From Phyllobacterium phragmitis (GTDB lineage: Bacteria > Pseudomonadota > Alphaproteobacteria > Rhizobiales > Rhizobiaceae), in contig NZ_PVBR01000023.1 of NCBI RefSeq assembly GCF_002980495.1, positions 1-64,000 on the forward strand: 64,000 nt of DNA, read 5' to 3'. The translations under genes were made by a program, and so were the position numbers. The notes under the pieces are model-generated. The model saw only the letters and a program-made list of their open reading frames with translations. It had not been told where the DNA came from and did not search any database. Shown here in pieces: positions 1 through 64,000 of this stretch (within the stretch, counting starts at the first letter, position 1; each line of letters begins with the position of its first letter).

Positions 1-703
1 AACCGGCTCCAACGCTGCGCAAGATGAAAGCTACGCGTTTCCGCCGGTTGCTCACACCGCGCCTGTTGGCGTATTCAAAACCACCGGGGCTCTAGTCGCC
101 GCTGGATGAAAGTTCAGTGGCAGGTCACTGGGCATGCCGTAGGCAGCGCAGCATTCATACAGGCTTAACAAGTTGCTCAATGCGCTCCAGAAATCTTTTC
201 AGGGCGGCGATATCTCGGCCGCCAGCACCGAGCGGATCCTGCGCCGGGCTGCGCGCCATGCCAGCAGCCCCACATCTTCGCCGAACTGCTCAAGACGAGA
301 GAGCGATTTGAAGGGCCTATGCCGCCTGTTGTCGCGCTTCAGCCTTCGCGACCTGCAAGCCCACCGTCCTCGTCCTCACGTTCGACCACTATGTCGCTTC
401 CGGTTCCAGGGCCACACAGCAAACAGAAGGCAATCAGCGCACCAATCCACGCTCTCTTCTGGGCAGAACGCAGCGCTATCTCAAGAAGGCAGCACGTGCC
501 CGCTTAATCTCCTGAGCCTCCAAGTTAGCGAGTCCACAATTTGGATTTAGGATCATTGTAAAATTCTAATATTGATATGAAGTTAAAAATTACATATCAT
601 CAATAATACACTAATACTTTCTGTAATTCATCGCCTATATAAGAATAAATTCTTATACCAAGACGAAGATCAGATTATCAAAAGGAATTCGATATGCAAA
701 TTC
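1..703. other. Left edge of accessory region, no intact gene
   Basis: No frame gives a convincing protein here. Between about 170 and 500 short stretches stay open in different frames, as if an older coding sequence had decayed by frameshifts, but I could not assign a family. From about 540 to 700 the DNA is strikingly A+T-rich and probably carries the promoter for the small genes that follow. A purine-rich ribosome-binding-like stretch (AAAAGGA, about 680-686) precedes an ATG at 694 that opens only a 19-codon frame. Confidence 0.4.
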
Positions 704-1015
704 GTGCAAAGATCACAACCTCTGGATCCGGTGCGCCACCATTATGGCTTTGAAAGGACACCTGCATCATTAGACACTGGTTCGACGTCACATATCGCCC
801 TTGATATGCTTGTGGATTGGATAGAGGCCTATGCGCGCCAAGGAGCCGATCTCTATCTGCACTTGAGCAATGACGAGGCGGTTCGGCTAATAAATTTCTT
901 TCATGCAGATGCATATGGACAGCCAAGCCTTTTGGTTGCGAATACCTACTCGGGCAGCGGATTTATGGTGAATTATCGCAAACTAGGCTTTCCGGTTGCG
1001 CGCGATGGTACATAG
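704..1015 (+). CDS. Small hypothetical protein upstream of FkbM methyltransferase
   Basis: An ORF of 103 codons starting at GTG 704. I do not recognise the family. The middle part (LVDWIEAYARQGADLYLHL) looks amphipathic and helical, and no membrane segment or signal peptide is visible. An ATG at 694 lies closer to the AAAAGGA stretch but opens only 19 codons, so either the GTG is the start or the 5' end is damaged. The ORF overlaps the next small ORF by 11 bases, and that one ends two bases before the FkbM methyltransferase gene. The tight packing suggests one operon and supports the ORF being real. Confidence 0.45.
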   Translation: MQRSQPLDPVRHHYGFERTPASLDTGSTSHIALDMLVDWIEAYARQGADLYLHLSNDEAVRLINFFHADAYGQPSLLVANTYSGSGFMVNYRKLGFPVARDGT

Positions 1016-1172
1016 CAGCAGGGAGCTTAGAGCAAAACGCCCGGATGCCCCTGTCTACAACATATTGATCCAACACGGCGGCTGCGTCCGGTACGAGCTG
1101 ATCGATCGCTCGGATGTCATCTTCTGCGGCACGCCGCAGGAATACGAAGAGTTATTGCAAACGGAGGACTAA
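1005..1172 (+). CDS. 55-residue hypothetical protein, coupled to its neighbours
   Basis: An ORF of 55 codons from ATG 1005 to TAA 1170-1172. It begins inside the end of the upstream ORF (11-base overlap) and stops two bases before the methyltransferase ATG, so translation of all three may be coupled. The predicted peptide is soluble and mixed in charge, starts MVHSSRELRAKRPDAP, carries two cysteines (IQHGGCVRYE and VIFCGTPQEY) and ends in an acidic helix (EYEELLQTED). The codon pattern looks protein-like. I know no family for it. It could be a regulator, a chaperone-like partner or a substrate peptide of the methyltransferase; nothing here decides between these. Confidence 0.45.
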   Translation: MVHSSRELRAKRPDAPVYNILIQHGGCVRYELIDRSDVIFCGTPQEYEELLQTED

Positions 1173-1174
1173 AG

Positions 1175-2371
1175 ATGGAATTGAAAGAGACACAATACCA
1201 GCCCTGTTTATTCCATACCCTCGCAGGTTGGAAGCCACAGTATTCCACGATGTATCGGCCAAGCCCCGACGGAGGATTTGTCATAAATGACGGAACTGAT
1301 GCGGATTGGCATCTCATCAGAGTCTGGAATAACCTTTATGCTGGGGAGATTAAATTGACAGCTACTGTGCAACCGGTCCCAGGATGCAATGCCGACTTCT
1401 ATATTCACCATTGGGGCAACATCGATATTTGCGCTATCGGGGCAGATGGTAAGGTTGTGAACAATGGTATGGCGAGATCTGTTGCGTGCAAGCAACTTAG
1501 CAACGGCCGGCTTGAGATCGAGGTTGAGTTTGAAAACAGGCACAACTCGATTTCAGTCGGCTTGACTCGGAGTAAAGTCGGGCCACGGTATCAAGGCGAG
1601 AACCGCGATCAATGGCAGATATTTGATCTCCGGATTTCACGGCGCGATTTTGCAATCGATGATGTCGATAAATTGGTCGTCGTTGACGTTGGAGCTCGCG
1701 GGGGAGCGAGAATGGAATGGCTGGGATATGGCAAACAAATTGAATTTGTTCTCGTGGAGCCTGAACCCGCTGCCGCCGAAAGTCTCCGGAAGCAGGGTTG
1801 CACAGTCATAGAGGCCGGACTATCCAACGTACAGGGAAAGAGTCCCCTCTATATTACCCGCTATCCCGCATGTTCATCGCTGCTCCGGCCAAACGACGCC
1901 GTTCTGTCACGTTATCATCTTGCGCCGATCTTTGATGTCGTCGCGACGACAGAGATTACCACGGAACGTTATGATGGCCTTTATGCGGCTGGCAAGGTAC
2001 CCGCGCCGGATGTTATTAAAATCGACGTACAAGGTCTCGAATACGAGATTCTGGAAGGTTGCGGCGATTTGTTGAGCGGATGCAGCGCGATTGAACTCGA
2101 AGCGCATTTTTATCCATTATACCTTGGACAAAAGCTCATTGGGGATATCGTAACCTATCTTGACGGCTTTGACTTCGCGCTTCGAAAACTCTCGGAGCAG
2201 GCAAATTTCGATGGTGAGCGCGTGGAATTCAACGCGTTTTTCACCAAACGCGGACAATTGTCCTCGACCATGACGAAGAAAGTAGCCTTTGTAGAGCGCC
2301 TGTGGCGACTGCAAACATCGGACAGGGGACAGCGGATTGCACGCAGGATTCTGCAAAAAATCGCTGCATAA
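1175..2371 (+). CDS. FkbM-family SAM-dependent methyltransferase with extra N-terminal domain
   Basis: A protein of 398 residues. Residues about 165-380 match the FkbM methyltransferase fold: glycine-rich SAM motif DVGARGG (171-177), the acidic strand end VLVEPEP (192-198) and the characteristic KIDVQGLEYEIL block (282-293). FkbM enzymes usually methylate hydroxyls of sugars or secondary metabolites. Residues 1-160 are not part of the usual domain; they are rich in aromatic residues and predicted strands (HHWGNIDICAIGADG), which could be a carbohydrate-binding or substrate-presenting module (inference). A GGAGGA ribosome site at about 1163-1168 supports ATG 1175. The gene follows two small ORFs without a gap and is the last intact gene before a block of IS remnants. 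Confidence 0.8.
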   Translation: MELKETQYQPCLFHTLAGWKPQYSTMYRPSPDGGFVINDGTDADWHLIRVWNNLYAGEIKLTATVQPVPGCNADFYIHHWGNIDICAIGADGKVVNNGMARSVACKQLSNGRLEIEVEFENRHNSISVGLTRSKVGPRYQGENRDQWQIFDLRISRRDFAIDDVDKLVVVDVGARGGARMEWLGYGKQIEFVLVEPEPAAAESLRKQGCTVIEAGLSNVQGKSPLYITRYPACSSLLRPNDAVLSRYHLAPIFDVVATTEITTERYDGLYAAGKVPAPDVIKIDVQGLEYEILEGCGDLLSGCSAIELEAHFYPLYLGQKLIGDIVTYLDGFDFALRKLSEQANFDGERVEFNAFFTKRGQLSSTMTKKVAFVERLWRLQTSDRGQRIARRILQKIAA

Positions 2372-2419
2372 GCGGCCACAGGAGTGCTACCCAATTTCCT
2401 CTCGGGAAATCCGAACTTG

Positions 2420-2454
2420 CCGCCCTTGTGTTCTGTTGCAGAGCACAAGGGCGG
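2420..2454 (+). terminator. Hairpin downstream of the FkbM gene
   Basis: An 11-bp inverted repeat (CCGCCCTTGTG at 2420-2430 and its complement at 2444-2454) with a 13-base loop lies about 50 bases after the methyltransferase stop. No T-run follows, so its role as a terminator is uncertain. Confidence 0.3.
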
Positions 2455-2522
2455 TGCAATCTTTGCCTGTTTGGGCAATGAAGCTGCCGGGTATGATATC
2501 AATTCAAGCGTAAGCGGTGTTC

Positions 2523-2690
2523 TCAGGCCACGACCTTGGTTTCTGGCTTTTCGGCATAGGCCCACGACAGAAGCTCGTCGATCTGGCTGTTGGGATGGCC
2601 ATTGACGATCCTGGTGATCACGTCTGGATCGTGTCTCAGGGCGTGGTGTAGCTTCGGCGGTTGCCATGCCTTCCGGACAGAGCCGGGAAC
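2523..2690 (-). pseudogene. 3' remnant of an IS66-family transposase (TnpC)
   Basis: Read on the minus strand, the last 50 or so codons resemble the C-terminal tail of IS66 TnpC: a stretch HPNSQIDELLSWAYA followed by a short tail and a stop at 2523-2525. The rest of the gene is absent, because at about 2690 the sequence changes to the 3' end of an IS256-type transposase. It is a relic without coding capacity of its own. Confidence 0.6.
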
Positions 2691-2727
2691 GTGTCAACTT
2701 GCCGCTGGCAGGCTGATGAGCGGATCA

Positions 2728-2904
2728 TCAGCTCATCGTGGCGATGGTCTCAAGGGTCATGTAGCGGGATCGTTGGACGGCCCATTCGTCGTTGTGTTCG
2801 AGGAGCAAGGCACCGACCAGTCTGACGATGGCGTCATCGTTAGGAAAGATTCCCACGACCTCTGTCCGTCGCTTGATCTCGCCATTCAATCGCTCGATAG
2901 GGTT
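2728..2904 (-). pseudogene. C-terminal part of the interrupted IS256 transposase
   Basis: Minus-strand codons from 2904 down to the stop at 2728-2730 begin with [13 protein letters not shown] and end LETIATMS. This is the conserved C-terminal region of IS256-family (mutator-type) transposases. It continues the protein broken off after HRTKLHST at 4348; the intact family reads HST followed directly by NPIERLNGE. It cannot be expressed alone. Confidence 0.75.
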
Positions 2905-4347
2905 TGTAACCGGTATAAGAATCTGGGGTGCCGATGTCCTGCTGCAGTTTTTAGAATTGCGGCGTATGCTGCGAGCATCCGGGACAGAGGCACCGGGAGC
3001 ACGAAGGTGCGGGCAGGCCGATGCACACGATGAGCTGCGAGCTCGTGTTAGTAGCTGGCCGCCTCTGCGACTCGCCCGGTTGCGCCATGGTGGCCGTGTC
3101 GACATGACGCGAACAGATCTTGAGGGTCTCGGCAAGACACTATCGCAAACGGACGAGGTGGTGATCGAAGCGACGGGAAACTGCATGGCGGTGTCTCGCG
3201 TGCTTTCACCGTTCGTGCGACGGGTCGTGATTGCCAACCCATTACAGGTCAGGGCAATTGCACAGGCACATGTGAAGATCGACAAGATCGATGCAGGCAC
3301 TTTGGCCAACTTGTATGCCGCGGGCTATCTGCCGGAGATCTGGACGCCAGACGCCGCCACGGAGCGCATGAGGCGACTGGTGGCGCGGCGCTATCAGGTT
3401 GTGCGACATCGGACAAGGATCAAGAACGAGGTCCATTCTATCCTGCACGCTCACCTGATACCGAAGTGCCCGCATGCTGATCTGTTCAACGGCCGCGGGC
3501 GCGAATGGCTTAAACGCCAGCCTCTGCCTGAAGATGAGCAGATTGCGATCGAGCGGCATGTACGCGAACTCGACCGGCTCGGCGAAGATCTTGCGGTTCT
3601 CGATCGGCAAATTGCCGAGGGCACCATGGATGATCCCGCGGTCAGACGACTGCTCACGATCACCGGCGTTAACCTCACCGTGGCGACTGGTCTGATGGCG
3701 GCCATCGGCGATATCAGCCGCTTCAAAAGCCCGCAGAAGCTGGTGAGCTACTTCGGCCTAATCCGCGGGTTCGCCAGTCTGGACTTGGCGCTGCGCATCA
3801 CGGACGCATCAGCAAAATTGGCCGTAGCCATACCCGAGCCATGCTGGTGGAGGCGGCGGCGGCGAAAGCGCCGGGGCCGCTGCACGCCTTCTTCGTCCGG
3901 GTCAGGGCCAGGCGCGGCCATCAGATGGCAGCCGTTGCCGTAGCTCGCAAATTAACCGTTCTGGTCTGGCACATGTTGACCAAGGAGACCGACTATCTTT
4001 GGGCTCGCCCCAGTCTTGTCGCACACAAGACGCGAGCGATGGAACTCCAGGCGGGCAAACCGCAGAAGAAGGGCAATCAGCGGGGCCCCGCCTATGCCTA
4101 CAACGTCAAGAATCTACGTAACCAGGAGATGCGCGCCGCTGAGCAAGCACAGAAGAGCTACGAACGCTTCGTAGAGACTTGGCGTCCGCGCCCGCCAGAT
4201 CAAAAGACGCGCGGACGCCTCAATCCGGCAAGGCTCGAATGAGGTGGCCTGGCGGCGCTTTCAGCTGATGCACCACGCTTCACCCCGAGGTCGTCCGCGC
4301 ATAAGAAAATTATCACATTTTAAGGGAAAACGCTTGTCGATCTTATC
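2905..4347 (+). mobile_element. IS110-family element inserted in the IS256 transposase
   Basis: The 1443 bases between the two IS256 halves match the size of an IS110-family element, and the only recognisable gene inside is an IS110-type transposase on the plus strand. The boundaries come from the restored IS256 reading frame: left near 2904/2905 and right near 4347/4348, accurate to a few bases. I see no long terminal inverted repeats, as expected for IS110 elements. Because the host IS256 gene is itself broken, this insertion is the later event. Confidence 0.65.
3050..4242 (+). pseudogene. IS110-family transposase, frameshifted
   Basis: The translated segment resembles IS110-family DEDD transposases: [24 protein letters not shown], then the transposase_20 region with LLTITGVNLTVATGLMAAIG and LVSYFGL. 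At about 3760 the frame shifts: GGCCTAATCC appears to have lost one base from GGCCTGAATCC, and the protein resumes in the next frame as NPRVRQSG through RAMLVEAA to a stop at 4240-4242. The first 30 or so residues with the first catalytic Asp are not recognisable upstream of 3050. Both defects make it a pseudogene, unless a programmed shift occurs, which I consider unlikely. Confidence 0.75.
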
Positions 4348-5334
4348 CGTGCTGTGAAGCTTGGTCCGGTGCTGCCTGGGAAAGGTCATGTAGGCGAACT
4401 CGTCCTGCTCGGCGCTGTCCATGAGGGCGGCGAGCTTCGGCACCTTCGGCCTGATCTGGTCGGCGACATTGCGCCACTGGGCGCTTGCGGCCTCCGGCGT
4501 GTCCTGGGCAAATGCCGTAGCGATGAAGGCGGAGACAACGCGGCGTCCGCTCTTTCCGGCATGGGCCAAGGCATTGCGCATGAAGTGAACCCTGCAGCGT
4601 TGCCAGGTGGCGGCAAGAACCTTGGAAACAGCCGCCTTGATGCCTTCATGAGCATCGGAGACAGCAAGCTTGACGCCACGTAGGCCCCGCCTAGTCAGCT
4701 TGCGCAGGAATTCCGTCCAGATCGCCTCGGCCTCGGATGTGCCGATCTCCATGCCCAACACCTCTCGGCGTCCGTCGGTGTTGACGCCCACCGCGATGAT
4801 GACGGCGACGGAGACGATGCGCCCGCCGCGCCGGACCTTGAGGTAGGTGGCATCGATCCACAGGTAGGGCCATTCACCTTCTATGGGCCTGTCGAGGAAG
4901 GCCTTCACCTTGTCGTCGATCTCCTCGCAGAGCCGAGACACCTGGCTTTTGGAGATGCCCGACATGCCCATGGCCTTGACCAGGTCGTCGACGGAGCGGG
5001 TCGAAACGCCCTGGATATAGGCTTCCTGGATCACCGCCGTCAGAGCCTTCTCCGCCATGCGGCGCGGCTCAAGGAAGCTCGGGAAATAGCTGCCTGTGCG
5101 AAGCTTTGGAATGCGAAGCTCGACGGTACCCGCCCGTGTCTCCCAGTTCCGGTCGCGGTAGCCGTTACGCTGGGCCAGTCGGAAGCCATTCTTCTCGCCA
5201 TAGCCCGCGCCGGCCTTCGCGCCGACCTCCAGCGCCATCAACTTCTCGGCAGCAAAGCCGATCATCTCGCGCAGTAAATCGGCGTCGGCGCTCTTCTCAA
5301 CGAGTGAGCGCAGGTTCATCATGTCGTCGGTCAT
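4348..5334 (-). pseudogene. N-terminal part of the interrupted IS256 transposase
   Basis: Starting at the ATG at 5332-5334 and read leftward, the protein runs [14 protein letters not shown] to HRTKLHST at 4348 (about 329 residues) and is then fused to about 28 codons of the IS110 end before a stop at 4261. It includes the IS256 features [14 protein letters not shown] (first catalytic Asp), [12 protein letters not shown] (second Asp region) and the C-x2-H type [11 protein letters not shown]. The catalytic Glu region and C-terminus lie in the separated piece at 2728-2904. It is a clear disruption by insertion, not gradual decay. Confidence 0.8.
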
Positions 5335-5392
5335 CGGTGGTGTCCTTCAGGTTGGTCTTGAACAACCCGACCCTAACGGAAAACACTGGTGA

Positions 5393-5600
5393 CCACCGCT
5401 ACCCTGCTACACCACGCTGCGGGACACGATCCACGTCTGCCCTTGCTGCCACGATGGAGCCAAGGCCAGCGCCGTCATATACAGCCTGATGCTGACGTGC
5501 CGGGCCTGTGGCGTCGAGCCGTTAGCCTGGTTGCGCCACGTCCTAATAGAGTTGCCTCAGCGCACCGAACTCTATCCTACGCCGAACTGGACAGGGCACC
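5393..5600 (+). pseudogene. C-terminal remnant of another IS66-family transposase
   Basis: In the frame covering about 5420-5590 the translation contains GAKASAVIYSLMLTCRACG and VEPLAWLRHVLIELPQR, close to the conserved C-terminal block of IS66 TnpC. The fragment directly abuts the upstream end of the IS256 element and loses similarity after about 5550. It is on the opposite strand from the IS66 relic at 2523-2690 and its tail differs, so it is probably a separate copy. Confidence 0.55.
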
Positions 5601-5781
5601 GTGCGGGCTGGCGACCCAGCCGATGTAACTACCATTCCATCACCCACTTATATTGCTCATAAGTTCCACGCTGGTTACGAATTGATAACCGGTGCAGAAC
5701 AGCCGATGGATGAATTCAATCTAAACCTTAGATTGATATTGACTCTCATCCAATTCCGTAAATCGCAAAGCAGGCATTCCC

Positions 5782-6231
5782 ATGAGCCTCTCTCATCTTC
5801 TCATGCGTGCTCGGCCTCAGGTCGAAAAAAATGTGGTCACGCTTGCCGATCCATACCCTGCGTTCGTTCTCTTCTTTTCGGTGAGCGATGGCCAGCGGCG
5901 CGCTGAAGTCACAACCATAACAGGTGAAGACTTTGCATCCGTATGGCGGAAAGGCATGCAGCGCGTTGCTCAGCTTGTCGAGAAGAAGAAGACGCCGCCG
6001 CGGTGGCTGCGCGTCGACTGGGTCGAAGCCGCCGAAGAAACCACCTGGCTTGATCTGCACGCGCGCCTGAAGGCTACGAAGCGCAACTATTTCCGTTACG
6101 GCCTTTCGCTGGATCGCGCCTTTCAGCATGCGTTTCTGGAGACCGAATTGAACGGCAACGCAATGCTTTATGAAGGAGGCGCGACGTGCCACGCGGTGCT
6201 GCCCGTCGGCGAACAACGTGTCGTTGCTTGA
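5782..6231 (+). CDS. Conserved-looking hypothetical protein, possibly truncated
   Basis: A protein of 149 residues (MSLSHLLMRARPQVEKNVV...). I do not recognise the family. The N-terminal part forms apparent strands (PAFVLFFSVSDGQRRAEVTT) followed by helices, with a tryptophan-rich centre (RWLRVDWVEAAEETTWLDL) and a basic-aromatic segment (RLKATKRNYFRYGLSLD). No signal peptide or membrane segment is visible. The last 15 or so residues look unlike the well-ordered body, so the gene may have lost its 3' end in an old rearrangement. It ends 40 bases before the membrane-protein gene and is probably co-transcribed with it. Confidence 0.6.
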   Translation: MSLSHLLMRARPQVEKNVVTLADPYPAFVLFFSVSDGQRRAEVTTITGEDFASVWRKGMQRVAQLVEKKKTPPRWLRVDWVEAAEETTWLDLHARLKATKRNYFRYGLSLDRAFQHAFLETELNGNAMLYEGGATCHAVLPVGEQRVVA

Positions 6232-6271
6232 GGGATTGACCACACGGCTAAGACACATGGCGAGGACCGAC

Positions 6272-8128
6272 ATGACAACATCCGAGTTTAGCGCGCAATG
6301 CATCGACGCGGGAACGGGCCGCCAATTGGATGGGAATTTGACGGCGGCTCCTTTCAAGAACATGTTCCACCAGCGCTCCTACCTTTCGCTAATCGCGGCT
6401 ATCCTGCGCCGGACGCCGGTTCATTTCGGGGCCATTGTGCTGGTCGTGTTTATATCTCAGATGGCTCTGTTCGCGACCTTCTGGCTCCCCTGGAAGGTGT
6501 TGGTGGTTCTTTCGGGGGGTAAACCCTGGCTCCTGCCGGCATCCGTCGCAACGCTACCGCAAGAGAACCAGGTACTCATCCTCAGTTTGGCGGTGGTGCT
6601 GGCATATCTGCTTCACCTCTCCTGCGAGAAGATAACTGGCTGGCTGTGTGTGCGTGGTGCCAGAAGGCAAAGGCTGGCGGGCGGCAAAACAGGGTTGTTC
6701 AACAACCAGCGTGAGATCGCCGAACAAATCTACCGGCGGATCACGCGCTGCCTCGCCGACGCATGTTTTATCGCTGTGTCGCTGTGGCTGCTGTCTCTGC
6801 TGTATCCCGCCATACTGGTTGTCTTCGTGAGCTGGAGCCTGTTTTTTGGGACTGCGATCTGGTGCGCCGCCGTCTGCTGGCGCCCAGTGCGGCACTGGCT
6901 AGCAACTTCGTTGGGGTGGACTTTGGGCGTTTACGCAAACACAGGCTTCTTCTGCGCTCTTGGCTGGCTGATCTGGGCCCATTGGCATGGGGCCATGCCT
7001 CCTTTTTATGTCAGCTTTATCGTGCTGTTCGTGTTGCGTCAGGCGCTGCAGCAAAGCACCAGCGTGGTTTTGAACCTGCGGAATCTGATGCGGCAGAAAA
7101 GCCAGGCGATGGCCCTGTTCCTGCCCGATGTACCTTGGCCTGCTTCAGCTCCGCGAAACAGTCCGTTCGATGATCTCTTGCGGGCGGAGCATCGGATGGA
7201 CTGGATTCGCAAGTTGGTGCAATCCTACGAGGGCGTCATCGAAGGCGACTGGACCGTCCGTATGAGTATGACGGAAGTCGGCAACGTCGCTCTCTTTTTT
7301 GTCACCATCACGGAAAGTGGCAAAGAGAATCCTGATCCCAAAGGCTATCTGGTGAAGCTGTATAATCACACGCGAGACGCTCTTGCCCTGCAGGAAGCCG
7401 ATCTGCTGAACGAGGAAGGAGCCTTTCTGCCCACATTCGAATGGCTCGGCGAGGACAAGGTGAAGGGCTATCTCTGCCATCTGATGCGCTGGCAACCGCA
7501 CGCTGAACGTCTTGAAAGCGCAGCATACACGGCCGCCGCGGTCGCGATCCGAACCCAATTGTTGAGCCACGATCCTTCCCCGTCTTTAATCGACAAATAT
7601 CGCCGCTCGCGTCCCAATCTGAGGGAACGATTGAAACCTGACATGTGCGAGGTCATCCTCCAGTCGATCGCAGACGAGAAGCAGATTCAGATCGTGGAGG
7701 ATCTCCGCGATATATGGAGCGATCTGGTTTCCGTGCTTGACAGTCTACCCGAGCAACTTGCGCTGCCGTGGATGGGCGGCCAGCCGATTTACAGAAATGA
7801 TGATGGCCGCTTCTGCCTCTATCACTGGGCGGGTTGGTGTCTGGAGCCTGTGGGAGCGGGCTGGCCGATTTCCGCCAGGATAGATAGAGAATTGAAGGAA
7901 GCCATCGGGCAGGCGGCGAAGATGCGGCCGGCTTTACGAAACGTGACGCCCCGTGCGGCCGAATTGGCCGCGCGCCTGTACGAGTTCGAACGGCGTTTTG
8001 CGGGCAAGAGCTACAATGGAGCGGCCAATATGGCGTTAAATCTTCTGCGCGTCTATTTGCGCGAAGAACAGGATTCGGGTCGTGCTGACATTCAGCACGT
8101 CATCTCGGATTCTCTCCCCGCTGAATGA
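6272..8128 (+). CDS. Membrane protein with degenerate kinase-like C-terminal domain
   Basis: Start chosen at ATG 6272 because GAGGA (6262-6266) sits five bases upstream; this gives 618 residues. Hydrophobic segments at about 50-78, 98-118, 162-202 (probably two), 208-236 and 246-262 give five or six spans arranged like an ABC-exporter membrane domain, but no ATP-binding cassette follows. Residues about 300-610 are soluble; segments such as GYLVKLYNHTRDALALQEADLL and GQPIYRNDDGRFCLYHWAGW recall the phosphotransferase/kinase fold. The catalytic HxD and the metal-binding Asp are missing (PWMGGQPIY and LYHW at those places), so if it is a kinase relative it is a pseudokinase. The fold assignment is inference. 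Confidence 0.6.
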   Translation: MTTSEFSAQCIDAGTGRQLDGNLTAAPFKNMFHQRSYLSLIAAILRRTPVHFGAIVLVVFISQMALFATFWLPWKVLVVLSGGKPWLLPASVATLPQENQVLILSLAVVLAYLLHLSCEKITGWLCVRGARRQRLAGGKTGLFNNQREIAEQIYRRITRCLADACFIAVSLWLLSLLYPAILVVFVSWSLFFGTAIWCAAVCWRPVRHWLATSLGWTLGVYANTGFFCALGWLIWAHWHGAMPPFYVSFIVLFVLRQALQQSTSVVLNLRNLMRQKSQAMALFLPDVPWPASAPRNSPFDDLLRAEHRMDWIRKLVQSYEGVIEGDWTVRMSMTEVGNVALFFVTITESGKENPDPKGYLVKLYNHTRDALALQEADLLNEEGAFLPTFEWLGEDKVKGYLCHLMRWQPHAERLESAAYTAAAVAIRTQLLSHDPSPSLIDKYRRSRPNLRERLKPDMCEVILQSIADEKQIQIVEDLRDIWSDLVSVLDSLPEQLALPWMGGQPIYRNDDGRFCLYHWAGWCLEPVGAGWPISARIDRELKEAIGQAAKMRPALRNVTPRAAELAARLYEFERRFAGKSYNGAANMALNLLRVYLREEQDSGRADIQHVISDSLPAE

Positions 8129-8288
8129 CTGGGAAAATATATCCATGCCCATGCGTTGCAGCGAAGTATCGGAGTGGCCGCAGCGACCGAAATGGCCGAC
8201 GAGACTGTCGCATTCATTCGGCTCGAGTTGGTGAGGCAGCCTTGGTTCGCCCCGTCAAGACCGGCATAAGAGTTTATAGGATCAAGTT

Positions 8289-9434
8289 GTGACCCCACGG
8301 ATAACCAACCACGTTAAGTCGTGTGTCTTCGCATTATGCGTGAGCCTGCCATCACCGACGTTCGCCGGAACTTTGCCCACCTACGCAACTTCTGCCGTAG
8401 ATACTCAGGATCCAATCGTCGTTTGTCGAACGCATAGCTCAGGGGAGCTCAATAAGCTCGACCGAGTATACACAATCGGCGCTATCCGGGTTTTTTACAC
8501 GATAGATAGCTCGCCTTCGAAGTTTGGTCACAGCATTCCCTTACACTCCTTGGCCGATCAAAATAAAAATGGGGTGCCCGATTTCGTGGAAAATGTTGCT
8601 CGACAAGCCGACGCGGCTCGGCGCGTGTACAATGTTCTCGGCTTTCGCGATCCATTGGAAAGCCCCCGCTACAGGTATTCAAAATATATCGACATCAATC
8701 TCCTCAGTACGAAGGCAAACGGCCTCGCCTTTGACGCAATGGCAAGACATCCGTTATCTCCAAATAGAGGGGGCGATTGCTCGCTTCACATAACCTTATC
8801 TGTGAATCTTCAGGATCGCGCGTCTATTGCCGCGAGATGGTTTGTTGTCTCGCACGAAATGTTTCATTTGTATCAATATGGTTATACTTTGTTCAAGCGT
8901 GCTTGGGTAAATGAACCACTCGCGAAATGGGCCGAGTACGCCCTGCGTAAGCGCGACATGTACCCGCTTGAAGCACCACCTGAAGCACTTCCGGCGACGA
9001 CCTGCGAGATTGATAGCCTAATCGCAAATCCGGTCTCGCGTGAGGCAAATCGCTTCTGGAGCCGACTGGTTCAATTGATGGACAGCTCAGATGCGAAAAT
9101 TCATTTGCCGCCTACGTTGATGCAGGAGGAATACGTGGGCGGGGAAAAAGTATTCAAGGATGATACCTTGAGAGGAGTTGGCTTTATAGCTGCAGTTTTC
9201 CAAACGCTTGATGCGGAGGACGACGCCATTTCGCATCTCAATAACTGGAGCGCTTATGCCTGGCACGAGAAAGACCAGATATCGAGGCATCACGACGGGC
9301 GCATCTTGGCTGCTATAGGGCGAGTCATTACCCGCGCTGGTGTTACCAACCCGGAAGTCGAGGCGTTCCTGCATGCGATCAAGGAATTTGGCAAGACCAA
9401 TGACTGTTCTCTCCACAATGTAGGCAGCCGATAA
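8289..9434 (+). CDS. Secreted putative zinc metallopeptidase (HExxH), MXAN_6640-like
   Basis: A protein of 381 residues from GTG 8289. The N-terminus (basic start, then CVFALCVSLPSPTFA) is a probable signal peptide cut near residue 27, so export is likely. Residues 90-100 read DQNKNGVPDFV, an Asp/Asn-rich loop typical of MXAN_6640-type putative metalloproteases, and HEMFH at 189-193 is a zincin HExxH motif, with Glu 209 or Glu 216 in NEPLAKWAEYAL as possible third ligand. The intact motif suggests an active enzyme; the substrate is unknown. A weak ribosome site (AGGATC) precedes the start. The C-terminal 90 residues are duplicated in a broken copy immediately downstream. Confidence 0.65.
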   Translation: MTPRITNHVKSCVFALCVSLPSPTFAGTLPTYATSAVDTQDPIVVCRTHSSGELNKLDRVYTIGAIRVFYTIDSSPSKFGHSIPLHSLADQNKNGVPDFVENVARQADAARRVYNVLGFRDPLESPRYRYSKYIDINLLSTKANGLAFDAMARHPLSPNRGGDCSLHITLSVNLQDRASIAARWFVVSHEMFHLYQYGYTLFKRAWVNEPLAKWAEYALRKRDMYPLEAPPEALPATTCEIDSLIANPVSREANRFWSRLVQLMDSSDAKIHLPPTLMQEEYVGGEKVFKDDTLRGVGFIAAVFQTLDAEDDAISHLNNWSAYAWHEKDQISRHHDGRILAAIGRVITRAGVTNPEVEAFLHAIKEFGKTNDCSLHNVGSR

Positions 9435-9496
9435 ATCGCGTACTTTCTTTTTCGGCACCTTATGTTGTTCATTAGTTTTCAAGGCAATATAAACAA

Positions 9497-9792
9497 TATT
9501 AACAATTGGTAAACTTGTAAATGACACTGTTTTTCTTGTTGGAATTGACAACTCTGTCAATTCCAAGGTGGTTACACTTAGGAGTGCTGCACTCATCAAT
9601 TCAGTATATCAAGCCTTGGACGCCGAAGACGACATTGTATCCTACTTGAACGGATGGAACGCATACGATTGGACAGAGAGCAATCAGACAGCATCATCGC
9701 ATGACCCTCGCATTCTAGCCGCGATCCTGAGAGCAATACGCAGGACCGGCGTTTCAGATGATGAACTGGATCCTTTTCTAGAGATTGAGTAG
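9497..9792 (+). pseudogene. C-terminal remnant of a tandem paralogue of the upstream metallopeptidase
   Basis: An open frame from just after an in-frame TAA near 9495 to the stop at 9790-9792 encodes NSVYQALDAEDDIVSYLNGW and SHDPRILAAILRAIRR. It aligns closely with the C-terminus of the 8289-9434 protein (AAVFQTLDAEDDAISHLNNW and HHDGRILAAIGRVITR). The signal peptide, the HExxH and two thirds of the protein are missing, and there is no good start. This is most simply the 3' remnant of a second, diverged copy created by tandem duplication and then largely deleted. Confidence 0.65.
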
Positions 9793-9879
9793 CAGTGCTG
9801 TGGCAAGACGAAAGCCGGAGGAAGATGACGGTCCTGATCGCAGTTAAGAGTTAGATCGCCCGCTTGGCAAGCCATGAAC

Positions 9880-10049
9880 CGCTCCGAAAAACCCGACGCC
9901 ACAATGCACGGCGACTGCTCACTCAGAAATTGCTGCAACCGAGTTCGCGATGGGACGCGGTTGAATAGAACCGCTCCACTCCGGTCTCTTGCGCAGATCT
10001 GGAAGCTTCGCTTCGCGAGGTTGATCGCAAGGATATGCACTGGTGTCAT
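9880..10049 (-). pseudogene. N-terminal fragment of an IS110-family transposase
   Basis: Minus-strand codons from ATG 10047-10049 encode MTPVHILAINLAKRSFQI followed by SGAVLFNRVPSRTRLQQFL and PCIVA, the N-terminal DEDD domain of IS110 transposases. The first catalytic aspartate of the usual (I)DLAKxxFQ motif is Asn here (AINLAK). Similarity ends near 9890, and the DNA on to about 9795 may be the element's other end, which would mean an internal deletion. This IS110 lineage differs from the one at 2905-4347. Confidence 0.6.
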
Positions 10050-10172
10050 CTGCCTCTCCTCCGTGAGCACCACCGCGGCGCTGAGCAGGCATCATACGAC
10101 GCCCGCCGAAGGCGGCATTCGCCTGATCAGTTCAGCTTGAGAATTTTTATTGCGACAAGGAGATGCACTGAC

Positions 10173-11273
10173 ATGAACGAACAGACAAACGCTTGGCCTA
10201 CTGCTACCGAACCTGCGGATTCGGTTTTACGCGTGGGCATGCTGCGCATTAATACAAAGTATGTATGGCAACCTCAGCATACAGCCTGCGCCATGATGTA
10301 CACGGCCAGGCAATTCGATATCGAGTTGTTCCTTTTTCACCCCGATGATGTTGATCTGAAAACAAGAACGATTAATGGTTTATTTCTTGTGCACAATGAG
10401 AAGGTTAGAAAGCGCGTACCGTTTCCCCCGGTGATCGAAAATAGCATTCTTGACGAAAAGGAATATGGAGAGCTTCTTAGGGAACTGGAAAAAGACAGTG
10501 TGTTGGTGAGACATCCACTTCGGACGACAAAACTTCGAACCTACGACACTCTGGTGCGAGATGGCCGGTTTGCGTCCATTCTGATTCCCACGGAAAAATT
10601 TGCATCGCCCGATCAAATTATCGCGGCTTTGGAGAAGCATGGCAATATCATCATCAAGCCCGCTAGTGGCGGGCGGGGCTCAGGGGTCCGTCGTTTAAGC
10701 AAGCAAACCGGATCGTACTTGCTTACGGAAAAGAATACGACGCAACACCTTGACGAAGTTGGGTTGGTAAAATTTCTTCGAGAACTCGAAGATAGAAAAG
10801 TTACTTATGTCTGGCAGCCCTATATCGGCTCGCGCACCAAGAGCGGCAATCCCTTTGACATTCGCATTCACGCGCGCCGAGGCCATAAAGGGAAGTTTCA
10901 AATTCACCTTTTCCCTCGAATCGGCAATGCAACGGGCGTTGTCTCGAATATCTCGAGTGGCGGCTATTCCATGGATATCAATGTTTTCCTGCGTCAGGAA
11001 TTTGGCGATATGCATGGAAAAGTCAAGAACGAGCTCGTGAATTTGGGCAACGTGTTTCCGGAATATTACCAGTCATTTCATAAGCCGACGACCCTCTTTG
11101 ACGTGGGGCTGGATATTGGCATTCAGCAGTGCGACGGCGTGCCTAGTCTGCACCTGTTTGAGGTAAACACCTACATCGATGGACCGTTTTTTGAAATCGA
11201 GGATGCCATCACTCACTTCGAATACTTTCGCCACCTCGAAGAACAGCGTACGCGCCAAAAAGCTGTTTCGTAA
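10173..11273 (+). CDS. YheC/YheD-type ATP-grasp protein
   Basis: Start at ATG 10173, nine bases after a strong AAGGAGA (10157-10163); 366 residues. The protein has the ATP-grasp layout: a central nucleotide-binding segment NIIIKPASGGRGSGVRRL (residues about 158-175), a catalytic region QPYIGSRTKSGNPFDIRIHA and the metal-binding strand LHLFEVNTYIDG near the C-terminus. The closest family I recognise is YheC/YheD, known mostly from Bacillus spore coats and found scattered elsewhere without firm function. ATP-grasp enzymes join a carboxylate to an amine or thiol via an acyl phosphate. The GT2 gene follows after 15 bases, so the pair probably acts on one surface or secreted product. Confidence 0.75.
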   Translation: MNEQTNAWPTATEPADSVLRVGMLRINTKYVWQPQHTACAMMYTARQFDIELFLFHPDDVDLKTRTINGLFLVHNEKVRKRVPFPPVIENSILDEKEYGELLRELEKDSVLVRHPLRTTKLRTYDTLVRDGRFASILIPTEKFASPDQIIAALEKHGNIIIKPASGGRGSGVRRLSKQTGSYLLTEKNTTQHLDEVGLVKFLRELEDRKVTYVWQPYIGSRTKSGNPFDIRIHARRGHKGKFQIHLFPRIGNATGVVSNISSGGYSMDINVFLRQEFGDMHGKVKNELVNLGNVFPEYYQSFHKPTTLFDVGLDIGIQQCDGVPSLHLFEVNTYIDGPFFEIEDAITHFEYFRHLEEQRTRQKAVS

Positions 11274-11288
11274 ACGGAGTAAAACAAA

Positions 11289-12245
11289 GTGGTCCCGGGA
11301 AATCCTAATAGCTTGATAAGCTTATCGATAATTATTCCGTATTACAACCGAAAGGAACTTCTTATCGAGTGCCTGAATTCCATTGCGGAAAGCGATTATC
11401 CGCAAGAGAACTACGAAGTAATAGTCGTTGATGATTGCTCGCCAAATGGTATTGGCGAGATTCTAAGTTATTCCAAGATTAAGAACTACCGCGTTTATCG
11501 TCTTAGCGTTAATTCTGGGGGCGCTTCCATTCCGCGCAATCTTGGGATATCCCAGGCGCGCGGAGAATACGTACTGTTTATCGACAGCGATGATTGCATT
11601 TCCGCGGGAATGCTAAGTCGGTCCATGGGGATTGCCACGCGCAACGATTGCGACATGGTGATCATTAAAAAGATTTCGGAAAGAAAAGCCGCAAACGGCT
11701 ATAAGGCGATAGTTGAGGATTTGGAAAAAATAGAGATAAATTCCAACGACATCTTGCCTAATATTGAAAGTTTCGTTTTTGGCGATTGCTACGCAATTGG
11801 TAGGTTGATGCGTCGTGATGTTATCGACCGGTTTGGCATTCGGTTTCCTGAGAATCTCAAGGTAAACGAAGACCTTTGCTTTTGTCGTTTTTTCTGGTGT
11901 GTGGCAAAAACAGCCGGCATTTGTGCAAGCGAAAGTTACTGGTTGAGAGCAGCAGGCTCCGATGGTCTGTCTTTGCACGGGATGCCTAGGGAGGCGGCAT
12001 ATAATTTATTGGGTTATATTTTTAGAAATATTTTAACAAAGCCAACCGAATTCATTTCACCGGAAAAAAAAATTCGCATATTCAACGGAAGAATCGGACA
12101 AAACTATGTATTGCGATTATTGGACCACCCACACTATGCATCGTTGATGAAGAGTAACCACGAGAAGTACTTCCTCGCGATGAAGGATTCACCCGATCTT
12201 AGCGCGCAAGGTCGCGAATTCATTGAACGACTGCTTTATCAATGA
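11289..12245 (+). CDS. Family 2 glycosyltransferase
   Basis: Start at GTG 11289, nine bases after GGAG (11276-11279); 318 residues. N-terminal GT-A fold: SIIIPYYNRKELLIECLNSI, the nucleotide-binding strand VIVVDDCSPNG and the metal-binding DxD-type YVLFIDSDDCIS. The family transfers a sugar from a nucleotide donor; acceptor and sugar cannot be read from the sequence. The gene is noticeably richer in A+T than the core genes of this window (for example near 12000-12080), suggesting horizontal origin. It forms a two-gene unit with the ATP-grasp gene. Confidence 0.85.
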   Translation: MVPGNPNSLISLSIIIPYYNRKELLIECLNSIAESDYPQENYEVIVVDDCSPNGIGEILSYSKIKNYRVYRLSVNSGGASIPRNLGISQARGEYVLFIDSDDCISAGMLSRSMGIATRNDCDMVIIKKISERKAANGYKAIVEDLEKIEINSNDILPNIESFVFGDCYAIGRLMRRDVIDRFGIRFPENLKVNEDLCFCRFFWCVAKTAGICASESYWLRAAGSDGLSLHGMPREAAYNLLGYIFRNILTKPTEFISPEKKIRIFNGRIGQNYVLRLLDHPHYASLMKSNHEKYFLAMKDSPDLSAQGREFIERLLYQ

Positions 12246-12429
12246 AGCCTGTCAGACGAGATAAGGACGAGAGCCCGGCGCTTGGCTCTGACTGGGTGCG
12301 AGGCGGAGAAATCGGTTCCACGCAGATTGAACTGATGAGAGTCCCGTTGGCATTTTTGCAATAACAAGGTTTGGCCCAACAAAGGTACGGAAACCACCAC
12401 GGATATCAGCAAAAACACCGTTGCATAGA

Positions 12430-12787
12430 CGCATTCTTGTGGGAAGCCCGCTACTTCCTTGCCTGGCAATTCGACCGGAACGGGGTCGAGGGTCTCAAGG
12501 GAGTAACCGTCGGCGACATCGACAGCTATATGGACCTGCGTGGCTCGAAGCTGACGCGCAGTTCGCTGAAATCCACAGCGGAGCGGCTTCGTTCGCTGCC
12601 GCGCTACCTCCACAGGACGGCCCGCGTTGCGGCAGATCTGTCGCCACATATCATCTCGCCGCGGCTCTATGCTTATGAAGGGGTGCCGTCGATTCTGGAG
12701 CGCGACCAGATCACCGCGGTTCTGGCAAGTACGAGCATGGACATGACGGCCGCCGGTTTGCGGGACCATGCGATATTACAACTCGGG
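12430..12787 (+). pseudogene. Tyrosine recombinase fragment, truncated at both ends
   Basis: The frame reads WEARYFLAWQFDRNGVEGL, DIDSYMDLRGSKLTRSSLK and then ILERDQITAVLAS to LRDHAILQL, resembling the core-binding domain and first helix of the catalytic domain of tyrosine site-specific recombinases found in groups of three. The catalytic Arg, His and Tyr region is missing because the IS256 element B begins at 12785. The N-terminal 30 or so residues are also absent. Confidence 0.65.
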
Positions 12788-14081
12788 ACTGTCAGGAATT
12801 TCGTGCTTGAGGTCATGATGATGGAAAGGAGAATCATCACATAGCCATTGATAAAGAGCTTTTGGACCAATTGCTTGCCGGACGCGATCCGACCGAGGTT
12901 TTTGCCAGGGAGGGACTGCTCGACGAGTTGAAGAAGGCGCTGTCGGAACGCATTCTGAATGCCGAGCTGGATGAGCATCAGGACGGTGAGCGCGAGGCCG
13001 GCGGCCCCGACAACCGGCGCAACGGCGTGTCGAAGAAGTCGGTCCTGACGGGCACCTCGAAGGTGCAGCTTGCGATCCCGCGCGATCGGGCCGGCACCTT
13101 TGATCCGAAGCTGATCGCCAAGTATCAGCGGCGCTTTCCCGATTTCGATGAGAAGATCATATCGATGTATGGCGCGGCATGACGGTGCGCGAGATCCGCG
13201 GCCATCTGGAGGAGCTTTACGGCATTGACGTGTCGCCGGACCTGATCTCGGCTGTCACCGACGCCGTTCTGGAGGAGGTCGGCGAATGGCAGAACCGACC
13301 GCTGGACACCGTCTATCCACTTGTCTTCTTCGACGCCATCCGGGTCAAGATCCGGGACGAGGGCTTCGTCAGGAACAAGGCCGTCTACATCGCGCTCGGC
13401 ATCCTGCCCGACGGCGCCAAGGAGATACTCGGCATCTGGATCGAGCAGACCGAGGGCGCCAAGTTCTGGTTGCGCGTCATGAACGAGCTGAAGAACCGCG
13501 GCGTCGCCGATGTCCTGATCGCCGTCGTCGATGGCCTGAAGGGCTTCCCCGAGGCGATCAACGCCGTCTTTCCGCAGGCGATCGTCCAGACCTGCATCGT
13601 GCATCTCATCCGCCATTCTCTGGAGTTCGTGTCCTGGAAGGACCGCAAAACGGTGATGCCTGCGCTCAGAGCCATCTACAAGGCCCGAGACGCCGAGGCC
13701 GGCGAAGGCCCTGGAGGAATTCGCGGCAGGCTATTGGGGGCAGCGCTATCCGGCGATCACGCAGAGTTGGCGGCGCAATTGGGAGCATGTCGTGCCCTTC
13801 TTCGCCTTTCCCGAGAGCGTGCGCCGGATCATCTACACCACAAACCAAATCGAAGCGCTGAACTCCAAACTCAGACGTGCGGTTCGCACCCGCGGGCACT
13901 TCCCAAGTGACGATGCCGCTATGAAGCTGTTATATCTGGTGCTGAACCACGCGGCCGAGGAATGGAAGCGCCCGCCGCGCGAGTGGTTCGAGGCCAAGAC
14001 ACAATTCGCCGTCGTCTTCGGCGAGCGGTTCGTCAGCCAGTGACGGAAACAGGCCTCAGGCACAAAATATCCGACAGTCCC
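12785..14081 (+). mobile_element. IS256-family element B with terminal inverted repeats
   Basis: The left end (GGGACTGTCAGGAATTTCGTG from 12785) and the inverse of the right end (GGGACTGTCGGATATTTTGTG, ending at 14081) match at most positions, defining an element of 1297 bp. The eight bases flanking each side (TACAACTC and GACGCGGG) do not match, so no target duplication is visible, and the recombinase interrupted on the left does not resume on the right. A deletion or recombination between IS copies after insertion is likely. Confidence 0.7.
12841..14043 (+). pseudogene. IS256-family transposase with two frameshifts
   Basis: Three frames together restore a transposase of about 400 residues: LLDQLLAGRDPTEVFAREG through FDEKIISMYG (to about 13175), then MTVREIRGHLEELYG through VFFDAIRVKIRDEG and AVVDGLKGFPEAINAVFPQA to about 13695, then ALEEFAAGYWGQRYP to the stop at 14041-14043. 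One base appears lost at 13163-13172 (ATGTATGGCGCGGC for ATGTATGCGCGCGGC), and a second shift lies near 13695-13700. The expected start position carries ATA (12841) seven bases after an AGGAG site, so the start codon may be lost too. Inactive copy. Confidence 0.8.
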
Positions 14082-14246
14082 GACGCGGGACACTCCGTAT
14101 CAGCCAGTGACCCAACGTGGTCGATGCATTGTTTGGAACCCACGTCGCGGAACCCATCTTGGCCAGCGTTCATGTGCGAGCGCACCAACAGGCCGGACAT
14201 ATGAACGCAAGCGATCCGATCAAAATCATCAAAAAGTTCTTACAAG

Positions 14247-14453
14247 GAGGGGGCCGTCCACATATGGCTGATGGATTGCTTCTTCAGAGACGATGAATGT
14301 CGGGTCCGCACCGACCATGCCCCGGCCAATTTCACCACCATCAAACATATGGCACACAACTTGTTGCGCCGTCATCCAGCCAAGCATTCCATGACAACAA
14401 AACGATTGACCGCCGCTTGGGACGAGGACTTCCTCGTCAGCCTCATCACCTGA
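14247..14453 (+). pseudogene. C-terminal remnant of an ISAs1-family transposase
   Basis: The frame ending at 14453 encodes MDCFFRDDECRVRTDHAPAN and FTTIKHMAHNLLRR, then RLTAAWDEDFL before the stop. This is the conserved C-terminal block of ISAs1/H-repeat-type DDE transposases with the last catalytic region; the rest of the gene is absent. Between the IS256 right end (14081) and this remnant I see nothing recognisable. Confidence 0.65.
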
Positions 14454-14489
14454 AAATTAACTCACCCGATTCCCCTGGGCGTTCTCTAT

Positions 14490-14690
14490 GTGATATCGAC
14501 TGCCCTTATCGAAAAGTCGTACACGCATGCGCTTCAGCTCTTTGCCGATGCTGAGGATCAGGGGCACGCCAAGTATTTGGGCGACTCCAGGCATTCGACT
14601 CCTGAGCACGATATAGGCTATCACAGCTTCGACGCTTCAGATGGCTTCCATCTGCCGATCGAAGCACACGCCGAACTCCTGGCCGCCTGA
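14490..14690 (+). CDS. Small hypothetical ORF ending in DGFHLPIEAHAELLAA
   Basis: An ORF of 66 codons from GTG 14490 without a good ribosome site. It is followed after 45 bases by a strong rho-independent terminator, which argues that it or a preceding frame is transcribed. The last 16 residues resemble a second frame end at 15346-15399 (DDHFYLPIKESAELLAA), so this is likely a member or remnant of a small family with two relics here. I do not recognise the family. Confidence 0.35.
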   Translation: MISTALIEKSYTHALQLFADAEDQGHAKYLGDSRHSTPEHDIGYHSFDASDGFHLPIEAHAELLAA

Positions 14691-14735
14691 CCAAATAGAC
14701 GGGAGAGCCATTCCTCTTCGCTTCTTCCCTATCCG

Positions 14736-14776
14736 CCCATCTTCCGCCGTCCTCCATGGCGGAAGATGGGCTTTTT
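14736..14776 (+). terminator. Strong rho-independent terminator
   Basis: A perfect 13-bp stem, CCCATCTTCCGCC (14736-14748) with its complement at 14758-14770, nine-base loop, followed by CTTTTT. It points rightward and ends the unit containing the 66-codon ORF. From here to about 15000 I see no gene. Confidence 0.8.
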
Positions 14777-15005
14777 GTCAGCGGATTGAGGGTGCCATGT
14801 ATAGAAAAGGACCGGCTTCACATGAAACCATTTGTATCAAAGCGTAACCGCTAACCTTCACTCAAGTTCCATCAAAGCTGCTAGCCTACCGCTCACTAAG
14901 GGTTGCGTGGCGGCTGCCAGCGGCCTGCAGTTCAACGGGGCTGGCATGATCGAACGCTGCCTTCAGGCGACAGAGGGCGTTCATCAAAATGGAGAGGGCT
15001 TGATC

Positions 15006-15302
15006 ATGCAATTTCGTTCCAAGATCGCAAATCACACCACTAGCCAAAGGGGCAAGGATGTGGTTACCCGCGGAAACGGGGGCAACATTACCGGAGCTTT
15101 TGGTAAAGCCGGCAATGATGCGCTGGGACCGATGAAACAAAGCCGGGAAAAGCGACTTTCGTTGAACTGGGTCAGGCTGTTTAAAAAGTCAACATCTATT
15201 TCTTTGCGCCTGGATGGAAGCGTAGCGGCGGCACCGTCGCAGTCCGAGGATGAGGATGATCACTTTTATCTTGGGCAAAATGCCTATCGCGGAACGCCCT
15301 AA
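15006..15302 (+). CDS. Small basic hypothetical protein
   Basis: Start chosen at ATG 15006 because GGAGAGGG stands seven bases upstream; 98 residues. Composition is Gly/Asn/Lys-rich with a basic middle (KQSREKRLSLNWVRLFKK) and an acidic C-terminus (SQSEDEDDHFYLGQN). The segment DDHFYL recurs at 15346-15363, about 92 bases further, where it continues as PIKESAELLAA. The gene may therefore have lost its original 3' end through a short duplication or insertion. No known family. Confidence 0.35.
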   Translation: MQFRSKIANHTTSQRGKDVVTRGNGGNITGAFGKAGNDALGPMKQSREKRLSLNWVRLFKKSTSISLRLDGSVAAAPSQSEDEDDHFYLGQNAYRGTP

Positions 15303-15342
15303 TGGATATCAGGCACGAAGGCGTTCTCGATTGGGGGAATAG

Positions 15343-15399
15343 AAGGACGATCACTTCTATCTGCCGATCAAGGAAAGCGCAGAGCTGTTGGCCGCCTGA
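15343..15399 (+). other. Orphan 3' coding remnant (KDDHFYLPIKESAELLAA)
   Basis: Eighteen codons before TGA 15397-15399 follow directly on an in-frame TAG at 15340-15342, so they cannot be translated alone. They resemble the end of the 66-codon ORF at 14490 in protein (LPIxxxAELLAA) and in DNA, and repeat the DDHFYL of the gene ending at 15302. The rest of the 15303-15651 interval shows no gene. Confidence 0.4.
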
Positions 15400-15651
15400 C
15401 CTGGAGCAATCGGTAGATATCTCGCTGTCCTAATCTGACCTCCAGCATGATCCGAGATCCTGGCATGGCGTAGCGTGACTTCATCCTGATAGCAGCACAC
15501 CAACCGATAGATCGTTCTCTATCGCAGCGCCGTGAGAACCGATGGGAATTTTGTCGAGAATTGAGCGACAGATTCGATTTTAGCTCGCCATGCCACATCA
15601 GCAGACGCGAGCAGATCGCGGACATTCAAAGCGCGTTCGAATGGAAATCCT

Positions 15652-16695
15652 ATGCGATCCCAAATTGTCTTGTTGAGCTGCCTATTGGCAATTTCTCATG
15701 CGGGTTCCGCCCATGGCGTCGAAGCACCACTTTCCCGACACAACCGCCATGAAACGGTGCGCCGTTTGGCGGAGCAAGGTGTCATCGGGGCACAACTTAA
15801 AATCGGCATGATGTATCTGAGAGGGGCCGGCGTTATTCCAGACTATAATGAGGCGGCAGCCTGGTTTCGAAAGGCTGCCAAACAAGGCAGTGCATCTGCG
15901 GGCACTGCACTCGCGCACGTATATCTGTTTGTTGGCAAGAGACCTGTCCAGGACGGTGCAGAGGATATCGATTTGATTCGCAAGATCGCCGAACACGGCG
16001 ATGCGGCGACGCAATGGCGATTTGGCATGATGCATTTGCTGGGCAAGGGTGTTGCGCAGAATGATGCGGTAGGGGCGCTGTGGGTACGCAAGTCCGCACA
16101 ACAGGGGGACATCAATGCGGCAGCCGCGCTGGCCGGGATGTATCTGTGGGGTAAAGGTGTTGACCAGGATGATACCAAGGCTGCGGTTTGGTTCCATATA
16201 GCAGCGGAAGGCGGCAACGTTCTCGCACAAACTTTCCTTGCCAGCCTTTATGGCGTCGGGAAAGGTGTTGCCAGAGATGTTGATCAAGCAATTTTTTGGT
16301 TGGAAAAGGCTGCAGAACAAGGGGCGGGTCTCGCGCAGAGAGCGCTTGGCCTTGTGTACTTTATTGGCAAGGATGCCCCAAGGGACGACATGAAAGCTCA
16401 TTATTGGCTACGCAGAGCTGCTGAACAAGGCGATGCCAAAGCACAAACGGCTCTAGGCGTAATGTATCTTGGAGGCCACGGCTTGGTTCAGGACAACGAC
16501 CAGGCGATCGTCTGGTTTAAGAAAGCCGCCGCACAGGACTTTGCCATCGCGCGAACTGCCCTCGCCATGATGCGCGCCATCAACAATAATGCCACGGAAC
16601 GGGATCAGCTCATAAGCGCGCTCAAAGAAGCCATCGAAACCAGCAATGATGAACCGAAAAAGCTACTGGATTCGATGCTGCCAAGGAACTTTTGA
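15652..16695 (+). CDS. Secreted Sel1-repeat (SLR/TPR-like) protein
   Basis: A protein of 347 residues. A signal peptide is visible (MRSQIVLLSCLLAISHAGSAHG), so the protein is probably periplasmic. Residues about 40-320 form some seven Sel1-like repeats of about 36 residues with the pattern A-x2-LG-x2-Y-x2-G-x-GV-x2-D-x3-A-x2-W-x2-KAAEQG, for example ALGVMYLGGHGLVQDNDQA and SLYGVGKGVARDVDQAIFW. Sel1 proteins are protein-binding scaffolds; in rhizobia the Sel1 protein ExoR is a periplasmic signalling regulator, but this protein is longer and I do not equate them. It is the last intact gene before the integrase relic and tRNA, and is flanked by degraded DNA. Confidence 0.8.
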   Translation: MRSQIVLLSCLLAISHAGSAHGVEAPLSRHNRHETVRRLAEQGVIGAQLKIGMMYLRGAGVIPDYNEAAAWFRKAAKQGSASAGTALAHVYLFVGKRPVQDGAEDIDLIRKIAEHGDAATQWRFGMMHLLGKGVAQNDAVGALWVRKSAQQGDINAAAALAGMYLWGKGVDQDDTKAAVWFHIAAEGGNVLAQTFLASLYGVGKGVARDVDQAIFWLEKAAEQGAGLAQRALGLVYFIGKDAPRDDMKAHYWLRRAAEQGDAKAQTALGVMYLGGHGLVQDNDQAIVWFKKAAAQDFAIARTALAMMRAINNNATERDQLISALKEAIETSNDEPKKLLDSMLPRNF

Positions 16696-16849
16696 GCCGA
16701 TCGTTTGACCAAGAATGCTCCTGTACAATAAAGGCGTCGCAACATGCATAGATTCTGCCTCTGTTCCTAATACGAATTGTGGCGAATGCGACACCCCGCG
16801 TCGATCATATGGATGCTGGTTCCCCTATTGCCTGCTTTACGCCGTACGG

Positions 16850-17387
16850 TCCGATACCGACGGCTGACCGAGAGGTTCGTAACCTCAATCCCGTTGCTGC
16901 GGCTGCGGGCGCTTCGAGGCGATCTTATTGCAGGAGATATCAAGGCGCCTCGGAGATTTTTGGTGCTGGCCGCTCAACGGTGCTATGACAGCGGATATCC
17001 ACCGGCATCGCCCCCTCTGCGGCACCATGAGAGCCTCGACGCGGCTCAGGATCGAACCAGGGTGGCTCGCCGGCGATTTCGCCCGCCATCTTTGTAGGAG
17101 AATACGAGCGCTTCGACGCGCTTTACCGCAGCGTGATATCTGCCACGCGCCGCGTCGGCATCGTTGCCAATCAGAAAGCGACGTCCATACTCGTTATCGG
17201 CATTTCCGAGCACATCTCTTTTTGTTTGGACCATGGCAGTGCTTGCCGTCTTAAGAGACCGTCGGATGATTTGCGCCCGCGCATCGAGGTTGGCAACTTG
17301 CGCAGGCACGCGGCGCTTATGGTGGTAAATTCCTCCACGCTGCTGCAAATGACGGTCAGGATCTGTCCCTGATTTCTTATTCGCCAT
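16850..17387 (-). pseudogene. Decayed tyrosine integrase of a genomic island
   Basis: From ATG 17385-17387, read leftward, the translation MANKKSGTDPDRHLQQRGGI followed by YHHKRRVPAQVANLDARAQI and RYHAAVKRVEAL matches the N-terminal SAM-like region of phage/island integrases with a DUF6538-type start. At about 17090 the frame is lost; weak continuations (SILSRVEAL, PAPKISEA) appear in shifting frames down to about 16900, then nothing. The catalytic domain is gone. Its place next to the 3' end of tRNA-His (128 bp away) is the usual position of an island integrase. Confidence 0.65.
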
Positions 17388-17514
17388 CGTCTCGCCAAAT
17401 ACCCGTTGAGGCACAATTTGCCGCACACAAACTGGAAACGGCGCACGATGCTGGAAATGACAATCGGAATTATCATTTTTTCAGTGACTTATGGCAAATT
17501 TTCGGGAGAAGAAA

Positions 17515-17591
17515 TGGTACGGTCGGTGGGAATTGAACCTACGACCTCAGGAGCCACAATCCTGCGCTCTAACCAACTGAGCTACGACCGC
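17515..17591 (-). tRNA. tRNA-His (anticodon GTG)
   Basis: On the minus strand a complete cloverleaf: acceptor arm GCGGTCG with CGACCGT (one G-U pair), D-arm AGCTCAGTTGGTTAGAGC, anticodon stem CAGGA/TCCTG with loop TTGTGGC giving anticodon GTG, T-arm GTAGG-TTCAATT-CCCAC with one A-C mismatch, and an encoded CCA at 17515-17517. The extra G-1 normally found on tRNA-His is not clear from the gene. An integrase relic lies just beyond its 3' end. Confidence 0.9.
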
Positions 17592-17750
17592 GTACCTTGC
17601 CTACAGCGGAACCTGATGGGATCCGACATCCGACAGGGGTCACATACGGAGAATCGCAGCGATTTGCAAGTCTTTAGAGCGCAATCGTGCCAACCGATTT
17701 GTGCCGGGTGCAATATTCACCTCGAACCCGCTTGAAGACAGCGGAAACGA

Positions 17751-17785
17751 TAAAGAAAAAGGCCGGGGGGAGGAACCCGGCCTTC
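17751..17785 (-). terminator. Minus-strand rho-independent terminator
   Basis: A 7-bp perfect stem GGCCGGG (17761-17767) with CCCGGCC (17776-17782). On the minus strand the hairpin is followed by TTTTTCTTT. It probably ends the phasin transcript, which comes from the same strand 240 bp away. Confidence 0.65.
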
Positions 17786-17825
17786 TGAGAAGGAGACCAA
17801 ACGGGAGGAGATGTCCGGTCTCTTT

Positions 17826-18018
17826 GTTCCAGCGGACGGGAGGAGGAATGCCGCTGGAACGCTTTATGCGCGGTGCGGTCCATCTCAAGCGCCGTGCGTC
17901 CGTTAGGAGCCGATGCTCTGCTGCATAATTCCTCAAATCGGAAACGATTTAAGGAATTATGCAGTATTTCAAAGTGTTAGAGCGTCCTTTGCGCGTCCAA
18001 TTGGACGCGCGGCGCTCT
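17826..18018. repeat. Cluster of three intergenic palindromes
   Basis: Three inverted repeats follow each other: a 10-bp stem GTTCCAGCGG at 17826-17835 with its complement at 17851-17860; a 20-bp stem with GAAA loop at 17921-17964 (arms begin CTGCATAATTCCT, one mismatch); and the 20-bp palindrome GCGCGTCCAATTGGACGCGC at 17991-18010 inside AGAGCG/CGCTCT. They resemble dispersed intergenic palindromic elements of Brucella/Ochrobactrum relatives. Confidence 0.6.
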
Positions 18019-18024
18019 AAGAGA

Positions 18025-18474
18025 TCAGGCGGCCTTGATGTCGTTGACTGCCTTTTCAACAGCCGATTTGACCGGCTTCGTCATGTTTTCGACAGCCTTC
18101 GTCGCCACCGACTGGAAATCCTTGGCCTGCTCGACGACCAGTTCCGTCTGCTTGCGCAGGAACGCGGTCTGAAGTTCGACGGCATCGGCAAATGTCTTGA
18201 TACCGACAAGCGCCTCAAGATGGGTGAAGCCCGCATCGGTATTGGCACGCAGCGCGGAAATTGCCTTCAACGACAGTTCGGCACCGGTGGATTGAGCGGT
18301 TTCGAATGTCGTTTCCATGGTCTTTTGCGCGACCTCTGCCTGGTCCTTGAACTTGGCATAGGCTTCCTTGGACTGCGCAACGCTGCTCTCGGTGAACTCT
18401 CGAACATGATCGGTCACGGCATTGGCGTCGAAGCCTGGAAACGCAAACACGTCTGCTTCTGCTTTCTTGCTCAT
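18025..18474 (-). CDS. Phasin (polyhydroxyalkanoate granule-associated protein)
   Basis: A protein of 149 residues, entirely helical in appearance, with the phasin pattern FPGFDANAVTDHVREFTESS, then AQSKEAYAKFKDQAE and a mid-protein FETAQSTGAELSLKAISALR. Phasins coat poly-3-hydroxybutyrate granules and limit their coalescence. The Ala/Lys-rich C-terminus (AVEKAVNDIKAA) fits. It is monocistronic on the minus strand, with a palindromic operator-like site upstream and a terminator downstream. Acetoacetyl-CoA synthetase, which returns PHB breakdown products to metabolism, is encoded 5 kb away. Confidence 0.85.
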   Translation of the reverse strand: MSKKAEADVFAFPGFDANAVTDHVREFTESSVAQSKEAYAKFKDQAEVAQKTMETTFETAQSTGAELSLKAISALRANTDAGFTHLEALVGIKTFADAVELQTAFLRKQTELVVEQAKDFQSVATKAVENMTKPVKSAVEKAVNDIKAA

Positions 18475-18554
18475 TTTGAAACCCTTTTTGGTTACCCTGA
18501 CATAGTTTCAGGGCATTTCCTCACCTATGGTTTCTTTTCATATAACATTCTTCT

Positions 18555-18587
18555 TTGTGCAGTGCAACATTATTTTGCATTGCACAA
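18555..18587. promoter_or_regulatory. Palindromic TGCA-rich operator upstream of phasin, PhaR-like
   Basis: TTGTGCAGTGCAA (18555-18567) and TTGCATTGCACAA (18575-18587) are inverted copies with one mismatch and a seven-base spacer, 81 bases upstream of the phasin start. PhaR, the PHB-sensing repressor of phasin genes, binds TGC/GCA-rich palindromes, so this is a good PhaR operator candidate (inference; no phaR gene is in the window). Confidence 0.6.
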
Positions 18588-18782
18588 AACGCGAAGCGCG
18601 GGAATATCAGGAATCGCAGCCTGGGGACATTAACTAATGGCGCAGAAAAACCATTGCCACACCGCTCTCTTTTATAGACGTTGTGACGATTGCGCCTTAT
18701 TAACGGGGTATTAAGCAAAAAGCTCAGCTTTGAGTAAAATAAGAAAGCTCGTTTAGGGCAGGACAAACAGGTAATTACTGGC

Positions 18783-21700
18783 ATGCCGGGGACCTATCCC
18801 TTCATAGATATTGCAGTTCTGGATGACATCCGCGAACGCTTCGTCCGGGGCGATGCGCTTGTGGTGATTTCGCCCGACCTCAAATCGGTGATCTGGGCGA
18901 ACGGTCCTGGCGCGGCGATGTTCGGGTTCGACAGGATCGATGACGTTCTCGGCAATGATCCGGGCTTTGCCGTGCATACGAAACGCCAGATCATGGCGCT
19001 CGACGGTTCGCAGGCAGGCAACGCGCGAACCGTCTCCGTGCGCCTTGCCTCCGGCCTTACCTCCCGGCTGGCCAGTTTTCAGATATTCGACATCGATCTG
19101 CCTGATGGCACGCCGGCGCGCGTTCTCGCCATGGCAGGAACTGCAGGACAGCATTCCGACGTTGAAACGGCGATTACCGGCCTTGGTGACGAGAGCACGC
19201 ATGTCGCACTCCTCGACGAAGCTGGCGCGGTTCTCGCCAGATCGGTGCATTTTGATGAACTCGGCATTCTGCCGACGACATTAAGCGATCTCGTCGTGGA
19301 AGTGCGCGACGAGGAAGACCGCATGGTCAAGCGCCGCGTCCGCGCCGGAGGACGAAGCGTGCCGGCCGGCATCGCCCGGCTGGCTGACGATCCATATCGT
19401 CATCTCCTGTTCGTCATAGCGGAACGGGAAGCCGCCGAGGCGGAAACAGTGCAGGTCATCGATAACAGCGTGCCATCTGCCACAATCGCCGATGTCGTGT
19501 TCGCTGATGTGGAACCCCCTTCCCCTGAAATCGCCGACATCGGCGATGTGATGGATGAAGCAGAGCCCGCCACCGAAGAGCCGGTTTCCGCGGAAGAAGC
19601 TGATGAAGCGAGCGAGCCCGCATTGCCGCCGCAGGCCTTCACCTATGATCCGAGTGCCACGCCGGCCCGTTTCGTCTGGAAAGTCGATGCAGATACGGTT
19701 TTCAGCGAGATATCGCCGGAGTTCGCCGCGGCCGTCGGCCCGCAGGCCGCCGCCGTGATCGGCCGCCGCTTTTCCGACGTCGCGCAGGTTTTCGGCCTCG
19801 ATGAGGATGGTGCGATCGCAACACTGGTGGAAGGGCGCGACACCTGGTCGGGGCGAACGGTGCTTTGGCCGATCGAAGGGACATCGCTTCGCGCGCCCGT
19901 CGATCTTGCCGCCCTGCCCGTCTATTCGCGCGAGCGGACATTCCTCGGCTTTCGCGGTTTCGGTGTGGTGCGCTCCGGCGAGGCGCAGGCGGACCCGGAC
20001 GCGATCGGCCTTGCCCTCGTCGCCGGGCCGATGGCGCCAAAAGATCTGGCGGAAGAGATGCTTCCGCAGGAAACCACCCCGCCTGCCGGCGTCGTTGATC
20101 TCGGTGAAAAGCTCTTGCAAAAGCTCGAGGCCGCCGTGGATCCGGAAGCGGAAAGCCCCGATCCTGCCCAGAGGGAGGATCCGTTCCAGGGGGAACAGCC
20201 CGCACTGCAGCTGACGCCGTCCGCCGGCCGGCGCATGCATGACAAGGTCATCAGCCTGGAAGAGCATCGCGCGCCCCGCGCCGAGAGTGGCCTGACGCCT
20301 ACGGAGCGCAATGCTTTTCGCGAAATCGCCGATCGGTTGAGACGCGAGGGCATCGGTACAGCCAAAAGCGAAACTCCGGCCGAAGAGCAAAGTAAAGAGA
20401 CGAAGACCGAGCCCGCCGAAAGCATGATGGCTGGGGTTCCAACAGTCGCCCCGGCAGGCAATGACTTGGCCGCGAATGAGAGTGCGGCCAAAGTGCCGGA
20501 TGCCGAGCCCGTACCGGATCCGCGTAGGCCGGTCAGAACCTTCGCTGGAACGGAAACACCATCGCAGGCGGCGAGCGATGCCGGTATGGACGCCGTGCAG
20601 GATAATGCTGCTCCGGCTTCTTTCGAGGCGGAAGCACCTGAGCCCGCACCAGCAAATCTGGTTGCATCCGAGGCAAATGAAGATGACGAGGCGACATCCG
20701 CCCCGGCCCAGGAAGCAGGCGATGACGATACATCCATCGTCGCCCGGCTGCCCTTGCCCATCCTGATCCATTCGGGAGATCTCGTGCATTATGCCAACCA
20801 GGCACTGCTCGATCTGACCGGCTATGAAACAACCGGGGCGCTGATCGAGGCGGGCGGGCTCGAAGCGCTGTTTGCGGAACGGCGTGAGGGAGAAGATGGC
20901 AAGCCGGGCGCCATGGTCCTGCGCCGTGCCGATGGCGGCGAGCAGGCGGTGGAAGCGCATCTCCAGGCCGTGCCGTGGAGAAGCGGCCGTGCCCTGATGC
21001 TGAGCCTCCTGCCGCAGCTGAACGCAGCTCCGGCCCAGGAGCAGCAACCTGCGCTTCGGGAGCTGCAGCCTATCAGCGCGGCAGCGATACCGGACCAAGA
21101 CCGGCTTTCGCTGCAGACCCGTATCGATGAACTGACCAGCATTCTCGACACGGCGACGGATGGCGTCGTCATCATCGGCTCGGACGGCCTGATCCGCTCC
21201 ATGAACCATTCGGCGGCGGCTCTCTTCGGCTATGAGCCCGAACAGATCGAGGGTAAATCCTTCTCCATGCTGTTTGCCATAGAGAGCCAGCGCGCGGCGA
21301 TGGACTACCTCGACGGCCTGGCGGAAAACGGCGTGGCGAGCGTGCTCAATGATGGGCGCGAGGTGATCGGTCGCGAAGCGCAGGGCCGCTTCATCCCGAT
21401 GTTCATGACCATCGGCAAGCTTGCCGCATCCAACAGCTACTGCGCGGTTCTGCGGGATATCACGCAATGGAAGCGTGCCGAAGAGGAACTGACCAATGCG
21501 CGGCACGAGGCGGAGCTGGCCTCCAGCCAGAAATCCGAATTCCTGGCGCGCATCAGCCATGAAATCCGCACGCCGCTCAACGCTATCATCGGCTTTTCGG
21601 AGCTGATGTCGGACGAGAAATTCGGCTCGATCGGCAATGAGCGCTATCGCAACTATCTGCGCGACATCAACCGTTCAGGCAATCACGTGCTCGCCCTCGT

Positions 21701-22253
21701 CAATGACCTGCTCGACATTTCCAAGATCGAGGCGGGCGGGCTCGACATGCAGTTCGAAGCGGTGTCGCTCAACGATGCCATTTCGGAAGCGGTGGCGATC
21801 ATGCAGCCGCAGGCGAACCGCGAACGCGTCATCATCCGGTCGAGCTTTCCATCCAACCTGCCCGATATCGTTGCCGATGCCCGCTCGGTCAAGCAGATCG
21901 CGCTGAACCTCCTCTCCAATGCCGTGCGCTTCACCTCGCCTGGCGGGCAGGTCATCGTCTCAACACTTTACGAGGCAGATGGCGGCGTGGTCATGCGGGT
22001 GCGCGACACCGGCGTCGGCATGACCCAGGCCGAGATCGAGCAGGCGCTGAAGCCGTTCAAGCAGATCAACACGCTGAAGCGCAACCGCGCAGACGATCAC
22101 ACCGACTGGCGCCAGGACGGGACCGGCCTCGGACTGCCGCTGACCAAGGCGATGGTCGAAGCCAACCGGGCGGTGTTCTCGATCGAATCGACACCGGGCA
22201 ACGGTACGATGGTCGAAATTTCCTTCCCCTCCACGCGCGTCCTGGCGGATTGA
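18783..22253 (+). CDS. pdhS: Soluble PAS-domain histidine kinase, PdhS/PleC/DivJ-like
   Basis: A protein of 1156 residues without membrane segments. The C-terminal quarter is a full transmitter: HisKA with FLARISHEIRTPLNAIIGF (phospho-acceptor His near 926) and HATPase with LNLLSNAVRFTS, RDTGVGM and GTGLGLPLTKAMVE. The dimerisation helix (GFSELMSDEKFGSIGNERYR) is of the PleC/DivJ/PdhS type that acts on DivK in alphaproteobacterial cell-cycle control. A PAS domain precedes it (about 777-900). The N-terminal half holds a PAS-like segment near the start, then a long acidic Ala/Pro/Glu-rich linker. Cytoplasmic location and layout fit PdhS of Brucella, although this protein is somewhat longer; assignment to PdhS is by architecture. 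Confidence 0.7.
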   Translation: MPGTYPFIDIAVLDDIRERFVRGDALVVISPDLKSVIWANGPGAAMFGFDRIDDVLGNDPGFAVHTKRQIMALDGSQAGNARTVSVRLASGLTSRLASFQIFDIDLPDGTPARVLAMAGTAGQHSDVETAITGLGDESTHVALLDEAGAVLARSVHFDELGILPTTLSDLVVEVRDEEDRMVKRRVRAGGRSVPAGIARLADDPYRHLLFVIAEREAAEAETVQVIDNSVPSATIADVVFADVEPPSPEIADIGDVMDEAEPATEEPVSAEEADEASEPALPPQAFTYDPSATPARFVWKVDADTVFSEISPEFAAAVGPQAAAVIGRRFSDVAQVFGLDEDGAIATLVEGRDTWSGRTVLWPIEGTSLRAPVDLAALPVYSRERTFLGFRGFGVVRSGEAQADPDAIGLALVAGPMAPKDLAEEMLPQETTPPAGVVDLGEKLLQKLEAAVDPEAESPDPAQREDPFQGEQPALQLTPSAGRRMHDKVISLEEHRAPRAESGLTPTERNAFREIADRLRREGIGTAKSETPAEEQSKETKTEPAESMMAGVPTVAPAGNDLAANESAAKVPDAEPVPDPRRPVRTFAGTETPSQAASDAGMDAVQDNAAPASFEAEAPEPAPANLVASEANEDDEATSAPAQEAGDDDTSIVARLPLPILIHSGDLVHYANQALLDLTGYETTGALIEAGGLEALFAERREGEDGKPGAMVLRRADGGEQAVEAHLQAVPWRSGRALMLSLLPQLNAAPAQEQQPALRELQPISAAAIPDQDRLSLQTRIDELTSILDTATDGVVIIGSDGLIRSMNHSAAALFGYEPEQIEGKSFSMLFAIESQRAAMDYLDGLAENGVASVLNDGREVIGREAQGRFIPMFMTIGKLAASNSYCAVLRDITQWKRAEEELTNARHEAELASSQKSEFLARISHEIRTPLNAIIGFSELMSDEKFGSIGNERYRNYLRDINRSGNHVLALVNDLLDISKIEAGGLDMQFEAVSLNDAISEAVAIMQPQANRERVIIRSSFPSNLPDIVADARSVKQIALNLLSNAVRFTSPGGQVIVSTLYEADGGVVMRVRDTGVGMTQAEIEQALKPFKQINTLKRNRADDHTDWRQDGTGLGLPLTKAMVEANRAVFSIESTPGNGTMVEISFPSTRVLAD

Positions 22254-22329
22254 AGGCCGAATAGAGAAGCGGGCGTAGAGAGCGACACGGGTCATGGGCT
22301 CTCCTATCGTTCAGACGTGGGCGCGTTCG

Positions 22330-22695
22330 TTACAAGGCGTAGGGTTCGCGTATCCCCGGATCGGCGGTTGGAAAATCCTTGGTATTGCGGGTCACAAGCA
22401 GACGTCCGGCGCTCTGCGCCGTGGCCCAGATCACCGCGCCGGGCAGTTTGATGCGATGTGTTCGCCGCAAGGCCATCGCACGGTTGGCGATTTCATCGTC
22501 CAGGGCGATGATCTTGAAACCTGCGAGGAAACGCCGCGTTGGCTCCACCAGATCGTCGTTCGCCCCGACCATCACCTCCATCCAGGTGATGATGCTGATG
22601 GCCCGGCTTTCGAAGCGCTCGATTTCCTCTCGGGCCTGGGGAACGGCGTTCAGATGGTCAATGAGAATGTTGGTGTCGAAAAGCGCGCCTACCAT
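22330..22695 (-). CDS. vapC: VapC-like PIN-domain toxin, one acidic residue substituted
   Basis: A protein of 121 residues with PIN-fold landmarks: FDTNILIDHL (Asp 7), TWMEVMVG (Glu 40) and VTRNTKDF (Asp 107). VapC toxins are Mg-dependent RNases whose active site needs three or four acidic residues. The usual LPDAIIAATA block reads LPGAVIWATA, so the expected Asp is Gly 86 (codon GGC, one transition from GAC). This may weaken or abolish the RNase. The gene overlaps the upstream antitoxin gene by seven bases, the typical toxin-antitoxin layout, and converges with the kinase gene. Confidence 0.85.
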   Translation of the reverse strand: MVGALFDTNILIDHLNAVPQAREEIERFESRAISIITWMEVMVGANDDLVEPTRRFLAGFKIIALDDEIANRAMALRRTHRIKLPGAVIWATAQSAGRLLVTRNTKDFPTADPGIREPYAL

Positions 22696-22904
22696 TCGCG
22701 GCGCACCTTCTCCTGATAAACCAGACCATCAACCTTGCGCTTGCCCCACAAGCCGAAGCCATCCTCGACCTGTTCGCGATGATGGCGGTCAAGATAATCG
22801 TTTATGGCCGCCCGGATCAGGGCCGCACGGGATTGGCGCACCCGTTTGGCAAGGGTGTCGAGAGCTTCAACCTGGGCATCGTTCATGTCGATAAGGGTTC
22901 GCAT
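22689..22904 (-). CDS. vapB: Ribbon-helix-helix antitoxin of the VapC-like toxin
   Basis: A protein of 71 residues. The N-terminal 45 residues form a ribbon-helix-helix DNA-binding domain (MRTLIDMNDAQVEALDTLAK then RAALIRAAINDYLDRH). The C-terminal tail (FGLWGKRKVDGLVYQEKVRR) is the likely toxin-binding segment. A GGAGGA ribosome site lies upstream. It probably represses its own operon with the toxin through the palindrome at 22917-22946. Confidence 0.85.
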   Translation of the reverse strand: MRTLIDMNDAQVEALDTLAKRVRQSRAALIRAAINDYLDRHHREQVEDGFGLWGKRKVDGLVYQEKVRREW

Positions 22905-22916
22905 CGCATCCTCCTT

Positions 22917-22946
22917 TGATATGTGATATGTATATCATGATATGCG
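22917..22946. promoter_or_regulatory. Operator-like repeats upstream of the vapBC-like pair
   Basis: The stretch contains GATATG three times and the inverse CATATC/ATATCA overlapping as TGATATGTATATCATGATAT, a dense palindromic array 13 bases upstream of the antitoxin start. It is a natural binding site for the ribbon-helix-helix antitoxin and probably overlaps the promoter. Confidence 0.6.
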
Positions 22947-23112
22947 AAGCAGTGGAAGGGAAAAAAACGACCACGGCGCGCGCGTCATGGAGGCGATCCT
23001 TTCACCCCCTGTCGCCCCCGTCCTCCGTAGCTCCGGTGTTCAGAGGCCTGCTGGCGACGGCGATCGCCAACGCTTTCACCTGAAGTGATGCGCTCTATAG
23101 ATTCACTCAGCC

Positions 23113-23140
23113 AAAAAAAAGCGCCGGACGAACCGGCGCT
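23113..23140 (-). terminator. Minus-strand terminator after acetoacetyl-CoA synthetase
   Basis: GCGCCGG (23121-23127) pairs with CCGGCGC (23133-23139) around a five-base loop; on the minus strand the stem is followed by eight T. It lies 200 bp past the synthetase stop. The rest of 22950-23340 shows no gene. Confidence 0.75.
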
Positions 23141-23340
23141 GTAAAAGCTGTACAACAGAGAAAAGGGGCACAAAAGCAAAGGTTGGGAGCCAAGAGGCCT
23201 CATCATTACCAGTGTGTTAAGGCCTTTATCGCGTGAAGTTCCCTAACAAATCCTTAACCGACCGCCTTAATCTTTACGAAAAAATATTGCCTGTGAAAAC
23301 GCGGTAAATATCACCGCAATGTTTCATTAAGCACATCTCT

Positions 23341-25299
<1,959 letters not shown>

Positions 25300-25475
25300 A
25301 TGCTCCTCCTCGGATCGCCGGCATGTTGCAACGCAATACGAAGAAGCAGCAAGCCGAAAAATGCGATCCGACTGAATTTTCAGCCAATTTTACGGAATAA
25401 CATCAGCAAAGCCTTGAATTGCCGCATAGCTGGTTTAAACGGGATGATGTATGTTTCATTAACGGACTGCGCCTG

Positions 25476-27353
25476 ATGTCCTGGCCTCGACTGCTGCGCC
25501 CTATTCTGGCGATTATTGTCCTTGCGGCGGCAGCCGTTGCGGCAGTCATCGCGGCCCTGCCCTTTATCGTTTCCACCGATGCGATCCGCATCAGACTGGC
25601 GCAGGAACTCAGCGCCTGGACGGGTTACAGCGTCGAACTGCGCCAGCCGCCGAGGCTGACGGTCTTTCCGGTTTTCCAGGCTTCGCTGAGCGACGTCACC
25701 TTGAGCAAACTCGGCCAAAGCGGCCAGCAGCCGGTAATGAGCGCCGATCGTATAGACGTCGAGCTCTCCGCTTTCGACGCGCTGATGGGGCATATCTCAT
25801 TTTCGGAAACACGCCTCATCCGTCCCCGTTTCAGGCTGAACGAGCCGGTGACCGACCTGCCGCAATTGTTTACGGCGGCCGCCAATTCGCAAGGGCGGCT
25901 CGGCATGGTCATCCGCGCGGCGAAGACGCTTGTGGAGAGCAACCCGGACGATCCTCAGATGGACCAGCTCGCATCGCAGCCTTTCGGACGCATCGTCATC
26001 GAGAATGGGTCGCTTGCCTATCGCCGTTTCGGATCACCGCTCGAAGAGCAGGTATCGGACATCAACGGCACGCTCGATTGGCCGCAAACGTCGAGTCCCG
26101 CGAGTTTTCGCGGCCGCGCCAACTGGCGCGGGGAAGCCGCGGAGATCAATTTTTCCGCGAGTCAGGCTCTGATACTGCTCGCCAACGGGATGAGCGCGAT
26201 TACCGCAAGCGTCACATCCAAACCGCTGACATTCACGTTCGACGGCAAAGCAAACATCTCGCAGAACATGTTTTTCGAAGGGGCGCTGACGGCGAACTCA
26301 CCGTCCCTCGGCGACACGATGCGATGGGCCGGCCGGACTTCCTCCGGCGGTTCGTCGATGATCGGCGCGGTCGAGCTTGCGGCGAATGTCACGGTTACGC
26401 CGCAGCGGGCGAAATTCAACGATGTGATGCTGACGACCGACAAGCAATCGGCCAAGGGCGTGATCGAAATCGGGCTGGAGCAGCCGGTGCCCGCCGTCAC
26501 CGGAACGCTCGCCTTTCAGTCGCTCGATCTGCGCTCGCTGATCTCGGCTTTCATCCCGCTGCCCAGAGCGGATGCAGGCGATGAAATCGATACGAGGTTC
26601 GTCAATCAGCTCGATCTCGATCTGCGTCTTTCCGCCCAGAACGCCACGGCCGGTCCGGTCAGCCTCGCCAACCTCGCGGCCGCGGTACAGGTACGTGGCG
26701 GGCGCGCGATCTTCGATATCGGCGATGCCAAGGCGTTCAACGGATCGGTTCAGGCCAATATCCAGATCATCGGCGGTGCGGATGGCGCCAATAGCGAGTT
26801 GCGTTTCAACGGGAGCGATCTGGACAGCGCTGCCCTTGCTTCGACGCTCGGCGTCAAGCAACCCTTCCTGACCGGCAAGGGCGCGGTATCGCTGCTCATG
26901 AAAAGCCCGCTGACGAAATGGTCTTCGCTCCTCGAAAGCGCAAGCGGCAATATCTCGCTTGATCTCGGCAATGGGCAGGTGCAGGGATTCGACTTCAACG
27001 ACTTCATCAACAAGGCCCGCAACGATCGCTTTTTTGCGTTGGAGCGCAAGCAGGATGCCTCTCTGGATTTCAATCGGCTCTCTGTGAAGGCCGCTATCGC
27101 GGAGGGCATCGCCACCCTTGAGAATGCCCGCGTCGAGACCGGCAACGGCGTGCTGACGCTTGCAGGCATCGTCCCGTTCCTCGACAGGAGCCTCGCGCTT
27201 TCCGGCGAAATCGAATTTCCCGCCGCGCCAAACCAGAACCAGGATCAAAACGCTGCGGCGCCCAAGGCGCCGCAACCGATCAATTTCTTCGTCGGCGGCT
27301 CCTGGGACCGGCCCTTCATCTCGCCAACAAGCCGGCCTACTGAGGGGAACTGA
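25476..27353 (+). CDS. AsmA-family protein
   Basis: ATG 25476 chosen as start since it places the N-terminal membrane anchor (RPILAIIVLAAAAVAAVIAA) ten residues in; TTG 25419 would add 19 residues. 625 residues. After the anchor the protein has the AsmA pattern: IVSTDAIRIRLAQELSAWTG near the start, a central repetitive beta-rich region and the AsmA_2 C-terminal block (FDFNDFINKARNDRFFALER, then LENARVETGNGVL). AsmA-like proteins lie in the inner membrane and extend into the periplasm, implicated in lipid transport between membranes. The stop codon TGA directly abuts an octamer repeat array. Confidence 0.85.
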   Translation: MSWPRLLRPILAIIVLAAAAVAAVIAALPFIVSTDAIRIRLAQELSAWTGYSVELRQPPRLTVFPVFQASLSDVTLSKLGQSGQQPVMSADRIDVELSAFDALMGHISFSETRLIRPRFRLNEPVTDLPQLFTAAANSQGRLGMVIRAAKTLVESNPDDPQMDQLASQPFGRIVIENGSLAYRRFGSPLEEQVSDINGTLDWPQTSSPASFRGRANWRGEAAEINFSASQALILLANGMSAITASVTSKPLTFTFDGKANISQNMFFEGALTANSPSLGDTMRWAGRTSSGGSSMIGAVELAANVTVTPQRAKFNDVMLTTDKQSAKGVIEIGLEQPVPAVTGTLAFQSLDLRSLISAFIPLPRADAGDEIDTRFVNQLDLDLRLSAQNATAGPVSLANLAAAVQVRGGRAIFDIGDAKAFNGSVQANIQIIGGADGANSELRFNGSDLDSAALASTLGVKQPFLTGKGAVSLLMKSPLTKWSSLLESASGNISLDLGNGQVQGFDFNDFINKARNDRFFALERKQDASLDFNRLSVKAAIAEGIATLENARVETGNGVLTLAGIVPFLDRSLALSGEIEFPAAPNQNQDQNAAAPKAPQPINFFVGGSWDRPFISPTSRPTEGN

Positions 27354-27401
27354 GGGAGTATGGGAGTATGGGAGTATGGGAGTATGGGAGTATGGGAGTG
27401 T
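27354..27401 (+). repeat. Octamer tandem array A1, unit GGGAGTAT
   Basis: Five perfect copies of GGGAGTAT (27354-27393) and one variant GGGAGTGT (27394-27401). The array begins at the base after the AsmA stop codon. Its inverted counterpart is at 27470-27493, with 68 bp between. Such short-unit arrays usually vary in copy number between strains. Confidence 0.9.
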
Positions 27402-27469
27402 GATACCTTCTCACTTATTCCCTTTAAAGAGTCTTTGTCCGCAAGAGAGGACAATGGGCATCAAAAACA

Positions 27470-27493
27470 TACTGCCTTATTCCCCTACTCCCC
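27470..27493 (-). repeat. Octamer array A2, inverted and degenerate
   Basis: TACTGCCT, TATTCCCC and TACTCCCC follow each other at 8-base spacing; on the minus strand these are AGGCAGTA, GGGGAATA and GGGGAGTA. The array runs into the stop codon of potI (TAG, 27493-27495, minus strand). Between A1 and A2 there is no gene, only a further octamer-like TATTCCCT near 27416. Confidence 0.75.
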
Positions 27494-28311
27494 TAAATCC
27501 GGAACGCCGCCTGTTCGTCGCGAACCCGCTGGACTTCGCGCCGCTTGTTGACAAGCGAGGCGATGATGACGCCTGTCGCGACGATGGCGATCAGAATGGT
27601 GCATATCGCGTTTATCTCCGGCGTCACGCCAAGACGCACCTGGCTGTAGATCTTCATCGGCAAGGTCGTCGCGCCCGGGCCGGAGGTGAAGCTCGCAATC
27701 ACCAGATCGTCGAGCGAAAGCGTGAAGGCGAGCATCCAGCCCGAGACGACGGCCGGCAGGATGGCCGGAAGCGTGATCTTGAAAAAGGTGGTCACGGGCG
27801 GCGCGCCCAGATCCATCGCAGCTTCCTCCAGAGACCGGTCGAAGGTGACGAGCCGGGACTGGACGACCACCGCGACGAAGCACATCGAAAAGGTGATATG
27901 CGCCAATGTCACGGTCCAGAAGCCGCGATCGAAACTGATCGCCACGAAAAGCAGCAGCAGCGACAGGCCGGTGATGACTTCGGGCATGACCAGCGGCGCG
28001 TAGACCATGCCGGAAAACAGCATGCGTCCGCGAAAACGCGTATAGCGCGTGAGCGCGATCGCCGCGAGCGTTCCCAGCACCGTCGCCACGCTTGCTGAGA
28101 GGACACCGACGCGGGCGGTGACCCAGGCGGCATCCATCAGCCCGCGATTGTTGAAGAGCTCGACATACCATTTCGTCGAGAACCCGGCCCAGACGGTGAC
28201 CAAGCGGGATTCATTGAAGGAATAGATCACCAGGAGCACGATGGGCAGATAGAGGAATGCGAAGCCCAGGACGACCGAAGCGATGTTGAAGCGCGACCAG
28301 GTGGTATTCAT
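27493..28311 (-). CDS. potI: Putrescine/spermidine ABC transporter permease PotI
   Basis: A protein of 272 residues, six predicted membrane spans, with the inner-membrane permease loop LEEAAMDLGAPPVTTFFKIT that docks on the ATPase (EAA motif). N-terminal YLPIVLLVIYSFNESRL and LVMPEVITGLSLLLLF match the PotI/PotC group. Last gene of the potF-G-H-I order on the minus strand. Between potH and potI there is a 184-bp spacer with a palindromic repeat, unusual inside such an operon. Substrate by family and order: putrescine. Confidence 0.9.
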   Translation of the reverse strand: MNTTWSRFNIASVVLGFAFLYLPIVLLVIYSFNESRLVTVWAGFSTKWYVELFNNRGLMDAAWVTARVGVLSASVATVLGTLAAIALTRYTRFRGRMLFSGMVYAPLVMPEVITGLSLLLLFVAISFDRGFWTVTLAHITFSMCFVAVVVQSRLVTFDRSLEEAAMDLGAPPVTTFFKITLPAILPAVVSGWMLAFTLSLDDLVIASFTSGPGATTLPMKIYSQVRLGVTPEINAICTILIAIVATGVIIASLVNKRREVQRVRDEQAAFRI

Positions 28312-28335
28312 CGTTTTCTCCTAGCGCCCTCGCCC

Positions 28336-28446
28336 TTCGAGGCTCGCTTCGCTCGCACCTCAGGATGAGGGCTACGGAAGCGCCGCGCCCCTTCATCCTC
28401 ATGGTGAGGTGTGAGCGAAGCGAGCCTCGAACCACGAGGATGAAGG
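28336..28446. repeat. Palindromic intergenic element inside the pot operon
   Basis: Arms TTCGAGGCTCGCTTCGCTC (28336-28354 and on to 28361) and the inverse at 28405-28431 match nearly perfectly (one mismatch in 27). The flanks CATCCTCATGGTGAGG and CACGAGGATG form a second inner hairpin. It is a common dispersed repeat type in Hyphomicrobiales and could act as an RNA-stability or attenuation element between potH and potI. Confidence 0.7.
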
Positions 28447-28495
28447 GGGGCACTGAAAGAGTAATCCGCCACAGTTTTCCTCACAAAACCTCCTC

Positions 28496-29425
28496 CTACC
28501 TCCCACTTTCCTGCGCGCGCGCCTGCGCCCGCTGGAACAAGACGATCGGTACGATCAGGATGACCAGCAGTACCACGGCGACAGCGGAGGAGACCGGCCA
28601 GTCGCGGTTGGAGAAGAACTCGCTCCACAGCGTCTTGCCGATCATCAGGGTCTGCGATCCGCCGAGGAGATCGGGAATGACGAATTCCCCCATCGCCGGG
28701 ATGAAGACAAGGAAGCAGCCCGCGATCACGCCCGACATCGAAAGCGGGAAAGTGACCTTCCAGAAGGCGGTGAGGGACGGACAGCCGAGATCCTGCGCCG
28801 CTTCGATCAGCGAATAATCCATTTTTTCGAGCGCCGCATAGATCGGCAGCACCATGAACGGCAGATAGGAATAGACGATGCCGATATAGACAGCGGTGTT
28901 GGTGTTGAGAATGGTCAGCGGTGTATCGATGATGTGCGCCCACATCAGGAACTGGTTGAGAAGCCCTTCCGGCTTCAGGATGCCGATCCAGGCATAGACG
29001 CGGATCAGGAAGCTCGTCCAGAACGGCAGGATCACCAGCATCAGCAATGTCGGGCGCAAGGTCGATGGCGCGCGCGCCATGCCATAGGCGAGCGGATAAC
29101 CGACAATGAGCGTCAGAACAGTCGAAACGGCGGCGATGAAAAAGCTTGATAAATAGGCCTTGAAATAAAGCGCATCGTCGACGAGCCATAAATAATTGTC
29201 AAGAGATAGCTGCCTCAGCTTTTCGAAATTGGCGGCGAGGCCCTGCGTCAGATCGAAGGCCGGCCGATAGGCCGGAATGGCCATCGCCACTTCGGAAAGC
29301 GATATCTTCAAAACGATGAAGAACGGGACGAGGAAAAAAACGAAGAGCCACAGATAGGGTACGGCGATGACGAGGCGCCCGGCGATGGCCGCGATGAGCT
29401 TCTGCGTGGGTGCGTTTCCCCTCAT
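28496..29425 (-). CDS. potH: Putrescine ABC transporter permease PotH
   Basis: A protein of 309 residues with a cytoplasmic N-terminus, then six spans (VIAVPYLWLFVFFLVPFFIV is the first) and the EAA-loop IEAAQDLGCPSLTAFWKVTF. The family marker LMLVILPFWTSFLIRVYAWI is present. It pairs with PotI to form the membrane pore. Its start overlaps the end of potG by four bases (ATGA-type), indicating translational coupling. Confidence 0.9.
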   Translation of the reverse strand: MRGNAPTQKLIAAIAGRLVIAVPYLWLFVFFLVPFFIVLKISLSEVAMAIPAYRPAFDLTQGLAANFEKLRQLSLDNYLWLVDDALYFKAYLSSFFIAAVSTVLTLIVGYPLAYGMARAPSTLRPTLLMLVILPFWTSFLIRVYAWIGILKPEGLLNQFLMWAHIIDTPLTILNTNTAVYIGIVYSYLPFMVLPIYAALEKMDYSLIEAAQDLGCPSLTAFWKVTFPLSMSGVIAGCFLVFIPAMGEFVIPDLLGGSQTLMIGKTLWSEFFSNRDWPVSSAVAVVLLVILIVPIVLFQRAQARAQESGR

Positions 29426-30567
29426 GCCGTCAAAACCAGCCCGGCATCCGTGTCGAAGCTGACCCAGACGCGATCTTCATAACCCAGGGGGTTCTCGACC
29501 TTGCGCACGGCATTGAGGCTCGACGCCTTGATAAGCTCGCCATTGTCGAGCCGGACGTGAAACACCGTCATATCGCCGAAATAGGCGATATCCCACAATT
29601 CACCCTCGACCGCGTTGAAAGACGCATTCCGCGGCTTTTTTCGGCCAATGCGGATCTTCTCGGGCCTGACGGCGAACCAGACCTTCTGGCCGGTGACAAG
29701 CGCCTTGCCCGTCTCGGCGCGAATGGTGGGGCCCTGCGCCGCGGCGGTGATCTCGGCCTCGCCGTTTGCGATCTTCTCGACCACGCCCTCCAGAATGTTC
29801 ACATTGCCGATGAAATCCGCGACGAATTTGGACGCCGGCGCTTCATAGACCTCGGCCGGTGTCGCGACCTGCATGATACGCCCCTGATCCATGACCGCGA
29901 TACGGTCTGCCAGGGTCATCGCCTCCTCCTGATCGTGCGTGACGACCACAAAGGTGAGCCCTAGCTTATATTGCAAATCCATCAGTTCGAACTGCGTTTC
30001 CTCGCGCAGCTTCTTGTCGAGCGCGCCGAGCGGCTCGTCCAGCAAAAGCACCTTCGGACGCTTGGCTACGGCGCGGGCAAGCGCCACGCGCTGGCGCTGG
30101 CCGCCCGACAATTGGTGCGGCTTGCGTTTGGCGAATTGCTCGAGCTTCACCAGCTTGAGCATTTCGCCGACGCGCGCATCGATCTCCGATTTGGCCATTC
30201 GATCCTGTTTCAGGCCGAAGGCGATGTTGCCTTCGACCGTCATATGCGGAAACAGCGCGTAGGACTGGAACATCATGTTGACCGGGCGGCGGTAAGGGGG
30301 AATGCCGCGCAGATCCTGCCCGTCGAGCAGGATGCGGCCAGAACTCGGCTCCTCGAAGCCCGCCAGCATACGCAGGAGCGTGGACTTGCCGCAACCAGAC
30401 GCGCCGAGCAATGCGAAGAACTCGCGATTGAAGATATCGAGCGACAGATCATCGACAGCGGTGAAACCGCCGAAGGTCTTGGTGACTTTGTCGAATATTA
30501 TGTAGGGCTTCGCCGCGGGATCGTTCCAGGGCGCGAATTTGCGGCTAAAACTTCCAAAGGATTCCAT
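29422..30567 (-). CDS. potG: Putrescine ABC transporter ATP-binding protein PotG
   Basis: Start chosen at the ATG 30565-30567 (MESFGSFSRKFAPWNDPAAK); the open frame extends further upstream only into a repeat region. 381 residues. Walker A GASGCGKSTLL, signature LSGGQRQRVALARA, Walker B KVLLLDEPLGALD and the switch His in VVTHDQEEAM are all intact. The C-terminal 130 residues form the TOBE/OB regulatory domain of PotA/PotG-type ATPases. It powers PotHI uptake of putrescine delivered by PotF. Confidence 0.9.
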   Translation of the reverse strand: MESFGSFSRKFAPWNDPAAKPYIIFDKVTKTFGGFTAVDDLSLDIFNREFFALLGASGCGKSTLLRMLAGFEEPSSGRILLDGQDLRGIPPYRRPVNMMFQSYALFPHMTVEGNIAFGLKQDRMAKSEIDARVGEMLKLVKLEQFAKRKPHQLSGGQRQRVALARAVAKRPKVLLLDEPLGALDKKLREETQFELMDLQYKLGLTFVVVTHDQEEAMTLADRIAVMDQGRIMQVATPAEVYEAPASKFVADFIGNVNILEGVVEKIANGEAEITAAAQGPTIRAETGKALVTGQKVWFAVRPEKIRIGRKKPRNASFNAVEGELWDIAYFGDMTVFHVRLDNGELIKASSLNAVRKVENPLGYEDRVWVSFDTDAGLVLTA

Positions 30568-30615
30568 CCGGTTCCCTACTCGTTCAATATGCTTTACCTG
30601 GCCATCTCGCGCAGC

Positions 30616-30792
30616 ACCCCTCATCCGACCGCTTCGCGGCCACCTTCTCCCACAAGGGGAGAAGGAAGAATGCTGCATGAAAGCAAATGCCAATCGCAGA
30701 TGTTGGCGTTTGGCAGATCCGGCCTAGGCAGTCCCCTCCCTTCTCCCCTTGTGGGAGAAGGTGGCCTCGCGAAGCGAGGTCGGATGAGGGGT
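30616..30792. repeat. Large imperfect inverted repeat between potF and potG
   Basis: The left arm (30616-30665, containing TCATCCGACCGCTTCGCGG and CTTCTCCCACAAGGGGAGAAG) is the inverse of the right arm (30740-30792). Each arm also contains its own hairpin. The 75-bp centre is non-coding. This is a widespread rhizobial intergenic element; here it separates the binding-protein gene from the membrane genes and may lower downstream expression relative to potF. Confidence 0.7.
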
Positions 30793-30801
30793 ATGCCCGC
30801 T

Positions 30802-31896
30802 CTACTGCCCCGTCACGATCCTGGTCCAGGCCCGCGTCGCCAAGCGCTGGGTCTTGATGTCGTAGGGCAGCGGCACGAAGAGCTTGGCCATCGTCGCCTC
30901 ATCAGGATAGACCGCCGGATCGTCGATCACCTCCTTGTCGAGAAGCGGCTGAGAGGCCTTGTTGCCATTGGCGTAGAAGACGTAGTTCGAGGCCTTGGCG
31001 ATAACCTCCGGACGCATGATGTAGTTGAGGAATTCATTCGCCTCCTCCACATGCTTGGCATCGGCCGGAATGGCCATCTGGTCGAACCACATCAGTGCGC
31101 CCTCCTTCGGGATCGAATAACCGATCTCGATGCCCTGGCCCGCCTCCTCGGCGCGGTCGCGCGCCTGGAATATGTCGCCGGAATAGCCAACCGCCATGCA
31201 GATATCGCCATTGGCAAGCGCGTTGATATATTCGGAAGAGTGGAACTTGCGGATGTTGGGACGGATCTTCAGATAGAGCTCTTCCGCCTTGGCGAAATCT
31301 TCCGAATTGGGTGAATTGGGGTCGAGGCCGAGATAGTTGAGCGCCGGGCGCAGCATCTCGCTGGCCGAATCGAGCACATAGATGCCGCAATCCTTGAGCT
31401 TCGCCGATTTCTCCGGATCGAACAGCGCGTCCCACGAATTGATTTCGTCGAGCCCAAGCGCCTCCTTCACCTTGGCCTTGTTGTAACCGATGCCGGTCGT
31501 GCCCCACATATAATTGATGGAATATTCGTTGCCCGGATCGTAGACGGCGGTCCGCTTCTCGATCACGTCCCACATGTTCTTGATGTTGGGCAGTTTCGAT
31601 TTATCGAGCTTCTGGAAGACGCCTGCCGGTATCTGCCGGCCCAGGAACTCGCCCGAAGGCACGACGATATCATAGCCGGAGCCGCCGGCGAGCAGCTTGG
31701 TCTCGACGATCTCGTTGGAATCGAAGACATCGTAGACGACCTTGATGCCGGTTTCCTTGGTGAAGTCCGCCAGGATGGACTCGTCGATATAATCCGACCA
31801 GTTGTAGACATTGACCACCCGTTCCTGTGCGCCCGACGGTACGACAGCTGCTGCCAGAACGAGACAGGATGTCAGGAAAAGCGATTTGATCGTCAT
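30802..31896 (-). CDS. potF: Putrescine-binding periplasmic protein PotF
   Basis: Start at the ATG giving MTIKSLFLTSCLVLAAAVVP, since GGAG lies six bases upstream; upstream ATGs add a non-signal-like stretch. 364 residues with a signal peptide cut after SGA/Q. The mature start VVNVYNWSDYIDESILADF is the PotD/PotF signature, with aromatic ligand residues in WSDYI and later YMWGTTGIGYN and ALMWFDQMAIP. It captures putrescine in the periplasm. First gene of the pot operon. Confidence 0.9.
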   Translation of the reverse strand: MTIKSLFLTSCLVLAAAVVPSGAQERVVNVYNWSDYIDESILADFTKETGIKVVYDVFDSNEIVETKLLAGGSGYDIVVPSGEFLGRQIPAGVFQKLDKSKLPNIKNMWDVIEKRTAVYDPGNEYSINYMWGTTGIGYNKAKVKEALGLDEINSWDALFDPEKSAKLKDCGIYVLDSASEMLRPALNYLGLDPNSPNSEDFAKAEELYLKIRPNIRKFHSSEYINALANGDICMAVGYSGDIFQARDRAEEAGQGIEIGYSIPKEGALMWFDQMAIPADAKHVEEANEFLNYIMRPEVIAKASNYVFYANGNKASQPLLDKEVIDDPAVYPDEATMAKLFVPLPYDIKTQRLATRAWTRIVTGQ

Positions 31897-32030
31897 GCGG
31901 AACTCCATTTTCGCAGCCATGCGGAAACCTGGAAAAGCGCCCCCGCCAACACGCACTTTTTTAGATTGCGAGGAGTTCGTCAACTGCCTTGCAGGGCTTT
32001 ATTTTCAGTATTCCGCCCCCGCACAGCAAC

Positions 32031-33446
32031 TTACTGAAAATCAAAGGCGCTCAGACCCGTCACCATCTCGTCGAGCCCGAGCGGGCGTGTCAATGGCGGC
32101 TCGGCGCGGGCAAGGCAGCCCTGCCTTTCGCAAAGGCGGCAGGCCGGGCCGATGGGCGTAAGCGCCCTTCCCGCCACCGCAGCACCATAGACGATCTCAT
32201 CCTTGAAGCCGATGTCACAGCCAAGCAGGATAGCGGTGCGGCGTGGGCGCTCGTCAAAAGCGCCTTGCGGCCCTTCGAGCGTGCGCGCGATGGTGAGAAA
32301 CGCCGCGCCATCCGGCATTTCGACGGCTTCGACCAGAATTTGCGAGGGCTGCGCGAAGGCGGCGTAGATCGCCAGCTTCGGGCATTGGCCGCCGAAACGC
32401 GCTTGTGGGAAGCCTTGGGCGCCGGCCCTGCGGAAGCGGTTTCCGGCGTGGTCGGTCTCCAGCATGAAGAAGGGCACGCCCGCCGCGCCCTGCCTCTGCA
32501 ATGTGGTGAGCCGGTTTACAGCCTGTTCGAACGAGACGCCGAAACGCGAACGCAGCACATCGATATCGTAACGCGCCCGCAAAGCCGCCGACTGAAACGC
32601 CTGATAGGGCATCATCAGCGCATGTGCGGCATAGCGGCCCAGTTCGAAACGGGCGATGCGGCGGGCCTCGCTGGATGAGAACTTCAGCCTTTCGACTTCG
32701 GCGGCAATCGCCACCTGCATGCGGATCAACACCGCTTCCATCGCCACTTCCCGTAATTGGTCGAAGGGCGACAGCCTTTCCGACAGGAAGAGGCGCTGCG
32801 AATGCCTGTCATAACGTCGCCGCCAGTTGGGCATGGCGGAAACCGGCAGCACGCGCACGGCGATGCCATGTTCGGCGCGAAGCCAGTTCTTCAAAGCGCC
32901 CATCAGATCGTCGCCGAACTTGAGCAGCGCCGTGAAACTTTCGGCTTCCTCCTCGATAAGGGGAAAATGATTGGGCCGGCGGTCCAGCACATCATGCACC
33001 TCGTCGAGTGGCAGGCGGGCAGCCGACAGCGAGGTTTCGCGCCCCTCCTGCGCCAGAAGATCGGAGAGATCCGAAAGCCGGGCGAGCTGTTCGCGATAGG
33101 CGCGATGGAGCTTGACGATGCCGGCGGCGGCATTGGGGGCCGCCTCGCCGATCTCGATCAGCTCCTGGTCACCCGGCAATTCGCCGGCGAGCAGCGGATC
33201 GGAAAAGACTTCTTTCAGCCCCGCGATGGTCGTGCCGCTTTCCGCCTGCAGCGCATCGAGATCGAGCTTGTAAACGGAGGCGAGCTTGAGAAGGAGTTGC
33301 ACCGTCAGCGGACGCTGGTTGCGCTCGATCAAATTGAGATAGGAGGGAGAAATGCCGAGCGCCTCGGCCATCGCCGTCTGGGTGAGGCCGCGCTCGTTAC
33401 GGATGCGCCGGATACGCGGGCCCGCGAAGATTTTCTGCTCAGCCAT
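32031..33446 (-). CDS. ScfR/RamB-type transcriptional regulator
   Basis: A protein of 471 residues. An N-terminal XRE-type helix-turn-helix (RIRNERGLTQTAMAEALGIS then SYLNLIERNQRPLTVQLLLK) is followed by a peptidase-like M78 region and a DUF2083-type C-terminal domain with the cysteine cluster CRLCERQGC. This layout is the short-chain fatty acyl regulator family (ScfR; RamB in actinobacteria), which controls glyoxylate-cycle and propionate genes and senses acyl-CoA metabolites. It is divergent from aceA, so it most likely regulates isocitrate lyase and itself. The cysteines may bind a metal or Fe-S cluster (inference). Confidence 0.85.
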   Translation of the reverse strand: MAEQKIFAGPRIRRIRNERGLTQTAMAEALGISPSYLNLIERNQRPLTVQLLLKLASVYKLDLDALQAESGTTIAGLKEVFSDPLLAGELPGDQELIEIGEAAPNAAAGIVKLHRAYREQLARLSDLSDLLAQEGRETSLSAARLPLDEVHDVLDRRPNHFPLIEEEAESFTALLKFGDDLMGALKNWLRAEHGIAVRVLPVSAMPNWRRRYDRHSQRLFLSERLSPFDQLREVAMEAVLIRMQVAIAAEVERLKFSSSEARRIARFELGRYAAHALMMPYQAFQSAALRARYDIDVLRSRFGVSFEQAVNRLTTLQRQGAAGVPFFMLETDHAGNRFRRAGAQGFPQARFGGQCPKLAIYAAFAQPSQILVEAVEMPDGAAFLTIARTLEGPQGAFDERPRRTAILLGCDIGFKDEIVYGAAVAGRALTPIGPACRLCERQGCLARAEPPLTRPLGLDEMVTGLSAFDFQ

Positions 33447-33485
33447 AGCGGTTTCCTCGTCTTGTGCTTGGCTTCTCCACCTCCG

Positions 33486-33581
33486 TCATCCTCGGGCTTG
33501 TCCCGAGGATCTGTGGAAAGCGACGGAATGGCGTTGTTATCGTCCCACGTTGGCAGATCCTCGGGACAAGCCCGAGGATGA
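33486..33581. repeat. Inverted repeat in the scfR-aceA intergenic region
   Basis: TCATCCTCGGGCTTGTCCCG (33486-33505, continuing to 33513) is the exact inverse of 33554-33581; each arm also folds on itself (CCTCGGG...CCCGAGG). It is a common rhizobial palindrome. The rest of the 387-bp gap (33447-33833) must hold the divergent promoters of the regulator and aceA; I cannot point to a specific operator. Confidence 0.7.
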
Positions 33582-33833
33582 CGACTGGAAAGGCGCCTCA
33601 AAATTTGACACGATCTTTACAATGTCGCCCATCATGCCGCAAAGGCAAGGCCATTACAATATTTACAAATTTACCGAGCCATCCTGTCAAATCCCCTACA
33701 GCATGACCCGTTTAATACCTCGGTTATCCTGAATTTCCTCGCCTGTTTCGCGACGCAATGTAAATCTCGTCACACACAGCACGCGCTGATTGTCTCTGAT
33801 TTTTCAAACAGGAACTATTGAGGAAGCCAGGCT

Positions 33834-35123
33834 ATGACTGATTTTTACAATCTTGTCCCCACCGCACCGGAAGGCCGTTTCGACGGCATCGAACGTCCTT
33901 ATACGGCGGAGGATGTGAAGCGGCTGCGCGGTTCGGTCGAGATCAAGTATTCATTGGCCGAGATGGGCGCGAACCGCCTGTGGAAGCTCATCCACGACGA
34001 GGATTTCGTCAATGCGCTTGGCGCCATGACTGGAAATCAGGCCATGCAGCAAGTCCGCGCCGGCCTGAAGGCGATCTATCTCTCGGGCTGGCAGGTGGCG
34101 GCCGACGCCAACACCGCTTCGGCGATGTATCCCGACCAGTCGCTTTATCCAGCCAATGCCGCGCCGGAGCTGACGAAGCGCATCAACCGGACCCTGCAGC
34201 GCGCCGACCAGATCGAGACCGCCGAGGGCAAGGGCCTTTCGGTCGAAACCTGGTTCGCGCCCATCGTCGCCGATGCGGAGGCGGGTTTCGGCGGTCCGCT
34301 CAACGCCTTCGAGATCATGAAGGCGTTCATCGAGGCGGGCGCAGCCGGCGTTCATTACGAGGACCAGCTGGCTTCGGAAAAGAAATGCGGCCATCTGGGC
34401 GGCAAGGTGCTGATACCGACCGCCGCGCATATCCGCAATCTCAACGCGGCGCGGCTGGCCGCCGATGTGATGGGCGTGCCGACGCTGGTCATCGCGCGCA
34501 CCGACGCGGAGGCGGCAAAACTGCTCACCTCGGATATCGATGAGCGCGACCGGCCGTTCGTCGACCATGATGCCGGCCGCACGGCAGAAGGCTTCTATCA
34601 GGTGAGAAACGGCATCGAACCCTGCATCGCGCGGGCCATCGCCTATGCGCCGCATGCCGATCTCATCTGGTGCGAAACCTCGAAGCCGGATCTCGAGCAG
34701 GCCCGCCGCTTTGCCGAGGGCGTGCACAAGGCGCATCCGGGCAAGCTGCTCGCCTATAATTGCTCGCCTTCGTTCAACTGGAAGAAGCATCTGGACGACG
34801 CGACGATCGCCAAGTTCCAGCGGGAACTGGGCGCGATGGGCTACAAATTCCAGTTCATCACGCTCGCCGGCTTCCACCAGCTCAATCACGGCATGTTCGA
34901 ACTGGCGCGCGGCTACAAGGAGCGGCAGATGGCCGCCTATTCCGAGCTGCAGGAAGCGGAATTCGCATCCGAGGTGCATGGCTATACCGCGACCAAGCAT
35001 CAGCGCGAAGTCGGCACCGGTTATTTCGATACCGTGTCGCTGGCCATCACCGGCGGCCAGTCCTCGACCACCGCCATGACGGAATCAACCGAAGCTGCGC
35101 AGTTCCGCCCGGCTGCGGAATGA
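33834..35123 (+). CDS. aceA: Isocitrate lyase
   Basis: A protein of 429 residues, usual length for the short bacterial form. It splits isocitrate into succinate and glyoxylate in the glyoxylate shunt, needed for growth on acetate or fatty acids. The catalytic signature KKCGHLGGK is at about 183-191, with substrate-binding regions [10 protein letters not shown] and [10 protein letters not shown]. An AGGAAGCC ribosome site precedes ATG 33834. Malate synthase is not in the window. Likely under control of the divergent ScfR-type regulator. Confidence 0.95.
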
Positions 35124-35148
35124 TATGCAAGCAAAAAGGAGAATGACA

Positions 35149-35385
35149 ATGGCATCCATCACACGCGTCAAGGAGAGGGCCGAGGAACAATCTTCGGCCA
35201 TGAGCACCGACCAACAGGGCCTCATCCGCATGCTGGCCAATGATCTGCACCGGCTCAATCAATCGGTCATGAAGGCCGTCGAGGCCGGCGTTTCGGTCGA
35301 ACTCGTCCGCTCGGCACGCCATCATGGCGGCGACGGCAATTGGGGGGATCTGCTGATCCCTGTCATCGTCACCCACGGGCGGTGA
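35149..35385 (+). CDS. Small hypothetical protein behind aceA
   Basis: A protein of 78 residues from ATG 35149, with AAAAGGAGA six bases upstream; ATG 35143 is too close to the ribosome site. No known domain. The N-terminal 55 residues look helical (QGLIRMLANDLHRLNQSVMK), the last 20 are Gly/Asp-rich (GGDGNWGDLLIPVIVTHGR). It follows aceA after 25 bp and is probably co-transcribed. The 3' end of the gene, from codon 61 through the stop, is the first copy of a 106-bp tandem repeat. Confidence 0.65.
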   Translation: MASITRVKERAEEQSSAMSTDQQGLIRMLANDLHRLNQSVMKAVEAGVSVELVRSARHHGGDGNWGDLLIPVIVTHGR

Positions 35386-35605
35386 CGTTGCGCCGCCATA
35401 ATTTTTCCTTTGCGTGCCTGCGGCAGCGCGGGCAGGCGACGGCAATTGGGGGGATCTGCTGATCCCCGTCATCGTCACCCACGGGCGGTAACGTTGCGCC
35501 GCCATGATTTTTCCTTTGCGTGCCTGCGGCAGCGCGGGCAGGCGACGGCAATTGGGGGACCTGCTGATCCCCGTCATCGTCACCCGCGGACGGTGACATC
35601 GTACA
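35329..35605 (+). repeat. 106-bp tandem repeat, about 2.6 copies
   Basis: GGCGACGGCAATTGGGGG recurs at 35329, 35435 and 35541, exactly 106 bp apart, each time followed by CTGCTGATCCC and the GTCATCGTCACCC segment. The unit covers the last 18 codons of the small gene plus 50 bp of non-coding DNA. Because 106 is not a multiple of three, the later copies are not part of that protein's frame. Copies differ at only a few positions, so the duplication is recent. Confidence 0.9.
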
Positions 35606-35634
35606 GGTGCCCACTTTCGATTGTTGCAAACCAA

Positions 35635-35665
35635 CTCTCCGCAGAGGACCTGCGGAGAGTTTTTC
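35635..35665 (+). terminator. Rho-independent terminator of the aceA unit
   Basis: CTCTCCGCAG (35635-35644) and CTGCGGAGAG (35650-35659) form a perfect 10-bp stem with a five-base loop followed by TTTTTC. Confidence 0.9.
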
Positions 35666-35809
35666 TTTGCAAAACCCTCAGAAGAACAACCATCCTCACC
35701 GGACATTACTAAACATCAACTAAATATAGCTATGTCATGTTTCTGTCATTGCCTACATGGCAAATATCACGCATTCTTCATCTTCAATCCGACCATCGCG
35801 AGGAAAGTT

Positions 35810-36232
35810 ATGCCTATACAGAATCTCATCGATACCGTCGCGGCCAAGGCCAATCTTAATCCGCAGGTTGCCGAAAAGGTCGCAGGGATCGTTCTGTCGG
35901 TTCTCCAGCATGAATCGCCACAGATCTCGGCTCAGATTTTCGCCAATATGCCCGGTGCGCAGCAATTGGCCACGGCCAATGACGTGATGGCGCAGGCGCA
36001 GCCGAGCAGCGGCATTATCGGCACTATCTCCCATTTGCTCGGCGGCGCGACCGGTGAAAAGGTCGGTGCGCTGGTCAATGGCGTGGCGGCGCTGAAGGCA
36101 AGCGGCCTGACCGAGGAGCAGATCAGCGCGGCGGGATCGCAGGTCATCGCCTATGCACGCCAAACGGATCCGCAGCTGGTCGATGCGCTCGTTCAGGCCG
36201 TTCCCGAACTCAAGGGCCATTTCGGCCTCTGA
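35810..36232 (+). CDS. Small helical protein, DUF937/YidB-like
   Basis: ATG 35810 follows the purine stretch AGGAAAG; the upstream in-frame extension crosses the terminator region and is not credible. 140 residues, all alpha in appearance, no signal peptide. Segments NLIDTVAAKANLNPQVAEKV and GLTEEQISAAGSQVIAYARQ resemble the two-part repeat of DUF937/YidB proteins, whose function is unknown. It appears monocistronic, between the aceA terminator and puuA. A short palindrome (AACCGATTTCGGTT) lies in the gap after it. Confidence 0.6.
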   Translation: MPIQNLIDTVAAKANLNPQVAEKVAGIVLSVLQHESPQISAQIFANMPGAQQLATANDVMAQAQPSSGIIGTISHLLGGATGEKVGALVNGVAALKASGLTEEQISAAGSQVIAYARQTDPQLVDALVQAVPELKGHFGL

Positions 36233-36365
36233 AAATCTTTGACTGGCTTGGATATATCAGCGAGGCTGTAAGCTATTGAATGGACGCGTCGCCTGCCCCG
36301 AAACCGATTTCGGTTTTCAGGCCGATGCTATATCATGGTGCGACGAAACAATTTTTTGGTGATTG

Positions 36366-37799
36366 ATGCCTGCTGATATGCCCGAGAAGAAATCGGTGCG
36401 CTCGACAAAGCGCCGCCGGACGCCCGCTTATGTCAAATCGCTGCGTGGCGTGAAGAATTGGCGTGAGGTATCGGAATGGCTGGCGTGGCGCGACATCGAA
36501 GATATCGAGTGCATCACCCCTGATCAGGCCGGCGTGGCGCGCGGCAAGATGATGCCGTCGAAGAAATTCACCTCCAACACATCGCTCGCCCTGCCCTCGG
36601 CGGTTTTCATGGCGACGATCTCCGGAGGCTATCCGGAAAACGGCGGCGGCTTTTCCTATCCGGAAGACGATGGCGACCTGAAGCTGGTGCCTGATCTTAC
36701 GACACTTTCCCTCGTGCCGTGGGAGAGCGACCCGACGGCGCAGGTGATCTGCGACCTCGCCCATCAAGACGGGCGCGTGGTCGAGTTCACGCCGCGCAAC
36801 GTGCTGCGCCGTGTCATTGCCGCATACGACAGGCTCGGCCTGCGTCCCGTCGTGGCGCCGGAGATCGAGTTTTACCTGGTGCGCAAGAACCCCGATCCCG
36901 ATTATCCGCTGACACCGCCCGTCGGCCGTTCGGGCCGCGCCATCGGCGGCGGCCAGGGTTATTCGATTGCCGGCGTCAACGAGTTCGACGAGTTGATCGA
37001 CGACATCTACCATTTCTCCGAGAGCCAGGGACTGGAGATCGATACGCTGATCCATGAAGAGGGTGCGGGGCAGCTCGAGATCAATCTGCGCCATGGCGAT
37101 CCGGTGGAATTGGCCGATCAGGTCTTCATGTTCAAGCGCACCATTCGCGAGGCTGCGCTGAAGCACGAGATGTATGCAACCTTCATGGCCAAGCCCATTC
37201 AGGGCCAGCCGGGATCGGCGATGCATATCCACCAGTCCATCCTCGACAAGAAGACCGGACGCAACATATTCACCGATGAGGACGGCAGCGAGAGCGATGC
37301 CTTCCGTCATTTCATCGGCGGGATGCAGAAGCATGTGCCGAACGCGCTTGTGATGTTCGCGCCTTACGTGAACTCCTATCGTCGCCTGACCAAGGCGGCG
37401 TCGGCGCCGGTAAATGTCAAATGGGGCTACGATAACCGAACGACGGCCTTCCGCGTGCCCCGCTCTGACCCGTCGTCGCGTCGTGTCGAAAACCGCATCC
37501 CATCCTCCGACGCCAATCCCTATCTGGCGCTGGCCGCATCGCTGGCATGCGGGCTGATCGGCGTGATGAACAAGATCAAACCGGACCAGCCGGCTTCGAC
37601 CACTGTGAACGACAATGAGATCGAATTGCCCCGCGGACTGATCGAAGCCGCGTCGCTGTTCGAGAACGACACGGAGCTGCGGGACATGCTGGGCGATGCC
37701 TTCGTCACGACCTATGCCGCCATCAAGCGGGCGGAGTTCGAGACCTTCATGGAGGTGATTAGTCCTTGGGAGCGGGAGTTTTTGCTGCTGAATGTTTAG
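36366..37799 (+). CDS. puuA: Gamma-glutamylputrescine synthetase (glutamine-synthetase family)
   Basis: ATG 36366 gives 477 residues; ATG 36378 is a possible alternative and no ribosome site decides. Glutamine-synthetase fold: metal-binding VAPEIEFYLV, HEEGAGQLEINL and GSAMHIHQS, and the C-terminal signature region NRTTAFRVPRSD. The basic, non-GlnA N-terminus and the neighbouring puuB gene point to PuuA, which joins glutamate to putrescine with ATP as first step of putrescine breakdown. The TAG stop (37797-37799) is formed at the first base of an octamer array. Confidence 0.8.
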   Translation: MPADMPEKKSVRSTKRRRTPAYVKSLRGVKNWREVSEWLAWRDIEDIECITPDQAGVARGKMMPSKKFTSNTSLALPSAVFMATISGGYPENGGGFSYPEDDGDLKLVPDLTTLSLVPWESDPTAQVICDLAHQDGRVVEFTPRNVLRRVIAAYDRLGLRPVVAPEIEFYLVRKNPDPDYPLTPPVGRSGRAIGGGQGYSIAGVNEFDELIDDIYHFSESQGLEIDTLIHEEGAGQLEINLRHGDPVELADQVFMFKRTIREAALKHEMYATFMAKPIQGQPGSAMHIHQSILDKKTGRNIFTDEDGSESDAFRHFIGGMQKHVPNALVMFAPYVNSYRRLTKAASAPVNVKWGYDNRTTAFRVPRSDPSSRRVENRIPSSDANPYLALAASLACGLIGVMNKIKPDQPASTTVNDNEIELPRGLIEAASLFENDTELRDMLGDAFVTTYAAIKRAEFETFMEVISPWEREFLLLNV

Positions 37800-37860
37800 G
37801 GGAGTAGGGGAGTAGGGGAGTAGGGGAGTAGGGGAGTAGGGGAGTAGGGGAGTAGGGGAA
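37799..37860 (+). repeat. Octamer tandem array B1, unit GGGGAGTA
   Basis: Seven perfect copies of GGGGAGTA (37799-37854) and a partial eighth (GGGGAA). The first G is also the last base of the puuA stop codon. The unit differs from array A1 by one base. The inverted partner lies at 38244-38275, with one gene between. Confidence 0.95.
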
Positions 37861-37878
37861 ATATGCGGGGGCGCAACT

Positions 37879-38241
37879 ATGGCAATCAATTCTTATCGCG
37901 ATCTTCTTGCATGGCAGCAAGCAATGGAGTTGGTGATCGCGATATATAAATCGACCGAGTCTTGGCCAAGAGAAGAAATATATGGCCTGACAAGTCAGGT
38001 TCGCCGGGCTGCCGTTTCTGTCCCGGCCAATATTGCGGAAGGCTATGGACGCGACACCCGTGGCTCCTATCAGCAGTTTCTGCGCATTGCCCAGGGTTCG
38101 CTGAAGGAAGTAGAAACACACTTGCTTATAGCTGAGAGATTGGGCTTCAGCAAAAAAGAGGTGGTTGCCCGGATGATGGCAATGAGTGAAAGCATCGGTA
38201 AATTGCTAAGGCTCCTTATCCGCAGGCTATCGGAAACCTAA
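37879..38241 (+). CDS. Four-helix-bundle protein of the S23 / 23S rRNA intervening-sequence family
   Basis: A protein of 120 residues: RDLLAWQQAMELVIAIYKST, EEIYGLTSQVRRAAVSVPAN, IAEGYGR and SLKEVETHLLIAERLGF are the hallmarks of the TIGR02436 four-helix-bundle family, known from rRNA intervening sequences and related to the Avd proteins of diversity-generating retroelements. Biochemical function is unproven; members bind nucleic acid through a basic surface. There is no rRNA or reverse transcriptase here. The gene starts 18 bp after octamer array B1 and ends two bases before inverted array B2, between puuA and puuB, so it looks inserted into a polyamine gene pair. Confidence 0.9.
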   Translation: MAINSYRDLLAWQQAMELVIAIYKSTESWPREEIYGLTSQVRRAAVSVPANIAEGYGRDTRGSYQQFLRIAQGSLKEVETHLLIAERLGFSKKEVVARMMAMSESIGKLLRLLIRRLSET

Positions 38242-38243
38242 CA

Positions 38244-38275
38244 TACTCCCTTACTGCCCTATTCCCCTACTCCCT
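38244..38275 (-). repeat. Octamer array B2, inverted
   Basis: TACTCCCT, TACTGCCC, TATTCCCC and TACTCCCT follow at exact 8-base spacing; on the minus strand AGGGAGTA, GGGGAATA, GGGCAGTA and AGGGAGTA. One unit (GGGCAGTA) is a rotation of AGGGCAGT, the octamer of the Brucella HOOF-print VNTR loci. The array begins two bases after the four-helix-bundle stop and ends 16 bp before puuB. Confidence 0.85.
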
Positions 38276-38291
38276 TAACGCGGAGCTTCCC

Positions 38292-39578
38292 GTGCCCCAC
38301 CAATCCCCGATCTCTCCCGGCCTTTCCTGGTATGAAGCGAGCTTGACCGCGCGTCCGCAATATCCGGCGCTCGACGGCTCGCGGCAGGCGGATGTCGTCA
38401 TCGTCGGCGGCGGCTATACCGGCCTTTCCGCCGCCTATCACCTGGCTGCTGCCGGCGCGGATGTCGTGCTGCTCGATGCCGCGCGGTTCGGCGATGGCGC
38501 GTCGGGGCGCAATGGCGGCCAGCTCAATACCGGACAGCGCGCCTGGGCGGAGGAGATGGAGGCCGAACTCGGCCTCACCCGCGCCAAGGCATTGTTCGAC
38601 ATTGCCGAGGAAGCCAAGGCGCATCTCCTGCAATTTGCCGAGACGCACGGGATCGACATCGACTATATGCCGGGCCAGATGTCGGTCGTGCACAAGCCGC
38701 GTTATCTCGAACACTACCGCGCACATGCCGAACTGATGGCATCGCGCTTCGATTATCCCGACATCCGTTTCATGGATGCAAAGGAGACAGCCGAACGGCT
38801 CGGCTCGAAACGCTATTTCGGCGGCATTTACGACAAAGGCACCGGTCATATCCATCCGCTGAAGCTCATCGTCGGAACGGCCAGCGCTGCGGCGAAGGCG
38901 GGCGCGCATCTTTTCGAAAACACTGGGGCTACAGCCATCAGCTCCGAAAATGGACGCGTCACGGTGACCACCGCCAGGGGTAGCGTGACGGCGCCCAAGG
39001 CTTTGCTCGCCGTCAATGCCTATGGCGGTACACTCGAACCCGTCAGTGCGGCCCATGTCATGCCGATCCGCTCCTTCATCGGCGCGACCGTTCCGCTTGG
39101 AAACGACAGTTCCGTACTGCCGGGCGGTGAATCGGTCGATGATTCGCGCTTCGTGGTGCGCTATTTTCGCCGCCTGAGCGATGGGCGGCTCTTATTCGGC
39201 GGGCGTGAAGCCTATACCGCCGACAACCCGCGCGAGATCCGCACCCATATCCGCCGGCAGATCGCCGAAATCTATCCCGCGCTCGCCGATATCGAGATCA
39301 CCCATGCATGGGGCGGCTCCGTCGGCATCACCATGCCGCGCAAGCCCTTCGTGCGCGAGGTCATGCCCAATGTCATCTCGGCGGGCGGCTATTCCGGCCA
39401 TGGCGTGATGCTCGCCAATTTCATGGGCAAGCTCTATGCGGAGACGCTCGCCGGCAATCGGGACCGGCTGAAGCTCTTCGAGGATCTGCACATCCCGCCC
39501 TTCCCCGGCGGACGCAGTTTCCGCACGCCACTGCTCTTCCTGGCGCTTTCCTGGTACGCGCTGATCGACAGGATCTAG
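38292..39578 (+). CDS. puuB: Gamma-glutamylputrescine oxidoreductase (FAD)
   Basis: A protein of 428 residues from GTG 38292 (GGAG upstream). DAO-type FAD-binding fold with the dinucleotide motif VVIVGGGYTGLSAAYHLAAA near residue 35 and the C-terminal HAWGGSVGITMPRKPFV and GYSGHGVMLANFMGKL blocks typical of PuuB/OrdL. It oxidises gamma-glutamylputrescine made by PuuA to the aldehyde. Together with potFGHI this gives uptake and catabolism of putrescine in one 12-kb stretch. Confidence 0.85.
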   Translation: MPHQSPISPGLSWYEASLTARPQYPALDGSRQADVVIVGGGYTGLSAAYHLAAAGADVVLLDAARFGDGASGRNGGQLNTGQRAWAEEMEAELGLTRAKALFDIAEEAKAHLLQFAETHGIDIDYMPGQMSVVHKPRYLEHYRAHAELMASRFDYPDIRFMDAKETAERLGSKRYFGGIYDKGTGHIHPLKLIVGTASAAAKAGAHLFENTGATAISSENGRVTVTTARGSVTAPKALLAVNAYGGTLEPVSAAHVMPIRSFIGATVPLGNDSSVLPGGESVDDSRFVVRYFRRLSDGRLLFGGREAYTADNPREIRTHIRRQIAEIYPALADIEITHAWGGSVGITMPRKPFVREVMPNVISAGGYSGHGVMLANFMGKLYAETLAGNRDRLKLFEDLHIPPFPGGRSFRTPLLFLALSWYALIDRI

Positions 39579-39599
39579 GGGAAGCCAAGCCAGAACTCT

Positions 39600-40196
39600 T
39601 CATTCGCAGCGCCCAAGAAGCTCTGGGAAACCACCCTCCACTCGCACTTCCAGAAGTATGTTCGGTGTCAAAGGCAGTAAAACAGCCTCTTGATTAGCTG
39701 AGCGAGCAGACATTCCTAGCAGAAAATCCTTGTTTTCTGCCGGTGTCTTGCTTGAGTTGCTCATATATCTAAAATCATTGCGAACCGCATAGGTCGAACC
39801 ACTCCTGCTGATATATTCCGTCCGTCTTGGTTCATCATAAAACTTGGACATCGTCACACCGCTGAACGAGTAACCGTCAACTCTACTGAACAGCGTCCAT
39901 TCGTCCCGACAAGCTGCTTCAAGGCTTGCTGCGTCGCTAAGGTCAACATCGCTCAATCTGACCCATTTGCCTTCAATCTTATCGAACAAACGTTTGGGCG
40001 CCTCCTCTCCCCAACCGCTTGGACTTATGCCATTATACAATGTCTGAAATATTTTCATTTTTACTTCGCGAAATTCATTTAATTTCTGGCTTCCAGTTGC
40101 CATATCCGACGAGCTTAAGCCCTCAACCGCAAAAGCTGGCTCAACCACAAGGAGCATCAATGTCAGGAAAGCAATAGATCGAAAACTGTCGAGCAC
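39600..40196 (-). CDS. Secreted hypothetical protein
   Basis: A protein of 198 residues. A signal peptide is clear (FRSIAFLTLMLLVVEPAFA, cut near residue 24). I do not recognise a family; the mature part is mixed alpha/beta with one Cys near the middle and one near the C-terminal end. The coding region and its 300-bp upstream gap (40197-40503) are more A+T-rich than the puu and zwf genes on either side, which may indicate acquisition. A small hairpin (CTCAGC/GCTGAG near 40235-40253) lies upstream. Confidence 0.65.
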   Translation of the reverse strand: MLDSFRSIAFLTLMLLVVEPAFAVEGLSSSDMATGSQKLNEFREVKMKIFQTLYNGISPSGWGEEAPKRLFDKIEGKWVRLSDVDLSDAASLEAACRDEWTLFSRVDGYSFSGVTMSKFYDEPRRTEYISRSGSTYAVRNDFRYMSNSSKTPAENKDFLLGMSARSANQEAVLLPLTPNILLEVRVEGGFPELLGRCE

Positions 40197-40503
40197 TGAT
40201 AATCTCCTTGTTTGGAAACATAGTTATTTATTCTCAGCAACGCGTGCGCTGAGATACCCGTAACGCATCCAGTTGGCGTGCTCAATATCCGGCCCTTCCA
40301 GAAGCACTTGAAATCGCCATGGGGCAAGATCAGCGTCATCACCTTTACAACTGCGCTTGCCACCTCATTCTATTCTTTCAGCCGCCAATCTCCGAAATGA
40401 GACTGGCGGTTTTAAATCGATTAGATTATATCGCTTGTCGAGAGCCATCGGACCTCTTACTTTCCCGTTGACCTCCTATCTTTCCAATGGAAGAGACTTA
40501 CCC

Positions 40504-41979
40504 ATGACCAGCCAGATCATACCGGTAGCGCCTTTCGACTGCATCGTCTTCGGCGGCACCGGCGACCTCGCCGAGCGCAAGCTGATCCCCGCGCTCTACC
40601 AGCGCCAGCGCGCCGGGCAGCTGAGCGAGCCGACACGCATTATCGGCGCATCGCGCTCTGCGATGAGTGACGAGGAATATCGGGCCTTTGCCCGCGCCGC
40701 CATCAAGGAACACATCAAGGAAGCGGAAGTCGACAAGAAGGAGGTGGAAAGCTTCGTCGCCCGCCTCTCTTACGTCGCCGTCGATGTGAAGGCCGATGGC
40801 GGCTGGGATGCGCTGAAAGCCCTCATCGAAAAGCAGCCGGAGCGCATCCGCGCCTTCTACCTGGCCGTCAGCCCATCGCTTTTCGGCGATATCGCCAAGC
40901 ATCTCGACGCCAATGGCCTGATCACGCCCGATACGCGCATCATAGTGGAAAAGCCGATCGGACGCGATCTGAAATCGGCAATGGCGCTCAACGATATCAT
41001 CGGCAGCGTTTTCCGCGAGGAGCAGACCTTCCGCATCGACCACTATCTCGGCAAGGAGACGGTGCAGAACCTGATGGCGCTGCGCTTTGCCAATGCGCTT
41101 TATGAACCGCTGTGGAATTCCGCCCATATCGATCATGTGCAGATCACGGTCGCGGAAGCAGTCGGGCTGGAGGGCCGTGCGGGTTATTACGACAAGGCTG
41201 GCGCATTGCGCGACATGGTGCAAAACCATATCCTGCAATTGCTCTGCCTGGTCGCCATGGAGCCGCCTTCATCACTGGAGGCCGATGCCGTTCACGATGA
41301 GAAGGTGAAGGTGTTGCGCTCGCTGCAGCCAATCACGAGCTCCAATGTCGAGGAACGCACGGTGCGCGGCCAATATCGGGCCGGCGCTTCGGCGGGCGGA
41401 CCGGTCAAGGGCTATCTCGAAGAGTTGGAGGGGCACACCAGCAACACCGAAACCTTTGTCGCCATCAAGGCGGAAATCGCCAATTGGCGCTGGGCGGGCG
41501 TGCCTTTCTATCTGCGCACGGGCAAGCGACTCGCCACGCGTGTTTCCGAGATCGTCGTGACATTCAAGCCGATCCCGCATTCGATCTTCGGTGAGGGTGC
41601 GGGCCGGGTCATCGCCAATCAACTCGTCATCCGCCTGCAGCCGGACGAGGGCGTCAAGCAGTGGCTGATGATCAAGGATCCCGGCCCCGGCGGAATGCGC
41701 CTGCGCCATGTGCCGCTGGATATGAGCTTCGCCGAATCGTTTAGCGAGCGAAATCCTGACGCCTATGAACGGCTGATCATGGATGTGGTGCGCGGCAACC
41801 AGACGCTGTTCATGCGTCGCGACGAAGTGGAGGCGGCGTGGCGCTGGATCGATCCGATTCTCGATGGCTGGGAGGACGGCGGGCAGACGACGCAGGGCTA
41901 CACGGCCGGAACCTGGGGGCCCTCCGGGGCGATCGCGCTTATCGAGCGCGACGGCCGCACGTGGCACGACAGCCTATGA
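40504..41979 (+). CDS. zwf: Glucose-6-phosphate 1-dehydrogenase
   Basis: ATG 40504 chosen because the preceding in-frame stretch lacks family similarity and GGAAGAG precedes it. 491 residues, normal length. NADP-binding FGGTGDLAERKLIPALY at the N-terminus and the active-site signature RIDHYLGKETVQNLM. It makes 6-phosphogluconolactone, first step of the Entner-Doudoroff route. The stop overlaps the start of pgl by four bases (ATGA), so the two are coupled. Confidence 0.95.
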   Translation: MTSQIIPVAPFDCIVFGGTGDLAERKLIPALYQRQRAGQLSEPTRIIGASRSAMSDEEYRAFARAAIKEHIKEAEVDKKEVESFVARLSYVAVDVKADGGWDALKALIEKQPERIRAFYLAVSPSLFGDIAKHLDANGLITPDTRIIVEKPIGRDLKSAMALNDIIGSVFREEQTFRIDHYLGKETVQNLMALRFANALYEPLWNSAHIDHVQITVAEAVGLEGRAGYYDKAGALRDMVQNHILQLLCLVAMEPPSSLEADAVHDEKVKVLRSLQPITSSNVEERTVRGQYRAGASAGGPVKGYLEELEGHTSNTETFVAIKAEIANWRWAGVPFYLRTGKRLATRVSEIVVTFKPIPHSIFGEGAGRVIANQLVIRLQPDEGVKQWLMIKDPGPGGMRLRHVPLDMSFAESFSERNPDAYERLIMDVVRGNQTLFMRRDEVEAAWRWIDPILDGWEDGGQTTQGYTAGTWGPSGAIALIERDGRTWHDSL

Positions 41980-42695
41980 GCGTGGGCAATGCCATGATGG
42001 TCATAGAACGGCATGATTTCGCCAATGGCGCAGACCTCGCCGAAGCGCTCGCTTCGCAGATCGCGGCGCGGTTGGCCGACGCCATTCAGGCCAATGGCCA
42101 GGCTGTGCTTGCCGTTTCCGGCGGCACGACCCCGATTGCGCTGTTCGAAGCCCTGTCGCAGCAGGATATCGACTGGAGCGGCGTGGCGGTGACGCTGGTG
42201 GATGAACGTTTCGTACCGCCCGAAGACGGCCGTTCCAACGAAAGACTGGTGCACACGCATCTTTTGAAGGACAATGGGGCCCAAGCAAAATTCGTCGGCC
42301 TCTACAATCCGGCACTGGTGGCCGAAACGGCAGCCATTGCGGCAGCCAACCGCATCGACGCACTTTCCCGGCCATTCGACGTCGTCGTTCTCGGCATGGG
42401 AACGGATGGGCACACGGCCTCGTTCTTCCCTGGAGGGGACCGGCTCGACCAGGCAATCGACCCCGAGGGCAAGGCGCTGGTGCTGCCGATGCAGGCGACA
42501 AGCGCCGGCGAGCCGCGCCTGACGCTGACACTGCCGGTGATCGCCGAGGCACGGTTCATCGTCCTGCATATCGAAGGCGCGGCCAAACGGGAGGTGCTTG
42601 CCCGTGCGATGGAGGAGGGCGACGAAACGGAAATGCCGATACGCGCCGTGCTCAACCAGGCGCAGACGACCGTGCATGTGTTCTGGGCGCCATAG
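41976..42695 (+). CDS. pgl: 6-phosphogluconolactonase
   Basis: ATG 41976 overlaps the zwf stop; ATG 41994 is an alternative start. 239 residues. DevB/NagB-like fold: VLAVSGGTTPIALFEAL, VTLVDERFVPP, and the active-site loop VLGMGTDGHTASFFPGG. It hydrolyses the lactone from Zwf to 6-phosphogluconate. Second gene of the zwf-pgl-edd operon; a 126-bp spacer with a repeat follows before edd. Confidence 0.93.
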   Translation: MSVGNAMMVIERHDFANGADLAEALASQIAARLADAIQANGQAVLAVSGGTTPIALFEALSQQDIDWSGVAVTLVDERFVPPEDGRSNERLVHTHLLKDNGAQAKFVGLYNPALVAETAAIAAANRIDALSRPFDVVVLGMGTDGHTASFFPGGDRLDQAIDPEGKALVLPMQATSAGEPRLTLTLPVIAEARFIVLHIEGAAKREVLARAMEEGDETEMPIRAVLNQAQTTVHVFWAP

Positions 42696-42739
42696 AACGG
42701 TTCCGGTTTTGAATCTGGAAACCGCTCCAATGCTTTGTT

Positions 42740-42812
42740 TTTACGCAAGTCCAGACGAAAAACGTTCTGTTTTGCCGGGAAAACCGGTTCCCATTTTTCC
42801 GGGGACTTGCTC
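42740..42812. repeat. Intergenic inverted repeat between pgl and edd
   Basis: The gap carries ACGCAAGTCCAGACGAAAAAC and, 50 bp on, GGGGACTTGCTC: outer arms CAAGTCC/GGACTTG with an inner GGGAAAACCGGTTCCC-like palindrome. The same type of element is at 49475-49524 (ACGCAAGCTCCGGACGGAAA to CTGGACTTGCTT). It is a dispersed repeat of this order. Confidence 0.6.
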
Positions 42813-42821
42813 TAGGAGAAT

Positions 42822-44639
42822 ATGATGTCCGCCGACCAACGAATTCTCGATATCACCAACCGCATCCGCGAACGCTCCAAGCCGACGCGTGAGACCTATT
42901 TGGACCGCGTCGGCCAAGCGGCCGCGCGCAAGCCGGCGCGCTCGTTCCTCGGCTGCGGCAATCTCGCCCATGGCTTTGCCGCCTGCGGTCCATCGGACAA
43001 GGCGAACCTCTCCGGCGATGTAGTCCCCAATCTCGGCATCATCACCTCCTATAACGACATGCTTTCAGCGCATCAGCCCTTCGAGACCTTTCCGCAGCTC
43101 ATCAAGCAGGCGGCGCGCGAGGCGGGCGGCGTGGCGCAGGTGGCCGGCGGCGTGCCCGCCATGTGCGACGGCGTCACGCAAGGGTTCGCGGGCATGGAAC
43201 TGTCGCTGTTCTCGCGCGACGTGATCGCGATGGCGACGGCGGTCGGCCTGTCGCATGATATGTTCGACGCGGCGGTCTATCTCGGCGTCTGCGACAAGAT
43301 CGTGCCGGGGCTCCTCATCGGCGCTTTGACCTTCGGACATCTTCCCGCCGTCTTCGTTCCGGCGGGACCGATGACCACCGGCCTGCCGAACGACGAGAAG
43401 GCGCGCACCCGCCAGCTTTATGCCGAGGGCAAGATCGGACGCACCGAGCTTCTCCAAGCGGAATCGAAATCCTATCACGGGCCGGGAACCTGCACCTTCT
43501 ATGGCACGGCCAATTCGAACCAGATGCTGATGGAGATCATGGGCCTGCATCTACCGGGCGCATCCTTCATCAATCCGGGGACGCCGCTGCGCGATGCGCT
43601 GACCAAGGAAGCGGCAAAGCGCGCGCTCGCCATCACCGCGCTCGGCAATGAATATACGCCCGTCGGCGAGATGATCGACGAGCGCTCCTTCGTCAATGGC
43701 GTGGTCGGCCTCAACGCCACGGGCGGCTCGACCAACCATACGATCCATCTCATCGCCATGGCGGCGGCGGCAGGCATCAAGCTGACCTGGCGCGATATCG
43801 CGGAGATTTCCGATCTGGTGCCGCTTCTGGCCCGCGTCTATCCGAACGGTCTTGCCGATGTGAACCATTTCCATGCGGCGGGCGGCATGGGCTTCCTGAT
43901 CCGCGAACTCCTCGACAGCGGGCTCCTGCATGAGGATGTGCGCACCGTCTGGGGCGAAGGGTTGCGGCCCTATGCCAGCGAGCCGATGCTCGACGAGGCG
44001 GGCGGCGTGCAGCGGCGGCCGGCGCCGGTAAAGAGCGGCGACGACAAGGTGCTGGCAACCACGGCACACGCCTTCCAGCCGACGGGCGGCATCAGGATCC
44101 TGACCGGCAATATCGGCAATGCCATCATCAAGATTTCCGCCGTCAAGCCGGAGCGCCATGTCATCGAGGCCCCTGCCCTGGTCTTCGACAGCCAGGCCGC
44201 GCTGCATGACGCCTTCAAGGCAGGCAAGCTTGCCGGCGATTTCGTCGCCGTCGTCCGCTTCCAGGGACCCAAGGCGAACGGCATGCCTGAACTGCACAAG
44301 CTGACCACGGTTCTCGGCATCCTGCAGGATCGCGGACAGCGCGTGGCGCTCGTCACCGACGGGCGGATGTCGGGCGCGTCAGGCAAAGTGCCTTCCGCCA
44401 TCCATGTGACGCCGGAAGCGCTCGACGGCGGACCGATCGGCAAGATCAGGGATGGCGATATGGTGCGGCTCGATGCGACAGCGGGAACGCTCGAGGTTCT
44501 GATCGATGCGGCAGTCCTTGCCGAAAGAGCCGCGGACAAGCCGGACCTTTCGGGTAACGAGTTCGGCATGGGCCGAGAATTGTTTTCGGCCTTCCGCCAG
44601 TTCGCCGGACGGGCGGATCAGGGGGCTTCGGTTTTTTGA
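42822..44639 (+). CDS. edd: Phosphogluconate dehydratase
   Basis: A protein of 605 residues. IlvD/Edd family with the Fe-S ligands in [12 protein letters not shown] and [11 protein letters not shown], and the C-terminal [19 protein letters not shown]. It converts 6-phosphogluconate to KDPG in the Entner-Doudoroff pathway. A GGAGAAT ribosome site precedes ATG 42822; a second ATG follows directly. The aldolase gene eda is not in the window. The gene converges on folD across a perfect 33-bp palindrome. Confidence 0.95.
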
Positions 44640-44654
44640 GATTCATTCTTCGAG

Positions 44655-44724
44655 GGGAATCGCACTTCTTCTCACCCCCCTCTGCCCGGCAGGGCAGAGG
44701 GGGGTGAGAAGAAGTGCGATTCCC
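44655..44724. terminator. Perfect 33-bp inverted repeat between edd and folD
   Basis: The left arm 44655-44687 (starting GGGAATCGCACTTCTTCTCA) is the exact inverse of the right arm 44692-44724, with the four-base loop GGCA. It begins 15 bp after the edd stop and ends 9 bp before the folD stop. It has no U-run on either side but could still act as a bidirectional terminator or RNase barrier; it may also be a dispersed palindromic element. Confidence 0.8.
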
Positions 44725-44733
44725 TATGCCGGA

Positions 44734-45633
44734 TTAAAACCGCAGCGCCACCCTACCCGCTGCACGACATGCAGACTTCAGCGTGTTGGCCATCAGCATG
44801 GCGATGGTCATCGGCCCGACGCCGCCCGGAACCGGCGTGATCGCGCCGGCAACCTTTGCCGCTTCCACATAATCCACATCACCGACGAGACGCGTCTTAC
44901 CCTCGCCCTTCTCCGGCGCGGGGATGCGGCTGGTGCCGACATCGATGACCGTTGCGCCGGGCTTCACCCAATCGCCCTTCACCATTTGCGGGCGACCCAC
45001 GGCGGCTACCAGAATATCGGCGGTGCGGCAGATGGCGGGCAGATCCTTCGTGCGGCTGTGGGCAATCGTCACCGTCGCATTGGCATTCAGCAGCAATTGC
45101 GCCATCGGCTTGCCGAAAAGGTTCGAGCGACCGATAACCACCGCATTCAGGCCGGAAAGATCTTCGCCATGCATGCGGCGCACAAAGACCATCGCGCCTG
45201 CGGGAGTGCAGGATACCAGGCCTGTTTCCAGATCGCCAATCGCAAGCTTGCCGGCATTGACGGCGTGCAGACCGTCGACATCCTTTTCCGGCAAGATCGA
45301 TTGGATGATCGGTTCGGATTTCAGATGTTTTGGCAGCGGCAACTGGACAAGGACGCCGTGGATCGAGGGATCATCGTTCAGTGAAGCGACGAGCGCCGCC
45401 AACTCTTCCTGCGTCGTCTCGACCGGCAACGTGTGCTGGACGGATTTGAACCCGCATTCCTTCGCCATCTTGCTTTTCGAATTGACATAGACATGGCTGG
45501 CCGGATCGTCGCCGACGATCACCACTGCGAGACCGGGGATGACACCCGTTTCGGAGGCGAGTTCGGATGTCGCCTTCTTCACCTCGGTCAAGACGTCTTC
45601 GGCAATAAGCTTGCCGTCAATCACCTGCGTCAT
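44734..45633 (-). CDS. folD: Bifunctional methylenetetrahydrofolate dehydrogenase/cyclohydrolase
   Basis: A protein of 299 residues. FolD signatures: [20 protein letters not shown] with the catalytic Lys, [12 protein letters not shown], the NADP loop [16 protein letters not shown] and the C-terminal [16 protein letters not shown]. It interconverts 5,10-methylene- and 10-formyl-tetrahydrofolate in the cytoplasm. It appears monocistronic. Confidence 0.95.
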
Positions 45634-45777
45634 TCACACAACTCCCGTGGTTTTAGCCTGCTTGGCGGCTGATCCAGCGTGCGGAAAGCTTCGCAACCGT
45701 CATCATGTGAGCCGCAATAATCGGCTGAGGGCCGCGTGACAATAACCAAAAGCGACGTTGGACGTGAAAGGAGCGTC

Positions 45778-47994
45778 TTAACCGCGACGCGAGGCATATT
45801 GCGTCATGGCGGCGCGGACATCGGCAATCGCCTCGCGGATGTCGTCGATCCCGGCGCGCTGCGGCCGCGGGAACGGTATGAGCTGGCTTTCCTCCGATGA
45901 TGCAGCGTTTGGGGCGGCATCCTCGGGCAGATCCGAAGAGACATCGTACGCTTCGGGTGCATCCGATTCATCCATGGCGCGGCCTTCCCTCGCCCGGCGC
46001 ACCGCCGCGGCAAGGCGCGATTCCTCTTGTTGCGATTGCGGCTCGCGCTGCGGCGAAGACGTTCGGCGGGGCGGATTGCCGCCGCCTGTCGGCGCAGGCG
46101 GCTGCGGATCGTAATCCGGTTGCCGAGGGCCACGCGCATAAGATGGCTGGGGCGCCCCACCCATAAGGCTCGCATAGATACCACGCAGGATGGCGATGCC
46201 GAGACCGGCGAGAAGACCCAGCAACAGGCCCGCCAGCACGATGTTGCGGCGCGATGGGCCTGTCGGTTCGAGCGCCGGGCGCGCTTCGGAAATCACGCGG
46301 ATAATGGCGGTATCGAGGCCTCCCTGCTCGCTGGTTTCGCGCGCGCGCAACAGGAAGGCCTCATAGACAGAGCGCTGGGCGCTCGCCTCACGCTCCAGTT
46401 CGCGCAATTTGACCATATCCTCGTTGGTTCCGGCATGCCGGACCTTCAATTGCGCGAGACGCGCCGCCAGATCCTGTTCCTGGTGCACAGAACGCCTTAG
46501 ATCGACCTGGATGGAGGCGCGGATGCGGCCGAGTTCCGCTTCTATCTCGCGGCGTAATCCTTCCGCCTGCGACTGGAGCTGGATCAGTTGAGGATGGCGC
46601 GGACCAAGCTTGGTCGCCATTCCATCCGCCTGCTGCCTGGCGGCAGCATATTGCGAGCGCAATGCGGTGATGGCACCGGAGCGCAGCCCTTCGGGAAGAC
46701 CGCCGGTGAACAGGCTATCCGCGGTCGTCCCCTTGAGCGATTGGGCGCGTACATTCAGCCGGATGGTTTCGGCGCGAGCGGCACTCAGCTGGTTGTTGAG
46801 GCTGGTGATCTCGTCATCACCGATGAGCCTTCCCTGGACATCGACGAGATCATGCTCGGCCTTGAATTTCTCCACGGCGCCTTCGGCCTTCTCGACGCCC
46901 GATTTCAGATCGGCCAAGCGCCCGGACAGGGCATCGGTGGTGCGTTTGGCGGCATCGGACTGGATCGAGCCGAGTTGCTCCTGAAAGACCTGACTGATGG
47001 TGTTTGCGATATAAGCCGACTTCTCGGGCTCCCGCGTCCTCACCGAAATCGAGAAGATGAAACTCTTGGCGTCACGGCTGATGGTCAGGCTTTTGTGAAG
47101 ATTATTGAGAACCTTGGTTTCAAGTGCCGTCGCGTCTTCTGCACCATGCCCGGATATCGCGTTCCTGATCGAGTCGAAGAAGCCGGCGATCCCACTGGGC
47201 CTCAGCGTCCCGTTGAATTCGGGATCCCCGGTCAGTCCGGCGCGATCGATGACCTTGCTGAGCACGCTGCTCGAATCGATGATGCGGGCCTGGCTTTCGG
47301 CGATCGCGAGAGAGGCATCGGTCGGAAGCTGGTCCGGCGTCAGATCGCGGCCGACCCCCTGGATTTCGCGGGGATCGACGAGAAGGTCGACGCTCGACAC
47401 ATACATTTTCGGGACCGAGAAGGCATAGGCGACGCCCAGCAAAACGCCAAGAAGCGTCGTAGCAACAATGAGATTTCTGGAACGGCGGACGGCACTGATG
47501 ACCATGCGCGGATCGACGAGCGGCTTCCATTCATCGTTGCGATATTCGTTGTGATAGTCATCGGTTTTCGCCCGATCATCAGGAATGGGTTCGCTGCGGT
47601 CGTCATCTTCGCCTGTCTCCTCGACCGAATGCCGAGTCATGGCGGGCGACGGAGATGATGGCGGAATGCGGCTTTCGCCGGTTTCAAGTCTTTCGCGTAA
47701 ATCGGCCTCGACGGCGGCCATTTCTTCGCGGATGCGCGCTTCCTGATCGTTCCGGACCGCATCCTCAGAAGGAAAAGGCTCGCTTTCCGCAGGCGCCGCC
47801 TCGGAAATGTGGTGGTCGAGTTCCGCCATCCGCTTCGCATGGGCAAGGCGATAGCGCTCGGCATCGTCGTCTTTACTGGAATGAGGTACAGGCGTCACGG
47901 GGCCTTCGCGCAATCCTTCCGGATCGGGCTTGCCTGCAAACGACAGAAGCGGCCTTGACGCCCGCTTCTTTTGTTCGTCTTCCGGACCAGTCAT
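45778..47994 (-). CDS. GumC/Wzz-type polysaccharide co-polymerase
   Basis: A protein of 738 residues. A disordered charged N-terminus of about 165 residues, then a first membrane span (NLIVATTLLGVLLGVAYAFS), a periplasmic part with the Wzz domain (VDLLVDPREIQGVGRDLTPD) and long coiled coils (residues about 370-560), then a second span (NIVLAGLLLGLLAGLGIAIL) preceded by the Pro-rich GNVR-like PALEPTGPSRR. No tyrosine-kinase domain follows; the C-terminal tail is Pro/Gln-rich. Such proteins set chain length and export of exopolysaccharide or O-antigen. It is divergent from the flippase gene. Confidence 0.8.
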   Translation of the reverse strand: MTGPEDEQKKRASRPLLSFAGKPDPEGLREGPVTPVPHSSKDDDAERYRLAHAKRMAELDHHISEAAPAESEPFPSEDAVRNDQEARIREEMAAVEADLRERLETGESRIPPSSPSPAMTRHSVEETGEDDDRSEPIPDDRAKTDDYHNEYRNDEWKPLVDPRMVISAVRRSRNLIVATTLLGVLLGVAYAFSVPKMYVSSVDLLVDPREIQGVGRDLTPDQLPTDASLAIAESQARIIDSSSVLSKVIDRAGLTGDPEFNGTLRPSGIAGFFDSIRNAISGHGAEDATALETKVLNNLHKSLTISRDAKSFIFSISVRTREPEKSAYIANTISQVFQEQLGSIQSDAAKRTTDALSGRLADLKSGVEKAEGAVEKFKAEHDLVDVQGRLIGDDEITSLNNQLSAARAETIRLNVRAQSLKGTTADSLFTGGLPEGLRSGAITALRSQYAAARQQADGMATKLGPRHPQLIQLQSQAEGLRREIEAELGRIRASIQVDLRRSVHQEQDLAARLAQLKVRHAGTNEDMVKLRELEREASAQRSVYEAFLLRARETSEQGGLDTAIIRVISEARPALEPTGPSRRNIVLAGLLLGLLAGLGIAILRGIYASLMGGAPQPSYARGPRQPDYDPQPPAPTGGGNPPRRTSSPQREPQSQQEESRLAAAVRRAREGRAMDESDAPEAYDVSSDLPEDAAPNAASSEESQLIPFPRPQRAGIDDIREAIADVRAAMTQYASRRG

Positions 47995-48212
47995 CCGCTA
48001 TCGTCATCCTCGAAACGCAGGAACGCACTCGTCTTCCTGGTTAAGCCAACCTAAATTTGCATGGAAAAGAAATCGTTAAAAAATACGGCAGGGGAGGACA
48101 TTTCCTTCCTTCCCTTGCAAGTTCATACAGGGTGTTAAACTTTTGTCGTTAGGTTTTGCCGGTCATCTCCCCGCCCAGATGCGGAGCTAGCAGCGGAACG
48201 CCCCTCTTGATC

Positions 48213-49457
48213 GTGCGCCAGTTGAAACAGCAAGCCGATATCCTCCGCGATTATTTCTCGGTCATCAGCGGATCGGCGGGGCGGGTCGTCATCTCGCTGG
48301 CCTATTTCATCGCGCTCGCCAATACCCTTTCCATCGCCGATTTCGGCGTTTTCGCAACGGCGTCCGCTACCGGGGTCGTTCTGTCGCGCCTAGTGTCGTT
48401 CGGTTTCGTATCGCCGCTATACCGCATCGCCACCGTCAAACCGCAGCTGATCGGCGCCTATACCGGCGGCTATCTCGCGGCAATCGTGCTGTCGCTGCCT
48501 TTCGTCGCCCTGGCGGCATGGGCGGTGCATGCCATCTTCTTCGGCCGCGATATCGGCTTCGGCGTCTTTGCCGTGATCATCGTGGCCGAGGCGCTGCTCT
48601 GGCGGTCGGCGGAGGTCGTCATCATTGTCAACAACGGCCTCAATCGCTTCGGCAAGGCCGCCATCCTCGTTATATTCGGTACAGTGACACGCGCTGCGGC
48701 AGCCATTCTCTTCGCCTTTTCAGCAGAGAGCGATCTTGCCCATTGGGCATGGTGGTACCTCGCCGCCAACGGCATCTCGCTTCTTGTCGCATTGTGGTTC
48801 TACCCCCGCGTGAAACTGCGTTTCGTGCCGGCACTCTACAAGCGCCGCATTGCCGATGCACTCGCCGTGGCCGGCGCAGAAATCCTGTTCTACGTCCAGA
48901 TGGAGCTCGACAAGCTCTTGGTGCTCAGCATCGGCGGACCACGGATTGCAGGCATCTATGCCATCCTGATGCGGCTCGTCGACCTGACCGCCCTGCCGAT
49001 CCGTTCGTTCAATATGATGCTCGTGCAGCGGCTGATGCGAACGCCCGACATGCTACGCTCGCTGAAGATAAAAGCCGGCCTCGAGGGCGGCGTGTTTCTC
49101 GTCTCCACCACGGCGCTCGCCGCCCTGGCGCTGTTTCTTTATTTCTTTCCGCGCGCACTGGGTTCGAATGTCGCAGGGATCGTCGCTCTGCTGCCGCTGG
49201 TCATCCTCGTCCCGGGCTTCCGCAACCTCGTCGAATACCAGGCGGAACTCCTCTATGCGCGTGGCCAATCCGGCCTGCGCACCGTCAATCTCGCCATTCT
49301 TGCCGGCGCGAAGGCGCTGCTCGTCTATCTGCTGTTCACACGTCTTGGCGCCGATGATGCCTGGGTGATCTGGTTGAACGCGATCTTCGCCGCGCTCTAC
49401 CTTCTGTCGCTGGCGCTGACCTATCGCGGCTTGCGCCTTCCGGCAAAGCGCGTCTGA
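48213..49457 (+). CDS. Polysaccharide flippase (Wzx/MATE-like)
   Basis: GTG 48213 is taken as start (MRQLKQQADILRDYFSV); the only upstream in-frame start is TTG 48156 without ribosome site, so the start is uncertain. About 414 residues with 11-12 hydrophobic spans, for example VVISLAYFIALANTLSIADF at the N-terminus and DALAVAGAEILFYVQMELDK in the middle, the pattern of polysaccharide biosynthesis (RfbX/Wzx) proteins. It would move lipid-linked oligosaccharide across the inner membrane for the neighbouring glycosyltransferases and co-polymerase. Confidence 0.75.
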   Translation: MRQLKQQADILRDYFSVISGSAGRVVISLAYFIALANTLSIADFGVFATASATGVVLSRLVSFGFVSPLYRIATVKPQLIGAYTGGYLAAIVLSLPFVALAAWAVHAIFFGRDIGFGVFAVIIVAEALLWRSAEVVIIVNNGLNRFGKAAILVIFGTVTRAAAAILFAFSAESDLAHWAWWYLAANGISLLVALWFYPRVKLRFVPALYKRRIADALAVAGAEILFYVQMELDKLLVLSIGGPRIAGIYAILMRLVDLTALPIRSFNMMLVQRLMRTPDMLRSLKIKAGLEGGVFLVSTTALAALALFLYFFPRALGSNVAGIVALLPLVILVPGFRNLVEYQAELLYARGQSGLRTVNLAILAGAKALLVYLLFTRLGADDAWVIWLNAIFAALYLLSLALTYRGLRLPAKRV

Positions 49458-49474
49458 GGCACGCTCGTTGTCCC

Positions 49475-49524
49475 CACGCAAGCTCCGGACGGAAAACCGT
49501 TTCGCACTTTTCCTGGACTTGCTT
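49475..49524. repeat. Intergenic repeat, same type as at 42740
   Basis: CCCACGCAAGCTCCGGACGG, then AAAACCGTTTCGCACTTTTC, then CTGGACTTGCTTA: outer arms CAAG-CC and GGACTTG, as in the pgl-edd gap. It separates the convergent flippase and DUF6492 genes. Confidence 0.55.
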
Positions 49525-50386
49525 AATACCCAATCAACTTGCGGATATGATCCGTATCGACGTCGATGAAGGACTGCATTCCGACCGCCACCTGCCCCGG
49601 CGTCATCTCCGCGACGAAAGCGCGGAATTGCTCGTCCGTCGGCGCGGGCGCAAACCAGTAGACGCGGCATAAGTCCACGCTGTCGTGGAAGTGGCCCTTG
49701 GCCCCGAGGATTTCATCTGCATATCTGCCATAGATCATGCATTCGGAGAAACGCCTGACACGGCCCATCACCTCGACCCAATTTGCGCCATGCAGCGTTT
49801 CGATGCGCTTGCACATGGACAGGAGCGCGTCGCGCCGCCAGGCGATCAGCGTGCCTATATAATCATGCGGCGATTTTTGCGCCGGATCGATGCCGAGCAA
49901 AGCGCCCGCATTAGCCGACCAGATCAATTGATCGCCCGGCACGGGCCGTAACAGCGCGCCGTCGTGGCGCAACAGCCGGAGATCCTCGCCCCGCCAGAGC
50001 GTTTCGACATCGAACGGGCGAAGGAAAGCCACGTCGGAATCGGCATAGAAGATCGCATCGTCGTCGATATGGGAGGCAAGCGCTATGCGCCGCATCTGCT
50101 GCACATGCCAGCCGCGCAACGGCAGGACACGCGGCGAAAGCCAGATGCGCCGCTTGCCTGAGGTAAAGGGATCTGGCCATGTTTTCAGCCATGAAGGCAG
50201 GAGGTCGCGTTCGTCCACCACGACGCGATGGGTGTTTTCCAACTGCCGGAACAGGCCGACATCGTCGCTTTCGACGAGGAGATAGTGTTTGGTGAAACCG
50301 GTGACATTGGCATCGAGCGTTTCGCAAAGCAGCCTGCATCGCTCGAAATCACCAGCATAGCTCGCAGTCGCGATCGCGGTTTTCAT
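49523..50386 (-). CDS. Putative glycosyltransferase, DUF6492-like
   Basis: A protein of 287 residues. The N-terminal strand KTAIATASYAGDFERCRLL and the metal-site candidate AIFYADSDVAFLRPFD (DxD) indicate a GT-A-type fold; CRVYWFAPAP and the overall layout resemble DUF6492 proteins of polysaccharide clusters. The start overlaps the upstream WecG-type gene by four bases. It is third in the operon 52403-49523 (minus strand). Confidence 0.7.
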   Translation of the reverse strand: MKTAIATASYAGDFERCRLLCETLDANVTGFTKHYLLVESDDVGLFRQLENTHRVVVDERDLLPSWLKTWPDPFTSGKRRIWLSPRVLPLRGWHVQQMRRIALASHIDDDAIFYADSDVAFLRPFDVETLWRGEDLRLLRHDGALLRPVPGDQLIWSANAGALLGIDPAQKSPHDYIGTLIAWRRDALLSMCKRIETLHGANWVEVMGRVRRFSECMIYGRYADEILGAKGHFHDSVDLCRVYWFAPAPTDEQFRAFVAEMTPGQVAVGMQSFIDVDTDHIRKLIGY

Positions 50387-51216
50387 GCGGCCCCATCATC
50401 ATTGGAGGACATCGTGTTTCGCCCGGACAGCCGCTCCCGGATCAGCCTAGCGACAAACAGGAAATTGCCGACGATATAGCGACGCCACAGGCGCCCCGGC
50501 TCCTGCCAGAGACGATAGAGCCACTCCACGCGAAGCTTGCGGATCCAGAGCGGCGCACGCCGTATAGCGCCGGTCTGGAGATCGAACAAGGCGCCGACGG
50601 CGAAGGCGGCCGTGCAGTGGCGCTCGGTCAGTCTGTCGACGATGAAGAGCTCCTGGCGCGGCACGCCCATGGCAACCAGCAGGATATCCGGACGAAAATC
50701 GGCGAGCTTCTGCAGTACAGCTTCTTCCTGTTGGGGCGTGAAAAAACCATCCGAGATCATCTTGACCTCGTGCTGCGGCGCAAGCCCAACGAAAAATGCG
50801 ACCGCCTTTTTCACCACCTCCGGCCGGGCACCGAGAAGTCCGATGCGCAAAGGTATCTTGATGTGCCTGATGAGTGCGGGCGTGAAGTCTGTGCCGTTGA
50901 GATTGGCCGGAAATTTCTTGCCGTGCCACAGGGATGCAGCCAGATCGACGCCCAAGCCGTCGGGGAGAACGAGAAAATTGTTCAGCGCGGCCCGATAGCG
51001 TGGCGCCTGGTAGGCGATGTTGGCACAATGGGCATTGAGCCAGGCGACCCGGAGAAATTCGCCCTTTTTGATGTGGTCGGCAATGAGGTCGAGCGCCTCA
51101 CCCCATCCGAGCGCGGCGACCGGGATACCGAGAACATCATAGGCCGGTGCCAGCCGGCAAGTTTTCGCCCGCTCGGATGCGCCGGCAATCGGCTTTTTCC
51201 CGTCCGGCGATTTCAT
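50383..51216 (-). CDS. WecG/TagA/CpsF-family glycosyltransferase
   Basis: A protein of 277 residues. The family core is clear: YQAPRYRAALNNFLVLPDGL with the catalytic Asp in LPDG, IGLLGARPEVVKKAV, and RPDILLVAMGVPRQELFI. These enzymes transfer N-acetylmannosaminuronate or related sugars to lipid-linked acceptors. Overlaps of four bases on both sides tie it to the GT4-like gene upstream and the DUF6492 gene downstream. Confidence 0.88.
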   Translation of the reverse strand: MKSPDGKKPIAGASERAKTCRLAPAYDVLGIPVAALGWGEALDLIADHIKKGEFLRVAWLNAHCANIAYQAPRYRAALNNFLVLPDGLGVDLAASLWHGKKFPANLNGTDFTPALIRHIKIPLRIGLLGARPEVVKKAVAFFVGLAPQHEVKMISDGFFTPQQEEAVLQKLADFRPDILLVAMGVPRQELFIVDRLTERHCTAAFAVGALFDLQTGAIRRAPLWIRKLRVEWLYRLWQEPGRLWRRYIVGNFLFVARLIRERLSGRNTMSSNDDGAA

Positions 51217-52403
51217 CCGGCAACCTTCCGCTTTCCCGAAGCCAGACGATCCAATCCTCGGCGGATGGCGGTATCGAGCTTTTGCAACTGGCTGACGTGG
51301 AAGGCCCTGCCGTCGAGCCGCTGGCGGTCACCTTGTCTTGTCCGCGCCACCATCGCATTGATGGCGGCGGCGAAGGCGACGGGCTCGTCGGCCACGATGC
51401 AGTTGGCCGGCACCGAGGCGATGCCGCGCACGGAGCGCGCGGTTGCGACACTTGGCATGCCAAGCTCGAACGTCTCGATCGTCTTGAGCTGAACGCCGGT
51501 GCCGGCGCGGCTGACCAGCGGGATGACGCCTGAGCTTTCAACAAATGCCGTCGCATCGGGTACCTTGCCAGCGAAGGTGACACCCGGCCAGGCAGTGAGG
51601 AGATCGGCAGGCGTGCTACCCGCGACAGCGATGCCGATGGACGGGTCGAGCAGCGGCTTGACCTGGCGCAAAAACCATTCGAGGCCGATGCGGTTCGGCT
51701 GCCATGTCCATGTGCCGATCAGGCCTAGATCATGTGCGACCGGAAGAACGGGCCGGACGGTGATCGCCTTGCGCGTCACCAGCGGTAGTGCCGCAAAGCG
51801 CTCCAGCGGGAGGCCGAATGCCTTGCCGTCGTCCTCTGCCAGGGTGAAGACGAAATCCGCCCTGGCGCAAAGCCGGGTCTCGAGCCCGCGAAGCAGCCTT
51901 GCCTCGCGCGCGAAAAGCGCCTTTTGCATGAGGCTCGCGGCGGCATTCGAATTTTCGCGCGCGGAACGATGCTCGACATTATGCGCCACGAAGATCGACG
52001 GCTTATCGCTGAAGACATTTTCGAAAGCGCCGGCAAGCGCCACGCCGTTCAGGACATAGGCATCGAATGGTTCGGCGGAAGCGATCGCCGCGCGCAGTTG
52101 AGCTTCCGCGATGACACGCAGCTTGATCGAGGAGACGGTCAGACCCACGGTGACAGCCCGGCGCAACCATACGAGCTTTTGCACCAGCCCGGCGGTATCG
52201 GTGCGGACATCCACCTCGCCCAGAACAATGGTGTTGTCAGGATCGGAGGGCCGTTTTCCCGGCCAGGTGAACCCCAGCACGGTCACGCGCGCGCCGGCTC
52301 TGCGAAGACCGTCGATGATCGCCGCATTGGCGATCTCGTAACCGGTCGTCGGTTCACCATCCGGAACAAGCGACGTGACAAACAGAAGATGCATAGGCCC
52401 CAC
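51213..52403 (-). CDS. Family 4-type glycosyltransferase
   Basis: A protein of 396 residues. GT-B fold: N-terminal LLFVTSLVPDGEPTTGYEIA, interdomain IGTWTWQPNRIGLEWFLRQV, and the C-terminal donor site FVESSGVIPLVSRAGTGVQL followed by KTIETFELGMPSVAT (the conserved EaxxxG region). First gene of the three-gene transferase operon, whose promoter must lie in 52404-52560. It contributes to the surface polysaccharide of this block. Confidence 0.82.
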   Translation of the reverse strand: MGPMHLLFVTSLVPDGEPTTGYEIANAAIIDGLRRAGARVTVLGFTWPGKRPSDPDNTIVLGEVDVRTDTAGLVQKLVWLRRAVTVGLTVSSIKLRVIAEAQLRAAIASAEPFDAYVLNGVALAGAFENVFSDKPSIFVAHNVEHRSARENSNAAASLMQKALFAREARLLRGLETRLCARADFVFTLAEDDGKAFGLPLERFAALPLVTRKAITVRPVLPVAHDLGLIGTWTWQPNRIGLEWFLRQVKPLLDPSIGIAVAGSTPADLLTAWPGVTFAGKVPDATAFVESSGVIPLVSRAGTGVQLKTIETFELGMPSVATARSVRGIASVPANCIVADEPVAFAAAINAMVARTRQGDRQRLDGRAFHVSQLQKLDTAIRRGLDRLASGKRKVAG

Positions 52404-52748
52404 TGGAAATCAAAAAGCCATCAGAAAGAATGCCATATTTCGTGCCCTGAAATCATAAGCAGGCGAAATGAAGGCTTGATTAATCAATGTAGAGCGAGTT
52501 CCGATGCCGGACAGGCCGCGCGGCCGTTAATCGAACTCTAAGATCGCAGCGCTAAGCCTAGTGGATTGACTCCGACGCTTCGCTCCCGCGAAACGTCGGC
52601 CCAACCACTAGATAACCTTTTGTTTGTGTTTGTTTCTTTTACACATTTGCGTCCAATTCCATCGGACTCGAATGTTAGAAACAAACCACCAGGGTGTATT
52701 GAGATACAGCTCAACACACCCTGGGATATCCATTTGGAAACCGCCGGA
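52404..52748. other. Divergent intergenic region of the glycan block
   Basis: No gene is supported. It holds promoters for the operon to the left and the GT2 gene to the right. Visible structure: a stem CTAGTGG (52559-52565) with CCACTAG (52607-52613) enclosing CCGACG/CGTCGG, and a second inverted pair GGTGTATTGAG/CTCAACACACC near 52692-52722. These may be attenuators or dispersed palindromes. Confidence 0.5.
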
Positions 52749-53744
52749 ATGAAGCAGCGATTGCCCGACAATATCACCGTCCTTGCCCAGTCGCCGCACT
52801 TGCGCCCCAACGCGGTCGAAATCGTCGTGACGATACCGACCTTCCGCCGCCCTGAGCATCTCCTCAAGACGCTTCATTCCGTCAAGGCGCAGGTGACCGA
52901 ACGCCGCTTCGCCATCATCGTCATGGAAAACGATGCCGAAGCGCAGGAAGGCGCGAAAGCGGTTCGTCCATTGTTCGAGGATGACACCTTCCAGGGAATC
53001 CTGCTCGTCGCTCACGACCGGGGCAATTGCAACGCATACAATGCCGGCTGGCTGACCGCGCTTACCCGGTTTGCGCATTTCTCGTCGCTTCTCGTCATAG
53101 ACGACGACGAAATCGCCGATCCGCACTGGCTCGAAAACATGTGCCGCGCACGGGAAACATATGCCGCCGATATCGTCGGCGGGCCGCAGATACCGGTTTT
53201 CGAGCGGCCCGAGCAGGATAAATGGGCCAGGCATCCGGTCTTCGCTCCGCCCTATGCGCGCAGCGGCCCGGTGCCGATCGTCTATTCCTCCGGCAATCTG
53301 CTGATATCGCGGCGGATGCTGGAAACCATGCCCTATCCGTTTCTCGACCTGATGTTCAATTTCATGGGCGGCGGCGATTCCGATTTCATCAGCCGAAGCG
53401 TTCAAAAAGGCTTCCGGGTCGCCTGGTGCGCGGAAGCGCCGATCCGCGAGACGATCCCGAGCCGCAGGCTGGAGAGCGACTGGATCAGGGCGCGCGGCCT
53501 GCGCAACGGCGTGATCTCGACGCTCGTCGAAAAACGCAAGCGCGCCGGCGAGCCGCTCGGGAGACTTCGCGTCATCGCCAAAAGCCTGACGCTGCTCGCA
53601 TTCTCGCCTTTCAAGGCCATCGTCAAGACGCTAAAGTCGGGATCGCCATCATCCGGCCTTTACTATATCCATGTGGGCCTCGGCCGCGTCCTGGCCGAAT
53701 TCGGATATGCCAATGAGCAATACCGCCAGCCTGAAAAGAACTGA
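52749..53744 (+). CDS. Family 2 glycosyltransferase
   Basis: ATG 52749 chosen because the upstream extension crosses the palindromes and lacks family similarity; 331 residues. GT2 motifs: VEIVVTIPTFRRPEHLLKTL, LLVIDDDEIADPHWLENM (metal-site DDD), and the acceptor-site MGGGDSDFISRSVQKGF. The C-terminal 80 residues are basic and may attach to the membrane. The O-antigen-ligase-like gene begins inside its 3' end (32-base overlap), so both are one unit. Confidence 0.85.
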   Translation: MKQRLPDNITVLAQSPHLRPNAVEIVVTIPTFRRPEHLLKTLHSVKAQVTERRFAIIVMENDAEAQEGAKAVRPLFEDDTFQGILLVAHDRGNCNAYNAGWLTALTRFAHFSSLLVIDDDEIADPHWLENMCRARETYAADIVGGPQIPVFERPEQDKWARHPVFAPPYARSGPVPIVYSSGNLLISRRMLETMPYPFLDLMFNFMGGGDSDFISRSVQKGFRVAWCAEAPIRETIPSRRLESDWIRARGLRNGVISTLVEKRKRAGEPLGRLRVIAKSLTLLAFSPFKAIVKTLKSGSPSSGLYYIHVGLGRVLAEFGYANEQYRQPEKN

Positions 53745-55023
53745 CAACCGCACCCGATCCATCATTTCGATGCGGACAGCGGCGATCCTGCTCGCAATAC
53801 TGATCCTGTCGGTTCTGCTTATCTCCTTCAGGCCCTATCAGCCGGCCGGCGCCACGGAGAGCGAGGGCGGCGATCTGATGAACCAGCTGGGGTTCGGCGG
53901 CCTCGGCGGATTGGCGATCCTCTCCGTGATGATGCTGGCCAGACCGCGCACGATCGGTGCGATGGCGAGCCCGTTCTGGCTCTTGATGCTCGGCTTCGTG
54001 GTTTTCTCCTCGCAGGTCTCGCCCGATCCACAGGCGGCGTTGCGCGCCGTCATCTTCACGCTGATCGGCATGATCTGCGCGATATCGGTTCTGTGCCTGC
54101 CGCGCGATGCGGACGGCTTCTCCCTGACGCTGGCCATATCGGCGACGCTGGTGCTGGTCCTGTCCTATGTCGGCCTGGTGATCGTCCCCGATCTTGCGAC
54201 GCATGGCTTTGACGCGCTGGAGCCACAGAATTCCTATTTGTGGCGCGGCGTCTTTTCGCACAAGAACATCGCCGCGCCTGTCATGGCGGCATTCGTCTTC
54301 GCCGGCGTTTACCTGATGCGGCGGCGATGGTTCATCTCGGGCGCCCTTGTCGCCATGGCAGCGCTCGTCTTCGTCGCCTATACCGGATCGAAGACCTCGA
54401 CCGCACTGGTGCCGCTTGTCGTCGTCATGGTGACGGTGCCCGGCATCTTCGGGCTGCGCCCTCTCGCGGCCCTGGTCGTATTGGCCGCTCAGATCGGCTT
54501 TTTCTGCTTCACCATCGGCACGGTGCTGTTTCCGCCTTTTGCCCGGATCGTCGAAAATCTCGTCTCCGATCCGACGTTCACCGGACGTACCTCGATCTGG
54601 CGCTTTGCGCTGGAAAAGCTCACTGAGCGGCCCTGGACCGGCTACGGCTTCGAGAGCTTCTGGTCGACACCCGTCGTCCAGCAGGCGGCCAATCCCTATT
54701 ATCTCGACTGGGACGTGCGCGGCATCGTGCACGGTCACGATGGCTATCTCGACATCGCCGTGACGATGGGGATTCCGGCCTTTATCTGTGCCGTCATCGT
54801 CATCATCCTCTTACCACTGATCGACTATGCCCGTTGCCGCCGCAACCGCGAGAACGTGCTGCTCGCCGATTTCTTCATGATGATCCTGACGTTCTCGACA
54901 CTGAACGCCTTTCTGGAGAGCTTCTTCTTCCGCCGCGTCGATCCGGTCTGGCTGATGCTGGTCCTCGCCATTTTCGGCCTGCGGATGACCGCTCGCGTAA
55001 CGCTTTCTTCCCACGAGAAATAA
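53713..55023 (+). CDS. O-antigen ligase / ExoQ-like polymerase
   Basis: ATG 53713 (MSNTASLKRTD) is the likely start, 436 residues, overlapping the GT2 gene. Ten to twelve membrane spans, with the Wzy_C domain signature: GRTSIWRFALEKLTERPWTG and the large periplasmic loop ending in GIVHGHDGYLDIAVTMGIPA with a conserved HxD/H. Such proteins polymerise or ligate polysaccharide in the periplasm. Together with the GumC-like protein and flippase it completes a Wzx/Wzy-type set. Confidence 0.85.
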   Translation: MSNTASLKRTDNRTRSIISMRTAAILLAILILSVLLISFRPYQPAGATESEGGDLMNQLGFGGLGGLAILSVMMLARPRTIGAMASPFWLLMLGFVVFSSQVSPDPQAALRAVIFTLIGMICAISVLCLPRDADGFSLTLAISATLVLVLSYVGLVIVPDLATHGFDALEPQNSYLWRGVFSHKNIAAPVMAAFVFAGVYLMRRRWFISGALVAMAALVFVAYTGSKTSTALVPLVVVMVTVPGIFGLRPLAALVVLAAQIGFFCFTIGTVLFPPFARIVENLVSDPTFTGRTSIWRFALEKLTERPWTGYGFESFWSTPVVQQAANPYYLDWDVRGIVHGHDGYLDIAVTMGIPAFICAVIVIILLPLIDYARCRRNRENVLLADFFMMILTFSTLNAFLESFFFRRVDPVWLMLVLAIFGLRMTARVTLSSHEK

Positions 55024-55100
55024 AGCCGCACCGACAGTTGACCTCAGCGCTTGTCCGCGGTCAAAGTGCCGCGCACATTCAGCAGTTCGAGGTGGGAAAG

Positions 55101-55916
55101 ATGAGCGACAGGGTTATTCTGGTCGGATGCGGCAATATGGGTTTCGCCATGCTGAAGGGCTGGATCGATTCCGGCGTCCTGCGACCGGACGACGTTCATG
55201 TCGTGGAACCGGCGGATGCCTTGCGTGAACGCGCCGGTGGCCTGGGTGTCCATATCGTCGCCGATGCCGGTTCGCTTCCCGCCGATCTGAAGCCGCGCAT
55301 GGTGCTGATTGCCGTCAAGCCGCAGGTGATGGCGCAAATCCTCCCAGCCTATGCCCGCTTCGCCGAAACCGCCAGCTTCGTCAGTGTTGCCGCCGGCATT
55401 CCCGTCGCGCTCCTCGAAACATATCTTGACGACAAAACCGCCATCATCCGCTGCATGCCGAACACGCCCGCCGCTATCGGCAAGGGGATGCTGGTGACAT
55501 ACAGGAACGCCAATGTGAACGACGAGGACGCCACCTTCGTCGCTGATCTCCTGAAGACCAGCGGTCAGGTCGCCAGCATTGCCGACGAGAGCCTGATGGA
55601 TGCGGTGACGGCGGTTTCCGGCTCGGGTCCCGCCTATGTCTTCCATTTCATCGAATGCCTGACGGACGCCGGCATTACGGCCGGGCTCGAACGCGATACG
55701 GCGGCGCTGCTGGCCATGCAGACCGTCTATGGCGCGGGCGCGCTTGCAGCTGCAAGCAGCGACAGCCCGTCGAAGCTGCGTGAACAGGTGACGAGCCCGA
55801 ACGGTACGACGGCGGCGGCGCTGGCCGTGCTGATGGACGATAACCGCCTGAAAAACCTGGTCGAAGACGCGGTGGAAGCGGCGAAAACGCGCTCGATCGA
55901 ACTTGGCAAGAGCTGA
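55101..55916 (+). CDS. proC: Pyrroline-5-carboxylate reductase
   Basis: ATG 55101 after GGTGGGAAAG; 271 residues. Rossmann motif VILVGCGNMGFAMLKG, IIRCMPNTPAAIGKGM and the signature AVSGSGPAYVFHFIECLTDA. It catalyses the last step of proline synthesis, NAD(P)H-dependent reduction of pyrroline-5-carboxylate. After the stop a hairpin (GACGG...CCGTC, 55916-55949, with inner TCGTCATGACGA) may end the transcript. Confidence 0.93.
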   Translation: MSDRVILVGCGNMGFAMLKGWIDSGVLRPDDVHVVEPADALRERAGGLGVHIVADAGSLPADLKPRMVLIAVKPQVMAQILPAYARFAETASFVSVAAGIPVALLETYLDDKTAIIRCMPNTPAAIGKGMLVTYRNANVNDEDATFVADLLKTSGQVASIADESLMDAVTAVSGSGPAYVFHFIECLTDAGITAGLERDTAALLAMQTVYGAGALAAASSDSPSKLREQVTSPNGTTAAALAVLMDDNRLKNLVEDAVEAAKTRSIELGKS

Positions 55917-56083
55917 CGGATATCGTCATGACGATTGCCGTCTGAAGAGCAGCCGCAATCCATTGGAACAAGTTTTCTTGCATATCATCACAAAACGCTT
56001 GTACCCTATGATCTCGCTGCCGGTGGCCTCGAGTACAGTCACGGGCAATTTTCAGGCCAGTCACCGAAGAGTGAGGAACAGAC

Positions 56084-56428
56084 ATGACGAGTTTGCTGCC
56101 CCCGCTTTATGAAGGTCATGCGCCGATTTATCTGCACAACGCATTCCAGGATGCGGTGGATGCATATGAGGATTGGATTGCCGGCACCGACGAGCCTGCG
56201 GTCAACATCAATGGCAAGAATACGCGCATCAGCGTCGTGTTTCGCCGTCTGTGGCGTTGCACGGACACGGTGCCGATGCGTACGCTCGATGCCCTGCGCG
56301 ATCTGGTGCCGGAAGCATGGCTGACATCCGACAAAACCCATGGCACGACCTATGCGCAAGCAGCCCGCGCCATGCGGTCGCTCTGCGAAGAGCGCCGGAA
56401 ACGGAGATTGCCGGTCGTTCTCCCATGA
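56084..56428 (+). CDS. Small hypothetical protein
   Basis: A protein of 114 residues. No known domain or membrane segment; the middle (AVNINGKNTRISVVFRRLWR) is basic, and the C-terminus ends in an Arg/Lys-rich helix (MRSLCEERRKRRLPVVLP). A purine stretch (GAGGAAC) precedes ATG 56084 and a strong terminator follows 25 bp after the stop, so it is expressed as a single gene. Confidence 0.7.
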   Translation: MTSLLPPLYEGHAPIYLHNAFQDAVDAYEDWIAGTDEPAVNINGKNTRISVVFRRLWRCTDTVPMRTLDALRDLVPEAWLTSDKTHGTTYAQAARAMRSLCEERRKRRLPVVLP

Positions 56429-56452
56429 CAGGACCGGCTGAGATGAACAGAC

Positions 56453-56478
56453 ACGGCCCTTTTAGAGGGCCGTTTTTG
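56453..56478 (+). terminator. Rho-independent terminator
   Basis: ACGGCCC (56453-56459) pairs with GGGCCGT (56467-56473) around TTTTAGA, followed by TTTTG. Confidence 0.88.
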
Positions 56479-56497
56479 TTTCGGGATGAAACCTGCC

Positions 56498-56611
56498 CTA
56501 TCCCAGGAGATAGGCGATTACAGGCGCCGCCAATACGTTCACCATGCCGACCATGAGCAGCCCGGCGATCGCGAAGGCATGGCTCGAGCTTGCGCGCTCG
56601 CGCGATATCAC
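56498..56611 (-). CDS. Possible 37-residue membrane peptide
   Basis: Minus-strand ORF from GTG 56609-56611 to TAG 56498-56500. The C-terminal half is a clear single membrane span (AFAIAGLLMVGMVNVLAAPV then IAYLLG). The start lacks a convincing ribosome site, so this may equally be the C-terminal relic of a longer membrane protein. No family assigned. Confidence 0.3.
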   Translation of the reverse strand: MISRERASSSHAFAIAGLLMVGMVNVLAAPVIAYLLG

Positions 56612-56759
56612 GGCAGAGCGAGGTCCCGCAGAATAACTTTCTACAGCGCGTGCGTCCTTTGGGACGTTGGAAGTTATCGACCGGAGTATCGTGCTTTCCC
56701 TTGTTCTGCCGGGATTCAGGCTTAATTTATTTAGATCATCGCATCCAAAGGAGGCTCCG

Positions 56760-56945
56760 ATGGAAGGACAGGTCGTTTTCTACAAGGGCGAGCGGATTTT
56801 GTACCGGCACAGGATCGAAGTGCGCGACGATGACTTCTCAAAAGGCGTCAATGACGCCATCATCGCGTTTCAACGCAGCTATTCGGGCTTCGATCTAGCC
56901 GATGAAGACGTCCATATCCGTGTAAAAAAGCCTGGCGAAACCTGA
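56760..56945 (+). CDS. Small hypothetical protein of 61 residues
   Basis: ATG 56760 follows an ideal AAAGGAGG ribosome site, which decides the start and supports expression. The peptide MEGQVVFYKGERILYRHRIE continues with an acidic, helical middle (DDDFSKGVNDAIIAFQRSYS). It is soluble, without known domain. Confidence 0.6.
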   Translation: MEGQVVFYKGERILYRHRIEVRDDDFSKGVNDAIIAFQRSYSGFDLADEDVHIRVKKPGET

Positions 56946-57308
56946 TCGGAACCAGCGCCGTCTTCGGACTGCCATCAGATTCTGGCCGCCTCGCATGCCG
57001 CGCGGCGGGCACCAGAGCGTGTGATGCCGAAATCCATGAGGTGGGATCGCCGTAGCGGCGAAGTTCCTGCAGATGGTGTGATGCTGCTTCCAGTAACGGT
57101 CAAGCAGCGGTATTGAATGCGGAGGCCGCTTAATTTATTCACCTTTTTTGATTTCTCACCTCCCGTCTTCAGAATGACGATTTACCGCCAAGGAGATACG
57201 CTCATGCTGCATAGCAGCGGACGTGCCACAGACGCTGGCGAATTTGCCCGTTGAATATTTCAGCGCCTAGAATAATCAAAGCGTGTATCTCCACCTGGAA
57301 AGTCCGGA
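56946..57308. other. Intergenic region, nothing recognised
   Basis: A gap of 363 bp without a supported gene. Frames are short and broken, and there is no strong hairpin. It presumably holds the promoter of the GT29-like gene. Confidence 0.5.
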
Positions 57309-57932
57309 ATGCCCCCTTCACGCAAGAAACTCATCATCGTCGGAAACGGCAGCCTGCCACGCGATCTTTCAACCGAAATCGATGCGGCACAATTTGTTCT
57401 CCGGTTCAACGAACCCAAGGCTTCCATCGGCATGAGCGGCACGCGCACCGATCTTCTGATGATGGCCAATTCCGGCAAGCCGATGCAAAGACGGCTCGAC
57501 GATGCCAATTTCTCCCGCTCGCCGATCTTTCTGGCGGCGAAGGAGATCATGCTGGCCTACCATCCGCGCATCATTGCGAAATATTTCATCAAACCGAACA
57601 TCCTTTCACGCTTGAAAGGCAGGCGCGTCGACTGGACCTGGCGCGCGATCGACGAGTTCGGCGCCGCCGGCAAGGAAATCCGGATCATGCCGCCACAATT
57701 CTATCTCGCGGGCTGCCAGGAACTGGGGCTTCCAGAAGCCAAGATGCACGAAGTGTTCCCAAGCACGGGCTATTTCGGTATCTGGTATGTGCTGCAGCAC
57801 TTTCCCACGGAAGACTGGGATATAAAGCTGTGTGGTTTCAGCTGGGAGGGATGGAAGCGCCATGCCTGGGCCGACGAACGCAGCTGGGTCGCCGACAAGG
57901 TCGATGACGGGCGCATAACCCTGCTCGGCTGA
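57309..57932 (+). CDS. Putative glycosyltransferase, sialyltransferase (GT29)-like
   Basis: A protein of 207 residues. The start KLIIVGNGSLPRDLSTEIDA followed by FVLRFNEPKAS resembles the L-sialylmotif of GT29 proteins (VVGNG-S-ID-D-VLRFN), and VFPSTGYFGIWYVL the S-motif region; DIKLCGFSWEGWKRHAWADE is near the end. The resemblance is to bacterial GT29-like proteins of unknown donor, so sialic acid itself is not implied. It precedes another glycosyltransferase-like gene by 79 bp. Confidence 0.6.
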   Translation: MPPSRKKLIIVGNGSLPRDLSTEIDAAQFVLRFNEPKASIGMSGTRTDLLMMANSGKPMQRRLDDANFSRSPIFLAAKEIMLAYHPRIIAKYFIKPNILSRLKGRRVDWTWRAIDEFGAAGKEIRIMPPQFYLAGCQELGLPEAKMHEVFPSTGYFGIWYVLQHFPTEDWDIKLCGFSWEGWKRHAWADERSWVADKVDDGRITLLG

Positions 57933-58011
57933 CCCAATTTTCAGCGCAATTGGAAAGCACGTATCGCAGTCATATTGGATGTCGTAGCATATTGAATAAA
58001 AGGAGATTGGA

Positions 58012-58713
58012 ATGAACGAGCCGTTGAAGATATTTATCGGATGGGATTCCCGCGAGCCTATCGCTTACGAGGTGGCAAGACACTCGGCGCTCAAACATGC
58101 GTCGATCCCACTGGATATCATTCCGATCAAGCTTCAGGACCTGGTCGACAAGGGCGTCTATACGCGCGATGTCGATCCGCTCGCTTCCACCGAATTCACC
58201 TATTCCAGGTTCTTCACGCCATGGCTTGCCGGCTTCAAGGGATGGGCGCTGTTCTGCGACTGCGATTTTCTCTTTTTCGGCGATCTGGCGAATCTCAAGC
58301 AATATCAGGACCCATCGAAAGCCGTCCTGTGCGCGCAGCACGATTATCAGCCGAAGGACGGCGTCAAGATGGATGGCAAGGTGCAGACCAGCTATCCGCG
58401 CAAGAACTGGTCCTCCTTCATGCTGTTCAATTGCGAACACCCCTCGACTAGGACGCTGACGCCCGATGTGGTCAACAGCCAGACCGGCGCCTATCTGCAC
58501 CGCATGCAATGGGCTGCCGACGACGAGATCGGCGCGCTGCCGATCAGCTGGAACTGGCTGGAAGGCTGGAACGAGAAGCCGGAGACGGGGCTGCCCAATG
58601 CGGTGCACTACACAAGCGGCGGTCCCTGGTTCAAGGATTGGCAGAATGTCGATTATGCAGACCTCTGGCGTGCCGAGGCAACCGCAGTCGACCCCTCGTG
58701 GAAGCCAATCTGA
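58012..58713 (+). CDS. Putative glycosyltransferase with DxD motif
   Basis: A protein of 233 residues after an AAGGAGA site. The N-terminus KIFIGWDSREPIAYEVARHS and the metal-site segment WALFCDCDFLFFGDLANL (DCD), followed by SSFMLFNCEH and NAVHYTSGGPWFKDW, fit a GT-A (GT8-like) enzyme of surface-glycan type. No membrane segment. Sugar and acceptor are unknown. Confidence 0.72.
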   Translation: MNEPLKIFIGWDSREPIAYEVARHSALKHASIPLDIIPIKLQDLVDKGVYTRDVDPLASTEFTYSRFFTPWLAGFKGWALFCDCDFLFFGDLANLKQYQDPSKAVLCAQHDYQPKDGVKMDGKVQTSYPRKNWSSFMLFNCEHPSTRTLTPDVVNSQTGAYLHRMQWAADDEIGALPISWNWLEGWNEKPETGLPNAVHYTSGGPWFKDWQNVDYADLWRAEATAVDPSWKPI

Positions 58714-58831
58714 TTTGCGCGTGAAAGCTTCGCGGGCACTGGCCAAACCGCAGGCCGTGACTTAAGGCATACAGGTATCAGACACATCCCGGCGTCGGGC
58801 CGGGATGAACCTCGCCTCAAGAGAACCGTCC

Positions 58832-59875
58832 ATGAGCAGCACGATTCAGACCGATCTTCCCGCATTCGCCCGGAGCCGGATCAATCTCGCCTCCGCCGAG
58901 CTTGGCGCCGTCGGCCTTTCCGCAAGCGATGCGTTCTTCGCTCCGCTGGCGCGGATGCTGGCGGATGCGCCGGCGGTTTTTTATCCCGACCGCTATGACG
59001 ATCACGGGAAGTGGATGGATGGGTGGGAGAGCCGCCGCAAGCGCGGGCCGGGGCATGATCACGCGATTATCCGCCTGGCCGTGCCGGGAATCATTTACGG
59101 TTTCGACGTCGATACCAGCCATTTCACCGGCAATTATCCACCGGCCTTTTCCATCGAAGCCTGCCGGACCGAGGGCGAGCCGGATGGAGCGACCGAATGG
59201 ATCGAAATCCAGGGCCGCGCGGCGCTCGGGCCGTCCAATCATCATTTCTTCTCCTGCGACAATGGCCTGGTGTGGACGCATGTGCGGCTCAACATCTATC
59301 CAGACGGCGGCGTCGCGCGGCTGCGTGTCTATGGCGAGCCGTGGCGCGACTGGTCGAAACTCGCTCCAGACGAGGAAGTGGACCTTGCCTCGGCACTGAA
59401 CGGTGGACGGGTCGTGGCGTTCTCGGATGCTCATTACGGCGCGCTGCACCGTGTGCTCGCGCCTGGACGTGGGCTCAATATGGGTGACGGATGGGAAACG
59501 CGGCGGCGGCGCGAGCCGGGCAATGACTGGCTGATCGTGCAGCTCGGCCACCCGGGAATCATCAGCCGAATCGTCGTCGACACCGCCCATTACAAGGGCA
59601 ATTATCCTGACCGCTGCTCGCTCGATGCAGCCGATCTGGGCAATGCATCTCTAGACGGCGCATCGGGTGACCTCACGCAAATGATCATTACATCGTCGAT
59701 GTTCTGGCCGGAAATCCTGCCACAGCACAAGCTTTCCATGGATGCGGTACATGATTTCGGTGCTGCCGATATCGCCCAGTCGGGCGGAATGGCGGGCCGG
59801 GTCAGCCATGTCAGGCTCAACATATATCCGGATGGCGGCGTCAGCCGGCTGCGCATTTTCGGAACAGTCCGTTAA
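58832..59875 (+). CDS. alc: Allantoicase
   Basis: ATG 58832 (MSSTIQTDLPAFARSRINLA) chosen over the in-frame ATG 58805 by fit to the family start; 347 residues. Two homologous halves typical of allantoicase: GWESRRKRGPGHDHAIIRLA and GWETRRRREPGNDWLIVQLG, each followed by FTGNYPP or YKGNYPD and RLNIYPDGGV. It hydrolyses allantoate to ureidoglycolate and urea in purine breakdown. Other ureide genes are not in the window. Confidence 0.93.
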   Translation: MSSTIQTDLPAFARSRINLASAELGAVGLSASDAFFAPLARMLADAPAVFYPDRYDDHGKWMDGWESRRKRGPGHDHAIIRLAVPGIIYGFDVDTSHFTGNYPPAFSIEACRTEGEPDGATEWIEIQGRAALGPSNHHFFSCDNGLVWTHVRLNIYPDGGVARLRVYGEPWRDWSKLAPDEEVDLASALNGGRVVAFSDAHYGALHRVLAPGRGLNMGDGWETRRRREPGNDWLIVQLGHPGIISRIVVDTAHYKGNYPDRCSLDAADLGNASLDGASGDLTQMIITSSMFWPEILPQHKLSMDAVHDFGAADIAQSGGMAGRVSHVRLNIYPDGGVSRLRIFGTVR

Positions 59876-60029
59876 ACACAAGCGAGAATTTCGCAGAATT
59901 TGCGCATAATCAATATATCCTGCTCAGTTCTGGCATACTGCTTTGGCCCGTGGCAAATTGCCCTCATCGTCAGCGATGGACGCAAAAGGCTAAAAGCGGT
60001 AGGAAAAAGATGAATATCAGGAGCGTTTG

Positions 60030-61307
60030 ATGGACTATCGCCGTTTTTTCGAGGATGCGATCGACCAGTTGCACGCCGAGAAGCGTTACCGCGTCTTTGC
60101 CGATCTGGAACGAATCGTTGGCCGGTTTCCCCGCGCATTGTGGCGCGCCAACGGGACCGCCCGCGAGATCACCGTATGGTGTTCCAATGATTATCTCGGC
60201 ATGGGCCAACACCCCGACGTGATCGCAGCGCTCTGCGATTCCGCCGGACGGCTTGGATCGGGCGCCGGCGGCACACGCAATATTTCGGGCAACAATCACC
60301 CGCTGGTCGAACTCGAAACCGAACTGGCCGATCTGCACGGCAAGGAGGCCGGGCTCGTCTTCACCTCCGGTTTCGTCTCCAACGAAGCCGCCATTTCGAC
60401 TATTGGCAAACTCCTGCCGGATTGCCTCATTCTTTCCGACGAGCTCAACCATGCTTCGATGATCGAAGGCGTGCGCCGCTCCGGCGCGGAAAAGAAGATT
60501 TTCCGGCACAATGACGTGGAGCATCTGGAAAGCCTGCTCAAGGCCGCCGGACGCAGCCGCGCCAAGATCATCGTTTTCGAATCCGTCTATTCAATGGACG
60601 GCGATATCGCCCCGATCGAGACGATCGCCGATCTCGCCGACGAATATAATGCCATGACCTATATCGACGAGGTTCATGCGGTCGGCATGTACGGCAATCG
60701 CGGCGGCGGCATCACCGATCGCGACGGTCTCGCCCATCGCATCGATATCATTGAGGGAACACTGGCCAAGGCCTTCGGCGCGCTTGGCGGCTACATTACC
60801 GGCTCGCGCTCTGTCATCGACGCAGTGCGCTCCTATGCACCGGGCTTCATCTTCACCACCGCCCTGCCGCCGGCAATCGCTGCGGCGGCCACGACTTCGA
60901 TCCGGCACCTGAAGACTTCACAGGAGGAGCGCCGGCAACAGCAGCGCCAGGCGCAGATGGCCAAGGATGTACTGGGGGCCGCCGGCTTGCCCGTGATGCC
61001 GTCGCAGACGCATATCGTGCCCATTCTCGTCGGCGATCCGGAGCTTTGCAAGATGGCGTGTGACCGGCTGCTCGACGTGCATGGTATCTATATCCAGCCG
61101 ATCAACTATCCGACAGTGCCGCGCGGCACGGAGCGCCTGCGCATCACGCCGACGCCGTTCCATGATGACGTGCTGGTGCTCGAGCTCAGGGATGCGCTGA
61201 TCGAGGTCTGGAACGCACTTGGCATTCCCCTTACAGAGACGAGCGCTCCGACGGTCGCCAAATCGGATCGCGTCGTTCCGCTTATGGTTTCCAAGGCGGG
61301 CGGCTGA
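60030..61307 (+). CDS. hemA: 5-aminolevulinate synthase (C4 pathway)
   Basis: ATG 60030 after AGGAGCG; 425 residues. Alpha-oxoamine synthase with PLP Lys in [18 protein letters not shown], substrate region YDxxxRxxx at [11 protein letters not shown] and [20 protein letters not shown], and [17 protein letters not shown]. It condenses glycine and succinyl-CoA, the first step of haem synthesis in alphaproteobacteria. It ends at a palindromic bidirectional terminator. Confidence 0.95.
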
Positions 61308-61331
61308 AGCCTGAACGGTCGGTGAGATTAC

Positions 61332-61361
61332 AAAAAGGGCTGACGCGCGTCAGCCCTTTTT
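61332..61361. terminator. Bidirectional terminator between hemA and the AbrB-like gene
   Basis: AAAAAGGGCTGACGC followed directly by its inverse GCGTCAGCCCTTTTT, a perfect 30-bp palindrome with T-runs on both strands. The stop codon of the converging membrane-protein gene (61350-61352) lies inside it. Confidence 0.92.
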
Positions 61362-62420
61362 GGTTTGTTTGTCCTGCCGGTTTTTCAACCATCGGGCGAG
61401 AAACGGTACTGTGAGGGCGATCATGATGAAGCGCGCCACATGGTGCGAGGCGACATAGGCCGGGTCGACGCCGAGGGAAAAAGCGATGACGGTCAGCGCT
61501 TCGAGGGCGCCCGGCGCGAAGGCTAGCGCGATCTGGGCCGGGTGAATATCGAAGATCAGCCAGACCAGCGCGCCGGTGGCGAATGCCGCTGACGTACCGA
61601 TGATGAAAGCGAGAAGGGCCGCGGGCAGATAGCGCAGGATATGCCGGCGATGGCTTGCATTGATGCGCGAACCGATCAAAACGCCCAGCACGATCATGCC
61701 GATATCGGAGATGCCGCGCGGCAGGCTGGCCGCCACCGTCGACGTCCCATGCAGAAGCGCGCTCGCCAGAAGCGCGCCGAGCATCATGCCGCCCGGTATG
61801 CGGCTGTAATGGCCGATCACGGCACCGGCCAAACCGCCTGCAAAGAGTATGCCGGCCGCCTGGAGCGTCAGATCGCCGGCAACAGCGATATCCACATGCG
61901 GGGCATTGCGGCTCAGAACAGCGAGGAGCGGCGCCAGAAAACCGATCAGCAGCAATAGGCGCGTGGTCTGGATGATGGTGATCTTGACCATGTCGGCACG
62001 TGTGTCGCTGGCGGCCGCCAGGACGAAGGAGAGCGCGCCCGGAAGGGCGGAAAACAGCGCCGTCTGGCCGTCCCAGCCAAATCCCTTGCGCAAAAGCAGA
62101 TAGGTCAGTCCGGTCACCAGGATGAGGGTGACGAACAGCATGACGAAACTACCCGGCCATGCCGCAAGCTGGTCGAGCGTATCGGGCCGCACGCCGGAAC
62201 CCGCCTGCAGTCCGAGCATGAAGAAGACCACGTTGCGCAGCCAATCAGGCAAATAGATCCGAAGTCCGGCGAGTGATGCGGCTGTCACCGCGATGACCGA
62301 GCCTAAAAGAAACGGGATGGGAAGGCCAATCCAGAAAGCCAGCACTGCGCCGACCGTCGCGATGGCAAGCGATACCACGACCGCGATCGCCTTGCCCCAG
62401 ACATCATCTTTCTCGCGCAT
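61350..62420 (-). CDS. AbrB-family membrane protein (ammonia-monooxygenase-like, DUF admixture)
   Basis: Start at ATG 62418-62420, which shares its A with the stop of the upstream aminotransferase gene (TGATG), giving 356 residues; upstream ATGs are possible. About ten membrane spans in two similar halves (IGLPIPFLLGSVIAVTAASL, then YLPAALLAFIIGTSAAFATG), the layout of the AbrB membrane-duplication family. These proteins are annotated by old similarity to an ammonia monooxygenase, but their real role is unclear; a transporter is most likely. Confidence 0.75.
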   Translation of the reverse strand: MREKDDVWGKAIAVVVSLAIATVGAVLAFWIGLPIPFLLGSVIAVTAASLAGLRIYLPDWLRNVVFFMLGLQAGSGVRPDTLDQLAAWPGSFVMLFVTLILVTGLTYLLLRKGFGWDGQTALFSALPGALSFVLAAASDTRADMVKITIIQTTRLLLLIGFLAPLLAVLSRNAPHVDIAVAGDLTLQAAGILFAGGLAGAVIGHYSRIPGGMMLGALLASALLHGTSTVAASLPRGISDIGMIVLGVLIGSRINASHRRHILRYLPAALLAFIIGTSAAFATGALVWLIFDIHPAQIALAFAPGALEALTVIAFSLGVDPAYVASHHVARFIMIALTVPFLARWLKNRQDKQTKKG

Positions 62421-63598
62421 CAAAGCCTGTTGATCCATTCCGCAAGTCGGTCCGCCGCTTCCTCGACCTGATCCGGCCGGCGCGCGAAGCACAGCCGGAG
62501 ATAGGCTTCGCCTCCTTCGCCGAAAGCGGTTCCCGGCGCAAGCCCCACCTTCGCCTGATCAACAATATCGAACGCGGCCTGAAACGAATCCTTGATGCCG
62601 TCAACGCCGAAGAACAGATAGAATGCGCCTTGCGGCGGCGAAAGGCGGACGCGACCGGTGGCCGCCAGCGTGGCGCAGAGGCCATCGCGTACATTGCGCG
62701 CACGCTCCGCCTGCGAACGGATGAAAGCGTCGCCGTGATCGAGCGCTGCGACCGCGCCGCGCTGCAGGAACTGCGGAACGCCGGATGTCGAATATTGGAT
62801 AAGATTTTCGAGCATCGGCCCGAGTGCCGGATGCACGGTGATCCAGCCGACACGCCAGCCGGTCATCGCCCAGTTTTTCGAGAAACTGTTGACGAAGATG
62901 ATCCGGTCCTCGGGCTCCATGATATCCATGAAGGAAGGCGCGCGCCTGCCGCCATAATAGAAATGGGTGTAGATTTCGTCGGCGATGATCCACAGACCAT
63001 GGCGCCTGGCGAGGTCAAGGATTTCGCGGAGCGTCATCTCATCGGCGGCCCAGCCCGTCGGGTTGGAAGGTGTGTTGATGAAAAGGGCGCGGGTGCGTGA
63101 CGTGATCGCGCTCGCGATCTTCTCCACGTCGAGCGACCAGCCATTATCGGTGAAATCAAGCCTGACGGGCACGGGCGCACCGCCGGCAATGCCCATCGCA
63201 CCAACGAAATTCGGCCAGGCGGGAGACAGATAAACGATCTCGTCGCCGACACCAGCCGTCGCATGGATGGCGAGTTGGATGGCATGCATGCCGGAATTCG
63301 TCACATAGAAATTTTCCGGCTGGTGCTGTTCTCGACCAGGGCCGCCGAAATGGCGTGCATGATAGCGCGCGAGCGCCTCGCGCAGTTCCGGAATGCCTGC
63401 CTGCCAGGTATAGAACGTCTCGCCATCGGCGAGCCCCTTGGCTGCGGCTTCGCGGATGAATTCCGGCGTCGGAAGATCGCCCTCGCCCGCCCATAGCGGA
63501 AGAACGCCCTCCTGGCGCCGGCCGTGGTTCATCACCGCGACAATACCGCTTTCCGGCGCATCCGCGGCTTGGCGGCGCACATGTCTGGTCAGGCTCAT
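62420..63598 (-). CDS. Class I/II aminotransferase (PLP-dependent)
   Basis: A protein of 392 residues. Fold-type I motifs: FYTWQAGIPELREALARYHA, FINTPSNPTGWAADEMTLRE, IIADEIYTHFYYGGR and the PLP lysine in VNSFSKNWAMTGWRVGWI, with the C-terminal Arg in YLRLCFARRPDQ. The substrate cannot be read; relatives act on aspartate or other amino acids. It overlaps the AbrB-like membrane-protein gene by one base, suggesting a joint pathway. Confidence 0.87.
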   Translation of the reverse strand: MSLTRHVRRQAADAPESGIVAVMNHGRRQEGVLPLWAGEGDLPTPEFIREAAAKGLADGETFYTWQAGIPELREALARYHARHFGGPGREQHQPENFYVTNSGMHAIQLAIHATAGVGDEIVYLSPAWPNFVGAMGIAGGAPVPVRLDFTDNGWSLDVEKIASAITSRTRALFINTPSNPTGWAADEMTLREILDLARRHGLWIIADEIYTHFYYGGRRAPSFMDIMEPEDRIIFVNSFSKNWAMTGWRVGWITVHPALGPMLENLIQYSTSGVPQFLQRGAVAALDHGDAFIRSQAERARNVRDGLCATLAATGRVRLSPPQGAFYLFFGVDGIKDSFQAAFDIVDQAKVGLAPGTAFGEGGEAYLRLCFARRPDQVEEAADRLAEWINRL

Positions 63599-63715
63599 GG
63601 GAATACCGTCTCCTTGTGACCCCGAGCCCTATCAATTCAGCAGAACAAAATCACGCGGGTTTTGGTGATGCGGCCATCATCATTGTTGATGTGAAGAGAG
63701 CGCCGCGCCCTGCAA

Positions 63716-64000
63716 TTACTTTTGCTGCTGCTTGGCAAGAAGATCTCGGATTTCGGCAAGCAGCACCTGATCCTTTGGCAATTTTGGAGCCGGAGCGGCC
63801 TCTTCTTGCCTTTTCAATCTGTTCATCATCTTGACGACCAGGAACAGCACCCATGCGATGATAAGGAAATTGATGAGAAGCGTGAGGAAGTTTCCGTAGG
63901 CGATGGTCGCCCCCGCTTCACGCGCGGCATCGAGCGTCGGTTGCGGCGCGCCGGAAAGCTGGATGAACATGTTGGAAAAATCGATGCCGCCGGTGATAAG
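63716..64000 (-). CDS. mscL: Large-conductance mechanosensitive channel, 3' part
   Basis: The frame is open to the window edge, so only the C-terminal 94 residues are seen. [16 protein letters not shown] precedes the second membrane span ([20 protein letters not shown]) and the cytoplasmic bundle ends [15 protein letters not shown], all typical of MscL. The homopentamer opens under membrane tension on osmotic downshock. The N-terminus and promoter lie beyond position 64000. Confidence 0.93.

Follow-up and report, generated by a model that had tools for sequence, protein, structure and literature searches.

An S23-family gene stands between two protein genes in the alphaproteobacterium Phyllobacterium phragmitis rather than within 23S rRNA, the location that named the family, and it is bracketed by two arrays of octamers in opposite orientation. 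What is such a gene doing there, and do gene and arrays belong together? An earlier note on this DNA, made from the sequence alone, had proposed that they form one inserting unit. We followed this up in the window (by which we mean the whole 64,000-nucleotide stretch analysed, from contig NZ_PVBR01000023.1), in the rest of the genome, in relatives, and in S23 genes from many phyla.

The S23 block and its gene-less copies

The block occupies 37797-38278 of the window (Table 1). Its left array contains seven exact copies of GGGGAGTA at 37799-37854, as the earlier note had counted, in a tandem array of 7.9 copies with 100% matches, and in 100 shuffled versions of the window eight matches to GGGGAGTA were never reached. 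The TAG stop of the upstream gene overlaps the edge of this array. The S23 reading frame is complete, as had been claimed, but does not start 18 bp after the units: its ATG lies 24 bp past the seventh full unit and 19 bp past the end of the tandem call. The right-arm octamers, TACTCCCT TACTGCCC TATTCCCC TACTCCCT, do begin two bases past the S23 stop and in the opposite orientation, but they are degenerate, and none of the four is an exact inverse of GGGGAGTA. The site had been called puuA-puuB; the neighbours are indeed glutamine synthetase-like (Gln-synt_C, 1.8e-106, with the GGputSyn model far under its cut-off) and a DAO-family oxidoreductase, and the two gene names are approximate only.

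Table 1. Coordinates of the S23 block, its host genes and a gene-less copy in the window
Feature	Position	Strand	Basis
Intergenic gene-less copy: (GGGAGTAT)5.8, then a spacer and inverted octamers	27344..27496		tandem-repeat call, sequence
Upstream host gene, glutamine synthetase-like, puuA-like	36363..37799	+	ORF, profile match
Left arm, (GGGGAGTA)7.9, G-rich strand pointing inward	37797..37859	+	tandem-repeat call, unit matching
S23 / 23S_rRNA_IVP / TIGR02436 four-helix-bundle gene, 120 aa	37879..38241	+	ORF, profile matches; fold by predicted model
Right arm, four degenerate inverted octamers; inner end AACATA	38244..38278	-	sequence
Downstream host gene, DAO-family oxidoreductase, puuB-like	38292..39578	+	ORF, profile match

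In profile searches the window protein matched Pfam 23S_rRNA_IVP (PF05635, 1.2e-36), NF008911 (6.9e-57) and TIGR02436 (1.3e-35), scoring above the family cut-offs of PF05635 (125.6 bits vs 33.8) and TIGR02436 (121.9 vs 24). Its predicted model (pLDDT 97) is a four-helix bundle as in 2GSC and 2RLD (Foldseek 1.2e-8 and 2.1e-4). The nearest solved relative, 2GSC, is XCC0516, with five chains in the crystal entry, and is called an assembly of five four-helix bundles in a title cited by PMC3936711. No transposase was matched by the S23 element (Pfam gives PF05635 only, and further profile sets also returned none), no known catalytic domain is among the S23 profile matches, and defence-system models matched neither S23 protein of this genome. 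The family is still termed functionally uncharacterised in the passages of PMC11270868 and PMC10053308 that deal with it.

A gene-less copy of the element, overlooked in the earlier note, lies elsewhere in the window (Table 1), and many more are found in the genome, where GGGARTANGGGARTA has 86 forward and 65 reverse matches against 5 and 5 for a reversed control pattern. We examined 27 gene-less copies together with the S23 element, drawn from the first ~100 places listed and the earlier loci, with two chance rows omitted. The gene-less copies are dispersed and consist of an arm, a loop (mostly <60 bases) and an inverted arm, the left arm having 3-4 units in 15 of the 27 by script count (range 2-10). 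Twenty-one have an inner TATGTT or AACATA, the motif with which the S23 element's right arm likewise ends. Thirteen start directly after a stop-like triplet, to which we give no weight because the unit itself ends in TAA or TAG. The genome also carries a second S23 gene, at nuoC|nuoD (names by eye), both of whose arms are built of another unit, GTGAATG/A.

The window contains repeats of other kinds as well. Those at 28317-28447, which look like a RIME-type element, and at 30616-30793 are dispersed and have many copies in the relatives G001 and G004. A 106-bp tandem repeat of 2.5 copies (35329-35597) lies downstream of an isocitrate-lyase-like gene (by eye) and extends across the 3' or 5' limit of a small ORF.

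Presence and absence of the element in relatives

The puuA|puuB site and the gene-less site at 27344-27496 were compared in 12 relatives, with flanks 67-92% identical at the compared sites. At puuA|puuB, an S23 gene with related octamer arrays is present in G001, G003, G021, G071, G066, G055 and G041, and the site is empty in G002 (26 bp) and G004 (28 bp). G005 has an S23 relic together with part of the right arm, and neither unit was matched anywhere in its genome; the S23 relic of G012 has a left arm of GGGAGTA type and a right arm of GGCAGTA type; and G035 has gene-less arms of GTGAATG type. At the gene-less site, G001 has a similar spacer with both arms changed to GGGCAGTA, G002 looks decayed, G003 retains one or two units within 42 bp, G005 (36 bp) and G021 (41 bp) are without an array, and G004 has several hundred bp of unrelated inserted DNA; no left flank could be located in the remaining six of the 12.

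The puuB-site S23 genes fall on one side of one tree branch, with one change (SH-aLRT 89, under the starred level), so that S23 inheritance looks mostly vertical. Nested in the same group are an S23 gene of G001 at another locus and a five-row group with 7-mer units, whose two checked rows lie at a third locus, and hence gene-bearing units move at times. The S23 gene copy seems to move rarely, the numerous copies being gene-less hairpins, and in this respect the proposal of a single inserting unit does not hold as worded; the empty sites and the other loci bear it out in part. Empty sites, arrays of varying length and S23 genes with arrays at unrelated loci, the three things that the earlier note had suggested looking for, were all found, the last at nuoC|nuoD, ATP-grasp|alphaE, carA|carB, accB|accC and cas6|cas4 (names by eye from translations or DNA, except cas6/cas4). 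A gene always at puuA-puuB with arrays independent of it, which the note had set against its own idea, was not found.

Inverted arms around S23 genes and the units they carry

To explore how general this architecture is, we scored the flanks of S23 genes for inverted arms, with a threshold of >=15. By profile search, PF05635 occurs in 27 of 121 relatives and, across the phylum, in 62 of 398 genomes. The threshold was reached by 56 of 98 Pseudomonadota S23 genes with both flanks (far flanks 0/97, mismatched pairs 23/490; six short-flank genes and two fragment rows excluded) and by 41 of 79 in named genomes from many phyla (far flanks 0/70, mismatched pairs 3/395; five short-flank genes excluded). 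Pooling the sets and removing matches of <80 model positions, flanks of <120 bp and duplicates left 205 S23 genes. Inverted arms match strongly in 119 of these, and 144 show either such arms or clear periodicity. Eighty-six are under the arm threshold and 61 under both the arm and the periodicity thresholds; the fractions with arrays are lower bounds, because the thresholds miss true arrays such as those of L224, which can be seen by eye. An Rfam scan of 20 S23 loci without detected arrays found no rRNA and one FMN riboswitch.

Periods in the 117 clear cases were seven (93), eight (20) and nine (4), with 85 distinct units among them and more G than C in the 5'-arm unit in 99. The two arms of one gene usually agree, being within one mismatch in 92 of 115 cases vs 92 of 1122 mismatched pairs, counts which are not independent evidence since the set was preselected for matching arms. 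Same-direction instead of inverted arrays within one mismatch were seen at three of the 115, and also in the main arrays of L221.

Individual loci illustrate the diversity of units and sites. In a Clostridia genome with 16 S23 matches, eight of the 15 examined have matching arms, no two of them with the same unit, and the rest have a one-sided array or none. All ten plasmid S23 loci examined, from 24 matching records, are cyanobacterial; heptamers stand on at least one side in all ten and the arm score is >=15 in seven. Two of these cyanobacterial genes, L214 and L221, sit at cas6|cas4 and are accompanied by heptamer arrays, and 18 S23 genes in cas loci are noted in the passage of PMC3936711 on such loci. 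In X. codiaei, S23 genes occur at carA|carB and at accB|accC (names by eye from DNA), the latter inside GGGATTC-type arrays, and the genome has 207 matches of GGGAWTCGGGAWTC, a unit of this type with no match in nine other genomes. Two further observations concern S23 genes without arrays. L058 has near-identical repeats on both sides of an S23-family gene and a nearby ORF with a YxDD-like motif, and is probably a DGR Avd; and L234-L237, in a genome with 16 S23 matches (G511), are distant S23 paralogs without detected arrays, whose role may differ.

Related S23 proteins tend to share unit and period. Mapped on the S23 tree, the period label needs 11 changes, where 300 shuffles gave a mean of 22.8 and never fewer than 19, and clear arrays have period 8 in 11/11 cases at the puuB site, and period 7 in 14/14 at the nuoD site and 7/8 at the alphaE site. 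From S23 identities of 0.2-0.35 up to >0.85, units are at most one edit apart in 1, 2, 5, 27, 60 and 100% of pairs (top bin 12/12). GGGGAGTA is thus not special, as the unit differs between S23 lineages.

Arrays of a given unit are concentrated in genomes with the matching S23. Among the 121 relatives, GGGARTAN has 151, 56, 167, 151 and 22 matches in the five genomes with a matching S23 and >=10 in two of the other 116; GTGAATR has 41, 35, 19 and 130 in its four matching genomes and >=10 in six of the other 117 (Fisher at >=10 matches, 1e-7 and 2.5e-5 respectively, with phylogeny ignored and the counts including the S23 genes' own arms). The association shows a double dissociation, with only GGGARTAN matches in G021 and G071 and only GTGAATR matches in G040 and G068. 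Orphan arrays exist: GTGAATR arrays without a detected S23 in G013 (51 matches), G057 (18) and G063 (13), for which loss, an assembly gap or another partner are candidate explanations; GTGAATR arrays without the matching S23 type in G064 (31), G003 (26) and G037 (21); and GGGARTAN arrays without a matching S23 in G004 (48) and G002 (26). Nor does every S23 have dispersed copies, since in G507 all five matches of the tested unit sit at the S23 gene.

S23 as a candidate partner of the repeats

The architecture in many phyla, the agreement of the arms, the lineage-related unit and period, the gene-less copies, the unit-S23 association, the empty sites, the relics and the difference of both arms at one site together are the observed basis for what follows. 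On balance, we think S23 is a trans-acting partner of inverted tandem-repeat elements in the manner of REPINs and RAYTs, with binding, the kind of nucleic acid bound and a role of S23 in copying all inferred. RAYT proteins are Y1/HUH transposases. The likeness lies in a gene with a short repeat inverted on its two sides, in intergenic, scattered pairs of inverted repeats that enclose a short loop and no gene, and in a repeat type that pairs with the gene (in part from PMC3116915), and the window element likewise shares the inverted short repeats at its gene with the dispersed copies. In contrast, S23 is a four-helix bundle whose only Pfam match is PF05635, and its arms are tandem arrays of 7-9 bp units, whereas a REPIN arm is a single palindrome. 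The S23 system would thus work like REPIN/RAYT but is not a member, for want of a transposase match, a lack that also sets it apart from IS elements and MITEs.

In the mechanism we propose, each lineage would have a gene-bearing copy, S23 between two arms each commonly of about four 7-9 bp units, and other copies, made of arm, short loop and inverted arm but no gene, would be scattered between genes in some genomes. S23 is likely to recognise the tandem units that belong to its lineage, perhaps in hairpin single-stranded DNA or in RNA, and this recognition may let the elements spread, persist and stay uniform, as has been proposed for RAYT proteins and REPINs. The strand-cutting enzyme may be one of the host. 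A multi-subunit protein on tandem sites is an attractive picture, four being the commonest number of units, a mode partly set by the detection threshold.

The alternative with most to recommend it, though we regard it as unlikely, is a host role at the RNA level, in which S23 would govern the stability, processing or translation of operon mRNAs by binding the hairpins that their arrays form, array spread being secondary. The six element copies tested fold better than their own shuffles (z -2.8 to -11.1), several S23 sites are inside operons, the fold resembles that of Avd, a component of DGR ribonucleoprotein structures, S23 ORFs occur in rRNA insertion sequences (as the passages of PMC11270868 on them describe), and most such Xanthomonas repeats are transcribed (PMC4692102). 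However, the single gene-less copy compared differs in presence between close relatives, its neighbours and those of S23 have no common function by eye, and the fast turnover of units is unlike a conserved regulon.

Less probable still is a passive origin, with arrays growing by polymerase slippage, palindrome correction at replication forks keeping the arms similar, and S23 a passenger. Palindrome correction is an established process, and together with slippage it could keep arms alike without any protein. Slippage is also the published guess for heptamers (PMC4692102), and orphan arrays are consistent with it. Such a model leaves unexplained why, among 202 ORFs of the window and the 12 syntenic regions, the seven that reach the arm threshold are all S23 genes (the S23 of G055 not included), why period and unit track S23 relatedness, and why unit-specific arrays are concentrated in genomes with a matching S23.

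We give very little credence to the addition of units by a reverse transcriptase (DGR-like or telomerase-like) with S23 acting like Avd. The window model does match Avd (4DWL, TM 0.80, E 1.3e-2) and the DGR ribonucleoprotein in fold, more weakly than 2GSC and 2RLD, with weak Avd PHROG matches (9.9e-5 and 4.6e-6) and a similarity of Avd to PF05635 remarked on in the relevant lines of PMC10053308, and RVT_1 was matched in eight of ten genomes searched. The earlier note's statement that reverse transcriptase is absent is correct for the locus, where the neighbours are the glutamine synthetase-like and DAO genes, and the genome itself has two RVT_1 matches, both on contigs other than that of the window. 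The array-rich G003 and G021 (167 and 151 array matches) have no RVT_1 match genome-wide (draft genomes, 99% completeness), so an RVT_1-type enzyme is not needed and reverse-transcriptase dependence as a general need is rejected; L058, with its S23-family gene beside a putative reverse transcriptase ORF (simple motif) and DGR-like repeats, has no arrays. Selection for G-quadruplexes from four G-tracts per array, to which the four-unit preference in Xanthomonas and Nostoc has been ascribed (PMC4692102) and with which G-richer 5'-arm units agree, is scarcely credible as the general cause, contradicted by units without any GG, in which four is also the commonest number (32/94 arms).

Returning to S23 as a partner of the repeats, several known systems come close. 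The window arrays resemble the STRR heptamers of cyanobacteria in being tandem 7-8-mers between genes, a comparison drawn in cyanobacteria from plasmid S23 loci only. The GGGAATC arrays of Xanthomonas are described in the corresponding sections of PMC4692102 as intergenic tandem 7-mers with a four-unit preference and many inverted pairs, few inverted pairs being reported for Nostoc; those sections name no partner gene, and the link with S23 is new. Insertions in 23S (and 16S) rRNA genes encode proteins of the same family, unlike the window copy between protein genes, and ORF-less insertions at rRNA sites are described beside LAGLIDADG ones (both in the parts of PMC11270868 on insertions). The TAACTGA repeats of Beggiatoaceae are also intergenic tandem 7-mers, for which a repeat-binding protein as the mobile part has been speculated, but they differ from S23 arms in forming 169 direct sets with only one inverted pair reported (the account of these repeats in PMC4679880).

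A wider reading, which we offer tentatively and hold a little less probable than its negation, is that of a pan-prokaryotic class of mobile repeats run by a protein without transposase ancestry. Each S23 lineage would read a tandem 7-9-nt word of its own, protein and word evolving together, and S23 would keep the arms uniform and spread gene-less copies; STRRs, the Xanthomonas GGGAATC arrays, cas-locus S23 genes and perhaps rRNA intervening sequences would be its manifestations. No publication linking S23 with such arrays was found among the matches listed in open-licence PMC, a collection outside which preprints and most subscription papers lie. The results suggest a widespread self-spreading DNA element whose protein partner was previously unrecognised.

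The Xanthomonas and Nostoc heptamer arrays have no agreed role (PMC4692102), and joining them with S23 gives a directly testable explanation for both: is a protein's own unit bound, and a foreign one not? Should the recognition word of this small multi-subunit protein shift as the protein itself does, the family would also offer a natural specificity series for the evolution of nucleic-acid recognition.
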